Part shown: positions 1 to 53,876 of the stretch, piece by piece
Position numbering within the stretch: position 1 is the first letter of the stretch
Layout: each line of letters starts with the position of its first letter
Assembly (NCBI GenBank): GCA_024645085.1
Contig: JAHEGN010000003.1
Span: 1 to 53,876, forward strand
From: Rhodobiaceae bacterium
Lineage (GTDB): Bacteria > Pseudomonadota > Alphaproteobacteria > RS24
Direction: 5' to 3'
DNA: 53,876 bases
Translations under genes and position numbers: made by a program
The notes under the pieces: generated by a model
What the model was told of the DNA's origin: nothing
Database searches by the model: none
Seen by the model: the letters and a program-made list of their open reading frames with translations, nothing else

Positions 1-40
1 CCTTACGCTTTTGAAACGAAATATTTTGGCGGATTTGAGT

Positions 41-736
41 TTAATCGTTTTGAAACAGCCGTAGCCGTGCGCCCCGTGGGCTAGGTGTTTTATGCTCATC
101 CGGCAATTGGCAAATGCGGTTCATGCGGGTTGTGCTGCCATCTGCATATTCCCAAATCAGCTGCTCGCCCTCACGATAGCGGCGAACAGCAACCGGCCCC
201 CAGCCAAAGACATGAAAATTGAGCACTTTATCTTTCCATATCATGGCGGCTGACGTGCGCGGGCAATAGTCTTTATCGCCAATGGAAAAACTGACACCGC
301 CTTCCGTATCATTGGTGTTTAAGCCCGCCGTGCTATTGGGGCCGTAATCGTGAATAATGCCAGCAGCGGTAATGACGGTTCGGTTGCCACATTGCTCAAC
401 CCGCTCGACATAGCCGACTTTGCCTTCCACGCCAATCCATAGGCCGCGAATATCATCGGCCTCGGGCGGCAATGGCTCGCTGCAGGCTTGTAATATGGGG
501 TCTGGGAAATGCTTATAGCCACAGCCGGGCGTATTGCCCTTGGCAATGTCACTGGCCCGCTTACGGCTGCCATCTAAGACTGGCAAGCGGCAATAATCCA
601 GCCGACTGCCATCGCCTGCCAGCACAGCCGGATTGGTTGTCAAAGGCGGCCGCGATGAGAAAAAAGCCAGCCAGAATAAGATGAGTAAAAGGCTCACAAC
701 AAACCCAGATGAGAGGATGAGCGCGCGCTTTATCAT
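41..736 (-). CDS. Unrecognised membrane-anchored six-cysteine protein (left copy)
   Basis: The function is not recognised. The 231-residue product starts with a short basic stretch and one hydrophobic segment (about residues 5-26), which looks like an uncleaved signal anchor, so the remainder probably lies in the periplasm. That part carries six cysteines (DYC, PGCGY, QAC, EQC, DYCPRTS, RICQLP), enough for three disulfides, and many alternating Gly/Trp/Tyr segments that suggest a beta-rich fold. A close paralog, roughly 80% identical by eye and with all six cysteines conserved, lies at 48516-49199. In both places the gene is divergent from a GST-like gene across the same palindromic element. 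Its start overlaps the stop of a 38-codon ORF upstream (ATGA). Being real is well supported by the conserved paralog; any role, for example in envelope stress or solvent response, is guesswork. Confidence 0.85.
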   Translation of the reverse strand: MIKRALILSSGFVVSLLLILFWLAFFSSRPPLTTNPAVLAGDGSRLDYCRLPVLDGSRKRASDIAKGNTPGCGYKHFPDPILQACSEPLPPEADDIRGLWIGVEGKVGYVERVEQCGNRTVITAAGIIHDYGPNSTAGLNTNDTEGGVSFSIGDKDYCPRTSAAMIWKDKVLNFHVFGWGPVAVRRYREGEQLIWEYADGSTTRMNRICQLPDEHKTPSPRGARLRLFQND

Positions 737-849
737 CTCGCCAGACTCTTTAGATCAAAAATCATGGCATTAAATGACGCGCTTTCGACAAAAACCGTGT
801 CGCGGAAATCGCGCGGAGTAAACACAAAATCGAGGCGGTCAAAGCGCAT
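733..849 (-). CDS. Possible 38-residue ORF upstream of the six-cysteine gene
   Basis: An ATG-initiated 38-codon frame begins MRFDRLDFVFTP and ends SLAR. Its TGA overlaps the ATG of the following gene (ATGA), the arrangement of a translationally coupled pair. The ribosome binding site is weak (AAAGAAA). At the right-hand paralogous locus the equivalent leader has only a 13-codon frame beginning MLYHNLNCVFI, with a partly similar start and the same sequence (GCGAGATGA versus GCGAGATGAAG) at the junction, so the frame is not well conserved. It could be a leader peptide, a remnant of a longer gene, or chance. Confidence 0.25.
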   Translation of the reverse strand: MRFDRLDFVFTPRDFRDTVFVESASFNAMIFDLKSLAR

Positions 850-889
850 GGGGATTTCTTTTTGTCGTCGGCCCTAACCCACATTATAA

Positions 890-910
890 ATTGACATTTA
901 TAGTGTCAAT
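890..910. promoter_or_regulatory. Palindromic operator within divergent promoters (left copy)
   Basis: The sequence TTGACATTTATAGTGTCAA is an inverted repeat with 6-bp arms TTGACA/TGTCAA and a 7-bp centre, extendable by one A/T pair on each side. Each arm also reads as a consensus -35 box. On the plus strand a 17-bp spacer leads to TATTCT at 914-919; on the minus strand TTGACA is followed after 15 bp by TATAAT (883-888). A factor bound here would block both divergent promoters. The same element recurs at 49288-49308, with about 35 flanking bases almost identical. The size and symmetry fit a TetR-family site, and a tetR gene is present at 51567-52178; the pairing is inference. Confidence 0.7.
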
Positions 911-964
911 AAATATTCTGACGACCGCTGGCGCAGCCAATATGACTGATGAAAAGGACCCGAC

Positions 965-1072
965 ATGATGAATAAATTGAAGCTCTATAGTTGGAGTGTT
1001 TCTCTTTATTCGGGCAAGGCGCACGCCAAAGGGCTTGCAAATATTCGCCAGTTGGTAACAATTGCACGATGA
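965..1072 (+). pseudogene. Truncated glutathione S-transferase remnant, now a leader ORF
   Basis: The ORF of 35 codons starts MMNKLKLYSWSVSLYSGKA, matching the beginning of the 381-residue GST-like protein at 49429 (KYKLFTWSVSLYSGKARAY). Similarity stops abruptly near position 1025, inside the thioredoxin-fold domain, and the remaining codons (HAKGLANIRQLVTIAR) are unrelated. The TGA overlaps the ATG of the amidase (ATGA), so the relic may still be translated and couple amidase translation to initiation at its own AAAGGACC site. It cannot form a GST domain. The upstream operator and promoter are shared with the intact copy, which points to duplication followed by deletion or recombination. 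Confidence 0.75.
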
Positions 1073-2451
1073 ACAATCTGGATTTAACAGCCCAAGTTGC
1101 GCTTTTGAAAACTGGCGAAATATCGCCGCGTGATCTGGTAGCGGCGAGTATCGCCAGAGCTGAAAAATTCGAGCCGAAACTCAATGCGCTGACCAGTCGG
1201 CGTTTCGAACAAGCCCTCGCGCAGGCCGAAACAGCCGCCACTGATAGCGTTTTTGCGGGCGCCCCATTTATGCATAAGGATTTGGTCGACGTGCCTGGCT
1301 TTATCCGCAGTGATGGCGCGCATCCGGCTTTGCATCAACAGCCCGAGACGGCGCCGCCACTGATTGCCGCTTTGCAAGGCGCTGGCCTCACCTTCATCAG
1401 CGCCACCAATACGCCAGAATATGGCTCTATGCCGGTGACCGCCAATCAGACATTTGGCACCACTTGCAATCCTTGGGATGTGTCAAAAACCCCAGCTGGC
1501 TCCAGCGGTGGCTCGGCAGCAGCGGTCATTGCTGGATATGTCGCCGCCGCCCATGCCACTGATGGCGCTGGCTCTATTCGCATGCCATCGTCTTTTTGCG
1601 GCACATTTGGGTTTAAGCCATCGCGTCAGCGTTTGCTGTCGGGCGAAGCCGATGGCTCGCACGCATTTTTGAAACATCACCACGCCATTACCCGTAGCGT
1701 GCGCGATAGCGCCTGGTTGTTTGATGTGACCCAGAACCGCGCCGCAACCGCCGCCTATCGGCCATTGGCGCCCATTGTTTCGCCGTCAAAACGCCGCCTG
1801 AAAATCGGCCTGATGTTCGACAATATTCAAAATGCCAGCGTCGCCGCACCAATCCGCCAGGTGATTGAACAGACCGCCAAACGCTGTGCCGATCTAGGCC
1901 ATGAGATATCTGCATTATCGCTTGGCACAACAGATGGTTCGGGTTTTTGGCAGCAAGTTGAAAATATGTTCCTGCTGCGTTTGCCGCTTCTGGTGGCGGC
2001 GATTGAACAGGCGACGGGGGCGCCCTTTGAAGATAATCAGCTTTTGTCGCCATTTGCGACTTCCATGGGGGTGGCCGCGCGCGCCTTGCCAGAAAACGCA
2101 GAAAATCTGGCTTTAGAGGCTTTTGAAGCCTATCGAGGCGGGTTGCTGGCTGGCTTTGAAACGGTTGATGTTATGTTGACGCCGGTCACCCCGATGATGC
2201 CTTTCGCGCATGATCAGTTGACGCCGCAGGGCAATTTGGCTGAACATGGGCAAACCATCGCTGATATGATGAGCTATATGGCGACGGCCAATGTTTATGG
2301 CCTGCCTGCCATGTCGATACCTTCGGGCATGGCCGATGGTCTACCGATTGGCGCTCATTTTATGGCCGCGGCGGGCCGCGATGATGTGCTGTTCGAACTG
2401 GCCTATGAGCTGGAGGCGGCGGCGCCCTGGCCAACAATGCCGATTACATAA
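1069..2451 (+). CDS. Amidase-signature family hydrolase
   Basis: This 460-residue enzyme of the amidase signature family hydrolyses a carboxamide to acid and ammonia through a Ser-cisSer-Lys triad. The triad is visible as Lys70 (PFMHKDLVDVPG), cis-Ser145 (PAGSSGGSAAAV) and nucleophile Ser169 (TDGAGSIRMPSS); the 24-residue gap between the serines is the family norm. The substrate cannot be read from sequence. It is not GatA-like in context, since gatB and gatC are absent. An in-frame start exists 26 codons upstream, but the ATG at 1069, overlapping the TGA of the GST relic, fits the start of the conserved domain better. It heads a three-gene unit with a MaoC-like hydratase and an acyl-CoA ligase, suggesting release of a carboxylic acid that is then CoA-activated. 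Confidence 0.9.
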   Translation: MNNLDLTAQVALLKTGEISPRDLVAASIARAEKFEPKLNALTSRRFEQALAQAETAATDSVFAGAPFMHKDLVDVPGFIRSDGAHPALHQQPETAPPLIAALQGAGLTFISATNTPEYGSMPVTANQTFGTTCNPWDVSKTPAGSSGGSAAAVIAGYVAAAHATDGAGSIRMPSSFCGTFGFKPSRQRLLSGEADGSHAFLKHHHAITRSVRDSAWLFDVTQNRAATAAYRPLAPIVSPSKRRLKIGLMFDNIQNASVAAPIRQVIEQTAKRCADLGHEISALSLGTTDGSGFWQQVENMFLLRLPLLVAAIEQATGAPFEDNQLLSPFATSMGVAARALPENAENLALEAFEAYRGGLLAGFETVDVMLTPVTPMMPFAHDQLTPQGNLAEHGQTIADMMSYMATANVYGLPAMSIPSGMADGLPIGAHFMAAAGRDDVLFELAYELEAAAPWPTMPIT

Positions 2452-2482
2452 CCGACAAGAATAAAATGAAAAAGGGGGGCAA

Positions 2483-2953
2483 ATGAGCGAAGCAGAGAAT
2501 TTTTCGGAGGCTTTAAAAGCCAAAACCGGAGACGAAATGGGTCTCACCGAATGGTATTGCTATGACCAAACGGCGGTGAGCACGCATGGGGCAAACTCGG
2601 GCGATGACGGGCCGATTCATAGTGACCCGGCCTATTGCAAGGCGCATACGCCTTTTGGCGGCACGATTGTGCAAGGTTCTTTATTGCTGTCGACTTTTAC
2701 GCGCATGGCTAAATCTCTGGTCTGGCCGCCTGGCGATATGGTTTTCCGCCTCAGCTATGGGTTTAATAAAGTGCGTATTATTCAGCCGGTAAAAACCGGG
2801 CAAAACTTCCGTGCCCGGTTTCACTTAAAAGACTCAGAACCAAAGGGCGAGGGCGCAGTTTTGGTGACCTTGCAGGCAAGCCTTGAGGCTGAAGGCACGC
2901 CGGGAGCGGTGCTGGTTGCTGAATGGCTGGCCTATCTGAAATTTGGCTCATAG
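2483..2953 (+). CDS. MaoC-like hot-dog dehydratase/enoyl-CoA hydratase
   Basis: A 156-residue single hot-dog-fold protein of the MaoC / (R)-specific enoyl-CoA hydratase group. The hydratase signature is present as GDDGPIHSDPAY, with the catalytic histidine at His46 and an upstream acidic residue at Asp41/42, followed by FGGTIVQGSLLLS. A strong AAGGGGGG ribosome binding site precedes the ATG. It sits 31 bases after the amidase and 11 bases before the acyl-CoA ligase, so it probably acts on the CoA ester made by the ligase, hydrating a 2-enoyl-CoA. A role as a hot-dog thioesterase is less likely given the PIH motif. Confidence 0.85.
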   Translation: MSEAENFSEALKAKTGDEMGLTEWYCYDQTAVSTHGANSGDDGPIHSDPAYCKAHTPFGGTIVQGSLLLSTFTRMAKSLVWPPGDMVFRLSYGFNKVRIIQPVKTGQNFRARFHLKDSEPKGEGAVLVTLQASLEAEGTPGAVLVAEWLAYLKFGS

Positions 2954-2964
2954 GAAATAATAAG

Positions 2965-4596
2965 ATGACACATGAAGCAAGTTTGAAACATATTGCGGCG
3001 GCACAAGCCCGCATTGACGCCCTGTCTATGAACGCTAATTTTGCCGAGCTTTTGGCCGAAAAAGCGGCCGCGCTGGGCGATAAAATTGCGGTCGATTTTT
3101 TTCAAACTGATGAAAAAATAAGTTATGCCGATTTGCACGAACAAACCGACAAGTTGGCCGACGCGCTAATGCGCATGGGCGTGCGCAAGGGCACGCATGT
3201 TGCCTTGGTAACACCGAACTCATCTGGCTTTGTGCTGAGCTGGTTTGCCATTGCCAAAATCGGCGCCGTTATGGTGCCGGTCAATCCGAGCTATACGGTG
3301 CGCGAGCTGATTTACGTACTGTCCGACAGCGACGCCAGCTTCTTAGTTTATGATCCGATGTTCGCCGCCGTCGTCGAAGCGGTGGCCGATGACAGCGTGA
3401 ACATAAGCCCCGAGCGGATGATTGTGCTGGGCGAGAAAGGCGACAAGCCGGGCCATGCTTTTGCCGAGGTGGTGGCCAGCGGGCGGTCGCCATTTGTGCC
3501 GCCAGTATCGGTGCAGGCCTCTGATTTATTGTCCATTCAATATACATCTGGCACCACCGGCAGCCCCAAGGGGTGTATGCAATCGCAGGATTATTGGCTG
3601 CGCTTGTCTCTGGTGGCGGCTAATTTTCAATTGCTGACGCTGGAAAATATTTTGGTCACTTTCCCGATGTTTTATCTCGACCCGCAACTGCAACTATTGA
3701 TGGCCTTGCGTGGCAATGGCACGGCATTTATCGCGGCGCAGCATTCCCTGTCAAAATTCCGCGATTGGATACGCGATTATCACATCCATGTGGCGACCAT
3801 TACACCGCCGGTTTTTCGGGCGATGCCGGAGACAGCAGAGGATGGCGATAATGATTTGCGCTATATATCAGCGTTCTATCACAAGGAAGACACTCATGCG
3901 GCTTTGGAAAAGCGGTTTAACTGTGTTGGGCGCGATGCTTTTGGCATGACCGAAGTCGGCGTCGCGCTTTATACGCCGGTGGCGGCGACTCATAAGGTTG
4001 GGGCGGGCACGGTTGGCCTAGCGGCGCCCTATCGTGAAATTATGATTGCTGATGAGCAGGGAAATGAGATGCCACGCGGCGAAGCGGGCGAATTATGCAT
4101 TGCCGGAGACGGCTTGTTTTGGGGCTATTACAAAAAGCCGGAAGCCAATCGCGAGAGCTTTCGCGGCAAATGGTTCCGCACCGGCGATGTCGCGACCATG
4201 GACGCGGAAGGCTATGTCTCAATTGTTGGGCGGCTGAAGGAGATGATTAAGCGCAGTGGCGAAAATATCGCAGCCATTGAAGTGCAAGAAGTGCTGGCCG
4301 AGCATGAGGCCATTGTCGAGGCGGCGGTTATTGGTGTGCCTGACCCGATGCGCAATGAAGAGGTGAAGGCCTATATTTTGCTGGCTGAGGGGCAAACCCC
4401 AGAGACTGTTCCGCCGCAGGCCATTCAGGCGCATTGTCTTGAGCGGCTGAGTAAATTCAAAGTGCCGCGCTACATCAGCTATGTCGACGACTTTCCACGC
4501 ACGCCATCGAATAAGATTGCCAAAAGCAAATTAACTGCCGGCGTCGATGATTTGAAAAAAGGCGCATTTGATTTGCTGGAAAACAAAGCGCACTAG
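2965..4596 (+). CDS. AMP-dependent acyl-CoA ligase, CaiC-like
   Basis: A 543-residue ANL-superfamily enzyme that activates a carboxylic acid to an acyl-adenylate and then to the CoA thioester. The ATP-binding loop YTSGTTGSPKG is at 193-203, FGMTEVG follows in the middle, then the WFRTGDVATMDAEGY hinge region and IKRSGENIAA. The catalytic Lys in PRTPSNK is near residue 517. The C-terminal third resembles crotonobetaine/carnitine-CoA ligase (CaiC), but the substrate is unproven. An alternative in-frame ATG at 2923 would overlap the MaoC gene; the ATG at 2965, 11 bases after the MaoC stop, fits operon spacing. It is the last gene of the amidase-MaoC-ligase unit. Confidence 0.9.
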   Translation: MTHEASLKHIAAAQARIDALSMNANFAELLAEKAAALGDKIAVDFFQTDEKISYADLHEQTDKLADALMRMGVRKGTHVALVTPNSSGFVLSWFAIAKIGAVMVPVNPSYTVRELIYVLSDSDASFLVYDPMFAAVVEAVADDSVNISPERMIVLGEKGDKPGHAFAEVVASGRSPFVPPVSVQASDLLSIQYTSGTTGSPKGCMQSQDYWLRLSLVAANFQLLTLENILVTFPMFYLDPQLQLLMALRGNGTAFIAAQHSLSKFRDWIRDYHIHVATITPPVFRAMPETAEDGDNDLRYISAFYHKEDTHAALEKRFNCVGRDAFGMTEVGVALYTPVAATHKVGAGTVGLAAPYREIMIADEQGNEMPRGEAGELCIAGDGLFWGYYKKPEANRESFRGKWFRTGDVATMDAEGYVSIVGRLKEMIKRSGENIAAIEVQEVLAEHEAIVEAAVIGVPDPMRNEEVKAYILLAEGQTPETVPPQAIQAHCLERLSKFKVPRYISYVDDFPRTPSNKIAKSKLTAGVDDLKKGAFDLLENKAH

Positions 4597-4642
4597 AGAC
4601 CGGGTCTGAAGAAACTTTCATCGCAAGCGACCCGCTCTCCTT

Positions 4643-6112
4643 TTATTCTTGCTGACGTCCAGCTTGGTAAAAGGATATTGGGTGGGTGTAAGGCCTCTCC
4701 TCCCGCGTTTCAACAAAGGCTGGGTTTTGAGTCTCTATGACTTTGGCTGCTGGTGGGTGCCAATTTTCCAAATGTTGGCCAGCTTTTGAATAGAACTCTA
4801 GCAATATGGGACCGGCTTCTTTAACAAAAGTTTTTTGGCCCTGAAATTTAGTGCCCAGACTGCGTTTCAACGCCACTTCGAATTCTTTAATCGATTTTTT
4901 AGGATTGTCGCGGTTGAACAACACTTCATAGCTGTTTTCTCTGATGTCCTTAAGGGTTTCCACCTTGTCCGACGTTCGTTTTCCCCAAATCGCGCGTATG
5001 GTAATATCGCCATTATCGGGGGCCTTTTCTAGTTTCTTGTGGTCGTCTTCTAGTTTCTTGGGGTCCTCTTTTTTATTTAGTTGCTGAACCAACCAACCTA
5101 TTTGCCCCTTTTGTGTTTTCTTTGCTGCTGTTGCTTTGATACGCATTGAGGCCGTTATTTCGCGCGATTTAAAATCGCACTTGAGTTCGACATTCGATGC
5201 GGCATTGCAAATCTCGAATTCTGCTAATAGTTCTTTTGTTTTTACTAAATTGTCTGCGTCATGTTGCCGGATATTACTTTTCGTCTTTGATTTACACCCT
5301 TTGGGATAAGCTGAGACATTCGTTGCAGTCTTGAGACTTAACCCTAGAGAAAGATGACGAATGAATTGGTGCCAGCTACCTATACAATCAAGTAATTTTG
5401 AGTCGGTTTTCTTTGGCAGTGTGTCGCGTCGCACATCGGTACATATTTTTGTCCATGATGGGTCCATGCTATTGAAGCCTTGAGCACCCGACTTGGGGTT
5501 TTGCAAATATCGAACCAGCTCTTCTAAAATATATGCCTGATCGGGATCCGCTAATTTGTGGTGCAAAATCCACATAAGCGCCTCAGTTTTGATATATGCC
5601 CAAGACCAATGGAAAAGCCCGGTTTTCCTTATTTTTCTTTGGTCGACCGACACGGGATGACGCTCGGGCGTCACGGAAAACTGGTTGGATATAGTAATAA
5701 CGGCATCGATTTCATTCTCTCTGGCTAAATCTAGATATTTTTCTAACTGTTCTTTGTCTATTTTTTGGTTACCAATTTTTGTCTCAATCAGTGCCCGCCA
5801 TTCTTTTTTCCCTCGGGTGACCACTATCAGCCCATCTGGGCGTGGTTTATTAAACGCTTTCAACTTCGTTTTGAAACTCACTTCTGTATAACATTCAATC
5901 TTGCTGGTTTTCGTTACGGGAGCGCCGACAGACTTGAGCAAACTCATTCCATATTCATCTGCCGACATAATAGCTGCCAGAGTGCAGGCGTTTATGCGGC
6001 AACTGTCTTGTCCGGCATCCGGAATCAGTCGTGCACGTTGACCGTCTGTTAAATAACTAGGTCTCGTCGGAGAAAATTGGATTATGGACGCATCGTTTTC
6101 ATTCTTCGTCAT
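4643..6112 (-). CDS. Orphan protein with PD-(D/E)XK nuclease-like core
   Basis: The 489-residue product is not recognised as a named family. Near its N terminus it has an arrangement typical of PD-(D/E)XK endonucleases: Glu78 in YTEVSF, Asp93 in RPDGLIVV, and Glu110-x-Lys112 in WRALIETKIG, followed by an amphipathic helix (EQLEKYLDLAREN). The rest is lysine-rich with no motif I can name. AAAAGGAATAACC precedes the ATG. The gene is visibly richer in A+T and uses codons such as AAA, ATA and TTT more than its neighbours. It stands alone between a rightward operon and a rightward hydrolase gene, without methylase, helicase or specificity partners. Recent acquisition and a role in DNA defence or repair are plausible but unproven. 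Confidence 0.75.
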   Translation of the reverse strand: MTKNENDASIIQFSPTRPSYLTDGQRARLIPDAGQDSCRINACTLAAIMSADEYGMSLLKSVGAPVTKTSKIECYTEVSFKTKLKAFNKPRPDGLIVVTRGKKEWRALIETKIGNQKIDKEQLEKYLDLARENEIDAVITISNQFSVTPERHPVSVDQRKIRKTGLFHWSWAYIKTEALMWILHHKLADPDQAYILEELVRYLQNPKSGAQGFNSMDPSWTKICTDVRRDTLPKKTDSKLLDCIGSWHQFIRHLSLGLSLKTATNVSAYPKGCKSKTKSNIRQHDADNLVKTKELLAEFEICNAASNVELKCDFKSREITASMRIKATAAKKTQKGQIGWLVQQLNKKEDPKKLEDDHKKLEKAPDNGDITIRAIWGKRTSDKVETLKDIRENSYEVLFNRDNPKKSIKEFEVALKRSLGTKFQGQKTFVKEAGPILLEFYSKAGQHLENWHPPAAKVIETQNPAFVETREERPYTHPISFYQAGRQQE

Positions 6113-6186
6113 GGTTATTCCTTTTTATTCTTATTTAATTTAGCTTTGCAAATCTACTTTTGCTTTTCAAGCGCCCCACCCATAAA

Positions 6187-6215
6187 TTGTTTGTGGCTTT
6201 GTCTCGTGATATAAC
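6187..6215 (+). promoter_or_regulatory. Predicted sigma-70 promoter of the MBL hydrolase gene
   Basis: TTGTTT (6187-6192) and TATAAC (6210-6215) are separated by 17 bases and lie about 20 bases before the ribosome binding site AAGGGGA and ATG at 6236. The -10 box matches five of six consensus bases; the -35 is weak. Confidence 0.4.
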
Positions 6216-6235
6216 AGCTCAATTAAGGGGACGTT

Positions 6236-7126
6236 ATGGGGCCACAAAAAACAAATCGCATGATGATTGAGGCGTTTTATGACGCGCAGACCAATACCGT
6301 CAGCTATGTCGTGTCCGATAGTCAGACACGGCGGGCGGCGGTGATTGATTCCGTGCTCGGCTTTGATTATGCAGCTGGCGCACTTTCATATGACGAAGCC
6401 GATGCCATTGTCGCCTATGTTAAGCAAGCCGAGTTGCATGTCGACTGGCATATTGAGACCCATGTTCACGCCGACCATTTATCGGCCGCGCCCTATTTGC
6501 AAGAGCGTCTCGGTGGCAAGATTGGGATTTCTGAGAAAATCACCGAGGTGCAAAATGTGTTTGGCAAAATGTTCAATGCTGGCACCGCCTTCGAGCGCGA
6601 TGGCAGCCAGTTTGACCATTTATTCACCGACAATGAGACCTATCAAATCGGCGGCTTAACCGCACAAGCCCTGCATACGCCGGGCCATACGCCCGCCTGT
6701 ATGGCGCATTTAATCGACGATGCAGTGTTTGTCGGCGACACACTTTTCATGCCCGATGGCGGCACGGCGCGGGCCGATTTCCCCGGGGGCGATGCGCGCA
6801 CATTATACCGTTCCATCAAACGTATTCTTGCCCTGCCGCCCGAAACCCGAATTTTTGTCTGCCATGATTATGGCCCCGAGGGTCGCGATTATGCTTGGGA
6901 GACAACTGTGGCTGAGGAATTGCACAATAATATTCATGTCGGTCACACCATTAGCGAAGATGAATTTGTTGCCATGCGCACGCAGCGCGACCATGGGTTG
7001 GATATGCCAAAGCTGATTATGCCGTCAATTCAGGTCAATATGCGGGCTGGCCACATGCCACCCAGTGAGGATGACGGGCAGGTTTATTTGAAAGTGCCTG
7101 TGCAAGATCCGCGCAAAAACAAATAG
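6236..7126 (+). CDS. MBL-fold metallohydrolase, ETHE1/Blh-like
   Basis: A 296-residue metallo-beta-lactamase-fold protein. The metal motif HVHADH is at residues 76-81, with further ligands in HTPGHTPACM (about 148), GDTLFMPDGG (Asp about 167) and VCHDYG (about 209). Length and the THVHADHLSAAPYLQ signature place it with the ETHE1 persulfide dioxygenase / Blh (beta-lactamase hydrolase-like) group rather than with true beta-lactamases or glyoxalase II. A likely role is oxidation of glutathione persulfide to sulfite in sulfide detoxification, but no rhodanese or sulfide:quinone reductase gene lies alongside. AAGGGGA eight bases before the ATG supports this start. Confidence 0.85.
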   Translation: MGPQKTNRMMIEAFYDAQTNTVSYVVSDSQTRRAAVIDSVLGFDYAAGALSYDEADAIVAYVKQAELHVDWHIETHVHADHLSAAPYLQERLGGKIGISEKITEVQNVFGKMFNAGTAFERDGSQFDHLFTDNETYQIGGLTAQALHTPGHTPACMAHLIDDAVFVGDTLFMPDGGTARADFPGGDARTLYRSIKRILALPPETRIFVCHDYGPEGRDYAWETTVAEELHNNIHVGHTISEDEFVAMRTQRDHGLDMPKLIMPSIQVNMRAGHMPPSEDDGQVYLKVPVQDPRKNK

Positions 7127-7172
7127 CCGATGGATTGTCTATCTAAATTTTGGCCGCGTGCTATAAGGCGCC

Positions 7173-8363
7173 ATGGATATGGATGAACAAAATTACGATG
7201 TGATTATTATTGGCGCTGGCGCCGCCGGGCTGATGTGCGCCATTGAGGCGGGCAAGCGCGGGCGCCGTGTCTGGTTAATTGACCACGCCAGCAAAATAGC
7301 CGAAAAAATCCGTATTTCCGGCGGCGGGCGCTGCAATTTCACCAATATTAACGCCAGCGCTGCGCAATTCTTATCGGCCAATCCGCATTTTTGTAAATCA
7401 GCACTGCAACAATATAGCCAGCATGATTTCATCGCTCTGGTGCGCAAACATAAAATTGATTTCCATGAAAAAAGCCTCGGGCAATTATTCTGTGATACCA
7501 GTGCGCAAGATATTATCGACATGTTATTGCGCGAAGTTAATCACGCTGGTGTGCAGTTCAATATGGAAACCGAAGTCAGCGATATCGCCTATGATGACAG
7601 TGGCTATCATCTGACTACTTCGCGCGGGATGGCCCATGCGGCCTCGCTGGTGATTGCCACTGGCGGCTTGTCGATTCCGAAAATCGGGGCGACGAAATTT
7701 GGCTATGAAGTGGCCAGCCAATTCGGTATTAATGTGCTGGAGCGCCGCGCCGCGCTGGTGCCGCTGACCTTTCAAAGTCAAATATTGGAGCGCTGTAAAG
7801 CCTTGGCTGGTGTATCGGTGGACGCGATTGTCAGCTGCGCCAAAAAGCAATTCTCCGAAGCCATGCTGTTCACCCATCGCGGCCTATCGGGCCCATCAAT
7901 TTTGCAGATTTCGTCTTATTGGCGCGAGGGCTTACCGGTCAGTGTTAATCTGGCGCCAAGCCATGATGTGACGGCGCATTTATTGACCCGCAAACAGGCC
8001 GCCAAACAAGAGAGCGTGGTCACCGCCTTGGCTGAAATTTTGCCCAAACGTTTGGCCCAAAGCATATGCGACGACCAAGGCTTGGCCGGTCGTTTGGCCG
8101 AAGTGTCGGGCAAGGCGCTTGAAAAACTGGGCGCGGCGGTTAACCAATGGCAATTAATGCCAGCCGGTTCAGAAGGCTATCGCACGGCGGAAGTGACGCT
8201 GGGCGGGGTCGACACCAATGATCTATCGTCGAAAACCATGCAGGCGAAAAACCAGCCGGGGCTATATTTTATCGGCGAAGTCGTCGATGTGACCGGCCAT
8301 TTAGGTGGCTATAATTTCCAATGGGCGTGGTCGTCCGGCTATGTCGCGGGACAAAACGCTTAA
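7173..8363 (+). CDS. HI0933/YhiN-type FAD-dependent flavoprotein
   Basis: A 396-residue member of the HI0933-like flavoprotein family (BaiN/YhiN type). The Rossmann dinucleotide motif IIIGAGAAGLM is near the N terminus, followed by the family-specific KIRISGGGRCNFTN stretch, and a C-terminal FAD-contacting segment GEVVDVTGHLGGYNFQWAWSSG. Family members are oxidoreductases of mostly unknown substrate; no precise reaction can be assigned. The start ATG GAT ATG GAT follows the MBL gene by 46 bases, so the two may be co-transcribed. Its stop overlaps the stop of the convergent short-chain dehydrogenase by four bases. Confidence 0.88.
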   Translation: MDMDEQNYDVIIIGAGAAGLMCAIEAGKRGRRVWLIDHASKIAEKIRISGGGRCNFTNINASAAQFLSANPHFCKSALQQYSQHDFIALVRKHKIDFHEKSLGQLFCDTSAQDIIDMLLREVNHAGVQFNMETEVSDIAYDDSGYHLTTSRGMAHAASLVIATGGLSIPKIGATKFGYEVASQFGINVLERRAALVPLTFQSQILERCKALAGVSVDAIVSCAKKQFSEAMLFTHRGLSGPSILQISSYWREGLPVSVNLAPSHDVTAHLLTRKQAAKQESVVTALAEILPKRLAQSICDDQGLAGRLAEVSGKALEKLGAAVNQWQLMPAGSEGYRTAEVTLGGVDTNDLSSKTMQAKNQPGLYFIGEVVDVTGHLGGYNFQWAWSSGYVAGQNA

Positions 8364-9187
8364 TCCTTTTTCTGCTCTGCGATGAGCTGCTCAATCAACA
8401 AGGGCACATCATATTCTTCGTCGCCATCATAACGCGGGGCGTAGGTGGCATAGGCTTTGGCTAGGGCCTCAGCCCGTGGGGCGATGCGCTCTACATTATA
8501 AGCATGTGACACAATATAGGTTTCACCGGCTTCTACTTGTTTTTTGACAATGGCGGCAAACCGGTCGGCGTCCATGGCGTTATCAGCAATTGGGCTGCCG
8601 GCGGTCATTGGCGTGCTGACAAAGCCCGGGAATATCACCCCATAATGGATGAAATCTGGTGCATCGTGCTGCAAGCTCTCGGTCAGGCCAAGCACCGCAT
8701 GTTTGGCGGCAATATAAGCAGCTGAATAGGGCACGGCGACGAATAACGAGTTCTCAGAACCGGTATTATAAATTTTGGCCGGAGTCGCTTGCTCGATCAT
8801 TCGCCGACTGAAAGCCCGACAGCCGTGCCAGACGCCGAAGAAATTAACATCAAACACATGCCGCACGGCATCCATATCGCTTTTGTCAATCGAACTGCGT
8901 GGCGCGCCAATGCCAGCATTATTGAAGAGAATATCGACCTTACCAAAGCGCTGCCATGCAAAGTCAGCAAAGGCTTCAACCGCCTCATTATCGGTGACAT
9001 CGAGCACCATGCTATCGGCCTCAATACCGATTTGCGTCAATTGTGCGACGGCCTCTTTCAACACTTCGGCGCGCGGCTCGCCAATCAAAATTTTGCCGCC
9101 ATCCGCCCCAAAGGCTTTGGCCAAGGCAAAGCCGATACCGGTTGCCCCGCCGGTAATAACGATGACTTGATTGTCGAAGTTTTTCAT
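8360..9187 (-). CDS. Short-chain dehydrogenase/reductase
   Basis: A 275-residue classical SDR. The cofactor motif TGGATGIG is at residues 12-19, NNAG at 88-91, and the catalytic Ser143, Tyr157 and Lys161 are in place (YSAAYIAAK contains the YxxxK). An acidic-poor beta2 end (GEPRAE) leaves NAD versus NADP preference unclear. GGGGGAGAT immediately precedes the ATG. The gene lies 28 bases downstream of the ABC ATPase on the same strand and may share its transcript. The substrate is unknown; a ketone or alcohol of lipid or xenobiotic metabolism is typical for this subgroup. Confidence 0.9.
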   Translation of the reverse strand: MKNFDNQVIVITGGATGIGFALAKAFGADGGKILIGEPRAEVLKEAVAQLTQIGIEADSMVLDVTDNEAVEAFADFAWQRFGKVDILFNNAGIGAPRSSIDKSDMDAVRHVFDVNFFGVWHGCRAFSRRMIEQATPAKIYNTGSENSLFVAVPYSAAYIAAKHAVLGLTESLQHDAPDFIHYGVIFPGFVSTPMTAGSPIADNAMDADRFAAIVKKQVEAGETYIVSHAYNVERIAPRAEALAKAYATYAPRYDGDEEYDVPLLIEQLIAEQKKD

Positions 9188-9215
9188 ATCTCCCCCGTAT
9201 TATTGGCGTTGGCGG

Positions 9216-10169
9216 TTAAGCAGCGTGAGAGCCGGTTAGTTTCATGAACACGGTTTCCAATTCAGCACCCTCAGTGTCGAGGTCGGCGATTTCAATGCCG
9301 CTATTGGTGATTTGGCTCAGCACATGTCCGGCTGGCGTTTCGCCTGGATTATATTGCACGGCCAAACGCCCATCGTCGAGAATTTGGCAATTTAACCCGG
9401 CAATGTCAGGCACGCCAGTGAGCGCCGTGGCTGGCCGAATGAGCATGGTTTTATTGTCAATCCGGCGCAGCAAATCGCTGGTCGACTCGCAAGCGACGAG
9501 AGTGCCCTTATCAATAATCGCAATTGTGTCGCATAATTCTTGCGCTTCTTCGAGATAATGTGTGGTCAGCATAATGGTGACGCCGAGCTTGTTGAGCTCC
9601 AATACATAATCCCATAATTGTCGCCGCAATTCGATGTCGACGCCCGCCGTTGGCTCGTCGAGCACCAGAATTGGCGGATTATGCACCAGCGCTTTGGCAA
9701 CCAATAGGCGCCGCCGCATGCCGCCCGAAAGCGTGCGCGAATAAGCGTCCACCTTATCATCGAGGCCGAGAGCGGTGAGAATTTCCATTGTGCGGCGTTG
9801 TTTGCGCGGCACGCCATACAGGCCAGCTTGCAAATCCATGATTTCACCAGGGGTGAAAAATGGGTCAATGCTCAGCTCTTGCGGCACAATGCCGATGGAG
9901 GCGCGCGACTGACGCGGGTTTTGGTCAATATCAAAGCCCCAAATTGACGCGCTGCCAGATGTCTTCATCACCAGACCAGCGAGAATATTAATAAAGGTCG
10001 ATTTGCCCGCCCCATTTGGCCCCAAAAGGCCAAAAATAGAACCGCGCGGCACGTCTAAATTAATCCCCTTTAAGGCTTCTTTTGGCGGTTGATTGCCGCT
10101 CGCCTTATAGGTTTTTTGCAAATCACGAACACTGAGCGCGAATGCCGACTGATGGTTGGAATTTGTCAT
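9216..10169 (-). CDS. ABC transporter ATP-binding subunit (CcmA/YadG type), orphan
   Basis: A 317-residue ABC ATPase of the drug/polysaccharide exporter class. Walker A GPNGAGKS is at residues 50-57, the signature LSGGMRRRLLVAKAL follows, then Walker B ILVLDEPTAGVD and the H-loop (TTHYLEE). The roughly 90-residue C-terminal extension is usual for the YadG/NodI group, which work with a separate ABC-2 permease. No permease gene is adjacent: the downstream neighbour is the SDR and upstream is the divergent polA. The partner must be elsewhere in the genome. AGGAGAG four bases before the ATG supports the start. Confidence 0.9.
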   Translation of the reverse strand: MTNSNHQSAFALSVRDLQKTYKASGNQPPKEALKGINLDVPRGSIFGLLGPNGAGKSTFINILAGLVMKTSGSASIWGFDIDQNPRQSRASIGIVPQELSIDPFFTPGEIMDLQAGLYGVPRKQRRTMEILTALGLDDKVDAYSRTLSGGMRRRLLVAKALVHNPPILVLDEPTAGVDIELRRQLWDYVLELNKLGVTIMLTTHYLEEAQELCDTIAIIDKGTLVACESTSDLLRRIDNKTMLIRPATALTGVPDIAGLNCQILDDGRLAVQYNPGETPAGHVLSQITNSGIEIADLDTEGAELETVFMKLTGSHAA

Positions 10170-10301
10170 AAATCTCTCCTGGCCATCAGGTGTAGCATTT
10201 TTGTTCTGGGGAATAAACGTCGAAACCGCGATTTAGGGCCTGTCATTTGAGGCAGCAATGCTAGATTAACTGATGCGACTCAATCTGACCAAAGGTGATG
10301 G

Positions 10302-13196
10302 ATGACAAAGCTTGGCAAAAACGACCACCTGTATTTGGTGGATGGATCGGGTTATATTTTCCGTGCTTATCATGCGCTGCCGCCGTTGACGCGAAAATCA
10401 GATGGTTTGCCTGTGGGGGCAGTGTCCGGCTTTTGCAATATGCTGGTCAAATTGCTTAATGAAATGGATGCGGCTGAAAGCCCAACCCATTTGGCAGTGA
10501 TTTTCGACGCTTCGGGCAATACGTTTCGCAATGATATTTATCCCGAATATAAAGCCCATCGGCCACCGGCACCGGAAGATTTGGTGCCGCAATTTTCTTT
10601 GGTTCGGGAAGCGGTGCGGGCGTTTAATATTCCGGCCATTGAAATGTCTGGCTTTGAGGCCGATGATTTGATTGCCAGCTATGCGGTGCAAGCGGCGGCC
10701 GATGGCGCGCATGTGTCGATTGTTTCCTCGGATAAGGATTTGATGCAATTGGTCGGCCCGAATATCGACATGATCGATACGATGAAAGACAAAAAAATCA
10801 ATGCGGCGGAAGTGGTAGAGAAATTTGGTGTCGGGCCGGAGCGGGTGATTGATGTGCAATCTCTGGCCGGTGACAGTGTCGACAATGTGCCCGGCGTGCC
10901 TGGCATTGGCATTAAAACGGCAGCGCTTTTGATTGAGGAATATGGCGACCTCGATAGTTTATTGGCGCGGGCCGGAGAGATTAAACAGAATAAGCGGCGC
11001 GAAAATCTCATTGAGTTTGCCGAACAGGCGCGCCTTAGCCGGCAATTGGTAACCTTGAAACAAGACACGCCCTTGCCGGTCGGTTTTGAGGAAATGGCGC
11101 TCACCCCACCCGATGCCGCCACGCTGATTGGTTTTACCAAAGCTTTGGAATTCAACACATTAACCAAACGCTTGGCGGAGCGCTTTACATTTGACGCCGA
11201 TGCGTTTGAGGCGGCGTCAGATTTGGCCTCGGCCTATGCACCGACGGCCAGCGCACTGCCGGCTGGGGCGCCAACGGGGGCGCAAGAGTCACCGCAAGGC
11301 GCAGCATCTCCAGCGGTTGCCAGCAACCTACCAGCGCCAATGCCGGCTTTATCAGAGGCAGTTTATGAGACGGTGACGCAAGAGGCGCAATTGCACGCTT
11401 GGGTGGCGCGCGCCTATCAGGCCGGGGTGATTGGACTGGATACGGAAACCAATGGTCTGGATACCATGCAATGCCGTTTGGTTGGTATTTCACTGGCCAC
11501 GGCGCCAGGTGAGGCCTGCTATATTCCGCTGACGCATGGGGTTTCCGATGGGTTGGATTTGGGCGATGAAATGCCCCATCAAATTGAAATGGCGCAGGCG
11601 CTGGCGATTTTGAAACCGCTGCTGGAAGATGCCTCAGTGTTGAAAGTGCTGCAGAATGCGAAATTTGATTTGCAAATTTTTGCCCGTCACAAAATTGCAG
11701 TGGCGCCGATTGATGACACAATGCTGATGTCTTATGCGCTTGATGCCGGTGCCCATGGCCATGGTATGGATGAGTTGTCGCAACTCTATTTAGGCCATCA
11801 GCCAATATCGATTAAACAGCTGATTGGCAGCGGTAAATCGCAAATTACCTTTGACCAAGTGCCGATTGACAAAGCCGCCCCCTATGCGGCGGAAGACGCC
11901 GATGTGACGCTGCGTTTGTGGCATCATCTGAAACCGCGCCTGCTGGCCGAACACATGGTGGGTGTTTATCAAACAACGGAGCGGCCGCTGGTGGCGGTGT
12001 TGCGGCAGATGGAGAGCGAAGGCATTTTGATTGACCGCTCTGTGTTGTCGCGCTTGTCGGGCGAGTTTGCGCAGAAAATGGCGGCCATGGAAGACGAAAT
12101 CTTTCAGCTGGCTGGCGAGCGCTTCAATATTGCCAGCCCCAAGCAATTGGGTGATATTCTGTTCGGAAAAATGGCCCTGCCGGGCGGCAAGAAAACCAAA
12201 ACCGGCGCTTATGCAACCGGTGCCGAGGTGCTCGAAGGCTTGGCTGCTGAGGGTTATGATTTGGCGGCGCGGGTTCTCGATTGGCGCGGTCTGGCCAAAT
12301 TAAAATCAACCTATACAGACGCGCTGCCAGAATTTATCAATCCGGAAACCGGCCGCATTCACACTTCTTATTCTTTGGCCGCGACGACCACCGGCCGGTT
12401 GTCCTCGTCAGATCCGAATTTGCAAAATATTCCAATCCGCACGGAAGATGGGCGCCGCATTCGCACGGCCTTTGTTTCGTCGCCAGATCATGTTTTGGTC
12501 AGCGCCGACTACAGCCAGATTGAATTGCGTATTCTTGCGCATATCGCTGAGATTGGCAGCCTACGGCAAGCCTTTGCCGATGGGTTGGATATCCATGCGA
12601 TGACGGCGTCGGAAATGTTTGGCGTGCCGTTGGCTGACATGACCGGCGACGTCCGCCGCCGCGCCAAGGCGATTAACTTTGGCATCATTTATGGCATTTC
12701 GGCTTTCGGCTTGGCCAATCAATTGGGCATTAGCCGCAGCGAGGCCAGCGACTATATCAAAGCCTATTTCCAAAAATTCCCCGGCATTCACGACTATATG
12801 GAAGCGACCAAAGCCGAGGCCAAAGCGCAGGGCTATGTCACCACTTTGTTTGGCCGCAAAATTCATTTGCGCGAGATTGACGCCAAAATACCGGCGCGAC
12901 GTGCGTTTGCTGAACGCGCCGCCATTAATGCGCCAATTCAAGGCACGGCGGCCGATATTATTCGCCGCGCCATGATTGCCATGCCAGCGGCGCTAGCCAA
13001 CCACAATCTGGCAACGGCGCGCATGCTTTTGCAAGTGCATGATGAGTTGATTTTTGAAGTGGCTGAAGAAAAAGCCGATGATTTGATTGCTATTGTACGT
13101 AAAACCATGGAAACCGCATGTATGCCGCGACTGGAGCTCAGTGTGCCGCTGATTGTTGATGCGAAAGCAGCTAAAAACTGGGAAGAGGCGCATTAA
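10302..13196 (+). CDS. polA: DNA polymerase I
   Basis: The 964-residue enzyme performs gap filling, RNA primer removal and repair synthesis. The N-terminal 5'-3' exonuclease occupies about residues 1-300 (YIFRAYHALPP; GVPGIGIKTA helix-hairpin-helix). A Pro/Ala-rich linker follows, then a proofreading 3'-5' exonuclease with an intact motif DTETNG (Asp380), NAKFDLQIF and YAAEDAD. The polymerase domain has motif A SADYSQIELR (Asp736), motif B RRRAKAINFGIIYG and motif C QVHDEL (Asp914). All three activities therefore look functional. AAAGGTGATGG precedes the ATG. The gene is alone, between the divergent ABC ATPase and the convergent pckA. Confidence 0.98.
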   Translation: MTKLGKNDHLYLVDGSGYIFRAYHALPPLTRKSDGLPVGAVSGFCNMLVKLLNEMDAAESPTHLAVIFDASGNTFRNDIYPEYKAHRPPAPEDLVPQFSLVREAVRAFNIPAIEMSGFEADDLIASYAVQAAADGAHVSIVSSDKDLMQLVGPNIDMIDTMKDKKINAAEVVEKFGVGPERVIDVQSLAGDSVDNVPGVPGIGIKTAALLIEEYGDLDSLLARAGEIKQNKRRENLIEFAEQARLSRQLVTLKQDTPLPVGFEEMALTPPDAATLIGFTKALEFNTLTKRLAERFTFDADAFEAASDLASAYAPTASALPAGAPTGAQESPQGAASPAVASNLPAPMPALSEAVYETVTQEAQLHAWVARAYQAGVIGLDTETNGLDTMQCRLVGISLATAPGEACYIPLTHGVSDGLDLGDEMPHQIEMAQALAILKPLLEDASVLKVLQNAKFDLQIFARHKIAVAPIDDTMLMSYALDAGAHGHGMDELSQLYLGHQPISIKQLIGSGKSQITFDQVPIDKAAPYAAEDADVTLRLWHHLKPRLLAEHMVGVYQTTERPLVAVLRQMESEGILIDRSVLSRLSGEFAQKMAAMEDEIFQLAGERFNIASPKQLGDILFGKMALPGGKKTKTGAYATGAEVLEGLAAEGYDLAARVLDWRGLAKLKSTYTDALPEFINPETGRIHTSYSLAATTTGRLSSSDPNLQNIPIRTEDGRRIRTAFVSSPDHVLVSADYSQIELRILAHIAEIGSLRQAFADGLDIHAMTASEMFGVPLADMTGDVRRRAKAINFGIIYGISAFGLANQLGISRSEASDYIKAYFQKFPGIHDYMEATKAEAKAQGYVTTLFGRKIHLREIDAKIPARRAFAERAAINAPIQGTAADIIRRAMIAMPAALANHNLATARMLLQVHDELIFEVAEEKADDLIAIVRKTMETACMPRLELSVPLIVDAKAAKNWEEAH

Positions 13197-13237
13197 TACT
13201 ATTAATAATAGTATTAAATAAATTATTTAATAATACT
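13197..13237. other. Overlapping A+T-rich hairpins after polA
   Basis: Starting at the base after the polA stop are TACTATT-AAT-AATAGTA (13197-13213) and, sharing its right arm, AGTATT-AAATAA paired with TTATTT and AATACT (13210-13237) with a three-base bulge. The two structures are mutually exclusive. They contain only A/T plus one or two G/C pairs and lack a following T-run, so they are not classic terminators. They could protect the polA transcript end or form a cruciform. Confidence 0.4.
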
Positions 13238-13256
13238 TTAATGGAATTTTAAGCAA

Positions 13257-13284
13257 TAAAAAAGGCAGAGCTAAAACCCTGCCT
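13257..13284 (-). terminator. Intrinsic terminator of pckA
   Basis: Read on the minus strand, AGGCAGGG and CTCTGCCT form an eight-pair stem (one G-U) around the loop TTTTAG, followed by TTTTTT. It lies about 35 bases after the pckA stop. Confidence 0.85.
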
Positions 13285-13319
13285 AATTTATTCATGATAT
13301 TCTTAATTAAATAAGAGTA

Positions 13320-14921
13320 TTATTCAGCGGCCAATGCTGCGGCGCGTACATTATCATCGACGTGATCGAGGAATTTTTCGAAATTCGCAACAAACATGCC
13401 GACCAATTTCTTGGCTTGTGCATCATAAGCAGCTTGATCAGCCCAAGTATCGCGTGGGTTGAGGATTGATCCATCAACACCGGGCACAGAAACTGGCACT
13501 TCAAAGCCGAAATTCTCATCTTGGCGGAAATCAACATGATTCAGGCTGCCGTCAAGGGCAGCAGATAGAAGAGCGCGGGTTTCTTTAATCGGCATACGAT
13601 TGCCGATGCCATAAGCCCCACCTGTCCAACCGGTGTTAACCAGCCAGCAGCTGGCGCCATGTTCGGCAATCAAATCACGCAGCAGATTGCCATATTCTGA
13701 TGGATGACGCGGCATGAATGGCGCGCCAAAGCAGGTCGAGAAGGTTGCCTCTGGCTCGGTGACGCCTTTTTCTGTGCCAGCAACTTTCGCTGTATAGCCT
13801 GACAAGAAGTGATACATGGCTTGGCTCGGTGTCATCCGTGAAATCGGAGGCAGAACGCCAAAGGCATCAGCTGTCAGCATGATGATATTTTTGGGATGAC
13901 CGGCGGTTCCGGTCTCAGAGGCATTTGGAATAAATGACAGCGGATAGGCACCACGTGAGTTCTCAGCCAATGAATTATCGTCGAGATCAAGCTCGCGAGT
14001 TACCGGATCCATCACCACATTTTCCAGCACTGTGCCGAAACGTTGGGTCGTGGCATAAATCTCCGGCTCAGCTTCAGCCGACAGATTGATCATTTTGGCG
14101 TAACAACCGCCTTCGAAGTTGAACACGCCGTTCTCTGACCAGCCGTGCTCGTCATCGCCAACCAAAATACGGTTTGGGTCGGCTGACAAAGTTGTTTTGC
14201 CTGTGCCGCTAAGGCCGAAGAAGACGGCGCTATCGCCGGCATCGCCAACATTGACCGAGCAATGCATTGGCATGACGCGTTTGGCAGGCAGGGCGTAATT
14301 AAGCATGGAGAAAACAGATTTTTTGGTTTCGCCAGCATAAGATGTGCCAACAATCAGCACCATTTTCTTAGCAAAGTTGACGGCAATCATGGTTTCGCCG
14401 CGGCTACCGTGACGCGCCGGATCAGCTTTGAAGCTCGGGAAATTCATAATGACAAATTCAGGGTCAAAACCATCCAATTCTTGTGTCTCTGGCTCAATCA
14501 GCAGATTTTGAATAAACAGCGAATGCCAAGCCAATTCAGTCACAACTCGTGTGGCCAAGCGGTGGGTTTTATCGGCGCCACCAAACAGGTCCTGCACCAG
14601 CAATTCATTGCCCTCCGCGTGAGCCAGCATGTCGGCGTGCAGCGCGTCAAATTGTTCGGCTGTCATCGACTTATTATTGTCCCACCAGATGTTGTCTTCT
14701 GTGGTGGCATCGCGAACGATGAATTTATCTTGCGCAGAACGGCCCGTATGGGCACCGGTTTTCACGAGCAAGGGCCCACTGCCGGCTATTTCAGCTTCGC
14801 CGCGTGCCAGAGCGAGTTCATAAATTTGAGATGGTCGCAAGTTCCAATATACGGTTCCGGCATTGCCGAGTCCCTGCAGGTCCAAACCATTTTTGCTCAT
14901 GTGATAACCAGTCTGTTTCAT
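13320..14921 (-). CDS. pckA: Phosphoenolpyruvate carboxykinase (ATP)
   Basis: The 533-residue enzyme converts oxaloacetate plus ATP to PEP, CO2 and ADP, the first committed step of gluconeogenesis. The ATP-type kinase-1 loop [11 protein letters not shown] and the following [14 protein letters not shown] metal-binding segment are intact, as is the [10 protein letters not shown] substrate region. The start is placed at MKQTGYHMS because GGGGGAAAACGCG immediately precedes it; an in-frame ATG 11 codons upstream lacks a site. It is divergent from chvI. In several alphaproteobacteria ChvI directly controls pckA, which makes the shared intergenic region of regulatory interest. An intrinsic terminator follows. 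Confidence 0.97.
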
Positions 14922-14958
14922 CGCGTTTTCCCCCGACAGGATGATAATGTTCAAGTGA

Positions 14959-14970
14959 CCCCCTAGGGGG
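14959..14970. promoter_or_regulatory. Perfect palindrome CCCCCTAGGGGG in the pckA leader
   Basis: A 12-bp perfect palindrome with partly matching outer arms (AAGT on one side, ACTT on the other) lies about 40 bases upstream of the pckA start codon and downstream of the predicted -10 box. It could be a repressor site or an RNA hairpin in the leader. The binding factor is unknown. Confidence 0.45.
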
Positions 14971-14983
14971 AACTTTGACGCGG

Positions 14984-15012
14984 ACTATATGCAGTTTGTC
15001 GGTCTGTTGCAA
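14984..15012 (-). promoter_or_regulatory. Predicted pckA promoter
   Basis: On the minus strand TTGCAA (15007-15012) and TATAGT (14984-14989) are separated by exactly 17 bases. The predicted transcript would start near 14977, placing the GC palindrome within its first 20 bases. Confidence 0.5.
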
Positions 15013-15126
15013 CCAGCCTGCCGTAACAATGACACAATTCATGTTGATGATTATTTTGCTCAAAATGAGACAAAAAACTTCCCTCGCCCATGTGGCAATG
15101 CTTAGTTATCAGTTGAGGAAAACACA

Positions 15127-15828
15127 ATGCCGACAATTGTACTTGTTGATGATGATGCCAATATTTTGGCGTCTGTAAAAATGGCACTTGAGGCTGAAGG
15201 TTTCGCCACGCGGAGCTTTACCGATGGCAATACAGCGCTCCAGGCCTTGGCTGAAAAGCCTGCTGATATTGGCGTGTTTGACATTAAAATGCCGCGCATG
15301 GATGGCCTCGAATTATTGCGAAAATTGCGTCAAACAAGCCAAATGCCTGTGGTTTTTCTGACCTCTAAAGATGATGAAATTGACGAAATATTCGGTTTGA
15401 AAATGGGGGCCGATGACTATGTCACCAAGCCATTTTCGCAACGTTTGTTGATTGAACGCATTCGGGCAGTGCTGCGCCGCACAAAAGCCCGCGAGCAAGC
15501 GGCCAGCGGGCAGGTCGATAAAGACCATGCCATAGAACGCGGAGACTTGCGCCTTGATACAGAGCGTCATGACTGTTTTTGGAAGCAACAACCAGTAAGC
15601 CTAACGGTCACAGAATTTATGATATTGGATGCCTTGGCCCGGCGCCCAGGTGTGGTAAAAAGTCGCGACGCGCTGATGGATGCTGCTTATGATGAGCAAA
15701 TCTATGTTGATGATCGGACAATCGACAGCCACATTAAACGCTTGCGGCGTAAATTTCGCGTCGTCGACAAAAGTTTTGACGCCATTGAGACCCTCTATGG
15801 GGTTGGTTACAGGTATAAAGATCAGTGA
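15127..15828 (+). CDS. chvI: Response regulator ChvI (OmpR family)
   Basis: A 233-residue two-domain regulator. The receiver domain has the acidic pocket VDDD (residues 7-10), the phospho-acceptor Asp52 ([11 protein letters not shown]) and the conserved Lys in YVTKPFS. The C-terminal winged helix (about 140-230) carries the OmpR-type [11 protein letters not shown] and [17 protein letters not shown] recognition segment. GAGGAAAACACA precedes the ATG. It is the first gene of chvI-chvG-hprK-EIIA-ptsH; the sensor gene overlaps its stop by four bases. In related bacteria the system responds to acid and envelope stress and controls surface polysaccharide and central carbon genes. Confidence 0.95.
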
Positions 15829-17531
15829 GTTCAGTGCAAACACCATCTCCTGCGCCATCTGAAAAGGCCCGCGACAAAAATCGCCCGAAGCAGAAATTGC
15901 TGGCCCGGCTGATTGTACTGAACATGCTCGGCTTGTTGATTTTAGCCGGCGGTATCTTGACCCTTTCGGAGTCACGACAGGTTTTAACCCGCGCCTATAC
16001 GAAAAGCTTGCAAACTCAGGCCAGTATTATCGCTAGCGCACTCAGCCAAGCCACACAGCAAAATAATTTTGAATTTTTTGAACCCTCTATCCTCAAACAA
16101 TTAAATGGTCGCCGCACCAATACGTGGCAGGTCCGCCAAGCGCAGAAAATTATGCGCGACATGCGCAATGTCACGGATGCGCGTTTGCGGCTGTATGCCA
16201 ATAATGGCAATTTGATTATTGATAGTGGCCAGCTGGATCGCTCAATCAATGTGGTGTCGCGCGACTTACCGCCTTTGCTCGACAGTGCGACAGTGCCGTC
16301 GTGGTTGGAGACAATTAAGAGCCGTGGCCAGCACTTTATTTTTGGTGCCAAACCCGTGCTCAATGAAATCACTGCGGCTGATGGCTTTCGCCTACCTGAA
16401 GTCGCTGCCGCCCTTAAAGGGCAAGCCGCCAGCCTGCAACGGCAGAATGAAAATGGCCATGATGTGCTGACCGTGGCAGTGCCCGTGCAGGGCTATCGGG
16501 CTATTGTTGGCGCGCTAATGATTTCGACCCACCCTGGCGAGATCGATGCGATTATTGCCGAGGAACGCCAATTGGTGTTTGAACTATCGGCTCTCGCTTT
16601 GGTGATTAGCGTCATTACCTCCTTGCTTATCGCCGGTACAATTGTGGTGCCGGTGCGTCGCTTGGCTTCTGCCATGCGCGGCTTCGGTGGCAATATGCCA
16701 CAATTACCCGGCTTAGATAGTATTCCTGACCTCAGTCGCCGCGGCGATGAGATTGGCGATTTATCTTTGGCGCTCCGCGATATGATGCAAAAACTGCTCT
16801 TGCGGATTAACACAATTGACAGATTTGCCGCCGATGTAGCGCATGAGTTGAAAAACCCGCTGACTTCTTTGCACAGCGCCGTACAGAGTCTGGATCAAGC
16901 ACCCAGTAAGGCTCAGCAAAAAGAATTAATGGCGATAATTGACAATGACCTTCATCGTCTCAACCGCCTAATCTCAGACATTTCCAATGCCACGCGGCTG
17001 GATGCAGAACTCAATCGTGGTGAGAGCGACATCTTTGATCTATCTGAATTGGCGCAAGAAATTGGCCAAGCCTTGGCCGTGGGTTATGGCGAAACACAAA
17101 ATATTAAGCTCATCGTGCAAACCAATGAGCCATGTCTGGTAATGGCGCAAAAGCCTCGCATTGCACAGATTATTGATAATCTGGTTGGCAATGCAGTGAG
17201 TTTTTCAACTGAAGGCGATCGCATTTTCATCACCACGCGGGTGGAAAATGGCAAAGCTATGCTAATCGTCACCGATGAGGGCCCGGGATTGGCCGATGGC
17301 ACGGCTGAAAAGATCTTTGACCGATTTTATACCGATCGAACGCAAGCGCCAGTTAAACCTAAGGCCAGCAAACAATTCAAGGCCGGCAATTCTGGTCTCG
17401 GCTTAAGTATTTCGCGGCAGATTGCCCGCGCCCATGGTGGCGATGTGATTGGCAGCAATCGCCCCGATGGGCAGGGCGCTTATTTTACACTGACTCTGCC
17501 ATTACATAACCAAAAGGCGGCCAACTCATGA
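15825..17531 (+). CDS. chvG: Sensor histidine kinase ChvG
   Basis: The 568-residue inner-membrane sensor pairs with ChvI. It has a charged cytoplasmic start, TM1 (about 28-48), a periplasmic sensor domain of about 200 residues, TM2 (about 250-275), a HAMP linker, the dimerisation/phospho-acceptor box with His340 ([13 protein letters not shown]) and an HATPase domain with [18 protein letters not shown] and [12 protein letters not shown]. Translation starts at GTG, overlapping the chvI stop (GTGA). The ATG of hprK in turn overlaps its own stop (ATGA), showing tight coupling between sensor and regulatory PTS kinase. Confidence 0.94.
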
Positions 17532-18034
17532 GCCATGAATCAGGCCCCAGCGTGCACGCAAGTGTGGTGCAATTTAATCAGGGGGCGGTGATGCTGATGG
17601 GGCCGTCGGGCAGCGGCAAATCGACTTTGGCCTTGGCTTTAATCCGGCAAAAAAATGCTCATCTGGTGGCTGATGATCGGGCGCTTTTACAAATTGATGC
17701 TGAGCAAAACTTATGCGCCACAGCACCAGAAAATATCGCTGGTTTGATTGAAGTGCGTGGCATGGGATTGCTGCGTATTGGGACAGAAGGGGCGGCGCGG
17801 GCGCCAGCTATTATTCGTCTGGCGGTTGAACTGGTGGCGCGCAAAGATGTACCGCGCCTGCCGGCACAAATTTATCTGCCGCCACAAAATGACTTGCAGC
17901 ACCAGCCAATACCGTTATTACGTTTACACGCTTTTGACGCTCAGACGGTTGACGTTATTATGTTGGCGCTGGCCACTATCGGCCAGCAGGGTTTTGCCGA
18001 GGATGATATTCACACACTGCCAAAGGACGCTTGA
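17528..18034 (+). CDS. hprK: HPr kinase/phosphorylase, short alphaproteobacterial form
   Basis: A 168-residue protein that phosphorylates HPr on serine and can reverse the reaction. The P-loop GPSGSGKS is at 25-32, ADDR at 48-51 and the family signature GLIEVRGMGLLRI around 72-84. It lacks the N-terminal domain of the roughly 310-residue Firmicute enzymes, which is normal in alphaproteobacteria. It overlaps chvG by four bases (ATGA). The rapZ gene that often separates hprK from the EIIA gene in rhizobia and relatives is absent here, and EIIA follows after 43 bases. Confidence 0.93.
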   Translation: MSHESGPSVHASVVQFNQGAVMLMGPSGSGKSTLALALIRQKNAHLVADDRALLQIDAEQNLCATAPENIAGLIEVRGMGLLRIGTEGAARAPAIIRLAVELVARKDVPRLPAQIYLPPQNDLQHQPIPLLRLHAFDAQTVDVIMLALATIGQQGFAEDDIHTLPKDA

Positions 18035-18077
18035 TTGTCAGGTCGTTCCTAGGCACATTGGAGTGAAAGAGGATAAA

Positions 18078-18476
18078 ATGATTGGATTGGTACTGGTAAC
18101 GCATGGTGGGTTGGCCGACGAATTTCGGGCTGCCGTTGAGCATGTGGTGGGCGCGCAAACCCATATGGCGACAATTTCCATTGGCCCTGACGATAATATG
18201 GAAAAGCGCCGTCAGGATATCATTGACGCGATAAGCGCGGTTGATGATGGCGCAGGTGTTGTCTTGCTGACCGATATGTTTGGCGGCACACCATCAAATT
18301 TAGCGATTTCACTGCTAGAAAAAGACCGTGTCGAGGTGATTGCCGGCATTAATCTGCCAATGTTGATCAAATTCGCTAGCATTCGCGAGAACAAAAAATT
18401 GGCTGAGGCTGTGTTGGAAGCCAAAGAAGCGGCGCGCAAATATATTTCCGTCGCCAGCGAAGTGCTCGGCAGTTAA
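18078..18476 (+). CDS. PTS EIIA component, mannose family (regulatory)
   Basis: A 132-residue EIIA of the mannose/fructose family, often called ptsM or manX in this context. The phospho-histidine is His9 in LVTHGG, and the family motif DMFGGTPSN is present. Only the A domain is encoded; there is no EIIB, EIIC or EIID nearby, so it most likely acts as a regulatory phosphate acceptor from HPr rather than in sugar transport. A longer in-frame ORF reaches into hprK, but GAGTGAAAGAGGATAAA before the ATG at 18078 and the conserved domain start fix this start. Confidence 0.92.
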   Translation: MIGLVLVTHGGLADEFRAAVEHVVGAQTHMATISIGPDDNMEKRRQDIIDAISAVDDGAGVVLLTDMFGGTPSNLAISLLEKDRVEVIAGINLPMLIKFASIRENKKLAEAVLEAKEAARKYISVASEVLGS

Positions 18477-18492
18477 CTGCCAGCAGACGCCA

Positions 18493-18768
18493 ATGTCAGA
18501 AACGCTTACCGCCCAGCTTACAATTTCCAATCAACGCGGATTACACGCCCGCGCTTCGGCAAAATTTGTCAATTTGGTCGATGGGTTTGACGCGCAAATT
18601 CAGGTGTCGCGCGAAGGTGAAACCGTTGATGGCGGCTCAATTATGGGGCTGATGATGTTGGGCGCCAGTCTTGGTATGACCATTGAAGTCGCCGCTAGCG
18701 GCACCGAAGCAGCTGCTGCCCTGCAAGCCATTAGCGATTTAGTGGCCCGCAAATTTGACGAAGAATAG
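18493..18768 (+). CDS. ptsH: Phosphocarrier protein HPr
   Basis: A 91-residue HPr. The active-site His18 sits in GLHARASAKFV and the regulatory serine (target of HprK) is Ser49 in DGGSIMGLMML. With both sites intact it can be phosphorylated by enzyme I (PtsP or PtsI, not in this window) and by HprK. It ends the chvI-chvG-hprK-EIIA-ptsH cluster, 16 bases after the EIIA gene, and is followed by a strong hairpin before ahcY. Confidence 0.95.
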   Translation: MSETLTAQLTISNQRGLHARASAKFVNLVDGFDAQIQVSREGETVDGGSIMGLMMLGASLGMTIEVAASGTEAAAALQAISDLVARKFDEE

Positions 18769-18769
18769 T

Positions 18770-18799
18770 CATATAACGACATAAAGAATTCGTTATATG
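18770..18799. promoter_or_regulatory. Perfect 10-bp inverted repeat before ahcY
   Basis: CATATAACGA and TCGTTATATG are perfect inverted repeats around a 10-base loop, starting two bases after the ptsH stop and about 57 bases before ahcY. A second, overlapping near-palindrome ATAAAGAATTCGTTAT lies at 18781-18796. There is no T-run, so a protein operator seems likelier than a terminator. ArsR-family SahR repressors are known to control ahcY in proteobacteria; assignment to SahR is a hypothesis. Confidence 0.5.
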
Positions 18800-18856
18800 T
18801 GCTTGCGATGGTGCTTTTAACCTGCTAAACACAAAGAAATTTTACAGGGGTATAAG

Positions 18857-20146
18857 ATGAGCCAAGATTACAAAATTGCCGATATCACGCTGGCCGATTG
18901 GGGTCGCAAAGAGATTGCTATTGCGGAAACCGAAATGCCGGGGCTGATGGCCCTGCGCGAAGAATATGGCGAGTCCAAGCCGCTGAAAGGCGCGCGCGTT
19001 ACCGGTTGTTTGCATATGACCATTCAAACCGCAGTTCTGATTGAAACATTGACCGCTTTGGGCGCTGAAGTGCGCTGGTCGTCATGTAATATTTTCTCGA
19101 CCCAAGATCACGCTGCTGCGGCGATTGCTGCAAGCGGCGTTCCTGTGTTTGCTTGGAAAGGCGAAACCGAGGAAGAATATTGGTGGTGTGTTGAGCAGAC
19201 CATTAAGGGGCCAGATGGATGGACACCAAATATTCTTTTGGATGATGGTGGCGATCTGACGCAAATTTGCCACGAAAAATATCCAGAAGTGCTTGATGAT
19301 TGCGTTGGCGTTTCTGAAGAAACCACCACAGGTGTGTTGCGGCTTTATGATATGGCCCGCGATGGCACATTGAAAGTGCCAGCCATCAACGTCAATGACA
19401 GTGTTACGAAATCGAAATTTGACAATCTATATGGTTGCCGCGAAAGCCTTGTTGACGGCGTGAAGCGCGCCACAGATGTGATGATTGCCGGCAAAGTCGC
19501 GGTTGTCTGCGGTTATGGCGACGTTGGTAAAGGTTCGGCTGAAAGCCTGCGCTCGCAAGGGGCGCGGGTGATGGTGACAGAAATCGACCCGATTTGCGCC
19601 CTGCAAGCGGCGATGGAAGGCTATGAAGTCACGACCATGGAAGATGCGGCGCCAATTGGTGATATTTTCATTTCCGCCACTGGCAATAAAGACATTATTA
19701 CGCTCGACCATATGCGGGTTATGAAAGACCGCGCAATAGTCGGCAATATCGGCCATTTCGATAGTGAAATTCAGGTTCATGCTCTGAAAAATTATCAATG
19801 GCATAATGTGAAGCCGCAGGTCGACGAAGTCGAGTTTCCTGATGGCAAACGGATTATTCTTCTGGCCGAAGGACGTTTGCTCAATCTTGGTTGCGCTACC
19901 GGCCACCCTAGCTTTGTGATGAGTGCATCATTTACCAATCAGGTGTTGGCGCAAATGGAGCTCTGGCAAAATGGTAAAAACTATGATCTGCAAGTTTATG
20001 TCCTGCCGAAACATTTGGATGAAAAAGTCGCACGTCTGCATTTGGCCAAATTGGGTGCCAAATTGACCCAGCTGTCTGATGATCAGGCCAAATATTTGGG
20101 TATTCCAGAGCAAGGACCGTTCAAGCCAGAACATTATCGCTACTAA
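18857..20146 (+). CDS. ahcY: S-adenosylhomocysteine hydrolase
   Basis: The 429-residue cytosolic NAD-dependent enzyme splits S-adenosylhomocysteine into adenosine and homocysteine, relieving product inhibition of methyltransferases. The NAD motif [14 protein letters not shown] lies in the central Rossmann domain, TVNDSVTK-like substrate residues appear as [13 protein letters not shown], and the conserved tail PFKPEHYRY closes the protein. Its length is near that of the animal enzyme; many alphaproteobacterial homologs are some 35-45 residues longer because of an internal insertion. AGGGGTATAAG precedes the ATG. It lies 88 bases after ptsH, across a hairpin that may regulate it. Confidence 0.97.
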
Positions 20147-20180
20147 ACAAGCCAGCCAGAGGCTTGCCAAATGATGCCGG

Positions 20181-21731
20181 ATGATTACAAATCGGCAGAT
20201 GAGTAAAGCCATGGCCTGTTTTGATTTTATCGTCGATAGCCAAGCCGCCACCCATCGTGTGGCGCATTGGCTGCGGCCGCTTTTGGGCGGGCGCGGATAT
20301 ATCTCGCTGGTCGGTGATTTGGGCGTCGGCAAGACCGAATTTGCCCGTGCTTTTGTCCGCGCCTATTGCGGCGATATTATCGTTCCTAGTCCGAGCTTCA
20401 CCCTGGTTCAGCCTTATGAGGGCGACAATGTGCGCCTGTTGCACGCCGACCTTTATCGATTGGGTGAAGCCAGTGAGATTTATGAACTTGGCCTGATTGA
20501 CGCCATGGACGACCATATTTGCTTGATCGAATGGGCCGATAAAGCCGATGGTTTGTTACCACAGGCGGATGTCACTTTGCGTTTTGATATGGTCGCCGGG
20601 CACGATCATCAGCGGCATATTGAAATCAGCGCCCAAGATGAAACCCTAGTGACCGCCGTGCAAGCTGCCTATCAGCGCGATCAACAGGTCGAACAATTTC
20701 TCGCCACGACTGAATGGTCGCCAGCGCAAGCGCAGCGCCAGCCGTTGGCTGGTGATGCTTCGACGCGGCGTTATGATCGCCTAACCAAAACCAACGGCCA
20801 TTCGGCGGTATTGATGGACTGGCAATCCGGCCCAGATGGGGCGGCTGATTATGATGGCCAGGCTTATTCGCAGGTCGTGCATTTGGCCGAGGCCACGCCG
20901 GCCTATTGCCGCATGAACCAATGGTTGGAATCTCATGACATGCGCGTACCGCAGATTCTGGCCAGTGATGAGGCGGCGGGCTTTGTGCTTTTGGAAGACC
21001 TTGGCGATATGACCTTGGCGGCACTCGACAAAGCAGGCGATGAAAGACAAAAGCCGATCGTCTATGCCGAGGCGATTGACAATCTTGTGCATTTACACGC
21101 CCAGCCCGCGGCCGATTTTCTCGCCGCCTATGATGGCCGTGTGCAAGCCATTGAAACCAGCCTGTTTCTTGATTGGTATTTGCCATGGCGCGGCATCAAA
21201 GTGTCGCAAAACGCGCGGCAAATTTGGATGAGCCTATGGCAAGATTTGGGCGATAGTCTCATGGCCGCACCAAAGGTCAGCGTTTTGCGCGATTTTCATT
21301 CGGTGAATATGCTATGGCAACCGCAAGCACAGGGACGCTATCGTTTGGGCTTGATTGACGTACAAGATGCGCTGGCTGGTCACGCCGCCTATGACCTCGT
21401 CTCTTTATTGCAAGACGCGCGCCTAAATGTGTCGCCAAAGCAAGTCGACCACAGCTATCAAAGCTATGTTGACGCGCGTTTTGATTTGGCGGCTGACCAA
21501 CAGGCCTTTGCGCGCGCCTATGCGATTGCCGGTGCGCAGCGCAATTTTAAAATCGCTGGCATATTTGTTCGACTTGCCCAGCGTGACGCAAAACCCAATT
21601 ACCTCAATCACTTACCGCGTATTATCGGCTATATTCAGGGCAATCTTGCGCATTCTGCCTTAGCTGATATTGCCGCATGGCTCGAAGCCGAAGCACCGAT
21701 GAGTTTAGCGCTTGATGCTGGTGACGCATGA
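20181..21731 (+). CDS. TsaE-AmgK fusion: t6A ATPase plus sugar kinase
   Basis: The 516-residue protein joins two enzymes. Residues about 1-155 are TsaE, the ATPase needed for threonylcarbamoyl-adenosine (t6A) tRNA modification: Walker A GDLGVGKT (45-52), PSPSFTLVQ and HADLYRLG. Residues about 175-516 are an aminoglycoside-phosphotransferase-fold kinase with RDFHSVNML (catalytic loop) and GLIDVQDA (metal-binding Asp). Because murU follows with a four-base overlap, the kinase is probably AmgK, which phosphorylates N-acetylmuramate/N-acetylglucosamine at C1 for peptidoglycan recycling. The start is uncertain: ATGs at 20181, 20199 and 20211 are in frame and none has a clear ribosome binding site. 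Confidence 0.88.
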   Translation: MITNRQMSKAMACFDFIVDSQAATHRVAHWLRPLLGGRGYISLVGDLGVGKTEFARAFVRAYCGDIIVPSPSFTLVQPYEGDNVRLLHADLYRLGEASEIYELGLIDAMDDHICLIEWADKADGLLPQADVTLRFDMVAGHDHQRHIEISAQDETLVTAVQAAYQRDQQVEQFLATTEWSPAQAQRQPLAGDASTRRYDRLTKTNGHSAVLMDWQSGPDGAADYDGQAYSQVVHLAEATPAYCRMNQWLESHDMRVPQILASDEAAGFVLLEDLGDMTLAALDKAGDERQKPIVYAEAIDNLVHLHAQPAADFLAAYDGRVQAIETSLFLDWYLPWRGIKVSQNARQIWMSLWQDLGDSLMAAPKVSVLRDFHSVNMLWQPQAQGRYRLGLIDVQDALAGHAAYDLVSLLQDARLNVSPKQVDHSYQSYVDARFDLAADQQAFARAYAIAGAQRNFKIAGIFVRLAQRDAKPNYLNHLPRIIGYIQGNLAHSALADIAAWLEAEAPMSLALDAGDA

Positions 21732-22435
21732 GCGCGCCGATAACCACAGCGATGATTTTAGCAGCTGGGCGCGGCACCCGCATGCGCGCCCATGCTAACG
21801 ACCCGCCCAAACCATTGGTTGAAATTGCCGGTCAGAGCCTACTCACTCGGATGATTGATCGATTGCAAGCGGCGGGTATTGAACGCATTATCATAAATCT
21901 GCACCATAAGGCCGCGTTCATCACCGCGCATTTGCAAGCCCGCACACAGGGGCCGGAGATTATTTTTGCCGATGAAACGCAGGCCTTATTGGACACTGGC
22001 GGCGGCGTTAAAAATGCCCTGCCGCTTTTGGGCGCGGCCCCTTTTGTGGTCTGCAATGCTGATGTTCTCTGGCAGGAAAACAGCAATAATATAGCCGCCT
22101 TAATGGCCGATTTTGATGCCCAGCGGATGGATGTTTTATTACTCATGGCTGATAAGGCGAGCAGCTCGGGCTATGATGGCTGCGGCGATTATTGCCTCAT
22201 TGCCGATGGTCAATTGCGCCGCCGTTTGGATGAGGACGACGCGGCTATTTTTTCTGGCGTGCGCATTGTGACACCGCAAGCGGTTGCCGGCATAGACGAT
22301 ACAGTGTTTTCGTTCAACGCCATATTTGATGCCGCCGAAGCCCGCCAACGCTTATTCGGGCGGCGGCTGGATGGGCGCTGGATGCACGTCGGCACACCTG
22401 AGGGCCGCGCTGAAGCGGAAGCAATTATCGGCTAA
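21728..22435 (+). CDS. murU: N-acetylmuramate-1-phosphate uridylyltransferase MurU
   Basis: A 235-residue nucleotidyltransferase of the GT-A-like pyrophosphorylase family. The nucleotide loop AAGRGTRM is at residues 12-19 and the conserved PPKPL lysine at 28; the metal Asp is in CNADVLW. Together with AmgK it converts recycled MurNAc to UDP-MurNAc, bypassing de novo synthesis and the fosfomycin target MurA. Its ATG overlaps the stop of the TsaE-AmgK gene (ATGA), strongly linking the two. Without that context it could be called a generic NTP-transferase. Confidence 0.85.
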   Translation: MSAPITTAMILAAGRGTRMRAHANDPPKPLVEIAGQSLLTRMIDRLQAAGIERIIINLHHKAAFITAHLQARTQGPEIIFADETQALLDTGGGVKNALPLLGAAPFVVCNADVLWQENSNNIAALMADFDAQRMDVLLLMADKASSSGYDGCGDYCLIADGQLRRRLDEDDAAIFSGVRIVTPQAVAGIDDTVFSFNAIFDAAEARQRLFGRRLDGRWMHVGTPEGRAEAEAIIG

Positions 22436-22484
22436 AACTTATATTGGAGCCCCGCATAGGGTCGACGCTGTGGTATCATCAGGC

Positions 22485-25400
22485 ATGAACGATTCTGAGC
22501 GCCTTAAAATATATAATATCGCCGCCGGACAACCTTTTTTGAGCGTGCTGGCTGACAGTATCAGCGATGACAAGCAGCGGCAGGAGGTTTTCGGCCCCTG
22601 TCAGCTGGAGGATGTGACAATTCTATTGCCCACCCGACGGGCGGCCCGGCATTTGTCGCAACTGCTTTTGTCGCGCGCTCAAAGCCAGGGTCAGCAGGCG
22701 GTTTTATTGCCGCATATTGGCACTTTGGGTGATTTGGATGAGTACAGCTTTGAGGCCGGCCTAGGCGATGGTGCGACGGCTCTTGATTTGCCGGCAGCTA
22801 TTGACCCGCGAGCGCGGCATTTTTATTTTCTTAAACTTATTCGAAAATGGGCTGAGCAAACCGAGCAGGAACTCAGTGCTGTGCGCCTGTCAGCCTTGGC
22901 TTACGACCTTGAGGGGCTTCTGGATCAGGCACAAAATGAACAAATTGATTGGGCTTCCTTGCCGAATCTGGTGACCGGTGAATTGGCGCAAAATTGGGAA
23001 ATCACGGTTGAGTTTCTGAAAATTATTACTGAGTTCTGGCCCGCCTTTTTGCGCGATAATGACTTATTGGATCCTGTCGAGCGGCGCAATCATTTGCTCG
23101 CCGCCCGCACCCAGATATGGCGCCAGCGTCCACCTGATGGTCCAGTCATCGCTGCTGGCTCGACCGGTAGTATTCGTTCAACCGCCGATTTATTGCAGGT
23201 GATTGCCAGCCTGCCGCGTGGCGCAGTTATTCTGCCGGGGCTGGATATGATGGCCGATGAGGATTGTTGGCGGGCGATTATTGCCGATGCTTCGCACCCG
23301 CAAAATCTCATGGCCGGCCTATTAACCTATTTGGATGTTGATCGCGAGCAAATAAAGCCATGGCCGGGCAGCGCCCCGATGGCGCCAATGGCGCAGCTCA
23401 TTAATCAAGCCTTGGTGCCAGTGCCACAAACCGCTCTCTGGGCGCAAGCGACTCAGCAGCAATCAGCTGATACGCCGAAGCCGTCTTTGCAGATGACGCA
23501 TTGCCATTTAATTGAAGCACCCGACCAGCGCAGTGAGGCGGGGGCTGTGGCCATGGCCATGCGTGCAGTTTATGAAAAGCCAGGACAAACGGCGGCTTTG
23601 GTAACACGCGACAGAAATTTGGCCCGCCGCGTCGCCGCTGAATTGCGCCGTTGGGACATTGAGGTTGATGATTCAGCCGGACAACCTTTAACGCAAACAC
23701 CAGCCGCCGCTGTCCTGCGATTAATTTTGCGTTGTCTGCAAGATGGTTTTGCGCCCGTGAGCTTTTTGGCGTTGATGAAACACCCGATGGTGTCTTTAGG
23801 GATGGCCCGCGGCCACCATTTGACCGCCGTGCGTAGTTTGGAGGCGGAAATTCTGCGCGGCCCGCGCCCGTCAGCAGGATTGGCTGGCATGCAGCGGGCG
23901 TGGCAACAAACGCAAGCCGAACCCAATGAGCTATTAACCGCATGCGCAAACGCCTTCGCAAATCTTCTGGCTTTACCGCGGCAAAGCAATATTGCCGAAT
24001 TGGCACCAGCCCTGTTGCATACGGCTGAGGCCTTGATTGCCAATGACAAAGGCGACCACCTGCCATTGTTTGAAAATGGTGAGGATGGTCGCGCCCTGGC
24101 CGAATTTTTCGACAGTCTTATGCAACATGCGCATTTGGCGCCATCGGTCGACCTTACCGATTGGCCAGAATTATTTGATTTATGGTTGTCGCAACATAGC
24201 GTGCGACGCCTGCCACGCTCGACGCCACGGCTCTTTATCTGGGGCCCTTTAGAGGCTCGCCTGATGCAGCCCGATGTAATGATTTTGGGTGGCTTAAATG
24301 AGGCTAGCTGGCCGCCTTTGCCAGAAACAGGCCCATGGTTATCGCGGCCGATGCGGGCGCAAATTAAGCTGAGTCAGCCAGAGCGGCAAATTGGCTTGGC
24401 GGCGCATGACTTTGCTCAAGGGGCGAGCGCGCCGCAAGTATTTTTGACTCGCGCCATGAAAGTCGATGGTTCACCAAGTGTGGCGGCGCGCTGGCTGCGA
24501 CGTCTGGAAACATTGTGCAATGGTCTGCCGAGAGAGCAGGGTGAGAAATATTTGGCTTGGTGGCAGCAATTGGACAATCCGCCGACCTCCGATGGGGCAG
24601 CACAACCGGCTGTGCGCCCGATGCCGTGCCCGCCAGTGGCAGCGCGGCCAAATTCATTGTCGGTGACGCAAATTGAGACGCTGTTATTTGACCCTTATAA
24701 AATTTACGCCCGTAAAATTCTCGGCCTCAAAGAATTGCAAGCTGTCGACGCACCGGCGGGTGCAGCGCATCGCGGCAATTTATTGCACGACTTGTTCGAG
24801 CAACTCATCCGCGACGGGCGCCATTTGGGTGACACGATAGCCGAAGACATTATGAGCTACGCCAAGGCAGCCGAGGCCAATTTCCCCGGTGGCGCTTCTG
24901 TCATGCGGTTTTGGCAGGCGCGGTTGCAAGCTGTGGCTGACTGGTTTGCCGACTATGAAACCCTGCGGCGCGCCGATACCGCTGATAGCGTGGTCGAAGA
25001 AACCGGACGATTGACCCTGTCAATTGACGGGCAAGATTTTACCATCACAGCAAAGGCCGATCGGATTGATAAATTGACCGACGGCAGTTATGCGGTGATT
25101 GACTATAAAACCGGTGCGGTGCCATCGCAAAAATCGGTTGCCGAACATCTGGCGCCGCAATTAACTCTTGAAGCGGCTATTTTGCAGGCCGGTGGTTTTA
25201 CGGAGCATGGCTTGCCGCCTGCGCCGGTCAAAACACTCGATTATTTGCGTCTTACCGGCCGCCATCCGCCGGGTGAACGCTTGTCTATTGCGGCCACGCC
25301 AGAGCTCGTGCAGGGCGCCTTAGACATGTTGCATAAGCTCATTGCCAGCTATCAAAAGCCTGACCAGCCTTATGTTTCGCATATGCGCCCGAAAAATCAA

Positions 25401-25487
25401 AATTTTGTCAGCGCTTATGACCATTTAGCGCGGCTGGCTGAGTGGCGCAGCGCCCTTGATGAGGGGAGGGGTGATGAGCAAGATTGA
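22485..25487 (+). CDS. addB: Double-strand break repair protein AddB
   Basis: The 1000-residue subunit of the AddAB helicase-nuclease, which resects double-strand breaks and loads RecA. The N-terminal part has the inactive-helicase fold typical of AddB (ILLPTRRAARHLSQLL). The C terminus holds a RecB-type nuclease domain: GNLLHDLFEQL, then ITAKADRID and the catalytic VIDYKTG near residue 870. A longer in-frame ORF overlaps murU; the ATG at 22485, beginning MNDSERLKIYNI, is favoured because it clears murU by 49 bases. The gene overlaps addA by 14 bases. Confidence 0.94.
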   Translation: MNDSERLKIYNIAAGQPFLSVLADSISDDKQRQEVFGPCQLEDVTILLPTRRAARHLSQLLLSRAQSQGQQAVLLPHIGTLGDLDEYSFEAGLGDGATALDLPAAIDPRARHFYFLKLIRKWAEQTEQELSAVRLSALAYDLEGLLDQAQNEQIDWASLPNLVTGELAQNWEITVEFLKIITEFWPAFLRDNDLLDPVERRNHLLAARTQIWRQRPPDGPVIAAGSTGSIRSTADLLQVIASLPRGAVILPGLDMMADEDCWRAIIADASHPQNLMAGLLTYLDVDREQIKPWPGSAPMAPMAQLINQALVPVPQTALWAQATQQQSADTPKPSLQMTHCHLIEAPDQRSEAGAVAMAMRAVYEKPGQTAALVTRDRNLARRVAAELRRWDIEVDDSAGQPLTQTPAAAVLRLILRCLQDGFAPVSFLALMKHPMVSLGMARGHHLTAVRSLEAEILRGPRPSAGLAGMQRAWQQTQAEPNELLTACANAFANLLALPRQSNIAELAPALLHTAEALIANDKGDHLPLFENGEDGRALAEFFDSLMQHAHLAPSVDLTDWPELFDLWLSQHSVRRLPRSTPRLFIWGPLEARLMQPDVMILGGLNEASWPPLPETGPWLSRPMRAQIKLSQPERQIGLAAHDFAQGASAPQVFLTRAMKVDGSPSVAARWLRRLETLCNGLPREQGEKYLAWWQQLDNPPTSDGAAQPAVRPMPCPPVAARPNSLSVTQIETLLFDPYKIYARKILGLKELQAVDAPAGAAHRGNLLHDLFEQLIRDGRHLGDTIAEDIMSYAKAAEANFPGGASVMRFWQARLQAVADWFADYETLRRADTADSVVEETGRLTLSIDGQDFTITAKADRIDKLTDGSYAVIDYKTGAVPSQKSVAEHLAPQLTLEAAILQAGGFTEHGLPPAPVKTLDYLRLTGRHPPGERLSIAATPELVQGALDMLHKLIASYQKPDQPYVSHMRPKNQNFVSAYDHLARLAEWRSALDEGRGDEQD

Positions 25488-28400
25488 CAATCAACCAGCC
25501 TTTCAAGCTTCCGACCCACAATATTCGGCGTGGGTGGCGGCCAATGCGGGCTCTGGCAAGACGTTTGTTTTGGTGACCCGCCTGGTGCGTTTGATGTTGT
25601 CGGGCGTCGCTCCGGAAAAACTCTTGTGCTTGACCTATACGCGCAGTGCGGCGGCTGAAATGCAAGACCGTTTGTTTACGCTATTGGCGGAATGGGCCTT
25701 GCTTGACGATGCGGCTTTGCACAAAGCCATTGGCGAGCGTCTCGGCACGCCAGACGAAGACCATGATTTGCCATTGGCCCGCATGTTGTTTGCTCGAGCG
25801 CTGGAAACGCCGGGCGGCTTGCGGGTTCAGACCATTCACTCATTTTGTGAGAGCCTGTTGAAAAGGTTTCCGCTGGAGGCTGGCCTGTCGCCACAATTTG
25901 ATTTGCTGGATGAGCAAGACGCACAAGATTTGCAGGCGCAGATTATTCGCCGCCTTTTAAGCCGCGACGATGATATTGCTTTGCGCAGTGCCCTCGACGC
26001 TTTGACCCGGCAATTAAGCGAGCCCGACCTTGATAAATTGGCCCGCACGATTTTATCGCAACGCGATCAGTTTGACGCGGCGCGGCAGACAGAGAATTTG
26101 AAACAATTGGCCCAAAGCAGTGGTCTTGGCCATTTGGATGCTCAGGCGCGTGATCCGGCGTCAATTGCCAATACCCATATGCAAGAGTATGCGCCCCTGG
26201 CGTCGAGTTTGGCTAATTGGTTGGCCGCGTCAGAGCAAAAAACCAATCAGCAACGTGGGCATGACCTCGGCCAGTTCATTGCGGCTATGGAAAAACATCA
26301 ATTGCCGCAAGCTTGGGCGGCCCTATCGCAGGTGTTTTTGACCAGCGAAGGCCTCGCGCGTAAATCATTGGTCACTAAAACCTATGCCGAGGAACGGCCT
26401 AAATTGGCAGCTGATTTGGTGCGCTGGAGTGAGCAATTTGACGAAGTCATGGCGCAATATCGCGCCAGTTTCGCCTATCAAATGACCCATGCGCTTTATG
26501 TTTTTGCCGAGAATTTAATCCAAGACTATGCCGCTATGAAGGATCAGCGCGGCGTGTTGGATTATGATGACTTGATCTCGTGCACCAATCAAATGCTCTC
26601 ACAAAAGCGCGCCGCTGCTTGGGTTTTGTTTAAGATTGACAATGGCTTAGAGCATATTTTGGTGGATGAGGCGCAAGATACGAGTCCGGCACAATGGCGG
26701 GTTATTCGGGCGCTGGCCGATGAGTTTTTTGCTGGTGAGACGGCTAATCCCAAGCAGCGGACAATTTTCGCCGTGGGTGATGAAAAGCAATCAATCTTTA
26801 GTTTTCAAGGTGCTGATCCGGCTGGTTTTAACGCGCAATATGAACATTTTAATGCGCAAGTTTCTGATATTGGTGGCGCGGTCAATTATGTGCGCTTGCT
26901 TAATTCATGGCGCTCGGCCCCACAAGTGCTGCAAGTGGTTGATCAATTATTTTCAACAGCTGAAACAGCACGTGGTTTGTCGGCTGCGGGCGCGCCAACC
27001 GAGCATATTGCTCAGCGTGATAAGGCGACCGGCTATGTCGCGCTATGGGAAGCAGAGCAGTCGACGCCGATAAGCGGGGCCGGAGAGGCTGGCGAGTTGA
27101 CGGATATGCCGGCGCTGGATTTGCCGGAAACCACCAGACAGAAACTAGCGCGTCGCATTGCCGATAAAATAGCTGCCTGGCAGGCCGATGCGGCATGCGA
27201 TATTCGCCCCGGTGATATTTTAATTCTCGTACGCAAACGCGATGATTTTGTCGACAATATGATCCGCGCCCTCGACCGGCGCAATATTCGTGTCGCCGGT
27301 GCCGATCGCATGGTGCTGCTTGAGCAAATCGCCATTATGGATTTAATGGCAGCGGCTGAATTTGCCCTTAATCCGAATGATGATTTAACCTTAGCGTGTT
27401 TTTTGCGCAGTCCATTGGGCGGGCTGGATGAGACGGCGCTGTTTGATCTGGCCTATGGCCGCTCGGGCAGTTTGTGGTCGGCGCTGACGGCGGCGGTCGC
27501 GGCCGGTGGCGATGATAAATTAAAGGTGGCGCATCAACGGCTGAGCTGGCTGTTGGGACAAGTCGACTATTTGCGGCCTTATGATTATTTTGCCCAATTG
27601 CTCAGCACACAAAATGGCCATGCCTCATTGCGCGGGCGTTTGGGAACCGAAATTGACGATGCGATTGGCGAGTTTCTGCGCCTTGCTTTGGTGTTTGAAA
27701 GTCGCCATGTCGCCTCCATGCAGGGATTTTTGCATTTTTTACGTCAAGGCCAGCAAACCATTAAGCGCGATATGGAAAACCGCCAAGACGCGGTACGAAT
27801 TATGACCGTGCATGGCGCCAAGGGACTGGAAGCGCCGATTGTGTTTTTGCCCGATACATGTTCGCGCCCGGGCGGTGGCACTCAACGCGGCGTGGTGCAA
27901 ATGGGGCAGCAAAAAACGCCGTTCTGGCGGGCCAATAAGAAAATGCGCGAGTCTTATGGCCAGGCGCAGGAAGAAAATGCCATGCAAAGCGAGCAGGATG
28001 AGTCAAAACGACTGCTCTATGTGGCGCTAACGCGCGCCCGCGATCGGCTGTATATTGGCGGCTATTTGAATAAGCGGGCCAAAACCCCGCCAAAGGGTTC
28101 ATGGTATCAAATGATTGCCGATGAATTGCAAAAAGACAAAAATCTTGGAGAGGATATGGGTCGCCCGATTTGGTCGCTCGGCGATGAGCAAAAAGCTATG
28201 CCTGAGCGCAAAATAAATGAACAGCCATCGGTTGACCCGGGCCCCGCGCCAACTTGGGTTGGTGAAAAAATATCTCAGCAAGAGGCGCGCGAGAATATAT
28301 TGGCTGAAAAAATATTTGCCCCCTCAACCGTAGCGTCGTCATCGGCAAACGCTATGTCTGATAGGGTGGACAATGGCGAGGCCATGCTGGCCGGCCATAT

Positions 28401-28899
28401 TAGCCATAGTTTATTCGAGCATTTGCCAGCTGTGCCGGAGGCTCAGCGGGCGGCGGCGGCGCAAGCCTATGTGGCACGTCATGGACAGAGCTTGGCGCTG
28501 AATATGCAAGAAAAAATAATCACGAATGTGTTGGAAATTATGGCCGACGCGCAAATGGCCGAACTTTTTGCGCCGCACAGTCGGGCCGAAGCACCGATTG
28601 CTGGTTTTTTGACTCGTGGCGATGGTACGCAAATGCAATTTCATGGGCAAATCGACCGCTATGTCGAAACCGATGAGGCGATTTATCTGGTCGATTTCAA
28701 AACTGGATCAGTACCAGATGCCGACAATATTGCCGATGCTTATGTGCTGCAAATGGCGGTTTACCAAGCCCTTATGCAGGGCGTGCGGGGCGGCAAACCG
28801 ATACGTTGCGGTTTGGTTTGGACGCAAGCTTGCCGCGTTGATTGGTTGGATGACAAAAGACTGGCGATTAGCTTGGCGAATATGTTGTCTGGCGCTTGA
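25474..28899 (+). CDS. addA: Double-strand break repair helicase AddA
   Basis: The 1141-residue UvrD/RecB-like helicase-nuclease is the partner of AddB. Helicase motifs run in order: Walker A ANAGSGKT (to residue 30), LCLTYTRSAAAEM, VDEAQDTSPAQW, VGDEKQSIFSFQGADP, MTVHGAKGLEAPIV and LLYVALTRARDRLYI. The C-terminal nuclease domain has HGQIDRYV and LVDFKTG (Asp1074, Lys1076). GAGGGGAGGGG sits directly before the ATG, inside the end of addB, so translation is probably coupled. Both nuclease domains of the complex look intact, so the pair is likely fully active. Confidence 0.95.
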   Translation: MSKIDNQPAFQASDPQYSAWVAANAGSGKTFVLVTRLVRLMLSGVAPEKLLCLTYTRSAAAEMQDRLFTLLAEWALLDDAALHKAIGERLGTPDEDHDLPLARMLFARALETPGGLRVQTIHSFCESLLKRFPLEAGLSPQFDLLDEQDAQDLQAQIIRRLLSRDDDIALRSALDALTRQLSEPDLDKLARTILSQRDQFDAARQTENLKQLAQSSGLGHLDAQARDPASIANTHMQEYAPLASSLANWLAASEQKTNQQRGHDLGQFIAAMEKHQLPQAWAALSQVFLTSEGLARKSLVTKTYAEERPKLAADLVRWSEQFDEVMAQYRASFAYQMTHALYVFAENLIQDYAAMKDQRGVLDYDDLISCTNQMLSQKRAAAWVLFKIDNGLEHILVDEAQDTSPAQWRVIRALADEFFAGETANPKQRTIFAVGDEKQSIFSFQGADPAGFNAQYEHFNAQVSDIGGAVNYVRLLNSWRSAPQVLQVVDQLFSTAETARGLSAAGAPTEHIAQRDKATGYVALWEAEQSTPISGAGEAGELTDMPALDLPETTRQKLARRIADKIAAWQADAACDIRPGDILILVRKRDDFVDNMIRALDRRNIRVAGADRMVLLEQIAIMDLMAAAEFALNPNDDLTLACFLRSPLGGLDETALFDLAYGRSGSLWSALTAAVAAGGDDKLKVAHQRLSWLLGQVDYLRPYDYFAQLLSTQNGHASLRGRLGTEIDDAIGEFLRLALVFESRHVASMQGFLHFLRQGQQTIKRDMENRQDAVRIMTVHGAKGLEAPIVFLPDTCSRPGGGTQRGVVQMGQQKTPFWRANKKMRESYGQAQEENAMQSEQDESKRLLYVALTRARDRLYIGGYLNKRAKTPPKGSWYQMIADELQKDKNLGEDMGRPIWSLGDEQKAMPERKINEQPSVDPGPAPTWVGEKISQQEARENILAEKIFAPSTVASSSANAMSDRVDNGEAMLAGHISHSLFEHLPAVPEAQRAAAAQAYVARHGQSLALNMQEKIITNVLEIMADAQMAELFAPHSRAEAPIAGFLTRGDGTQMQFHGQIDRYVETDEAIYLVDFKTGSVPDADNIADAYVLQMAVYQALMQGVRGGKPIRCGLVWTQACRVDWLDDKRLAISLANMLSGA

Positions 28900-28958
28900 T
28901 TATCTCAAGCGCAGTTCTTAGATTAGTCGAGTGATTCCATTGCAAACAGGAGATGACC

Positions 28959-29279
28959 ATGGGCGTAGCGCATATCAATGATGATGATTTCGAAGCACAA
29001 GTTTTGAATGCAGACGGCCCTGTTTTGGTCGATTTCTGGGCTGAATGGTGTGGCCCGTGCAAGCAGATTGCGCCGGCGCTGGAAGAATTATCAGCCGAAT
29101 ATGACGGTAAATTGTCGATTATCAAAATCAATATTGACGAAAACCCTGAGGCGCCAACCACCTACGGTGTGCGTTCCATTCCGACCATGATGATTTTCCA
29201 AGATGGGCAAGCGTCAGCAACCAAAGTGGGCGCAGCACCAAAAAGTCAAATCAAAGAATGGATCGACGAGAGCCTCTAA
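28959..29279 (+). CDS. trxA: Thioredoxin
   Basis: A 106-residue classical thioredoxin that reduces protein disulfides in the cytoplasm using electrons from thioredoxin reductase. The redox pair Cys31/Cys34 lies in WAEWCGPCKQIAP and the cis-proline in RSIPTMMIF. The start at 28959 (MGVAHIND) gives good spacing to CAGGAG; the ATG two codons upstream would be too close. It follows addA by 59 bases, and its stop overlaps the stop of the convergent folC by four bases. The addA-trxA-folC neighbourhood is common in alphaproteobacteria. Confidence 0.96.
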   Translation: MGVAHINDDDFEAQVLNADGPVLVDFWAEWCGPCKQIAPALEELSAEYDGKLSIIKINIDENPEAPTTYGVRSIPTMMIFQDGQASATKVGAAPKSQIKEWIDESL

Positions 29280-30586
29280 GCTGTTTTCCGATTAGCTTTC
29301 AATACCTCGCCGGCCAAATACAGCGAGCCAGCGATGAGGATAAGCGCGTCCGGCGCCTCAATGGCATTAAGGGCCGAAGACAAGTCAGCATGGGCGAAAC
29401 TGTGCAAAGCCTGTGCCCGCGCTGCTTGATGTAATAATTGCGGCGGCAAGGCGTTATCATTGCCGCTGATTGGCACACAATGCACAATAAGCCTAGCAGA
29501 CAATTCTGGTCGTGCAGCGAAAGCAGCAAGAAAATCATCATGAGCTTTGCTGGCCAAAAGGCCAATAATCATGTGCAGTGGCCGATTGCTGGTTTGGCTT
29601 TGGAGCCATGTCGCTAGCATCTGCGCCGCAGCCTGATTATGACCGCCATCAAGCCAAACCTCTGCCTGTGGCAGGCGTTGACGGACACGTGCCGTCAACC
29701 GGCCGTCTGGCAAATGTTGCAAACGGGCGGGCCATTCAGCATTTTGCAGGCCAGCGGCGATCGCTTCCGGTTCAATATGCAACGCCCGCGCTATGGCAAT
29801 CGCCGTGCCAGCATTGGTAATCTGATGGAAACCGACCAAATTTGGCTCTGGCAAATCCAGTAATCCGGTTTGGTCTTGGAAAACCAAACGGCCATGCTCA
29901 CGGCCGACCTGCCAGTCCTGCCCGCCGCGTGCCAATGGCGCGTTCACCAGATTGGCGGTTTTCTCGATGACATCAGCCACCACACTGTCTTGCGGGGCGC
30001 TGATGACCGGTCGTTCGGCTTTAATAATGCCGGCTTTTTCAGCCGCAATACCGGCCAGATCGGCGCCGAGGAAATCTTCATGGTCGTGGCTTACTGGCGT
30101 GATGACACTGAGCAGTGGGTCGATGACATTGGTGGCATCCAAACGCCCTCCTAGCCCGACTTCGAGTAGAAGAAAATCAGCCGGATGTTCAGCGAAGGCG
30201 AGAAAGGCGGCGGCCGTGGTGATTTCAAAAAAGGTAATATCTTGCCCCTGATTGGCGACCTCGCAGCGGCGCAAATAATCCGCCAATTGCGGCTCGCTAA
30301 TCGGCTGTCCAGCTAGGGTGATGCGTTCATGGAATTCGACCAAATGCGGTGACGTATAGCAGTGTATTTGATGCCCAGCGGCATGCAAAATAGCTCGCGT
30401 GAAGGCCAATGTGGAGCCTTTACCATTGGTGCCAGCAATATGCACGATCGGTGGCGCCTTATCTTGCGGATTGCCCAAGGCTGCCAGCAAACGGGTCATG
30501 CGGCCCAGCGACAAATCAATCAGTTTTGGGTGTAAATCTAAAAGCCGCGCCAGCAAGGCTTCGCTTGAGGGAGACGCATGTGACAT
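29276..30586 (-). CDS. folC: Folylpolyglutamate/dihydrofolate synthase
   Basis: A 436-residue Mur-ligase-fold enzyme that adds glutamate to dihydropteroate and to folates. The ATP loop is HIAGTNGKGSTLAF, followed by CYTSPHLVEFHERI and the carbamylated-lysine/metal region GLGGRLDATNV, then SHDHEDFLG and AEKAGIIK. The first codon lies three bases after the accD stop, so it is the last gene of the trpF-trpB-trpA-accD-folC run. It ends convergently with trxA, overlapping by four bases. Confidence 0.95.
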   Translation of the reverse strand: MSHASPSSEALLARLLDLHPKLIDLSLGRMTRLLAALGNPQDKAPPIVHIAGTNGKGSTLAFTRAILHAAGHQIHCYTSPHLVEFHERITLAGQPISEPQLADYLRRCEVANQGQDITFFEITTAAAFLAFAEHPADFLLLEVGLGGRLDATNVIDPLLSVITPVSHDHEDFLGADLAGIAAEKAGIIKAERPVISAPQDSVVADVIEKTANLVNAPLARGGQDWQVGREHGRLVFQDQTGLLDLPEPNLVGFHQITNAGTAIAIARALHIEPEAIAAGLQNAEWPARLQHLPDGRLTARVRQRLPQAEVWLDGGHNQAAAQMLATWLQSQTSNRPLHMIIGLLASKAHDDFLAAFAARPELSARLIVHCVPISGNDNALPPQLLHQAARAQALHSFAHADLSSALNAIEAPDALILIAGSLYLAGEVLKANRKTA

Positions 30587-30589
30587 TAA

Positions 30590-31468
30590 TTATTCGGCGG
30601 GCAGGGTTTCGTGGGTTTTACCGCCCATCAGCAGGTCGAGCAATTGGGCTAATTTTTCATGCAATTTATGACGATGGACCACCATATCTATCATCCCGTG
30701 CTCGAGAAGATATTCGGCTCGCTGAAAGCCCTCGGGCAGGCGCTCTTTGATTGTGTCTTGAATCACCCGTGGACCGGCAAAGCCGATTAGCGCATTTGGT
30801 TCGGCGATGTGAATATCGCCCAACATGCCATAAGAGGCAGTGACACCACCAGTTGTTGGGTCAGTCAGCACCACAATATAGGGTAAGCCGCGTTCGCGTA
30901 ATTGCTGGACAATCACCGTTGTGCGTGGCATTTGCATGAGCGATAAAATACCTTCTTGCATGCGCGCGCCACCTGCTGCGGCGACCATAATAAGCGGCGC
31001 ATTATGAGCTAGCGCGGTTTGTCCGGCGGTCACCACCGCCTCGCCTGCTGCCATGCCCAATGAGCCGCCCATGAATTGAAATTCTTGCACCGCAATCACA
31101 CTGCTGCGGCCACCAATTTTTCCCAATCCAACCTGAACCGCGTCTTTTTCACCGGTTTTGGTGCGGGCATCTTTCAGACGGTCTGCATATTTCTTTTGGT
31201 CTTTGAATTTTAACGGGTCATGGGGCACGTCAGGCACGGCAATGCGTTCGAATTTTCCGCCGTCAAAAAGTGCCTTAAAACGCTCGGCGGCGCCAATGCG
31301 CATGTGGTGATCGCACCCCGGGCAGACTTGTTGCATGGCAATTAAATCGCGGTGAAAAATCATCTCGCCGCATTTTTTGCAATTGTCCCACAAGTTATCT
31401 GGCGTCTCGTCGCGGTCTTTGAAGACGCTTGGAAAGCGCGGGCGGACGAAATTTTTAATCCAGTTCAC
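30590..31468 (-). CDS. accD: Acetyl-CoA carboxylase carboxyltransferase subunit beta
   Basis: The 292-residue beta subunit of the carboxyltransferase transfers carboxyl from biotin to acetyl-CoA, the first step of fatty acid synthesis. An N-terminal zinc ribbon uses Cys30, Cys33, Cys49 and Cys52. The crotonase-like core follows with [11 protein letters not shown] and AGGARMQEG. The start is placed at a GTG (reading [12 protein letters not shown]) with GGGAG eight bases upstream; an ATG eight codons earlier lacks a site. It lies between trpA and folC, a frequent alphaproteobacterial order. Confidence 0.94.
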
Positions 31469-31512
31469 GACACCATCTCCCGTTCGGCACAATATGGCCG
31501 CGTTTATGGTTG

Positions 31513-32343
31513 TTATGTCTTATTTACACCCGCCGCCAGCTGCGATGCAAGCAAAAGCACATGTTCAACAAGCTCTGGCATTGCTTTGCCTTGCGCGTCG
31601 AGGTGCTGGGCAACCGCTTCAACCAATACTGATCCGACGACAGCGCCATCGGCAATTGACGCAATATCATGGGCTTGTTCGGGCGTGCGAATGCCAAAAC
31701 CAACCACCACTGGCAGGTCTGTGTGGCTTTTAATCCGCGCCACATTTGCCGCAACCGCAGTTTTTTTTGGTGCGGCTGAACCGGTGATGCCAGCGATCGA
31801 TACATAGTACACAAAGCCGGAGGTGTTTTTCAAAACATCTGGCAGGCGTGCATCATCTGTAGTTGGTGTCGCCAAGCGAATGAAGTTCAGGCCGCCACGC
31901 AAAGCGGGCAGGCATAATTCTTCGTCTTCTTCGGGCGGCAAATCGACGACAATCAAGCCATCGACACCGGCCGCTTTGGCTTCAGTAACAAATTTTTCCG
32001 CTCCATAATAATAAATTGGATTGTAATAGCCCATTAGCACAATTGGTGTGTTGTCGTCGGTTTGACGGAATTGGCGCACCATCTCAAGTGTGCCGACAAG
32101 CGTTTGACCGGCTTGCAGCGCCCGCAAAGAGGAAGCCTGAATGGCTGGCCCGTCAGCCATTGGGTCGGTAAAGGGCATGCCGATTTCAATAACATCTGCC
32201 CCGGCTTTCGGCAGGCCTGCAATAATTGCCGCTGAGGTCGTTACATCTGGGTCACCAGCTGTCACGAAAGCGACGAAAGCCTTTTTATTTTCCGCCGCCA
32301 ATTGTGCAAAGCGGGTATCTAAACGTGTCAAACCATCAGTCAT
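31513..32343 (-). CDS. trpA: Tryptophan synthase alpha subunit
   Basis: A 276-residue TIM-barrel subunit that cleaves indole-3-glycerol phosphate to indole and glyceraldehyde-3-phosphate. The catalytic pair is Glu53 and Asp64 in [16 protein letters not shown], matching the family spacing of 11; the phosphate-binding [11 protein letters not shown] segment is near residue 220. It lies 12 bases after trpB. No attenuator or Trp-rich leader was seen around the trpFBA genes. Confidence 0.96.
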
Positions 32344-32355
32344 CAGAAATTCCGC

Positions 32356-33567
32356 CTATAAATCAATGTTGAGATGTTCGGCGACGGCGAAAACATCTTT
32401 ATCGCCGCGGCCACACATATTCATCACCAACAGGTGGTCCTTTGGTAATTGCGGGGCAATTTTACCAACATGGGCCAGCGCGTGCGATGGTTCAAGGGCC
32501 GGAATAATGCCTTCGAGACGGGTGATTAATTGAAACGCTTCCAGCGCTTCTTTATCGGTTGCCGACGCGTAAGTGACGCGCCCGCTGTCGCGTAAAAACG
32601 CGTGTTCAGGGCCAATGCCTGGGTAGTCAAGACCGGCTGAAATAGAGTGGCCTTCAATGATTTGGCCGTCATCATCTTGCAATAAATAGGTCCGATTGCC
32701 GTGCAGAACCCCCGGCTTGCCGCCGGCCAGCGAGGCCGCATGGTCTGGTGTGTCAAGGCCGAGCCCGCCCGCTTCCACGCCAATAATATTAACATCTTTG
32801 TCATCAAGAAACGGATGAAATAGGCCCATGGCATTGGAGCCGCCGCCAATACAGGCAACTAGCGTGTCGGGCAAACGGCCTTCGCGCTCTTGCATTTGCA
32901 CTTTGGTTTCCTTGCCAATAATCGATTGAAAATCGCGCACCATGGCCGGATAGGGGTGAGGGCCAGCGACAGTGCCGATAATGTAAAAAGTATCATCAAC
33001 ATTGGCGACCCAATCGCGCAAGGCTTCATTCATGGCGTCTTTCAATGTGCCGGCGCCGGAGGTTACTGGCCGCACATCGGCGCCCAATAATTTCATGCGG
33101 AACACATTCGGCTTTTGTCGTTCAATATCCGTCGCGCCCATAAAGACCGTGCACGGCAGGCCAAAACGCGCCGCCACTGTCGCTACGGCAACGCCGTGTT
33201 GACCGGCGCCGGTTTCGGCGATGATGCGGGTTTTGCCCATGCGCTTGGCAAGCAGGATTTGCCCCAAGCAATTATTGATTTTATGCGAGCCTGTATGATT
33301 GAGCTCGTCGCGCTTCAAATAAACCTTGGCGCCACCATAATATTCGGTCAGGCGCTCGGCGAAATAAAGCGGGCTTGGGCGGCCAACATAATGGGTCTGC
33401 AAATCGACCAACTCAGCGTCAAAAGCCGGATCTTTCTGCGCCGTCCCATAGGCTTTTTCCAAATCTAGGATAAGCGGCATCAGGGTTTCGGCGACAAAAC
33501 GTCCACCATAAAGTCCAAACCGGCCATTCTCATCAGGCCCTTCGCGATATGAATTTGTTCCGTCCAC
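32356..33567 (-). CDS. trpB: Tryptophan synthase beta subunit
   Basis: A 403-residue PLP enzyme that condenses indole with serine. The PLP lysine is Lys96 in [11 protein letters not shown]; the phosphate-binding GGGSNAMG loop and the terminal CGRGDKD are present. It is the trpB1 type that partners with TrpA. It is eight bases from trpF upstream and 12 from trpA downstream, a compact trpFBA operon. Confidence 0.97.
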
Positions 33568-33574
33568 AATTACC

Positions 33575-34213
33575 TCATCCGGCGCGAACCGCCGTCACAA
33601 ATTGGCTCATTAACTCTGCATCTTTTTCGCCCGGCGCGGCTTCAACGCCAGAAGAAATATCGACCATGGGCGCATGGGTAATGCGCAAGGCCTCAGCCAC
33701 ATTATCGGCCCGCAATCCGCCGGCTAACAAATAAGGCTGTGCTCCGTCATAAGCGTTTAGCAGCGTCCAGTCAAAAGTTTCTCCATTACCGCCTGGCAAT
33801 CCGTCTTCGGGCGGTCTGGCGTCGAATAAAAACCAATTGGCCAGCCCCTTATAGTCTTGCGCTTTGGCAATATCTTCGGCGCTGCTGACCGGCAGGGCTT
33901 TGATGATCTGGCAATGGCTTCGCGCGCGAATCTCGGCCACACGCTCGGGCGTTTCATGACCATGCAATTGAATATGGTGCGGGCTAACACAAGCTAAAGC
34001 GGCGTCGAGCATATCATTGTCAGGGTCAACCAAAAGCACAACGCGCTCAATATGGCGGGCGCATTTGCTGGCAAGACCCGCCGCTTGGTCTTCACTCAAA
34101 TGTCGGGGCGACGGCTTATAGAACACAAAACCTGCTAAATCGACACCAAGATGATTGATGGTCTCAATATCTTGCGGGCGGGTCAGGCCACAGATTTTGA
34201 TTTTAGCCGTCAT
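33575..34213 (-). CDS. trpF: Phosphoribosylanthranilate isomerase
   Basis: A 212-residue TIM barrel that catalyses the Amadori rearrangement in tryptophan synthesis. The catalytic Cys8 lies in [11 protein letters not shown] and the acid Asp in [15 protein letters not shown]. It heads trpF-trpB-trpA, and follows pyrF by 14 bases on the same strand. The earlier pathway genes (trpE, trpD, trpC) are not in this window. Confidence 0.95.
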
Positions 34214-34227
34214 GGTCAGCCGCCAAT

Positions 34228-34944
34228 CTAAATTTTTGCCAAGCTGGCCGCAATGTCTTGCGCCGCTTGTGCTGGGTTGTCGCTGCCAGTAATGGCCCGA
34301 CCAATGACCAAAATATCGGCCCCGGCTTGCAAGGCTTGCGGCGGTGTCATGACGCGTTTTTGGTCATGTGTGTCGCTGCCGGCCGGGCGAATGCCAGGCA
34401 CTATGAGCTTGAAGTCGGGGCCCATTTCAGCCCTTAAAATCTCAATCTCATGGGCTGAACACACCACCCCCTCCATGCCATTGGCATGGGCCAGTGCCGC
34501 CAAACGTTTGACTTGCTCTTCTGGCGTGCCAGCGACGCCCATATCGTGCAAATCGGCCTCTGACAGGCTGGTTAAAACCGTTACAGCCAACATGCAGGGG
34601 GCGGCGCTGCCAGCTTCTTTGGCGGCGTCACTGGCGGCTTTCATCATTGCGGCGCCGCCACCGGCGTGAACATTTAACAATGTCGGCCGTAAAGGCGCCA
34701 GCGCGCGGACAGCTGAGGCCACTGTATTGGGGATGTCATGTAATTTTAGGTCGAGGAAGATAGGCGCCTGATGCGCTGCAATTGCCTGATAACCGGCGCT
34801 GCCATGGGCATAGAAAAACTCCATACCGATTTTCAAGCCACCCACATGGCCGACAAGCTGCGCTGCCAAGCTCTCTGCGCGCGCCAAATCTGGCGTATCA
34901 AGGGCGCAAAATACCGGGCTTGGGGTATGAATATTCTGTGTCAT
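34228..34944 (-). CDS. pyrF: Orotidine 5'-phosphate decarboxylase
   Basis: A 238-residue TIM barrel that makes UMP from OMP. The catalytic DxKxxD array is Asp65, Lys67 and Asp70 in FLDLKLHDIPNT, and the phosphate-binding VPGIRPAGSDTHDQKR is near the C terminus. It lies 39 bases downstream of the LapA-domain gene and 14 upstream of trpF. The pyrF-trpF junction is a recurring arrangement in alphaproteobacteria. Confidence 0.96.
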   Translation of the reverse strand: MTQNIHTPSPVFCALDTPDLARAESLAAQLVGHVGGLKIGMEFFYAHGSAGYQAIAAHQAPIFLDLKLHDIPNTVASAVRALAPLRPTLLNVHAGGGAAMMKAASDAAKEAGSAAPCMLAVTVLTSLSEADLHDMGVAGTPEEQVKRLAALAHANGMEGVVCSAHEIEILRAEMGPDFKLIVPGIRPAGSDTHDQKRVMTPPQALQAGADILVIGRAITGSDNPAQAAQDIAASLAKI

Positions 34945-34983
34945 GACGCATTTCCTTCGTCGCTTTCACTAACTTTTGAATCG

Positions 34984-35355
34984 TCAGTTATGGCTCTTAG
35001 GTTCTTCTAGCATGGCTGGCGCGTCAGGCAAATGCGTCATAACTGGCGGCTGATTTTTCGTCGCGGCCTGCGCGCCTCGGGCACTACGCCAAGCTTCATA
35101 TTTCTTTTCACTTTGGCGTTTGAAATAAACCGCCGCGCTGACAATCCAGCCGACGACAAAGCCGAAAACGGCAATAATCAGAAGAATGAGGAATAGCGGC
35201 AGGGTGAGGCTTGCACTTTCAGCACCATCCATCCATGCCAGCGGGTCATAATAAAGAGTAACCGGCTGACGGTTTTGCACGGCCAGCGGAATAAGCAAGG
35301 CAACAAGGGCGATGAAAATAATGCGCGAGATGAGTTTCGCGAGAAACGTCCACAT
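34984..35355 (-). CDS. LapA-domain inner-membrane protein
   Basis: A 123-residue protein of the lipopolysaccharide assembly protein A (formerly DUF1049) family. It has two hydrophobic segments: the first about residues 5-27 and the second about 50-72 (LFLILLIIAVFGFVVGWIVSAAVYF). A basic cytoplasmic tail follows. Family members such as E. coli LapA work with LapB in controlling LPS synthesis; lapB is not seen here. It is three bases downstream of ihfB, the standard alphaproteobacterial order. Confidence 0.85.
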   Translation of the reverse strand: MWTFLAKLISRIIFIALVALLIPLAVQNRQPVTLYYDPLAWMDGAESASLTLPLFLILLIIAVFGFVVGWIVSAAVYFKRQSEKKYEAWRSARGAQAATKNQPPVMTHLPDAPAMLEEPKSHN

Positions 35356-35358
35356 GGA

Positions 35359-35649
35359 CTATTTTCTGGTATCGGCGTTCAACCGATCGCGCAGCTCTTT
35401 TCCAGTTTTGAAGAAAGGGGCATTTTTGCGGGCCACGGCAACAGACTCGCCGGTGCGCGGATTGCGGCCAATGCGGGCGTCGCGTTGTTTTACAGAAAAA
35501 GCGCCAAAGCCACGTAATTCAACCCGATCACCGCGTCCCATGGCATCACCAATTTCATCGAGCAAACGATTCACAATCGCTTCCACATCGCGCTGATAGA
35601 GATGGGGGTAAAGTTCTGCAACGCGGGAAACAAGTTCAGACTTTATCAT
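35359..35649 (-). CDS. ihfB: Integration host factor subunit beta
   Basis: A 96-residue HU/IHF-family DNA-bending protein. The DNA-intercalating beta-arm signature [14 protein letters not shown] and helix [12 protein letters not shown] are clear. The start is at MIKSELVSR, preceded by AAAAAGGTC; a longer in-frame ORF adds 13 residues without support. It follows rpsA across an intrinsic terminator, as in most alphaproteobacteria. Confidence 0.93.
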
Positions 35650-35720
35650 GACAGACCTTTTCAAAAAAATGCTCATACAAATTGCCAAACCAACCTATCG
35701 GCGTCAAGCAGAAGAATAAA

Positions 35721-35750
35721 AAAATGGCCCGAGCAATGTCGGGCCATTTT
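35721..35750 (-). terminator. Intrinsic terminator of rpsA
   Basis: AAAATGGCCCGA and TCGGGCCATTTT form a 12-pair stem around a six-base loop. Read on the minus strand it is followed by a T-run ending TTTATT, 20 bases after the rpsA stop and before ihfB. Confidence 0.9.
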
Positions 35751-35770
35751 CATATTATCGTTTGGAAGAT

Positions 35771-37477
35771 TTAGTCGTCTTCACGATTCAAGGCTGCACC
35801 GAGAATGTCACCCAATGAGGCGCCACTGTCTGATGAGCCATATTGTGCGACGGCTTCTTTTTCTTCAGCAATTTCGAGGGCCTTAATCGACAGGCCGACA
35901 CGACGGTCGCGCTTGTCAAGATTGGTCACCATAGCGTCGAGCTTATCGCCAACGCTGAAACGCTCTGGACGCTGATCTTCACGGTCACGTGATAGGTCAG
36001 AACGACGGATAAAGGCAGACACATCGCCATCACCGACAGAGACTTCCAGACCACCATCATTGACGGCTGTCACTTCGCAGGTCACCGAATCGCCACGGCG
36101 CAGATTGCCGAGGCTCTCAAATGGGTCGCCATCAAGCTGTTTAATGCCCAAGCTGACGCGTTCTTTTTCCTGATCGACATCAAGCACAACCGCTTCAACG
36201 GTTTGGCCTTTGGTGAATTTGGCCAAAGCCTCGTCACCTGATGCGTTCCAATCGAGGTCAGAAATATGCACCATGCCGTCAATTTCATCTTCCAAACCAA
36301 CAAATAGACCGAATTCAGTGATGTTTTTCACTTCGCCGGAAACTTTCGTGCCAGATGGATATTTGGCTGAGAAATCTTCCCATGGATTTTCCATGCATTG
36401 CTTCAGACCCAGTGAGATGCGGCGTTTTTCAGCGTCGACTTCCAAAATCATCACTTCAACTTCTTGCGAGGTTGAAACAATTTTTCCCGGATGGACGTTT
36501 TTCTTCACCCAGCTCATTTCTGAGACGTGGACAAGGCCTTCAATGCCTGAGCCCAGTTCAACAAATGCACCATAGTCAGTGATATTGGTAACTTGGCCTT
36601 TGACTTTGCTTTCCAGCGGGAAGCGTGCGGTCACATCATCCCATGGATCGCTTTCCAGCTGTTTCATGCCAAGGCTGATACGTTGGGTTTCAGAGTTGAT
36701 TTTCACAACTTGAACTTTCACTGTCTCACCAACAGTCAGAACTTCTGACGGGTGGTTGACGCGACGCCATGCAATATCGGTCACGTGCAACAGGCCGTCG
36801 ACACCGCCTAAATCAACAAACGCACCATAATCAGTGATGTTTTTGACGACGCCTTCAACGGTTTGACCTTCGACCAGATTTTGGACGATTTCACTACGGG
36901 CTTCAGCGCGGCTTTCTTCCATAATGGCACGACGTGAGACAACAATATTGCCACGGCGACGATCCATTTTCAGAATTTGGAATGGCTGCGGTGTGTTCAT
37001 CAAAGGCGTGACGTCACGCACCGGACGAATATCTACTTGGCTACCAGGCAAAAACGCTGTGGCGCCGTTCAAATCGACAGTGAAGCCACCTTTGACGCGA
37101 CCAAAGATGACGCCTTCAACGCGCTCTTCAGCTTCAAATGATTTCTCAAGATTGACCCAGCTTTCCTCGCGACGGGCTTTGTCACGCGACAATACTGCGT
37201 CGCCATTGGCATTTTCAATGCGCTCGAGGAAAACTTCAACTTCATCGCCGGTTTTCAGTTCAGCGGCAGTGCCAGCCATTGAGAACTCACGCAAAGGCAC
37301 GCGGCCTTCAGTTTTCAAGCCAACGTCGACAATCACCAAATCATTTTCAATGGCGGTGACGCGGCCTTTGATAACACTACCTTCAATCGGCGAGTTATCG
37401 GAAAAGCTCTCTTCTAAAAGGGCTGCAAAATCTTCTGTTGTTGGATTCATATCCGACATATTGGTTGTTTTAGACAC
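35771..37477 (-). CDS. rpsA: 30S ribosomal protein S1
   Basis: The 568-residue protein binds mRNA on the 30S subunit through six S1 (OB-fold) repeats, visible as repeated blocks such as ITDYGAFVDLGGVDGLLHVTDI and ITEFGLFVGLEDEIDGMVHISDL. The start is uncertain. GTG at 37477 (reading MSKTTNMSDMNPTT) has AGGAG eight bases upstream and is preferred over the ATGs at 37459 and 37450. It follows cmk and precedes ihfB, the usual order. An intrinsic terminator ends the transcript. Confidence 0.96.
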   Translation of the reverse strand: MSKTTNMSDMNPTTEDFAALLEESFSDNSPIEGSVIKGRVTAIENDLVIVDVGLKTEGRVPLREFSMAGTAAELKTGDEVEVFLERIENANGDAVLSRDKARREESWVNLEKSFEAEERVEGVIFGRVKGGFTVDLNGATAFLPGSQVDIRPVRDVTPLMNTPQPFQILKMDRRRGNIVVSRRAIMEESRAEARSEIVQNLVEGQTVEGVVKNITDYGAFVDLGGVDGLLHVTDIAWRRVNHPSEVLTVGETVKVQVVKINSETQRISLGMKQLESDPWDDVTARFPLESKVKGQVTNITDYGAFVELGSGIEGLVHVSEMSWVKKNVHPGKIVSTSQEVEVMILEVDAEKRRISLGLKQCMENPWEDFSAKYPSGTKVSGEVKNITEFGLFVGLEDEIDGMVHISDLDWNASGDEALAKFTKGQTVEAVVLDVDQEKERVSLGIKQLDGDPFESLGNLRRGDSVTCEVTAVNDGGLEVSVGDGDVSAFIRRSDLSRDREDQRPERFSVGDKLDAMVTNLDKRDRRVGLSIKALEIAEEKEAVAQYGSSDSGASLGDILGAALNREDD

Positions 37478-37629
37478 AAGTGTGTCTCCTAAAAATGCCA
37501 ACTGCTTAAACCAGCGGACTTCCCATCATATCTGGCGTATTGGGGGGATTACCTCAAACACGCGAAACAGCGCCACTCGGGCGAAAGGGCAGGGTTGAAT
37601 TGTGCTATTGGCGGGTTAGATTTCGGGGC

Positions 37630-38283
37630 TTATCTCGCGATAAAGGCCAGAGCCGCTTGAAGCGCCTCTTCTATAGACAAATCTGAGGTATCTAGCAAGT
37701 GCGCATCTGCTGCTTGTTTCATTGGCGCAATAGTGCGCTGGCTGTCGCGCGCGTCGCGGTCTTGAATGTCTTGTAAAACCGTCGCCAATTCTAACTGATC
37801 ATCATCTTGACGCAATTCCAGAAACCGGCGCTCAGCGCGCACTTGCGGGCTGGCGGTAACAAATAATTTATGCGCTGCTTCAGGGCATACAATGGTGCCA
37901 ATATCGCGACCATCTAATATGGCACCGGCTTTGCCTTCTGGCGGGTTGTGGGCAAAATCGCGTTGCGCTTGCAAAATACAGGCTCGCACTTGCGGCTTTG
38001 CGGCAACTAAAGAGGCGGCAATACCGGCTTCTGCGGTGCGCAGGGCGGCACGTGTTTGCGCATTATTGAGGCTTGTCATATCGAGTTGTTGAGCCGCTGA
38101 TAGGGCTGCCGCATCATCGGCCGGGTCGCTGCCTGTGCTCAACACATGTACACCAACGGCGCGATAAAGCGCTCCTGTATCAAGATAGGCATAGTCAAAA
38201 TGCGTCGCCAACCGCCGCGCAAGCGTGCCTTTGCCAGAAGCGGCTGGGCCGTCGACGGCAATAATCACGATATTATCGCTCAA
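37630..38283 (-). CDS. cmk: Cytidylate kinase
   Basis: A 217-residue (d)CMP kinase. The P-loop GPAASGKGT is at residues 12-20, the DTGALYRAV substrate segment follows, and DGRDIGTIVCP and RDARDSQRTIAPM are the family CMP-binding and lid motifs. Its start overlaps the end of aroA by 11 bases, and rpsA lies 150 bases downstream, the widespread aroA-cmk-rpsA order. Confidence 0.96.
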   Translation of the reverse strand: MSDNIVIIAVDGPAASGKGTLARRLATHFDYAYLDTGALYRAVGVHVLSTGSDPADDAAALSAAQQLDMTSLNNAQTRAALRTAEAGIAASLVAAKPQVRACILQAQRDFAHNPPEGKAGAILDGRDIGTIVCPEAAHKLFVTASPQVRAERRFLELRQDDDQLELATVLQDIQDRDARDSQRTIAPMKQAADAHLLDTSDLSIEEALQAALAFIAR

Positions 38284-39643
38284 AACTGACCCCTAATTCT
38301 TCCATTAAGCTGAAAAATGTTGGGAAACTGGTTTCAATCATTGACGTATCGTCAACGCCAATCGGCGCGGCACTGGTCAGTCCGAGCACCAGAAATGACA
38401 TGGCAATGCGGTGGTCGTGGCGGCTTTCAACTGTGCCACCGCCGGCGACGCGTGCCTGCCCGCATCCGCTGACCGATAAACTGTCCTCACCTTCTTCGAC
38501 GGTGACACCATTGGCCCGCAAGCCATCAGCAATGGCGGATAAACGGTCGCTTTCTTTGACCCGCAATTCGTGCAGGCCAGCCATATATGTTGTGCCCTCG
38601 GCGCAGGCCGCGGCCATGGCCAGAGCTGGGTATTCGTCAATCATTGAGGGCGCAATATCCGCGGCAACCTCAACCGCCTTGAGCTGGCTATAGCGCACGC
38701 GTAAATCGGCGACACGTTCGCCAGCCTGCCGGCGTTCATCGCAAATTTCAATATCTCCCCCCATATCGCGCAACACCCTGATCAGGCCGTCGCGTTGAGG
38801 GTTGAGCATGATGTTTTTCAACACAACGTCTGAGCCCGGCACACATAGTGCCGCCACCATTGGGAAGGCCGCTGATGAGGGGTCACCCGGCACGTCAATA
38901 TTTGTGGCCCGCAATTGCGCTTCGCCAGTCAGGGTGACAATGTGCTGATCTCCTTGCATCTGGCTGTCAACCGTGGCGCCAAACAGGCGCAGCATATTTT
39001 CGCTATGGTCTCGGGTAATCGGTGTTTCGCGCACAATGGTCTGACCAGGCGCGTTTACACCGGCCAGTAAAATGGCTGATTTGACTTGCGCCGAGGCAAC
39101 CGGCGAAACATAGTCGATGGGCATGGCCATTGGCGGGCCCGCCAGTCGGAGCGGCAATGTGGTTTTTTCATTGGCGGTGATTTGCGCCCCCATCAAAGCC
39201 AGAGGATTGGTCACGCGGGCCATCGGTCGGGCCGATAAAGAGGCGTCACCCGTAAATTCGGCGCTAATACCGGCGCCGGCCACAACCCCCATCACCAAAC
39301 GCGCGCCGGTGCCTGAATTGCCAAAGTCGAGAGCGGCCTCGGGGCTGCGCAGGCCAGCCGGGCCAACCCCAGTCACTTGCCAAATGCCGTCGCCGAGGCG
39401 CTGTATTTGCGCGCCCATTTGCTGCATCACGCTGGCTGTTGCCAAAACATCTGTGCCTTCTAACAGGCCGGTGATGCGGCTACTGCCAGTCGCCATTGCC
39501 GAGAGAATAAGGGCGCGATGCGAAATCGACTTGTCACCAGCCATGATGACGCTACCGGCAAGCGGGGATTTACAAATATGGGCAATTGCAGGTTTTCTAG
39601 CCGGTTCCAAAGACCCGGACGAGGGTTCGGTTTGTGACGTCAT
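38273..39643 (-). CDS. aroA: 3-phosphoshikimate 1-carboxyvinyltransferase (EPSP synthase)
   Basis: A 456-residue shikimate-pathway enzyme joining shikimate-3-phosphate with PEP. Substrate-binding GDKSISHR is at residues 36-43, NSGTGARL around 130, RVKESDRLSA and DHRIAMSFLVLG near the C terminus. The NSGTGARL form with alanine after glycine resembles class II, less glyphosate-sensitive enzymes, although sensitivity is not shown here. It leads the aroA-cmk unit and is divergent from the FYDLN-acid gene. Confidence 0.95.
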   Translation of the reverse strand: MTSQTEPSSGSLEPARKPAIAHICKSPLAGSVIMAGDKSISHRALILSAMATGSSRITGLLEGTDVLATASVMQQMGAQIQRLGDGIWQVTGVGPAGLRSPEAALDFGNSGTGARLVMGVVAGAGISAEFTGDASLSARPMARVTNPLALMGAQITANEKTTLPLRLAGPPMAMPIDYVSPVASAQVKSAILLAGVNAPGQTIVRETPITRDHSENMLRLFGATVDSQMQGDQHIVTLTGEAQLRATNIDVPGDPSSAAFPMVAALCVPGSDVVLKNIMLNPQRDGLIRVLRDMGGDIEICDERRQAGERVADLRVRYSQLKAVEVAADIAPSMIDEYPALAMAAACAEGTTYMAGLHELRVKESDRLSAIADGLRANGVTVEEGEDSLSVSGCGQARVAGGGTVESRHDHRIAMSFLVLGLTSAAPIGVDDTSMIETSFPTFFSLMEELGVSFER

Positions 39644-39789
39644 GCCATGGTTTTCACCAATTTAGCCGAGCGCGTCAAGTGGGCCGTGTGCGGATATTTT
39701 GCAAAAACCAATATTTGTTTTTGACACTCGCCGCGCTTCATGGCAATCAAACGAGTGTTAAAATATTAGGCTCTTTCAGGGAATGTAAT

Positions 39790-40170
39790 ATGGTTGACCC
39801 AAAACTTGGAACAAAACGTAGTTGTGAGGCCTGCGAGGCCAAATTTTACGACCTTAATAAGAATCCGGCTGTCTGTCCTAAGTGCAGCCACAGTTTTGAC
39901 CCGACAGCGGTGATTGCCGCCGTTGCGACGCGCAAAATTGAACCAAAGGTTGAGCCAGAAGTCGAAGACAATGAAGATGAGTTGGATAACGACGATGACG
40001 CGTTGAGCCTCGATGCCATGGTCGATGATGAAGTCGATGATGACGATGACGAGGATCTGCCAGCTTTCGACGACACGCCCGACGATGATACCTTGCTCGA
40101 TGATGACGAAGACGTCGACGATGACGATGACGACGCGGTATTCCTTGATGACGACGACGACGATATTTAG
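39790..40170 (+). CDS. FYDLN-acid family protein (TIGR02300)
   Basis: A 126-residue protein of unknown function found almost only in alphaproteobacteria. The N terminus forms a probable zinc ribbon with Cys12, Cys15, Cys29 and Cys32 around the namesake AKFYDLNKNPAVCPKC. From about residue 55 to the end it is nearly all aspartate and glutamate, a disordered polyanionic tail. The family TIGR02300 is defined by exactly this layout. The ATG at 39790 (MVDPKLGTKR) is the family start; a longer frame extends upstream without support. It lies between divergent aroA and a tRNA-Ala, its normal place. Confidence 0.9.
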   Translation: MVDPKLGTKRSCEACEAKFYDLNKNPAVCPKCSHSFDPTAVIAAVATRKIEPKVEPEVEDNEDELDNDDDALSLDAMVDDEVDDDDDEDLPAFDDTPDDDTLLDDDEDVDDDDDDAVFLDDDDDDI

Positions 40171-40287
40171 TTTTGCGGTCGATATTTTATCAGCGGCAAT
40201 GAAATAACGTTTTTGCGACAAATTTTTGTTGATTAGCGCGGCGCGTTGGATTAGCTTCCGCTCGCTACTCGATATTCGTGAAGCGAA

Positions 40288-40363
<76 letters not shown>

Positions 40364-40479
40364 TTTTCCCAAAATTATAATCCATAGTCATAATAAGCGT
40401 GACGGCGCATTGTGTGTTGCGGCGCCCTGTGCCAATTTGAGCACTCTTCAGATTGAAAATTATCAGCGGGTCGAGTCGG

Positions 40480-41706
40480 GTGACTGTTAAGCCAAAAAAA
40501 ATTCTGATTATAGGTGCTGGCATAGGTGGGCTGACGACGGCGCTTGCATGTCTGCAGCGAGGCTTTGAAGTGCAGGTTTTGGAACAGGCGCCAGCCCTTG
40601 AAGAAGTTGGGGCGGGTATTCAAATTCCGCCCAATGCCAGCAAAATATTGGCCGCTCTCGGGCTTGAGCAAGAGATTGCGGCACGCGCTTTTCGTCCACA
40701 GGAACTAGAAACGCGCATGGGCCAAAGCGGGCAGCAGGTGTTTTCCATCGCCTTAAATGCCAAAACCCTAAACCATTGGGGCGCTGCTTATTACCATATT
40801 CATCGGGCCGATTATGTGGCGGTTTTAAGCGCCGCACTGCAGGCCCGCGCCAAAGACGCTTTGGTGTTGAATGCCACCTTCAGCCATTATCAGCAAACCG
40901 CTGACGCAGTGGTGGCGCATATGACCGACGGGCGCCAATTTTTAGGCGACATCTTAATTGGTGCTGATGGCCTGCGCTCTCGCGTGCGGCAGCAAATTCT
41001 TGGCCCCGAGCAGCCGCGTTTTACTGGCAATATGGCGTGGCGCGCAGTCGTGCCCTTGACGGCGCTTGATCATCCGCCGCCGCCCAATGCCTGCGTGTGG
41101 ATGGGGCCAGGTCGCCATGCCGTCACCTATCATTTGGCCGCTGGCTTGGTGAATTTTATTGGCGTCGTCGAAGGTCAAGACTTTGTGCAAGAAGATTGGC
41201 ACACCACAGGCGCGCGCCACCAAGCGGCGGCGGATTTTGCCGATTGGCATCCGATAATTACCGGTCTTATCGACAAAGCCGAAGCTCTGCATTGCTGGGC
41301 TTTATATGACCGCCAAACGCTCAGCACTTGGTGTGATGGGCGCGTCGTCTTGCTCGGTGATGCGGCACACCCGATGTTGCCATTTATGGCGCAGGGCGCC
41401 GCCATGGCGGTGGAAGATGGTTGGGCGCTGGCTGATTGTTTGGCGGCTCAAGCGTCCCATTCGCCCCATGCCCAGCAAGACATTGCTGACACTTTGCGCG
41501 CTTTTCAAAACCGTCGTTTGCCGCGCACAATGGCAGCCCAGAATGCCTCGCGGCGTAATATGAAAACATTTCACCGGTCAACGGTGGTTTCGCAATTGGC
41601 CAATTATGGGCCAATGTGGCTGGGTGGAAAATTGGCACCCCATTTGGTGCGCCGGCGTCTGGATTGGCTTTATCGCTATGATGAAACAGCGGTTGCTATT
41701 GGCTGA
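40480..41706 (+). CDS. FAD-dependent aromatic monooxygenase
   Basis: A 408-residue group A flavoprotein hydroxylase related to salicylate and 6-hydroxynicotinate monooxygenases. The FAD motif IIGAGIGGLTTAL is at the N terminus, GADGLRSRVR (DG motif, FAD/NADPH) in the middle and LLGDAAHPMLPFMAQGAAMAVEDG (GD motif) toward the end. The substrate is unknown. The start is uncertain: GTG at 40480 (MTVKPKK) is chosen, with TTG at 40453 as an alternative. It begins about 115 bases after the tRNA and ends overlapping the convergent phosphotransferase by 11 bases. Confidence 0.87.
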   Translation: MTVKPKKILIIGAGIGGLTTALACLQRGFEVQVLEQAPALEEVGAGIQIPPNASKILAALGLEQEIAARAFRPQELETRMGQSGQQVFSIALNAKTLNHWGAAYYHIHRADYVAVLSAALQARAKDALVLNATFSHYQQTADAVVAHMTDGRQFLGDILIGADGLRSRVRQQILGPEQPRFTGNMAWRAVVPLTALDHPPPPNACVWMGPGRHAVTYHLAAGLVNFIGVVEGQDFVQEDWHTTGARHQAAADFADWHPIITGLIDKAEALHCWALYDRQTLSTWCDGRVVLLGDAAHPMLPFMAQGAAMAVEDGWALADCLAAQASHSPHAQQDIADTLRAFQNRRLPRTMAAQNASRRNMKTFHRSTVVSQLANYGPMWLGGKLAPHLVRRRLDWLYRYDETAVAIG

Positions 41707-43102
41707 CTTGCCATTTTTCCCGTGCCACACTGAGCCCGGCATAACGCGGCTGATGCATGGTTAGGCGCTCCAATGCCGAGAGACGCAAATGCGTCCATAG
41801 CCCGTCGGTTGCCAAATTCATTTGGCCGTTATAAAGCGCAGCACATAGCTCGCCATGGCTGACCCCAAGGGCGGCCAAACGTTGCTTGGCTGCCGCCTCA
41901 AAATGCGGGCCATAATCCGTCATGCGCTGAATAATGGACAAACTATTGGCGCCGACGCGGGCGTTAAATAAATGACTGCCGGTCTCGCGGGCAATCAAAT
42001 CATCTTTCATCCAGTCGGTTATGGCGGTCAATAATTCGCTGATTTGTGGCTCGGCCGATTGTACGGTAGTTTGCGGCAAACCAAACGGAACAGCCAAGGG
42101 TCCGCTGAGGCCTGCGTCATCTTCCAACATTAACAGCAAATCAAGCTCAACCTCTGAAGCGCGTGTACCAATCAAGGCGCGCTCCATGGAGCGATCAAGG
42201 CCTTTGCGCCAAATATCGGTCATTTTGAGTGTCATCATGCCCCAGCGCAAAGTCGCATAGACCAGCCAAAAATTAAACCGCTGGCGGTCGATGCTCTGCC
42301 CGCTGGCGCGCTGATAGGCGGCCAATAGATCATCAATTTGGCCGACACCGCCAACCGGTCGGTCATAATTGCCAAACCGCCAAGACGGCATGCACAGCCA
42401 AGCCAAATCTTCGGCTGGGTCGCCAATATGTGCCAATTCCCAATCAAGCACAGCCGACATGCCATTGGCGTCGACCAATAAATTGCCCATGCGAAAATCG
42501 CCATGCAACAAGCGAGCTGGCACTTCTTTGGGCATGTTTTTTTCAAGCCAATTTAGGGCGTAAGAATAGACCGGAATTTGCACGCCAAACATGTCCAGCG
42601 CCGCTTTCAAATTGGTCAGATTTTGCTCAATGCTTAAGGTTGGCAAATCGACAGTGACGCGTTCGGGCGCGATGGCGTGAATTTTGGCCAATTGTTCAGC
42701 GCATTGGTTGGTAAATTTTTCAAGCGCCGCGGCATAATCTGGATCTTTGAACAGTTTATAGGGCAAGGCTTCACCCTCGACTCGCGCCATCACAAAACCA
42801 ACGCCAAGATCGTCTTCAGCGGTCAGTCGACCAATCACTTGCGGTGCGATGACGCCATTTTCATAAGCTAAGGTCACGACGCTGGCTTCATGGTTCAATG
42901 ACAGGCCGCCGCTGTTTTCTGTCGGCGGCACACCACCGGGATGGCGGCGCAAAATAAGCGGCTGTCCGGCGCATTCGAAAGCCCAAATTTCCATATTTGC
43001 GCCAGCCGTCAGGCGGCTCACATTTTGTGGGTAATCGTTAAAATGGCGCTGGCAGAAAATCTGCAACCCATCATTGATTTTGCTACGCGTATCGACTGTC
43101 AT
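41696..43102 (-). CDS. Aminoglycoside-phosphotransferase-fold protein (ACAD10/11-like)
   Basis: A 468-residue protein with a kinase fold of the APH superfamily, as found in the N-terminal part of ACAD10/11. The catalytic loop HGDFRMGN is at about residues 200-207 and the metal-binding DWELAHIGDPAEDLAWL about 220. A C-terminal extension of about 140 residues is unassigned. Relatives often accompany acyl-CoA dehydrogenases and are thought to phosphorylate hydroxyacyl groups, but none is adjacent here. The ATG at 43102 is preferred to an upstream TTG at 43138; neither has a clear ribosome site. It is not evidence for aminoglycoside resistance. Confidence 0.8.
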   Translation of the reverse strand: MTVDTRSKINDGLQIFCQRHFNDYPQNVSRLTAGANMEIWAFECAGQPLILRRHPGGVPPTENSGGLSLNHEASVVTLAYENGVIAPQVIGRLTAEDDLGVGFVMARVEGEALPYKLFKDPDYAAALEKFTNQCAEQLAKIHAIAPERVTVDLPTLSIEQNLTNLKAALDMFGVQIPVYSYALNWLEKNMPKEVPARLLHGDFRMGNLLVDANGMSAVLDWELAHIGDPAEDLAWLCMPSWRFGNYDRPVGGVGQIDDLLAAYQRASGQSIDRQRFNFWLVYATLRWGMMTLKMTDIWRKGLDRSMERALIGTRASEVELDLLLMLEDDAGLSGPLAVPFGLPQTTVQSAEPQISELLTAITDWMKDDLIARETGSHLFNARVGANSLSIIQRMTDYGPHFEAAAKQRLAALGVSHGELCAALYNGQMNLATDGLWTHLRLSALERLTMHQPRYAGLSVAREKWQVSQ

Positions 43103-43214
43103 GGCCGCATGATAGTGGTAAGCTTGGCTGTCGGTCAAACCAACAATTGATGATATTGGCTTGCCATAAGAGGCCTCAGCGACTTAAGGTCTTGGTCTAT
43201 AAATGGAGAAAGTC

Positions 43215-44066
43215 ATGAGTGAAAAAGCATATAAGCCAGCTAAAATATGGACATGGAACAAAGGCAATGGCGGACGTTTCGCCAATATCAACCGGCCAAT
43301 AGCCGGGGCGATTGAAGATAAGCAATTGCCGGTTGGCAAACATCCATTCCAGCTTTACTCATTGGGCACGCCCAATGGCGTGAAGGTGACGGTGATGCTT
43401 GAGGAATTGCTCGAGCTGGGTCACAAAGGGGCTGAATATGATGCATGGCTGATTAATATTGGCGAGGGCGATCAATTCGGCAGCGGCTTTGTTGAGATTA
43501 ATCCGAACTCGAAAATTCCAGCGCTGATGGATCGCAGTGGCGAGCAGCCGAAACGGTTATTTGAATCAGGCGCCATGCTGATGCATTTGGCGGAAAAATT
43601 TGGCGCTTTTTTGCCTGCCAGTGGCACGCCGCGTAGCGAATGTTTGTCGTGGCTGTTCTGGCAAATGGGCAGTGCGCCCTATCTCGGCGGCGGGTTTGGC
43701 CATTTTTATGCTTATGCGCCCGAGCCGATGGAATATTGCATCGACCGTTTTGCCATGGAGGTGAAACGGCAGTTGGATGTGTTGGATCAGCATTTGGCTA
43801 ATCATGAATATATGGCTGGCGATGAATATACGATTGCCGATATCGCTATTTGGCCATGGTATGGGGCAATGGCCAAAGGTTTGCTCTATGAAGCCGGCGA
43901 GTTTTTACAGGTCCATGAATATACCAATCTTATTCGCTGGACAGACCAAATTGCGCAACGCCCAGCGGTTAAGCGTGGGCGTATTGTCAATCGCCCATGG
44001 GGTGAGGAAAAATCACAACTGGCCGAACGCCATGACGCCAGCGATTTTGATGGACTGAACGTCTAA
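43215..44066 (+). CDS. Glutathione S-transferase, YghU type
   Basis: A 283-residue Nu-class (YghU/YfcG-like) GST. The thioredoxin-fold domain contains LYSLGTPNGVKVTVMLEEL, where the Thr-Pro-Asn near the helix N terminus replaces the Tyr/Cys of other classes, and INPNSKIPALMD with the cis-proline. SGAMLMHLAEKFG binds glutathione. The C-terminal helical domain includes GDEYTIADIAIWPWYG. Related enzymes have disulfide reductase and peroxidase activity with glutathione. GGAG before the ATG at 43215 fixes the start. An intrinsic terminator follows within 30 bases. Confidence 0.9.
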   Translation: MSEKAYKPAKIWTWNKGNGGRFANINRPIAGAIEDKQLPVGKHPFQLYSLGTPNGVKVTVMLEELLELGHKGAEYDAWLINIGEGDQFGSGFVEINPNSKIPALMDRSGEQPKRLFESGAMLMHLAEKFGAFLPASGTPRSECLSWLFWQMGSAPYLGGGFGHFYAYAPEPMEYCIDRFAMEVKRQLDVLDQHLANHEYMAGDEYTIADIAIWPWYGAMAKGLLYEAGEFLQVHEYTNLIRWTDQIAQRPAVKRGRIVNRPWGEEKSQLAERHDASDFDGLNV

Positions 44067-44094
44067 AGCGTTTACGCCTCAATGAGTTAATAAG

Positions 44095-44125
44095 ACGGTG
44101 GCAGAAATTCTGCCACCGTTTTTTT
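44095..44125 (+). terminator. Intrinsic terminator of the YghU-type GST gene
   Basis: ACGGTGGCAG and CTGCCACCGT pair around AAATT and are followed by TTTTTTT. It sits immediately after the stop of the convergent hpf, whose last codon overlaps the T-run, so the stem may serve both transcripts. Confidence 0.88.
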
Positions 44126-44720
44126 AGGCGACAGCGGTTTTGCTATCGTCTTCATTTGGTTCAAGTTCGAGCCAGCCGATATTATTATCGCTGCGCGTAT
44201 ACACCAGATTGAGCCGGTTTTGCGATAGGGTGCGGAAAAGCACGAAACTATCATCGCCCAGTTCGAGCTGCATCACCGCCTCGCTAACTGACAAATGCGG
44301 CACCCGCTTGCTGTTTTCGGCAACAATCACTGGCGCATAATCTTCAGGCAATTCCTCTGTATCGGCTTCCGGCGCCAATATTTTTTCTGGCGCACTCGGC
44401 ACCACATCGTTGAGGCGCCGTTGGCCATCGTGGCTTTTTAGGCGTCGCTTATAGCGGCGTAATTGTTTCTCAATTTTGGTAATTGATTGGTCAAAGCTCA
44501 AATACACATCGGCGTCGCTGCCTGAGGCGTGCAGGTAAAAGCCGCTGTCTAAATGCATGGAACAAGCGGACTCAAAATTATGTCCTTGTTTGGAGAAGGT
44601 GACATTTACATCTGCCGGCCGATCAAAATATTTGCTGATTGCTTCGCTAAAACGCTCTTCCACATGGGTGCGCAGGGCTTCGCCAGTTTCCATATGTCTT
44701 CCGGTAATATGAATATTCAT
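44124..44720 (-). CDS. hpf: Ribosome hibernation promoting factor, long form
   Basis: A 198-residue long HPF. The N-terminal ribosome-binding domain (about 1-100; MNIHITGRHMETGEALRTHVEER) blocks the decoding centre, and the C-terminal domain (about 140-195; VSEAVMQLELGDDSFVLFRTLS) dimerises to form 100S ribosomes in stationary phase. AAGGAGAGAAC precedes the ATG. In many alphaproteobacteria rpoN lies between lptB and hpf; here there are only 162 non-coding bases. Confidence 0.93.
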   Translation of the reverse strand: MNIHITGRHMETGEALRTHVEERFSEAISKYFDRPADVNVTFSKQGHNFESACSMHLDSGFYLHASGSDADVYLSFDQSITKIEKQLRRYKRRLKSHDGQRRLNDVVPSAPEKILAPEADTEELPEDYAPVIVAENSKRVPHLSVSEAVMQLELGDDSFVLFRTLSQNRLNLVYTRSDNNIGWLELEPNEDDSKTAVA

Positions 44721-44741
44721 GTTCTCTCCTTTTCTTTGGCT

Positions 44742-44761
44742 TGCTGCTTTGGTTTGCAGCA
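44742..44761 (-). other. Small leader hairpin upstream of hpf
   Basis: TGCTGC and GCAGCA pair around an eight-base loop, ending 21 bases before the hpf start codon and close to its ribosome binding site. A translational control role is possible, but the stem is short. Confidence 0.25.
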
Positions 44762-44882
44762 CACCATCTGCTTGCGGTTAGCGCCACAGCAGGCGGAGAC
44801 ATCAGGCTCACGCCTGTAGGTGACTATGCACAGTAAAATTGTGCCTCAAATTTGAATTAGAGTCTAGCGCTGCCCGAGGCGT

Positions 44883-45674
44883 TTATAGCGAGAAGTCGGT
44901 GCCGAGATAGCTGGCCCGCACTTCTGGATGGGCGACGATTTCTTCCGCCGTGCCTTCCATCAATACTTGCCCGTCATGAATAATCACCGCGCGGTCAATA
45001 ATACCAAGGGTTTCGCGCACATTATGATCGGTGATTAATACGCCAAGGCCGCGTTGTTTGAGCTTGGCAACCAAATCGCGAATATCATTAATGGCTATTG
45101 GGTCAATGCCAGCAAATGGTTCATCAAGCAGAATGAAACTTGGGTTACTGGCCAGCGCGCGAGCAATTTCAGCGCGCCGTCTCTCGCCGCCAGACAGGGC
45201 TTGGCCGGGCGCATGGCGGACATGGCCAATAGAAAAATCATCAAGCAATTCTTCTAGCCGCATCATGCGCACGTCACGGTCAGGCTCAATTGCTTCCAGA
45301 ATAGATAGAATGTTTTTCTCGACGCTGAGCGTGCGGAAAATCGATGCTTCTTGCGGCAAATAGCCAATGCCCATTCGAGCCCGGCGATACATGGGCAGTA
45401 ATGAGACGTCATGGCCGTCAATCATCACCTGGCCACTGTCTGGGCGAATGAGACCGGTAATCATGTAAAAAGTGGTGGTTTTTCCGGCGCCATTGGGGCC
45501 CAAAAGGCCAATCGCTTCACGTCGGTCAAATTGCAATGAGACGTTTTTGACAACCACGCGATTGCCAAAACTCTTGGTTAATTGATAGGCCCCCAAGCCG
45601 CCCTTATTGAGCGCATCATGGGCGCTATCAGTTTTGCTAGCAGGCTTTTTCTTCGGTGCTTTACTGGCGGTCAT
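44883..45674 (-). CDS. lptB: LPS export ABC transporter ATPase LptB
   Basis: The 263-residue ATPase powers LPS extraction from the inner membrane with LptF and LptG. A basic, Lys/Ala-rich N-terminal extension of about 25 residues precedes the ABC core: Walker A GPNGAGKTT (59-67), signature LSGGERRRAEIARAL, Walker B FILLDEPFAGID and ITDHNVRE. It follows lptC and lptA on the same strand, which identifies it among similar ABC ATPases. lptF and lptG are elsewhere. Confidence 0.95.
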   Translation of the reverse strand: MTASKAPKKKPASKTDSAHDALNKGGLGAYQLTKSFGNRVVVKNVSLQFDRREAIGLLGPNGAGKTTTFYMITGLIRPDSGQVMIDGHDVSLLPMYRRARMGIGYLPQEASIFRTLSVEKNILSILEAIEPDRDVRMMRLEELLDDFSIGHVRHAPGQALSGGERRRAEIARALASNPSFILLDEPFAGIDPIAINDIRDLVAKLKQRGLGVLITDHNVRETLGIIDRAVIIHDGQVLMEGTAEEIVAHPEVRASYLGTDFSL

Positions 45675-45748
45675 TTATTTTCCGATACATTTACCGTTGT
45701 CAGACTAGCCTAAAGCGGTTCGACTGCAAAGCGCTTGGCGGGCAAAGT

Positions 45749-46246
45749 TTAGGGCTTCAACTGAATACGTGCGCGTCCGGACCCGGCATTGCTGTAAATC
45801 TGGCTGGTGCCGTCGCGCATATTAATCATCAGGCGTTGCCCCTGCGCCGTGCCAAGCTGAGCATCCGGATTGTGATTTTCAACGCGGACATTGCCGGTTA
45901 ATTCCAGTGTTTCAGCGGCCACATTGTAATGTGCCTCATCGGCGTGGCTGATCTGGCCTTTGACGTCAACCACGCTTACCCCATCGCTAGCAAAAACATC
46001 TTGCGCTTGGTCGCCTTGTTTGGGGTCAAAAATAATCGTCATCGTGGTCGCCGTCATGCTCAAATCGCCTTGCAGCAATTTGGCATTGCCGTTCAAAAGG
46101 GCGCGGTTTTTCAATTCTTGCAAAATGATTGTTTGCCCAGAAACCACAATCGGTGCGTCAGGACTGGTAGCAAAACGGGTTGGCGACTGGGCCGTGGCTG
46201 GCGTGGCGAAAAACAGACTAAACAGCAAAATGGCCAAACCACGCAT
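45749..46246 (-). CDS. lptA: LPS transport periplasmic protein LptA
   Basis: A 165-residue OstA-like protein that bridges LptC and LptD across the periplasm. A signal peptide is evident (MRGLAILLFSLFFATPATA, cleaved near residue 19). The beta-jellyroll follows with ALLNGNAKLLQGDLSM, VFASDGVSVVDVKG and ETLELTGNVRVEN. Its start overlaps the lptC stop by one base (TAATG) and lptB lies 74 bases downstream. Confidence 0.9.
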   Translation of the reverse strand: MRGLAILLFSLFFATPATAQSPTRFATSPDAPIVVSGQTIILQELKNRALLNGNAKLLQGDLSMTATTMTIIFDPKQGDQAQDVFASDGVSVVDVKGQISHADEAHYNVAAETLELTGNVRVENHNPDAQLGTAQGQRLMINMRDGTSQIYSNAGSGRARIQLKP

Positions 46247-46833
46247 TATTTTTGCCCCTTGGCAAATAAGGTGATGACGCCATTGGTAAATTCATGGGTT
46301 TTGTTGTTGCCCGTGCTGGTCAGTAAATCGGCTGAAATCAGACGCGCTGGGCTTCGCATTTGCAGTGGCCCTTGAACGATAAAATCGCCGCTTTGCATAT
46401 TAAAGTCGACCTCTGGGGCGCGAATTATTCTATCGCCGGTCTGACGCAGCTCAACCTCGCCGCTGAGTACAATGTTTCCTGTTTGCTGGTCGTAAACCCC
46501 GCTCTGCGCCTGCGCTTGAATGCGATCTTTGGCGCGTCGCGTGCCGAGCTCTATGTCAGGGGCTTGCATGTCGTAAATCGACGTTGTCTCAAGCCGTTGG
46601 CGCAGCACTTGGGCGCGCAAAACATACGGTTTTCCCTGCTGATTTTTGCCGCGCATGACAGCGTCAATCATTTCCGCTTGCGCTGGGCCGCTGGTGACGC
46701 GGGCGCCAAACCATGCGCCGCTGCCGAAACTCGACCACAGCAAAATGAGCGCCAAAAGGGCAAGGGCGGACACGAACATTACCTGCCGTAGTCGCCGCAC
46801 ACGTCGCGAATGATGAGTTGGATCAGAGGCCAT
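46246..46833 (-). CDS. lptC: LPS export protein LptC
   Basis: A 195-residue bitopic inner-membrane protein. A basic start is followed by one membrane helix (about 19-35, FVSALALLALILLW) and a periplasmic OstA-like fold with SGVYDQQTGNIVLSGEVELRQTGDRIIRAPEVDFN-type repeats (segments around residues 110-150). It passes LPS from LptBFG to LptA. It is 14 bases downstream of rnd and overlaps lptA. Confidence 0.88.
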   Translation of the reverse strand: MASDPTHHSRRVRRLRQVMFVSALALLALILLWSSFGSGAWFGARVTSGPAQAEMIDAVMRGKNQQGKPYVLRAQVLRQRLETTSIYDMQAPDIELGTRRAKDRIQAQAQSGVYDQQTGNIVLSGEVELRQTGDRIIRAPEVDFNMQSGDFIVQGPLQMRSPARLISADLLTSTGNNKTHEFTNGVITLFAKGQK

Positions 46834-46847
46834 GCATAAAACTGCCT

Positions 46848-47459
46848 CTAATGGGAGAAAATATCAATATCTTCCCAGCCGGCCAAATCCATGGCCGAGC
46901 GCACGAGGACGAAATCGAAACAGGCTTCCGCCATTGGCCGGCGGCCTTCGCGGTCGAGCATGGCTTCAAGGCGGTCTTTCAGTGCATGCAAATGCAAAAC
47001 ATCAGAAGCGGCATAATTGAGCTGGGCGTCAGATAAATCATGCGCCCCCCAGTCAGAGCTTTGCTGCGCTTTTGACAAATCAACGTTGAGCAATTCGCGG
47101 CATAAATCTTTCAGACCATGACGGTCGGTATAAGTGCGGACCAATTTAGAGGCAATTTTTGTGCACCAGAGCGGCGCCGCATGGACTTCCAAATATTGCG
47201 CAATCACGGCTAAATCAAAACGCGCAAAATGAAAAATTTTGACCAATGAGCGATCTGACAACATGGCTTTTAAATTTGGCGCGTCATATTTTTCAGGTTC
47301 GAATTGCACAATATGCACTTCGCCATCACCGGCTGAAATTTGCACCAAACACAAGCGGTCGCGCGATGGTTTAAGGCCCAGCGTTTCCGTATCAATGGCC
47401 ACAGAACCAGAAAACTTCACATTTTCTGGCAGGTCGTTTTTGTGCAAATGAATAGCCAT
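46848..47459 (-). CDS. rnd: Ribonuclease D-type 3'-5' exonuclease
   Basis: A 203-residue DEDDy exonuclease, shorter than the roughly 375-residue E. coli RNase D because it lacks the HRDC domains, as is usual in alphaproteobacteria. Active-site residues are Asp23 and Glu25 (AIDTETLGL), the Asp in FHFARFDLAVI and the Tyr/Asp of NYAASDVLHLHAL. It likely trims tRNA and other structured RNA ends. The start at 47459 (MAIHLHKND) has AGGA seven bases before. It is first in the rnd-lptC-lptA-lptB run. Confidence 0.9.
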   Translation of the reverse strand: MAIHLHKNDLPENVKFSGSVAIDTETLGLKPSRDRLCLVQISAGDGEVHIVQFEPEKYDAPNLKAMLSDRSLVKIFHFARFDLAVIAQYLEVHAAPLWCTKIASKLVRTYTDRHGLKDLCRELLNVDLSKAQQSSDWGAHDLSDAQLNYAASDVLHLHALKDRLEAMLDREGRRPMAEACFDFVLVRSAMDLAGWEDIDIFSH

Positions 47460-47614
47460 GGGCAATTCCTATCGTTATCTGACATATATGACCTCTAACT
47501 GTCATAGAGACGGTGCAGGGTCAAGTTTTTTGCAGTTTAGCGCGGGGGCTGACACCGATGACGACCTAGTATGAACGCATATTTTGAGGGCATCAGCGTC
47601 AACACAATGTTGAT

Positions 47615-48325
47615 TTAAGCCTCATCGGCGGTTTCATCAAAAGCTTCATCAAAGCCTAAAAAACGCGCCGCCTCGTCAACGCTTTTTCGTTCCGAGACCA
47701 CCGCATTGGCCGGAAACATCTCATCTGGCCAACCCAGCGCAACCGCCTTCATAATAACTTGATCATCGGCAATGCCTGCATGCTCGCGCACCACTGGCGA
47801 TTGCATAATTCCTTGGCTGTTAATCACTGCGCCAAGCCCGCGCGACCAAGCTGCATTGACCAGCGCCGTGGTCACCGCGCCGCAATCAAACGCCGTATCA
47901 TCGCTATCGGCCAGCTCGCTATCATAGGTGATGATGATGCAAACCGGCGCATCGAATTGGCGAAAGCCGCGCAGCACCCAATCTTGGCGCGCGTCTTTAT
48001 CTTCGCGCGCAATGCCCATGGCGGCGAAAAGCTGCTTAGCTACCCCGACCTGCCGCTCACGGTGCTGACCTTCAAACGCTTTGCCAATCCGAAACTCGCG
48101 CGAATGCGGCACACCGGCCAGATTACGCTCAGTGTTGCCAGCGCGAATCTTATCCAGTACCGCGCCTGTCACTACGGTGAAATTCCAAGGCTGCGTGTTC
48201 ATTGAAGACGGCGAGCGCATGGCCAGCGCCAACACTTCTTTTATTAGTGCCAGCGGCACCGGCTTTTGCTGATAGCCGCGAATGCTGCGGCGACCGAGAA
48301 CGACATCGTCATAATTCATGCTCAT
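47615..48325 (-). CDS. Nitroreductase-family FMN oxidoreductase
   Basis: A 236-residue NAD(P)H-dependent flavoprotein. The FMN-binding N terminus LGRRSIRGYQQKPV (Arg12-Arg13-Ser14), SPSSMNTQPWNFTVV and the C-terminal GWPDEMFPAN are family hallmarks. It may reduce nitroaromatics or quinones; the natural substrate is unknown. The start at 48325 has GGGAG nine bases upstream (GGGAGCTCCAA), while the longer frame to 48355 has no site. It stands between rnd and the right-hand six-cysteine gene. Confidence 0.9.
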   Translation of the reverse strand: MSMNYDDVVLGRRSIRGYQQKPVPLALIKEVLALAMRSPSSMNTQPWNFTVVTGAVLDKIRAGNTERNLAGVPHSREFRIGKAFEGQHRERQVGVAKQLFAAMGIAREDKDARQDWVLRGFRQFDAPVCIIITYDSELADSDDTAFDCGAVTTALVNAAWSRGLGAVINSQGIMQSPVVREHAGIADDQVIMKAVALGWPDEMFPANAVVSERKSVDEAARFLGFDEAFDETADEA

Positions 48326-48515
48326 TTGGAGCTCCCTAATTTCAATTGTGCCCATTATTATCGCTGACCGGACACGAATGCCAGCGCTTATCGCTTTTAA
48401 AATAGGAGGGGAAAATAGTGCCCAGAGACGCAGTCGAACCCTCAGCAGGCATTTCGCACGCTATTGTTCTCATCCATCGAAAATTGCGTCATCATATCGT
48501 CCATAAACCTTCGGG

Positions 48516-49199
48516 TTAAAACAGGCGGAGTCGGGCACCACGCGGACGCGGTTTTTTGTGCTCTTCCGGCAATTGACAGATGCGGTTCATACGGGTCGTG
48601 GTTCCGTCAGCATATTCCCAAATCAGCTGGTCGCCCTCGCGATAGCGGCGCACTGCTGCCGGTCCCCAACCAAATAGATGAAAATTGAGCACCTTATTTC
48701 CCCAAATCATCGAAGCTGATGTGCGCGGGCAATAGTCTTTGTCGCCAATGGAAAAAGTGACGCCGCCTTCCGTGTCATTTGTGTTCAGGCCTGCCGTTTT
48801 ATTGGGACCGTAATCGTGAATAATTCCGCTAGTGGTAATGACTGTTCGGCTGCCGCATTGTTCAACTCGTTCGACGTGACCAACTTTACCTGTCACGCCC
48901 ATCCAGAGACCACGAATATCATCTGCCTCGGGCGGTAATGGCTCGGTGCATTCTTGCAGTATGGGGGACGGGAAATGATCATAGCCGCACCCAGGCGTAT
49001 TGCCTTTGGCAATTTCGTCGGCTTGCTTGGCGCTGCCATCCAAGGGTGGCAGGCGACAATAATTGATTGCGCTGCCGTCTCCAGCCAGCACTGCTGCATC
49101 AGTGGTTAAAGGCGGTCGCGGCGAAAAAAACGCCAGCCAAAATAGGAAAAGGCAAAGGCTCAGCACAAAACCAAGCGAAATAATCAGAAAGCGCTTCAT
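48516..49199 (-). CDS. Unrecognised membrane-anchored six-cysteine protein (right copy)
   Basis: A 227-residue paralog of the protein at 41-736, about 80% identical by eye, with the same architecture: short basic start, a signal-anchor helix (about 4-25), then a cysteine-containing extracytoplasmic domain. All six cysteines are conserved; the longest invariant blocks are around EADDIRGLW, NTNDTEGGV, FSIGDKDYCPRTSA and RMNRICQLP. Divergence is concentrated in the N-terminal 75 residues and the basic C terminus. It is divergent from an intact GST-like gene over a palindromic operator and shares a neighbourhood with TetR, haloalkane dehalogenase and sulfatase genes. No function can be named. Confidence 0.87.
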   Translation of the reverse strand: MKRFLIISLGFVLSLCLFLFWLAFFSPRPPLTTDAAVLAGDGSAINYCRLPPLDGSAKQADEIAKGNTPGCGYDHFPSPILQECTEPLPPEADDIRGLWMGVTGKVGHVERVEQCGSRTVITTSGIIHDYGPNKTAGLNTNDTEGGVTFSIGDKDYCPRTSASMIWGNKVLNFHLFGWGPAAVRRYREGDQLIWEYADGTTTRMNRICQLPEEHKKPRPRGARLRLF

Positions 49200-49287
49200 C
49201 TCGCTAGGCTTTTATAAAAACACAATTGAGGTTGTGATAGAGCATGATGGTTTCCTTTTCTGGCATCACGTTGCGTTTACAATATAA

Positions 49288-49308
49288 ATTGACATTTATA
49301 GTGTCAAT
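49288..49308. promoter_or_regulatory. Palindromic operator within divergent promoters (right copy)
   Basis: The same TTGACATTTATAGTGTCAA palindrome as at 890-910, with flanks TATAAA and TAAATA also matching. Its plus-strand TTGACA arm plus a 17-bp spacer leads to TAATCT at 49312-49317; the minus-strand arm is followed after 15 bases by TATATT. It lies about 80 bases upstream of the minus gene and 120 upstream of the GST start. Confidence 0.7.
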
Positions 49309-49428
49309 AAATAATCTGCTGTCTTGCGAGGAGATGAAACCGTAACGATTTCGCTTTGCATTTGGGCCGTTTGCCGTTTTCTTAATGGCGGCGTTTGGGC
49401 AAATCGTTTATCTGGCTGAGGAGATATC

Positions 49429-50574
49429 ATGGTCGACAAATATAAACTCTTCACATGGAGCGTATCGCTTTATTCAGGCAAGGCGCGCGCTTATCTCATT
49501 AAGCAGCATATTGATTTTGAAGATATCTCGCCCGCTGACCCGCATTATGAGGCGCACATTCGCCCCGCCATCGGGCGGTGGATTATTCCCGTCATGCAAA
49601 CGCCAGAGGGCGAAATTGTGCAAGATGGCACCGATATTATCGATTGGTTCGAAAGCCGTGGAATGGCCCGTTTGCCGGCTTATCCACAAACGCCCAAGCA
49701 TCTCATTGCTTCACTGATTATGGAAATGTTTGGCGGCGAGGGCATGCTTCGCCCCGCTATGCACTATCGGTGGAATTTTGACGCTGATAATCTTGACTTT
49801 ATCTTGCAGCAATTTGGTCTGTTTGCCTTACCGCAAGTGCCGCCCGCTGAACGCCGCGACATGGCCTTACACGCCGCCGGACGCATGCGCAAAGCGGCGG
49901 TGATGTTCGGTGTTACGCCGGAAACTGCACCGCATATTGAGGCAGCCTATGAAGAGATGATGGCCGAATTTGACGCTCATTTTGCTACCCACCCCTATCT
50001 TTTAGGCGGCGCCCCGACGATTGGTGACTATGGTTTGTTCGCCTCACTTTATGCTCATTTGGGGCGCGATCCCCATCCCCTCAGAATGATGCAGGAAAAA
50101 GCGCAAATGCTCTTCCGCTGGACCGAGCGCATGCGAAACCCAAGCGCCGATATGGTTGAGTTTCTCAACCAAGCTGAAACCCTGCTGGCGGCCGATGCCA
50201 TCCCCGATACGCTGAAAATATTGTTGCGCCGCGTAGCCTCCGACTATTTGCCCGAGATCCAAGCGATGGTTGCCATGAGCAATGAGTGGTTGGTGGCCAA
50301 TAGGCCGGCTGAAAACGAAGTCGTCGGCGGCCAAAGTCTGGGGCGCGGCCTTGGCATGTGCAGCTTTGACTGGCGCGGTCAAAAGCTGGAAGTCATGGTC
50401 ATGCCCTATCGTACTTTTATGCTGCAACGCATTCAAGACGCCTATGACGGGCTTGACGCAGAAAGTCAAGAAGCCGTCGACACATTATTGGCGCAAACCG
50501 GTCTGTCGGCCATTCTCACAACCCGCTCAATGCGGCGCGTGGAACGCAGAAACCATCGTGAGGTCTGGGCCTAG
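49429..50574 (+). CDS. Glutathione S-transferase-like protein with long C-terminal extension
   Basis: A 381-residue protein. Residues about 1-80 form a GST thioredoxin-fold domain (LFTWSVSLYSGKARAYLIKQ; cis-proline in RWIIPVMQT; DGTDIIDWFE for glutathione contact), and about 90-240 the helical domain with GGAPTIGDYGLFASLYAHLGRD. The last 130 residues go beyond a normal GST (200-230 residues) and have no motif I recognise. The usual catalytic Ser/Cys/Tyr is not obvious: Ser10/Ser13 in SWSVS-like SVSLYS is a candidate. CTGAGGAGATATC precedes the ATG. A truncated copy of its 5' end is at 965. Possibly acts on halogenated or sulfated compounds with its neighbours. Confidence 0.85.
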   Translation: MVDKYKLFTWSVSLYSGKARAYLIKQHIDFEDISPADPHYEAHIRPAIGRWIIPVMQTPEGEIVQDGTDIIDWFESRGMARLPAYPQTPKHLIASLIMEMFGGEGMLRPAMHYRWNFDADNLDFILQQFGLFALPQVPPAERRDMALHAAGRMRKAAVMFGVTPETAPHIEAAYEEMMAEFDAHFATHPYLLGGAPTIGDYGLFASLYAHLGRDPHPLRMMQEKAQMLFRWTERMRNPSADMVEFLNQAETLLAADAIPDTLKILLRRVASDYLPEIQAMVAMSNEWLVANRPAENEVVGGQSLGRGLGMCSFDWRGQKLEVMVMPYRTFMLQRIQDAYDGLDAESQEAVDTLLAQTGLSAILTTRSMRRVERRNHREVWA

Positions 50575-50579
50575 ACCGC

Positions 50580-51518
50580 CTATCCGATTTCGCCCAAGAA
50601 AGCCAATAGCGCGGCGGCGTATTCTTGGTGCATGTCCTCGACAAGAAAATGGCTACCACCGGACAAAATAACCGGCTCGCGCTGCGCCGCGGTGGGAATA
50701 AATGGGCGCACGCTCTGATGGCCATTGGGGGCAACAATATCCTTATCGGAATAAAGGCATAGGAATGGTTTATCGAAAGACGCCAGCTTTTGCCGAGCAT
50801 AAAAATTATCGACCAGCATGGGATTGTCGTAACGTGTCGGCAACATTTGGGTGAATTGTCGATTGCCGGTCAGATAATGAAAATTCGGATATGGCGCGGC
50901 ATATCCGGCGACGACTTGTTTTGATAATTTTGTTGTGCAAATAGCCGCGAGCGTTTTCCAGTGTCGCCAAAACAGGTTTAAGCGAACATAAAGTTGAAAC
51001 TTACGCAAGAGTCCTGAACCCGGCATTGCCATATTGTCGATTTTTTGCTGCGGGTCGCGCACTGGCAGTCCGGTGTTGGAAAAGGTGATGCTGGCAATCC
51101 GGTTTTGATGATTGGCGGCTACACGTAGGCCGATTATGCCGCCCCAATCATGCAGCACGAAATGCGCGTCGTGCAGGTTGAGTTTATCAAACAGCGCTTC
51201 GCGCACCCATGCTTCGTGCCGCGCAATTGTGTAATCGCGCATGCGGGTCGGTTTATCCGAGCGCCCCATGCCAATCAGATCAATGGCAATGGCGCGATAG
51301 CCGGCATCCCCCAAAGCGCGAACGACTTTGCGCCACATAAATGACCAAGTCGGATTGCCGTGGATCATCACCACCGGCTGACCATCGGTCGGCCCGTATT
51401 CGATATAATGCATATCTAAATTGCCGCCTTCTTGGTCATCAAGCGTCACAAAATGCGGCGCGAAATCAAAATCGGGCAAATGATCGAAACAGTGGTCGGG
51501 GGTTTTGCGTATTCTCAT
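50580..51518 (-). CDS. Haloalkane dehalogenase, subfamily I-like
   Basis: A 312-residue alpha/beta hydrolase. The predicted nucleophile is Asp124 with halide-binding Trp125 (LHDWGGIIG), the acid Asp260 (YSDKD) and the base His290 (GGSHFLVED). The oxyanion segment HGNPTWSFMWR is at 53-63. These positions closely match those of the classic DhlA enzyme (Asp124, Trp125, Asp260, His289), so the HLD-I subfamily is likely. It would hydrolyse a C-halogen bond to an alcohol and halide. It converges on the GST gene and follows tetR on the same strand by 48 bases. Epoxide hydrolase is the main alternative but the paired Tyr residues of that class are not evident. Confidence 0.85.
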   Translation of the reverse strand: MRIRKTPDHCFDHLPDFDFAPHFVTLDDQEGGNLDMHYIEYGPTDGQPVVMIHGNPTWSFMWRKVVRALGDAGYRAIAIDLIGMGRSDKPTRMRDYTIARHEAWVREALFDKLNLHDAHFVLHDWGGIIGLRVAANHQNRIASITFSNTGLPVRDPQQKIDNMAMPGSGLLRKFQLYVRLNLFWRHWKTLAAICTTKLSKQVVAGYAAPYPNFHYLTGNRQFTQMLPTRYDNPMLVDNFYARQKLASFDKPFLCLYSDKDIVAPNGHQSVRPFIPTAAQREPVILSGGSHFLVEDMHQEYAAALLAFLGEIG

Positions 51519-51566
51519 TGTTAGTTATCTACATTTTCCAGTAAGTCAGTTTCCCGGTTGTCGTAT

Positions 51567-52178
51567 TCAAGCCGAGCCCACTTTGATGCCATGGCCCGCG
51601 AAAAACCCAATTATGAGCACGGTTAAAATATCCTTGCTTTCACGCACACCCAATTTTTGGTGGTGACGCAAGCGGTGCCACATGTCGAAAGAAGTCAGGG
51701 CATCCAACCCCTCCATGATCATGGGTGGGTGCTGCTCAAGTTCAGGAAACCAGCTTAATGTGAGCTCGCGTAATTTACTTTGGTCGCGCGCATAGCTTTG
51801 GCGCAATGTGGGCGAACGCCATAATTGTGCCTGTGTCGATAGGATAATATTGTTCAAATGCTCATAGGCTACCGCCTGGCTATTGAGAAATGTTTCGATA
51901 CGTTGGGTGATATCGCCATCGCCTTCCCCACGCGGGAATAGGGACATAAAATTGTCACGCGCGTAGAAATCGGCCGCAGAAAACAACGCTTCCATGTCGT
52001 CGAAATGGCGGAAAAAAGAGCGGAGACCAACCCCAGCCTTATCGGCAATTTGTTTGGCTGTTGGAACCAATAGGCCTTGGTCGATGAGTTCTAGCGAGGC
52101 CTTAATGAGCGCCTCGCGCGACCGAGCGCTTCTTTGGCGGCGACCGTCAACGACGATTAGATTGGGATTTTCCCTCAT
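51567..52178 (-). CDS. TetR/AcrR-family transcriptional regulator
   Basis: A 203-residue regulator. The N-terminal helix-turn-helix spans about 22-68: REALIKASLELIDQ, then TAKQIADKAGVGLRSFFRHFDD, the TetR hallmark. The C-terminal ligand domain (about 70-200) is unlike any family I can name. AGAGAGGAATTC precedes the ATG. It lies 15 bases after the sulfatase gene and before the dehalogenase, so the three are probably one transcript. It is the best candidate to bind the palindrome at 49288-49308 and its copy at 890-910; the window shows no other free TetR-type regulator. Confidence 0.92.
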   Translation of the reverse strand: MRENPNLIVVDGRRQRSARSREALIKASLELIDQGLLVPTAKQIADKAGVGLRSFFRHFDDMEALFSAADFYARDNFMSLFPRGEGDGDITQRIETFLNSQAVAYEHLNNIILSTQAQLWRSPTLRQSYARDQSKLRELTLSWFPELEQHPPMIMEGLDALTSFDMWHRLRHHQKLGVRESKDILTVLIIGFFAGHGIKVGSA

Positions 52179-52193
52179 GAATTCCTCTCTTTG

Positions 52194-53873
52194 CTAGTTA
52201 GGCCAATAAATATAATCATCGTCCAAACTCAGTTTGTCGGCCGGCGTCTTGTCGAGCCAAATGGGTATGGAGACGCGCGATGGCCACATCGGCTCAGCTT
52301 GCTGCTCATTGTGCGTGTCCAGCAAGGCCATTAATTCATCGACTTTTTCAGGGTTTTGCGCGCTGACTTCGTTTTGCTCAAGCGGGTCTTTGACCATATT
52401 GAACAGGCGAATCTTTTGCGGGTCCATACTGCGCTGTAATTTCCAGCCGCCCGACATAATTGCTTGGTAGTGGCCCCCGCGCCAAATTAATGTTTGGTGT
52501 GGAAGGCCCGCCTTGCGACCAGTGAGATAGGGCAATAGGTTTACCCCATCCATCACTTCGGCTTGCGGTGTCAGCCCAGCTGCGTCAAGCGCTGTCGGCA
52601 TGATGTCGAGATGCGACACAGCATGCGGATAGGTTCGGCCGCCGCTTAGCTTTTGCGGCCAGCGCATGACATAGGGGATATGCGTGCCGCCTTCGAAGAA
52701 GCTCAACTTCCAGCCGCGATAAGGCTTATTGATGTCGGGCATGCCGATATAATTGGCGCCGCCATTATCGCTGGTGAAAATGACCAGCGTATTGTCATCC
52801 AGCCCATTATCTTTGAGCGCCTGCATAAGCTTGCCGACCGAACGATCGACGGCACGAATCATGGCGGCATAAACGCGGGTGCGGTGATTGGGGAAATTAT
52901 CACCGACGGCTTCAAAATCTTTTCTGGAGGCTTGTAAGGGCGTATGAATGCCCCAATGCGCTAGATAAAGAAAGAAAGGCCGGTTCTTATTGGCGCCAAT
53001 GGCCTTTACCGCTTCGTCCGTATAATAGTCGGTCAAATAGCCTTTCGGACGAAAATTATCGCTTCGATTGAAGCTCGCTGAATAATCCAACACTTCCCAT
53101 TGCACACTGTCGAGAATGGCGAATTCATTGCGCGCATTGACCACCTGTGGGTGGTCAATCGGCAGGTACAAACCGTTTGCCATCAGCAGGCTTTCATCGA
53201 ACCCCTGATCCAGCGGGTGCAAGCCCAAATTGCGGCCCAAATGCCATTTGCCGATGTGCAGATTGTGGTACCCCGCGCGCTTTAACTCCTCGGCCAAGGT
53301 AATTTCGCTGCTCGGCATGCCTTTCGCTGCATATGGCACATTGTGATTGGCATGCGGGTCATCAGCATGCACTTCATGAAATTTGAAGGTGCGCGGCGCT
53401 GTGTCGGCTTTGCTTAACTGCTGCAGAATCGGGGTGAACGCATCGGGGGCAGGGGTGAATTCAAAGCCGAAGCGGGTCGCGTAACGACCAGTCAGCAACA
53501 TGGCGCGCGAGGGAGAACAAACCGCGCTACCGGCATAGCCATTGGCAAAACGCACGCCCTGAGCTCCCAATAGGTCAATGTGTGGTGTCTCGATCAGGCC
53601 GCCGCCATACAGGCTCACATCGTTAAAGCCCATATCATCGGTCAGGATGACGATAATATTGGGCGGGCGTTTTTCAGCCTTGTCCCAGGTGCCGGTTTGC
53701 CAGCTAATGGCGCGGTGCGGCGCCACAGGAGAGTTGATTTTCTGGATAAAGCCGATGGTCTTGATGATGAGCGTGGTGCGGTTAGCAAAGCCAACGCCAG
53801 CGACGCCGATAAATATAAGGGCAGCAATTAAAAAGACCCTCTTACGGCGGCTGAGTTGCGTCCAAAAAGTCAT
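52194..53873 (-). CDS. Type I sulfatase, membrane-anchored
   Basis: A 559-residue arylsulfatase-like enzyme. A basic start and one hydrophobic helix (about 12-30) suggest inner-membrane anchoring with a periplasmic catalytic domain. Metal-binding Asp79-Asp80 lie in VILTDDMGFNDVSLYG. The formylglycine motif is Cys119-Ser-Pro-Ser-Arg (VCSPSRAMLLTGR), which needs a formylglycine-generating enzyme not present here. HIGKWHLG and FTSDNGGANYIG are further family motifs. It would release sulfate from a sulfate ester, perhaps an alkyl or aryl sulfate or an algal polysaccharide. The ATG is three bases from the window edge, so the promoter and ribosome site are outside; an earlier in-frame start cannot be excluded. 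Confidence 0.9.
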   Translation of the reverse strand: MTFWTQLSRRKRVFLIAALIFIGVAGVGFANRTTLIIKTIGFIQKINSPVAPHRAISWQTGTWDKAEKRPPNIIVILTDDMGFNDVSLYGGGLIETPHIDLLGAQGVRFANGYAGSAVCSPSRAMLLTGRYATRFGFEFTPAPDAFTPILQQLSKADTAPRTFKFHEVHADDPHANHNVPYAAKGMPSSEITLAEELKRAGYHNLHIGKWHLGRNLGLHPLDQGFDESLLMANGLYLPIDHPQVVNARNEFAILDSVQWEVLDYSASFNRSDNFRPKGYLTDYYTDEAVKAIGANKNRPFFLYLAHWGIHTPLQASRKDFEAVGDNFPNHRTRVYAAMIRAVDRSVGKLMQALKDNGLDDNTLVIFTSDNGGANYIGMPDINKPYRGWKLSFFEGGTHIPYVMRWPQKLSGGRTYPHAVSHLDIMPTALDAAGLTPQAEVMDGVNLLPYLTGRKAGLPHQTLIWRGGHYQAIMSGGWKLQRSMDPQKIRLFNMVKDPLEQNEVSAQNPEKVDELMALLDTHNEQQAEPMWPSRVSIPIWLDKTPADKLSLDDDYIYWPN

Positions 53874-53876
53874 TGC

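Follow-up and report, generated by a model that had tools for sequence, protein, structure and literature searches.

The stretch of DNA analysed here (the window) is a 53,876-nucleotide contig from a Rhodobiaceae bacterium. At each of its ends a gene for a 227- to 231-aa membrane-anchored protein faces leftward away from an intergenic palindrome, with genes for metabolic enzymes on the other side. The genes and principal features at the two ends are as follows.

41-736, minus strand: left paralogue of the 227–231-aa membrane-anchored protein, a predicted leftward target (sequence comparison, tree)
885-920: left 36-bp conserved block containing the putative operator and promoters, one mismatch against 49283-49318
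891-909, no strand: left 19-bp palindrome, TTGACA and TGTCAA separated by TTTATAG, predicted TetR-family operator (match search and phylogenetic footprint)
965-1072, plus strand: 35-codon open reading frame whose stop overlaps the amidase start (ATGA); first 21 codons GST-derived
1020-1032, plus strand: approximate junction between the duplicated promoter module and native amidase upstream DNA (alignments with loci L151 and L152)
1069-2451, plus strand: amidase, first gene of the operon that appears to have captured the promoter (Pfam Amidase; orthologues in G026 and G006, 77%)
2483-2953, plus strand: MaoC-like protein of the amidase operon (domain match, synteny)
2923-4596, plus strand: AMP-dependent ligase of the amidase operon (synteny)
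48516-49199, minus strand: right paralogue, 227-aa protein, a predicted leftward target (homologue search, tree)
49283-49318: right 36-bp conserved block containing the putative operator and promoters, one mismatch against 885-920
49289-49307: right 19-bp palindrome, predicted TetR-family operator (same site and place in G002)
49429-50574, plus strand: GST-like protein, 381 aa, a predicted rightward target (Pfam GST_N/GST_C; adjoins the site in relatives)
50580-51518, minus strand: protein of the haloalkane dehalogenase family, at the end of the sulfatase-tetR run (NCBIfam NF002043 above cut-off)
51567-52178, minus strand: TetR-family regulator, the putative cognate repressor (Pfam TetR_N, structure model, fold search)
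52194-53873, minus strand: sulfatase, first gene of the sulfatase-tetR-dehalogenase run (Pfam, synteny)

The 19-mer TTGACATTTATAGTGTCAA is present in exact form at both palindrome positions, and the near-identical element that the initial annotation had reported at the two window ends was confirmed, with 1 of 36 positions differing between the blocks. The non-coding DNA beside them had been called diverged, and ungapped identity over the neighbouring 40 bp is indeed 38% and 18%. A scan of the genome (1.705 Mb) at up to three mismatches dispelled the concern that the palindrome might have many random matches: it recovered the two window copies and no third copy of TTGACATTTATAGTGTCAA, the chance expectation at this threshold being 0.02 per window. 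A first-order model predicts ~6e-6 exact copies of the 19-mer for the whole genome; for the pattern TTGACAN7TGTCAA it predicts 0.10 matches, against 3 observed in this genome.

Both arms of the palindrome coincide with promoter elements, which are arranged as follows.

891-896, plus strand: -35 box TTGACA of the rightward promoter, identical with half-site 1 (sequence, conservation)
914-919, plus strand: -10 box TATTCT of the rightward promoter, 17-bp spacer (positions 24, 25 and 29 conserved)
904-909, minus strand: -35 box TTGACA of the leftward promoter, identical with half-site 2 (sequence, conservation)
881-886, minus strand: -10 box TAATGT of the leftward promoter, 17-bp spacer (positions -4, -5 and -9 conserved)
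49312-49317, plus strand: rightward -10 box TAATCT of the right copy
49279-49284, minus strand: leftward -10 box TATTGT of the right copy

Information content, computed on 14 divergent or cluster sites, was high in both hexamers and in the adjacent A/T triplets, and peaked again on the right (positions 24, 25 and 29) and on the left (-4, -5 and -9). These peaks fall where a -10 hexamer placed 17 bp from TTGACA on each strand has its T, its A and its last T. Conservation of -10-like positions at this distance from each TTGACA indicates that the operator arms are also two -35 boxes, as had been proposed from the sequence of the window. The spacer of each promoter holds the -35 box of the other, with the -10 boxes facing outward, and judging from this layout two polymerases could hardly occupy the interleaved promoters simultaneously. 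Both directions have good -35 and -10 boxes, and the sites might be no more than two strong sigma-70 promoters placed back to back, with shared TTGACA boxes that happen to form a palindrome and no repressor involved. We regard this as very improbable, because both arms and the exact spacing of 19 bp persist even at sites with a single apparent target downstream (C28 and C31, described below), the A/T flank beside the arms is conserved outside the hexamers, and the site tracks a tetR gene. Symmetric DNA that directs divergent transcription, with one polymerase at a time, has been described by Warman, Grainger and colleagues for bidirectional promoters that share a -10 element and have starts ~18 bp apart (PMC12825309). 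The sites in the window resemble these in their symmetry and predicted divergent transcription, but here it is the -35 boxes that interleave, the -10 boxes lie outward with 27 bp between their inner ends, and no -10 element is shared between the two directions.

The protein encoded at 51567-52178 carries an N-terminal TetR_N helix-turn-helix domain (PF00440, 29.6 bits against a cut-off of 24). Its structure model is all-helical (10 helices, pLDDT 86), with Foldseek matches that are TetR structures (TM up to ~0.7), and the helix-turn-helix region is strongly conserved among TetR homologues that are 44–86% identical overall. The best sequence match among solved structures is DesT, a distant one (E 5e-8), and the NCBIfam match to FabR scores 19.5 bits, far below the cut-off of 151, which places the protein outside FabR. 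Unlike the targets of these TetR-family fatty-acid regulators, those predicted here are not desaturase genes.

We compared the locus with other genomes, mostly metagenome assemblies. Homologues of TetR, the 227-aa protein, GST, sulfatase and dehalogenase co-occur across the family, and the site, which had been singled out beforehand as something to look for near homologous genes in relatives, was present in 12 family genomes (G000, G002, G005, G009, G010, G013, G015, G019, G021, G022, G023 and G026). In these clusters TTGACAN7TGTCAA is intergenic and always 19 bp long, lying between or upstream of sulfatase, TetR, GST and haloalkane dehalogenase genes; G001 has a one-mismatch form in which one arm reads TTGGCA. 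Across 28 family genomes there were 31 exact matches, as against 1 match of the reversed control pattern, and 16 of the 31 fall within the sulfatase/TetR/GST/dehalogenase cluster. Matches to the motif are rare and hardly occur outside the promoters of cluster genes. Among the out-of-cluster sites, L065 (G001) is upstream of a homologue of the dehalogenase (61% identical to the one in the window), L076 and L082 (G022 and G023) are upstream of sulfatase homologues, and five, in genus g3, are upstream of an mraZ-like gene, show no connection to the cluster and may be unrelated to it. Out-of-cluster sites such as those of g3 suggest that similar sites may serve other factors or arise by chance in promoters. 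Outside the family, Spongiibacter and Halieaceae (Gammaproteobacteria) have imperfect sites close to homologues of TetR or GST; a perfect site does not accompany all TetR homologues outside the family, which counts against a TetR-family operator as the best explanation.

Two further observations concern sites of this general kind. TTGACAN7TGTCAA lies directly upstream of DUF3604 genes in G019 (L075) and G016 (L080), which are possible further targets. A different conserved palindrome, TTGACATAAAAGCTGTCAA, is found at L067-L071 in five genomes of genus g3, and in G008, the genome examined in full, it overlaps the start of the mraZ-like gene.

In relatives the site is closely associated with tetR itself. 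In G013, G021 and G026 it stands immediately before tetR, which is divergent from the GST side; in G001 it lies between GST and a tetR plus 227-aa gene pair, again immediately before tetR; in G005, G009, G015, G022 and G023 it precedes a sulfatase-tetR run; and in G002 it is upstream of sulfatase-tetR-dehalogenase, a gene order common to G002 and the window. Only 3 bp of the window contig remain beyond the sulfatase start, and the corresponding promoter, which carries the site in G002, falls outside the sequence; a search with the last 121 bases for a contig continuing past the right end found none. Since relatives carry sites before tetR or before the operon that contains it, autoregulation of the repressor would be most likely. 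As in known TetR-operator pairs, the palindrome overlaps promoters of the genes presumed to be regulated, and it is linked to, and conserved together with, a regulator gene. We infer that the 51567-52178 protein binds the palindrome. A real operator bound by another TetR-family or dimeric regulator, encoded elsewhere in the genome, appears unlikely to us: TTGACA..TGTCAA is a generic arrangement and similar sites occur away from the cluster, as such a binder would predict, but most site-bearing genomes carry tetR in the cluster, with the site before tetR or its operon. A point against assignment to the local TetR is that the G001 TetR is only ~30% identical despite a similar site.

In the genome of the window, intergenic sites with at most one mismatch comprise the two in the window, C28:6086 and C31:43109. 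By sequence, the right site would control the 227-aa protein gene and GST, and the left site the 227-aa paralogue and the amidase-MaoC-AMP-ligase operon. The C28 site is upstream of a DUF1330-GST operon, a further predicted target, and is kept in G002 and G001, that is, in all three members of the genus. The metallo-beta-lactamase-fold gene downstream of the C31 site is probably also a target, with support from G036, a genome of another family, in which a site occurs at the same position by the homologous gene, next to malate dehydrogenase. The sulfatase-tetR-dehalogenase run, whose site would lie off the contig, is probably controlled as well, and when the sulfatase promoter site known from G002 is counted, the predicted regulon has about five sites. 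The small regulon with at least two divergent promoters envisaged in the initial annotation was upheld in that multiple sites exist, but it extends beyond the two sites of the window. At L112:4712 and L091:1501, from two separate alphaproteobacterial families, similar palindromes are flanked by malate dehydrogenase and a metallo-beta-lactamase-fold gene. Relaxed matches on C1, C4, C15, C18, C19, C20, C21, C24, C38 and C46 are inside open reading frames and were set aside as probably due to chance.

The two sites are related by descent. The proteins encoded at 41-736 and 48516-49199 are 83% identical, their genes matching along the entire length, and alignment of the window ends showed that 965-1027 matches codons 1–21 of the GST gene at 49429; both copies thus sit in duplicated modules composed of a 227-aa paralogue, the promoter and the first 21 codons of GST. 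Between the linked paralogues 49 of 99 four-fold degenerate sites have changed, and at this rate the probability of at most one difference in 36 bp is 8e-10. The protein tree groups the right copy with the G002 sequence and places the left copy outside this pair (support 90/86). The module duplication is therefore old, and it appears to predate the split from a sister species. An old duplication with 1 difference in 36 positions points to purifying selection on the block, and, the modules being paralogous and their flanks diverged, the similarity of the blocks reflects common descent together with strong constraint on 36 bp. The earlier argument for selection rather than recent duplication alone therefore holds as regards selection, but the two contexts are not unrelated, being paralogous by segmental duplication. 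Paralogous flanks on both sides are what recent duplication or gene conversion would leave; as the only cause of the identity of the two copies, however, we give these processes practically no credence. The four-fold divergence and the gene tree rule out recent duplication as the sole cause, the non-coding flanks can barely be aligned, and gene conversion would need to cover exactly 36 bp.

The 227–231-aa membrane-anchored protein family had no Pfam or NCBIfam match, and the structure model of the 227-aa protein is poor, with a pLDDT of 64. The family is well conserved and is linked to TetR across the bacterial family and in Spongiibacter. An apparent third copy of the gene on contig C47 of the same genome proved to be the left copy continued: window positions 1–121 are identical to the last 121 bases of C47, which makes these contigs adjacent in the assembly graph.

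At the left end, the module adjoins an operon of different origin. In the alignments with L151 and L152, leader DNA of the amidase-operon orthologues in G026 and G006 matches the window only from ~1020-1032 on, beginning exactly where the GST similarity stops, and the remainder of the 35-codon open reading frame aligns with this native amidase leader; a C-terminal remnant of GST was rejected as its source, as it has no match in the GST gene. Compared with the GST copy, this reading frame differs mostly at third codon positions (2, 4, 11). Orthologues of the amidase-MaoC-AMP-ligase operon in G026 and G006 are 77–86% identical, and upstream of them neither the palindrome nor the 227-aa gene was found, a different divergent gene being present there; G002 and G001 have distant amidase paralogues only. 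The simplest account of these alignments is that the segment comprising the 227-aa gene, the promoter and the 5' end of GST was duplicated, giving rise to the left site, and that this copy was captured upstream of the amidase operon, its GST-side promoter becoming the operon promoter and reading into the amidase. The comparison suggests a clear promoter-capture event, in which either the module or the operon may have been the part that moved. The stop codon of the 35-codon reading frame overlaps the amidase start, so translational coupling would be possible. Whether the 227-aa gene and its symmetric promoter/operator form a portable module, which brought the amidase operon under TetR with the GST-derived leader coupling translation, we consider evenly balanced; if it is true, the operon was unregulated or differently regulated before the module arrived.

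Taken as a whole, the evidence makes it highly probable that the palindromes are TetR-family operators, likely of the 51567-52178 protein, set in interleaved divergent promoters, the left site having arisen by segmental duplication. A repressor dimer, or a pair of dimers, on the palindrome would hide both -35 boxes and shut both promoters, and a small ligand would free it from the DNA. Repression by the bound protein is suggested by analogy with TetR-family proteins that have promoter-overlapping palindromes (PMC6790063). The reading of the sites as a TetR operator within divergent promoters came through every check that sequence permits, namely rarity, phylogenetic footprint, tetR proximity, -10 positions and selection. 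The consensus of RutR, TTGACCA-N2-TGGTCAA, has a similar outer half-site to the palindrome described here and a different spacing. RutR is a multi-target TetR-family regulator that likewise has several target operons at separate loci, but the regulated genes are different (PMC6790063). Local TetR-family repressors with divergent targets, such as AcrR with acrAB, are Type I in the scheme of Ahn et al. as outlined in PMC6790063. The system predicted here shares with them a helix-turn-helix repressor of the TetR family, a palindrome overlapping promoters, and a regulator gene beside its targets and, in some relatives, divergent from one of them. It differs in that the operator half-sites coincide with both -35 boxes, several scattered targets exist besides the local ones, and the targets are sulfatase, GST, dehalogenase and amidase genes instead of an efflux pump.

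Literature searches on this operator, and on control of a dehalogenase/sulfatase/GST cluster by a TetR, found nothing relevant; the regulation is of a known kind, with a regulator, operator and regulon that are apparently undescribed. The sulfatase, dehalogenase, GST, amidase and acyl-ligase enzymes encoded suggest that the cluster may serve to take up and degrade, or to detoxify, a sulfated or halogenated organic compound. For a cluster that is widespread in a marine alphaproteobacterial family, the operator sequence, the probable regulator and the predicted target genes are now named, so that a simple reporter could be used to look for the inducer. The locus also offers a datable case of regulon growth by apparent promoter capture, with an old duplication, a precise junction and relatives in which the operon is uncaptured.
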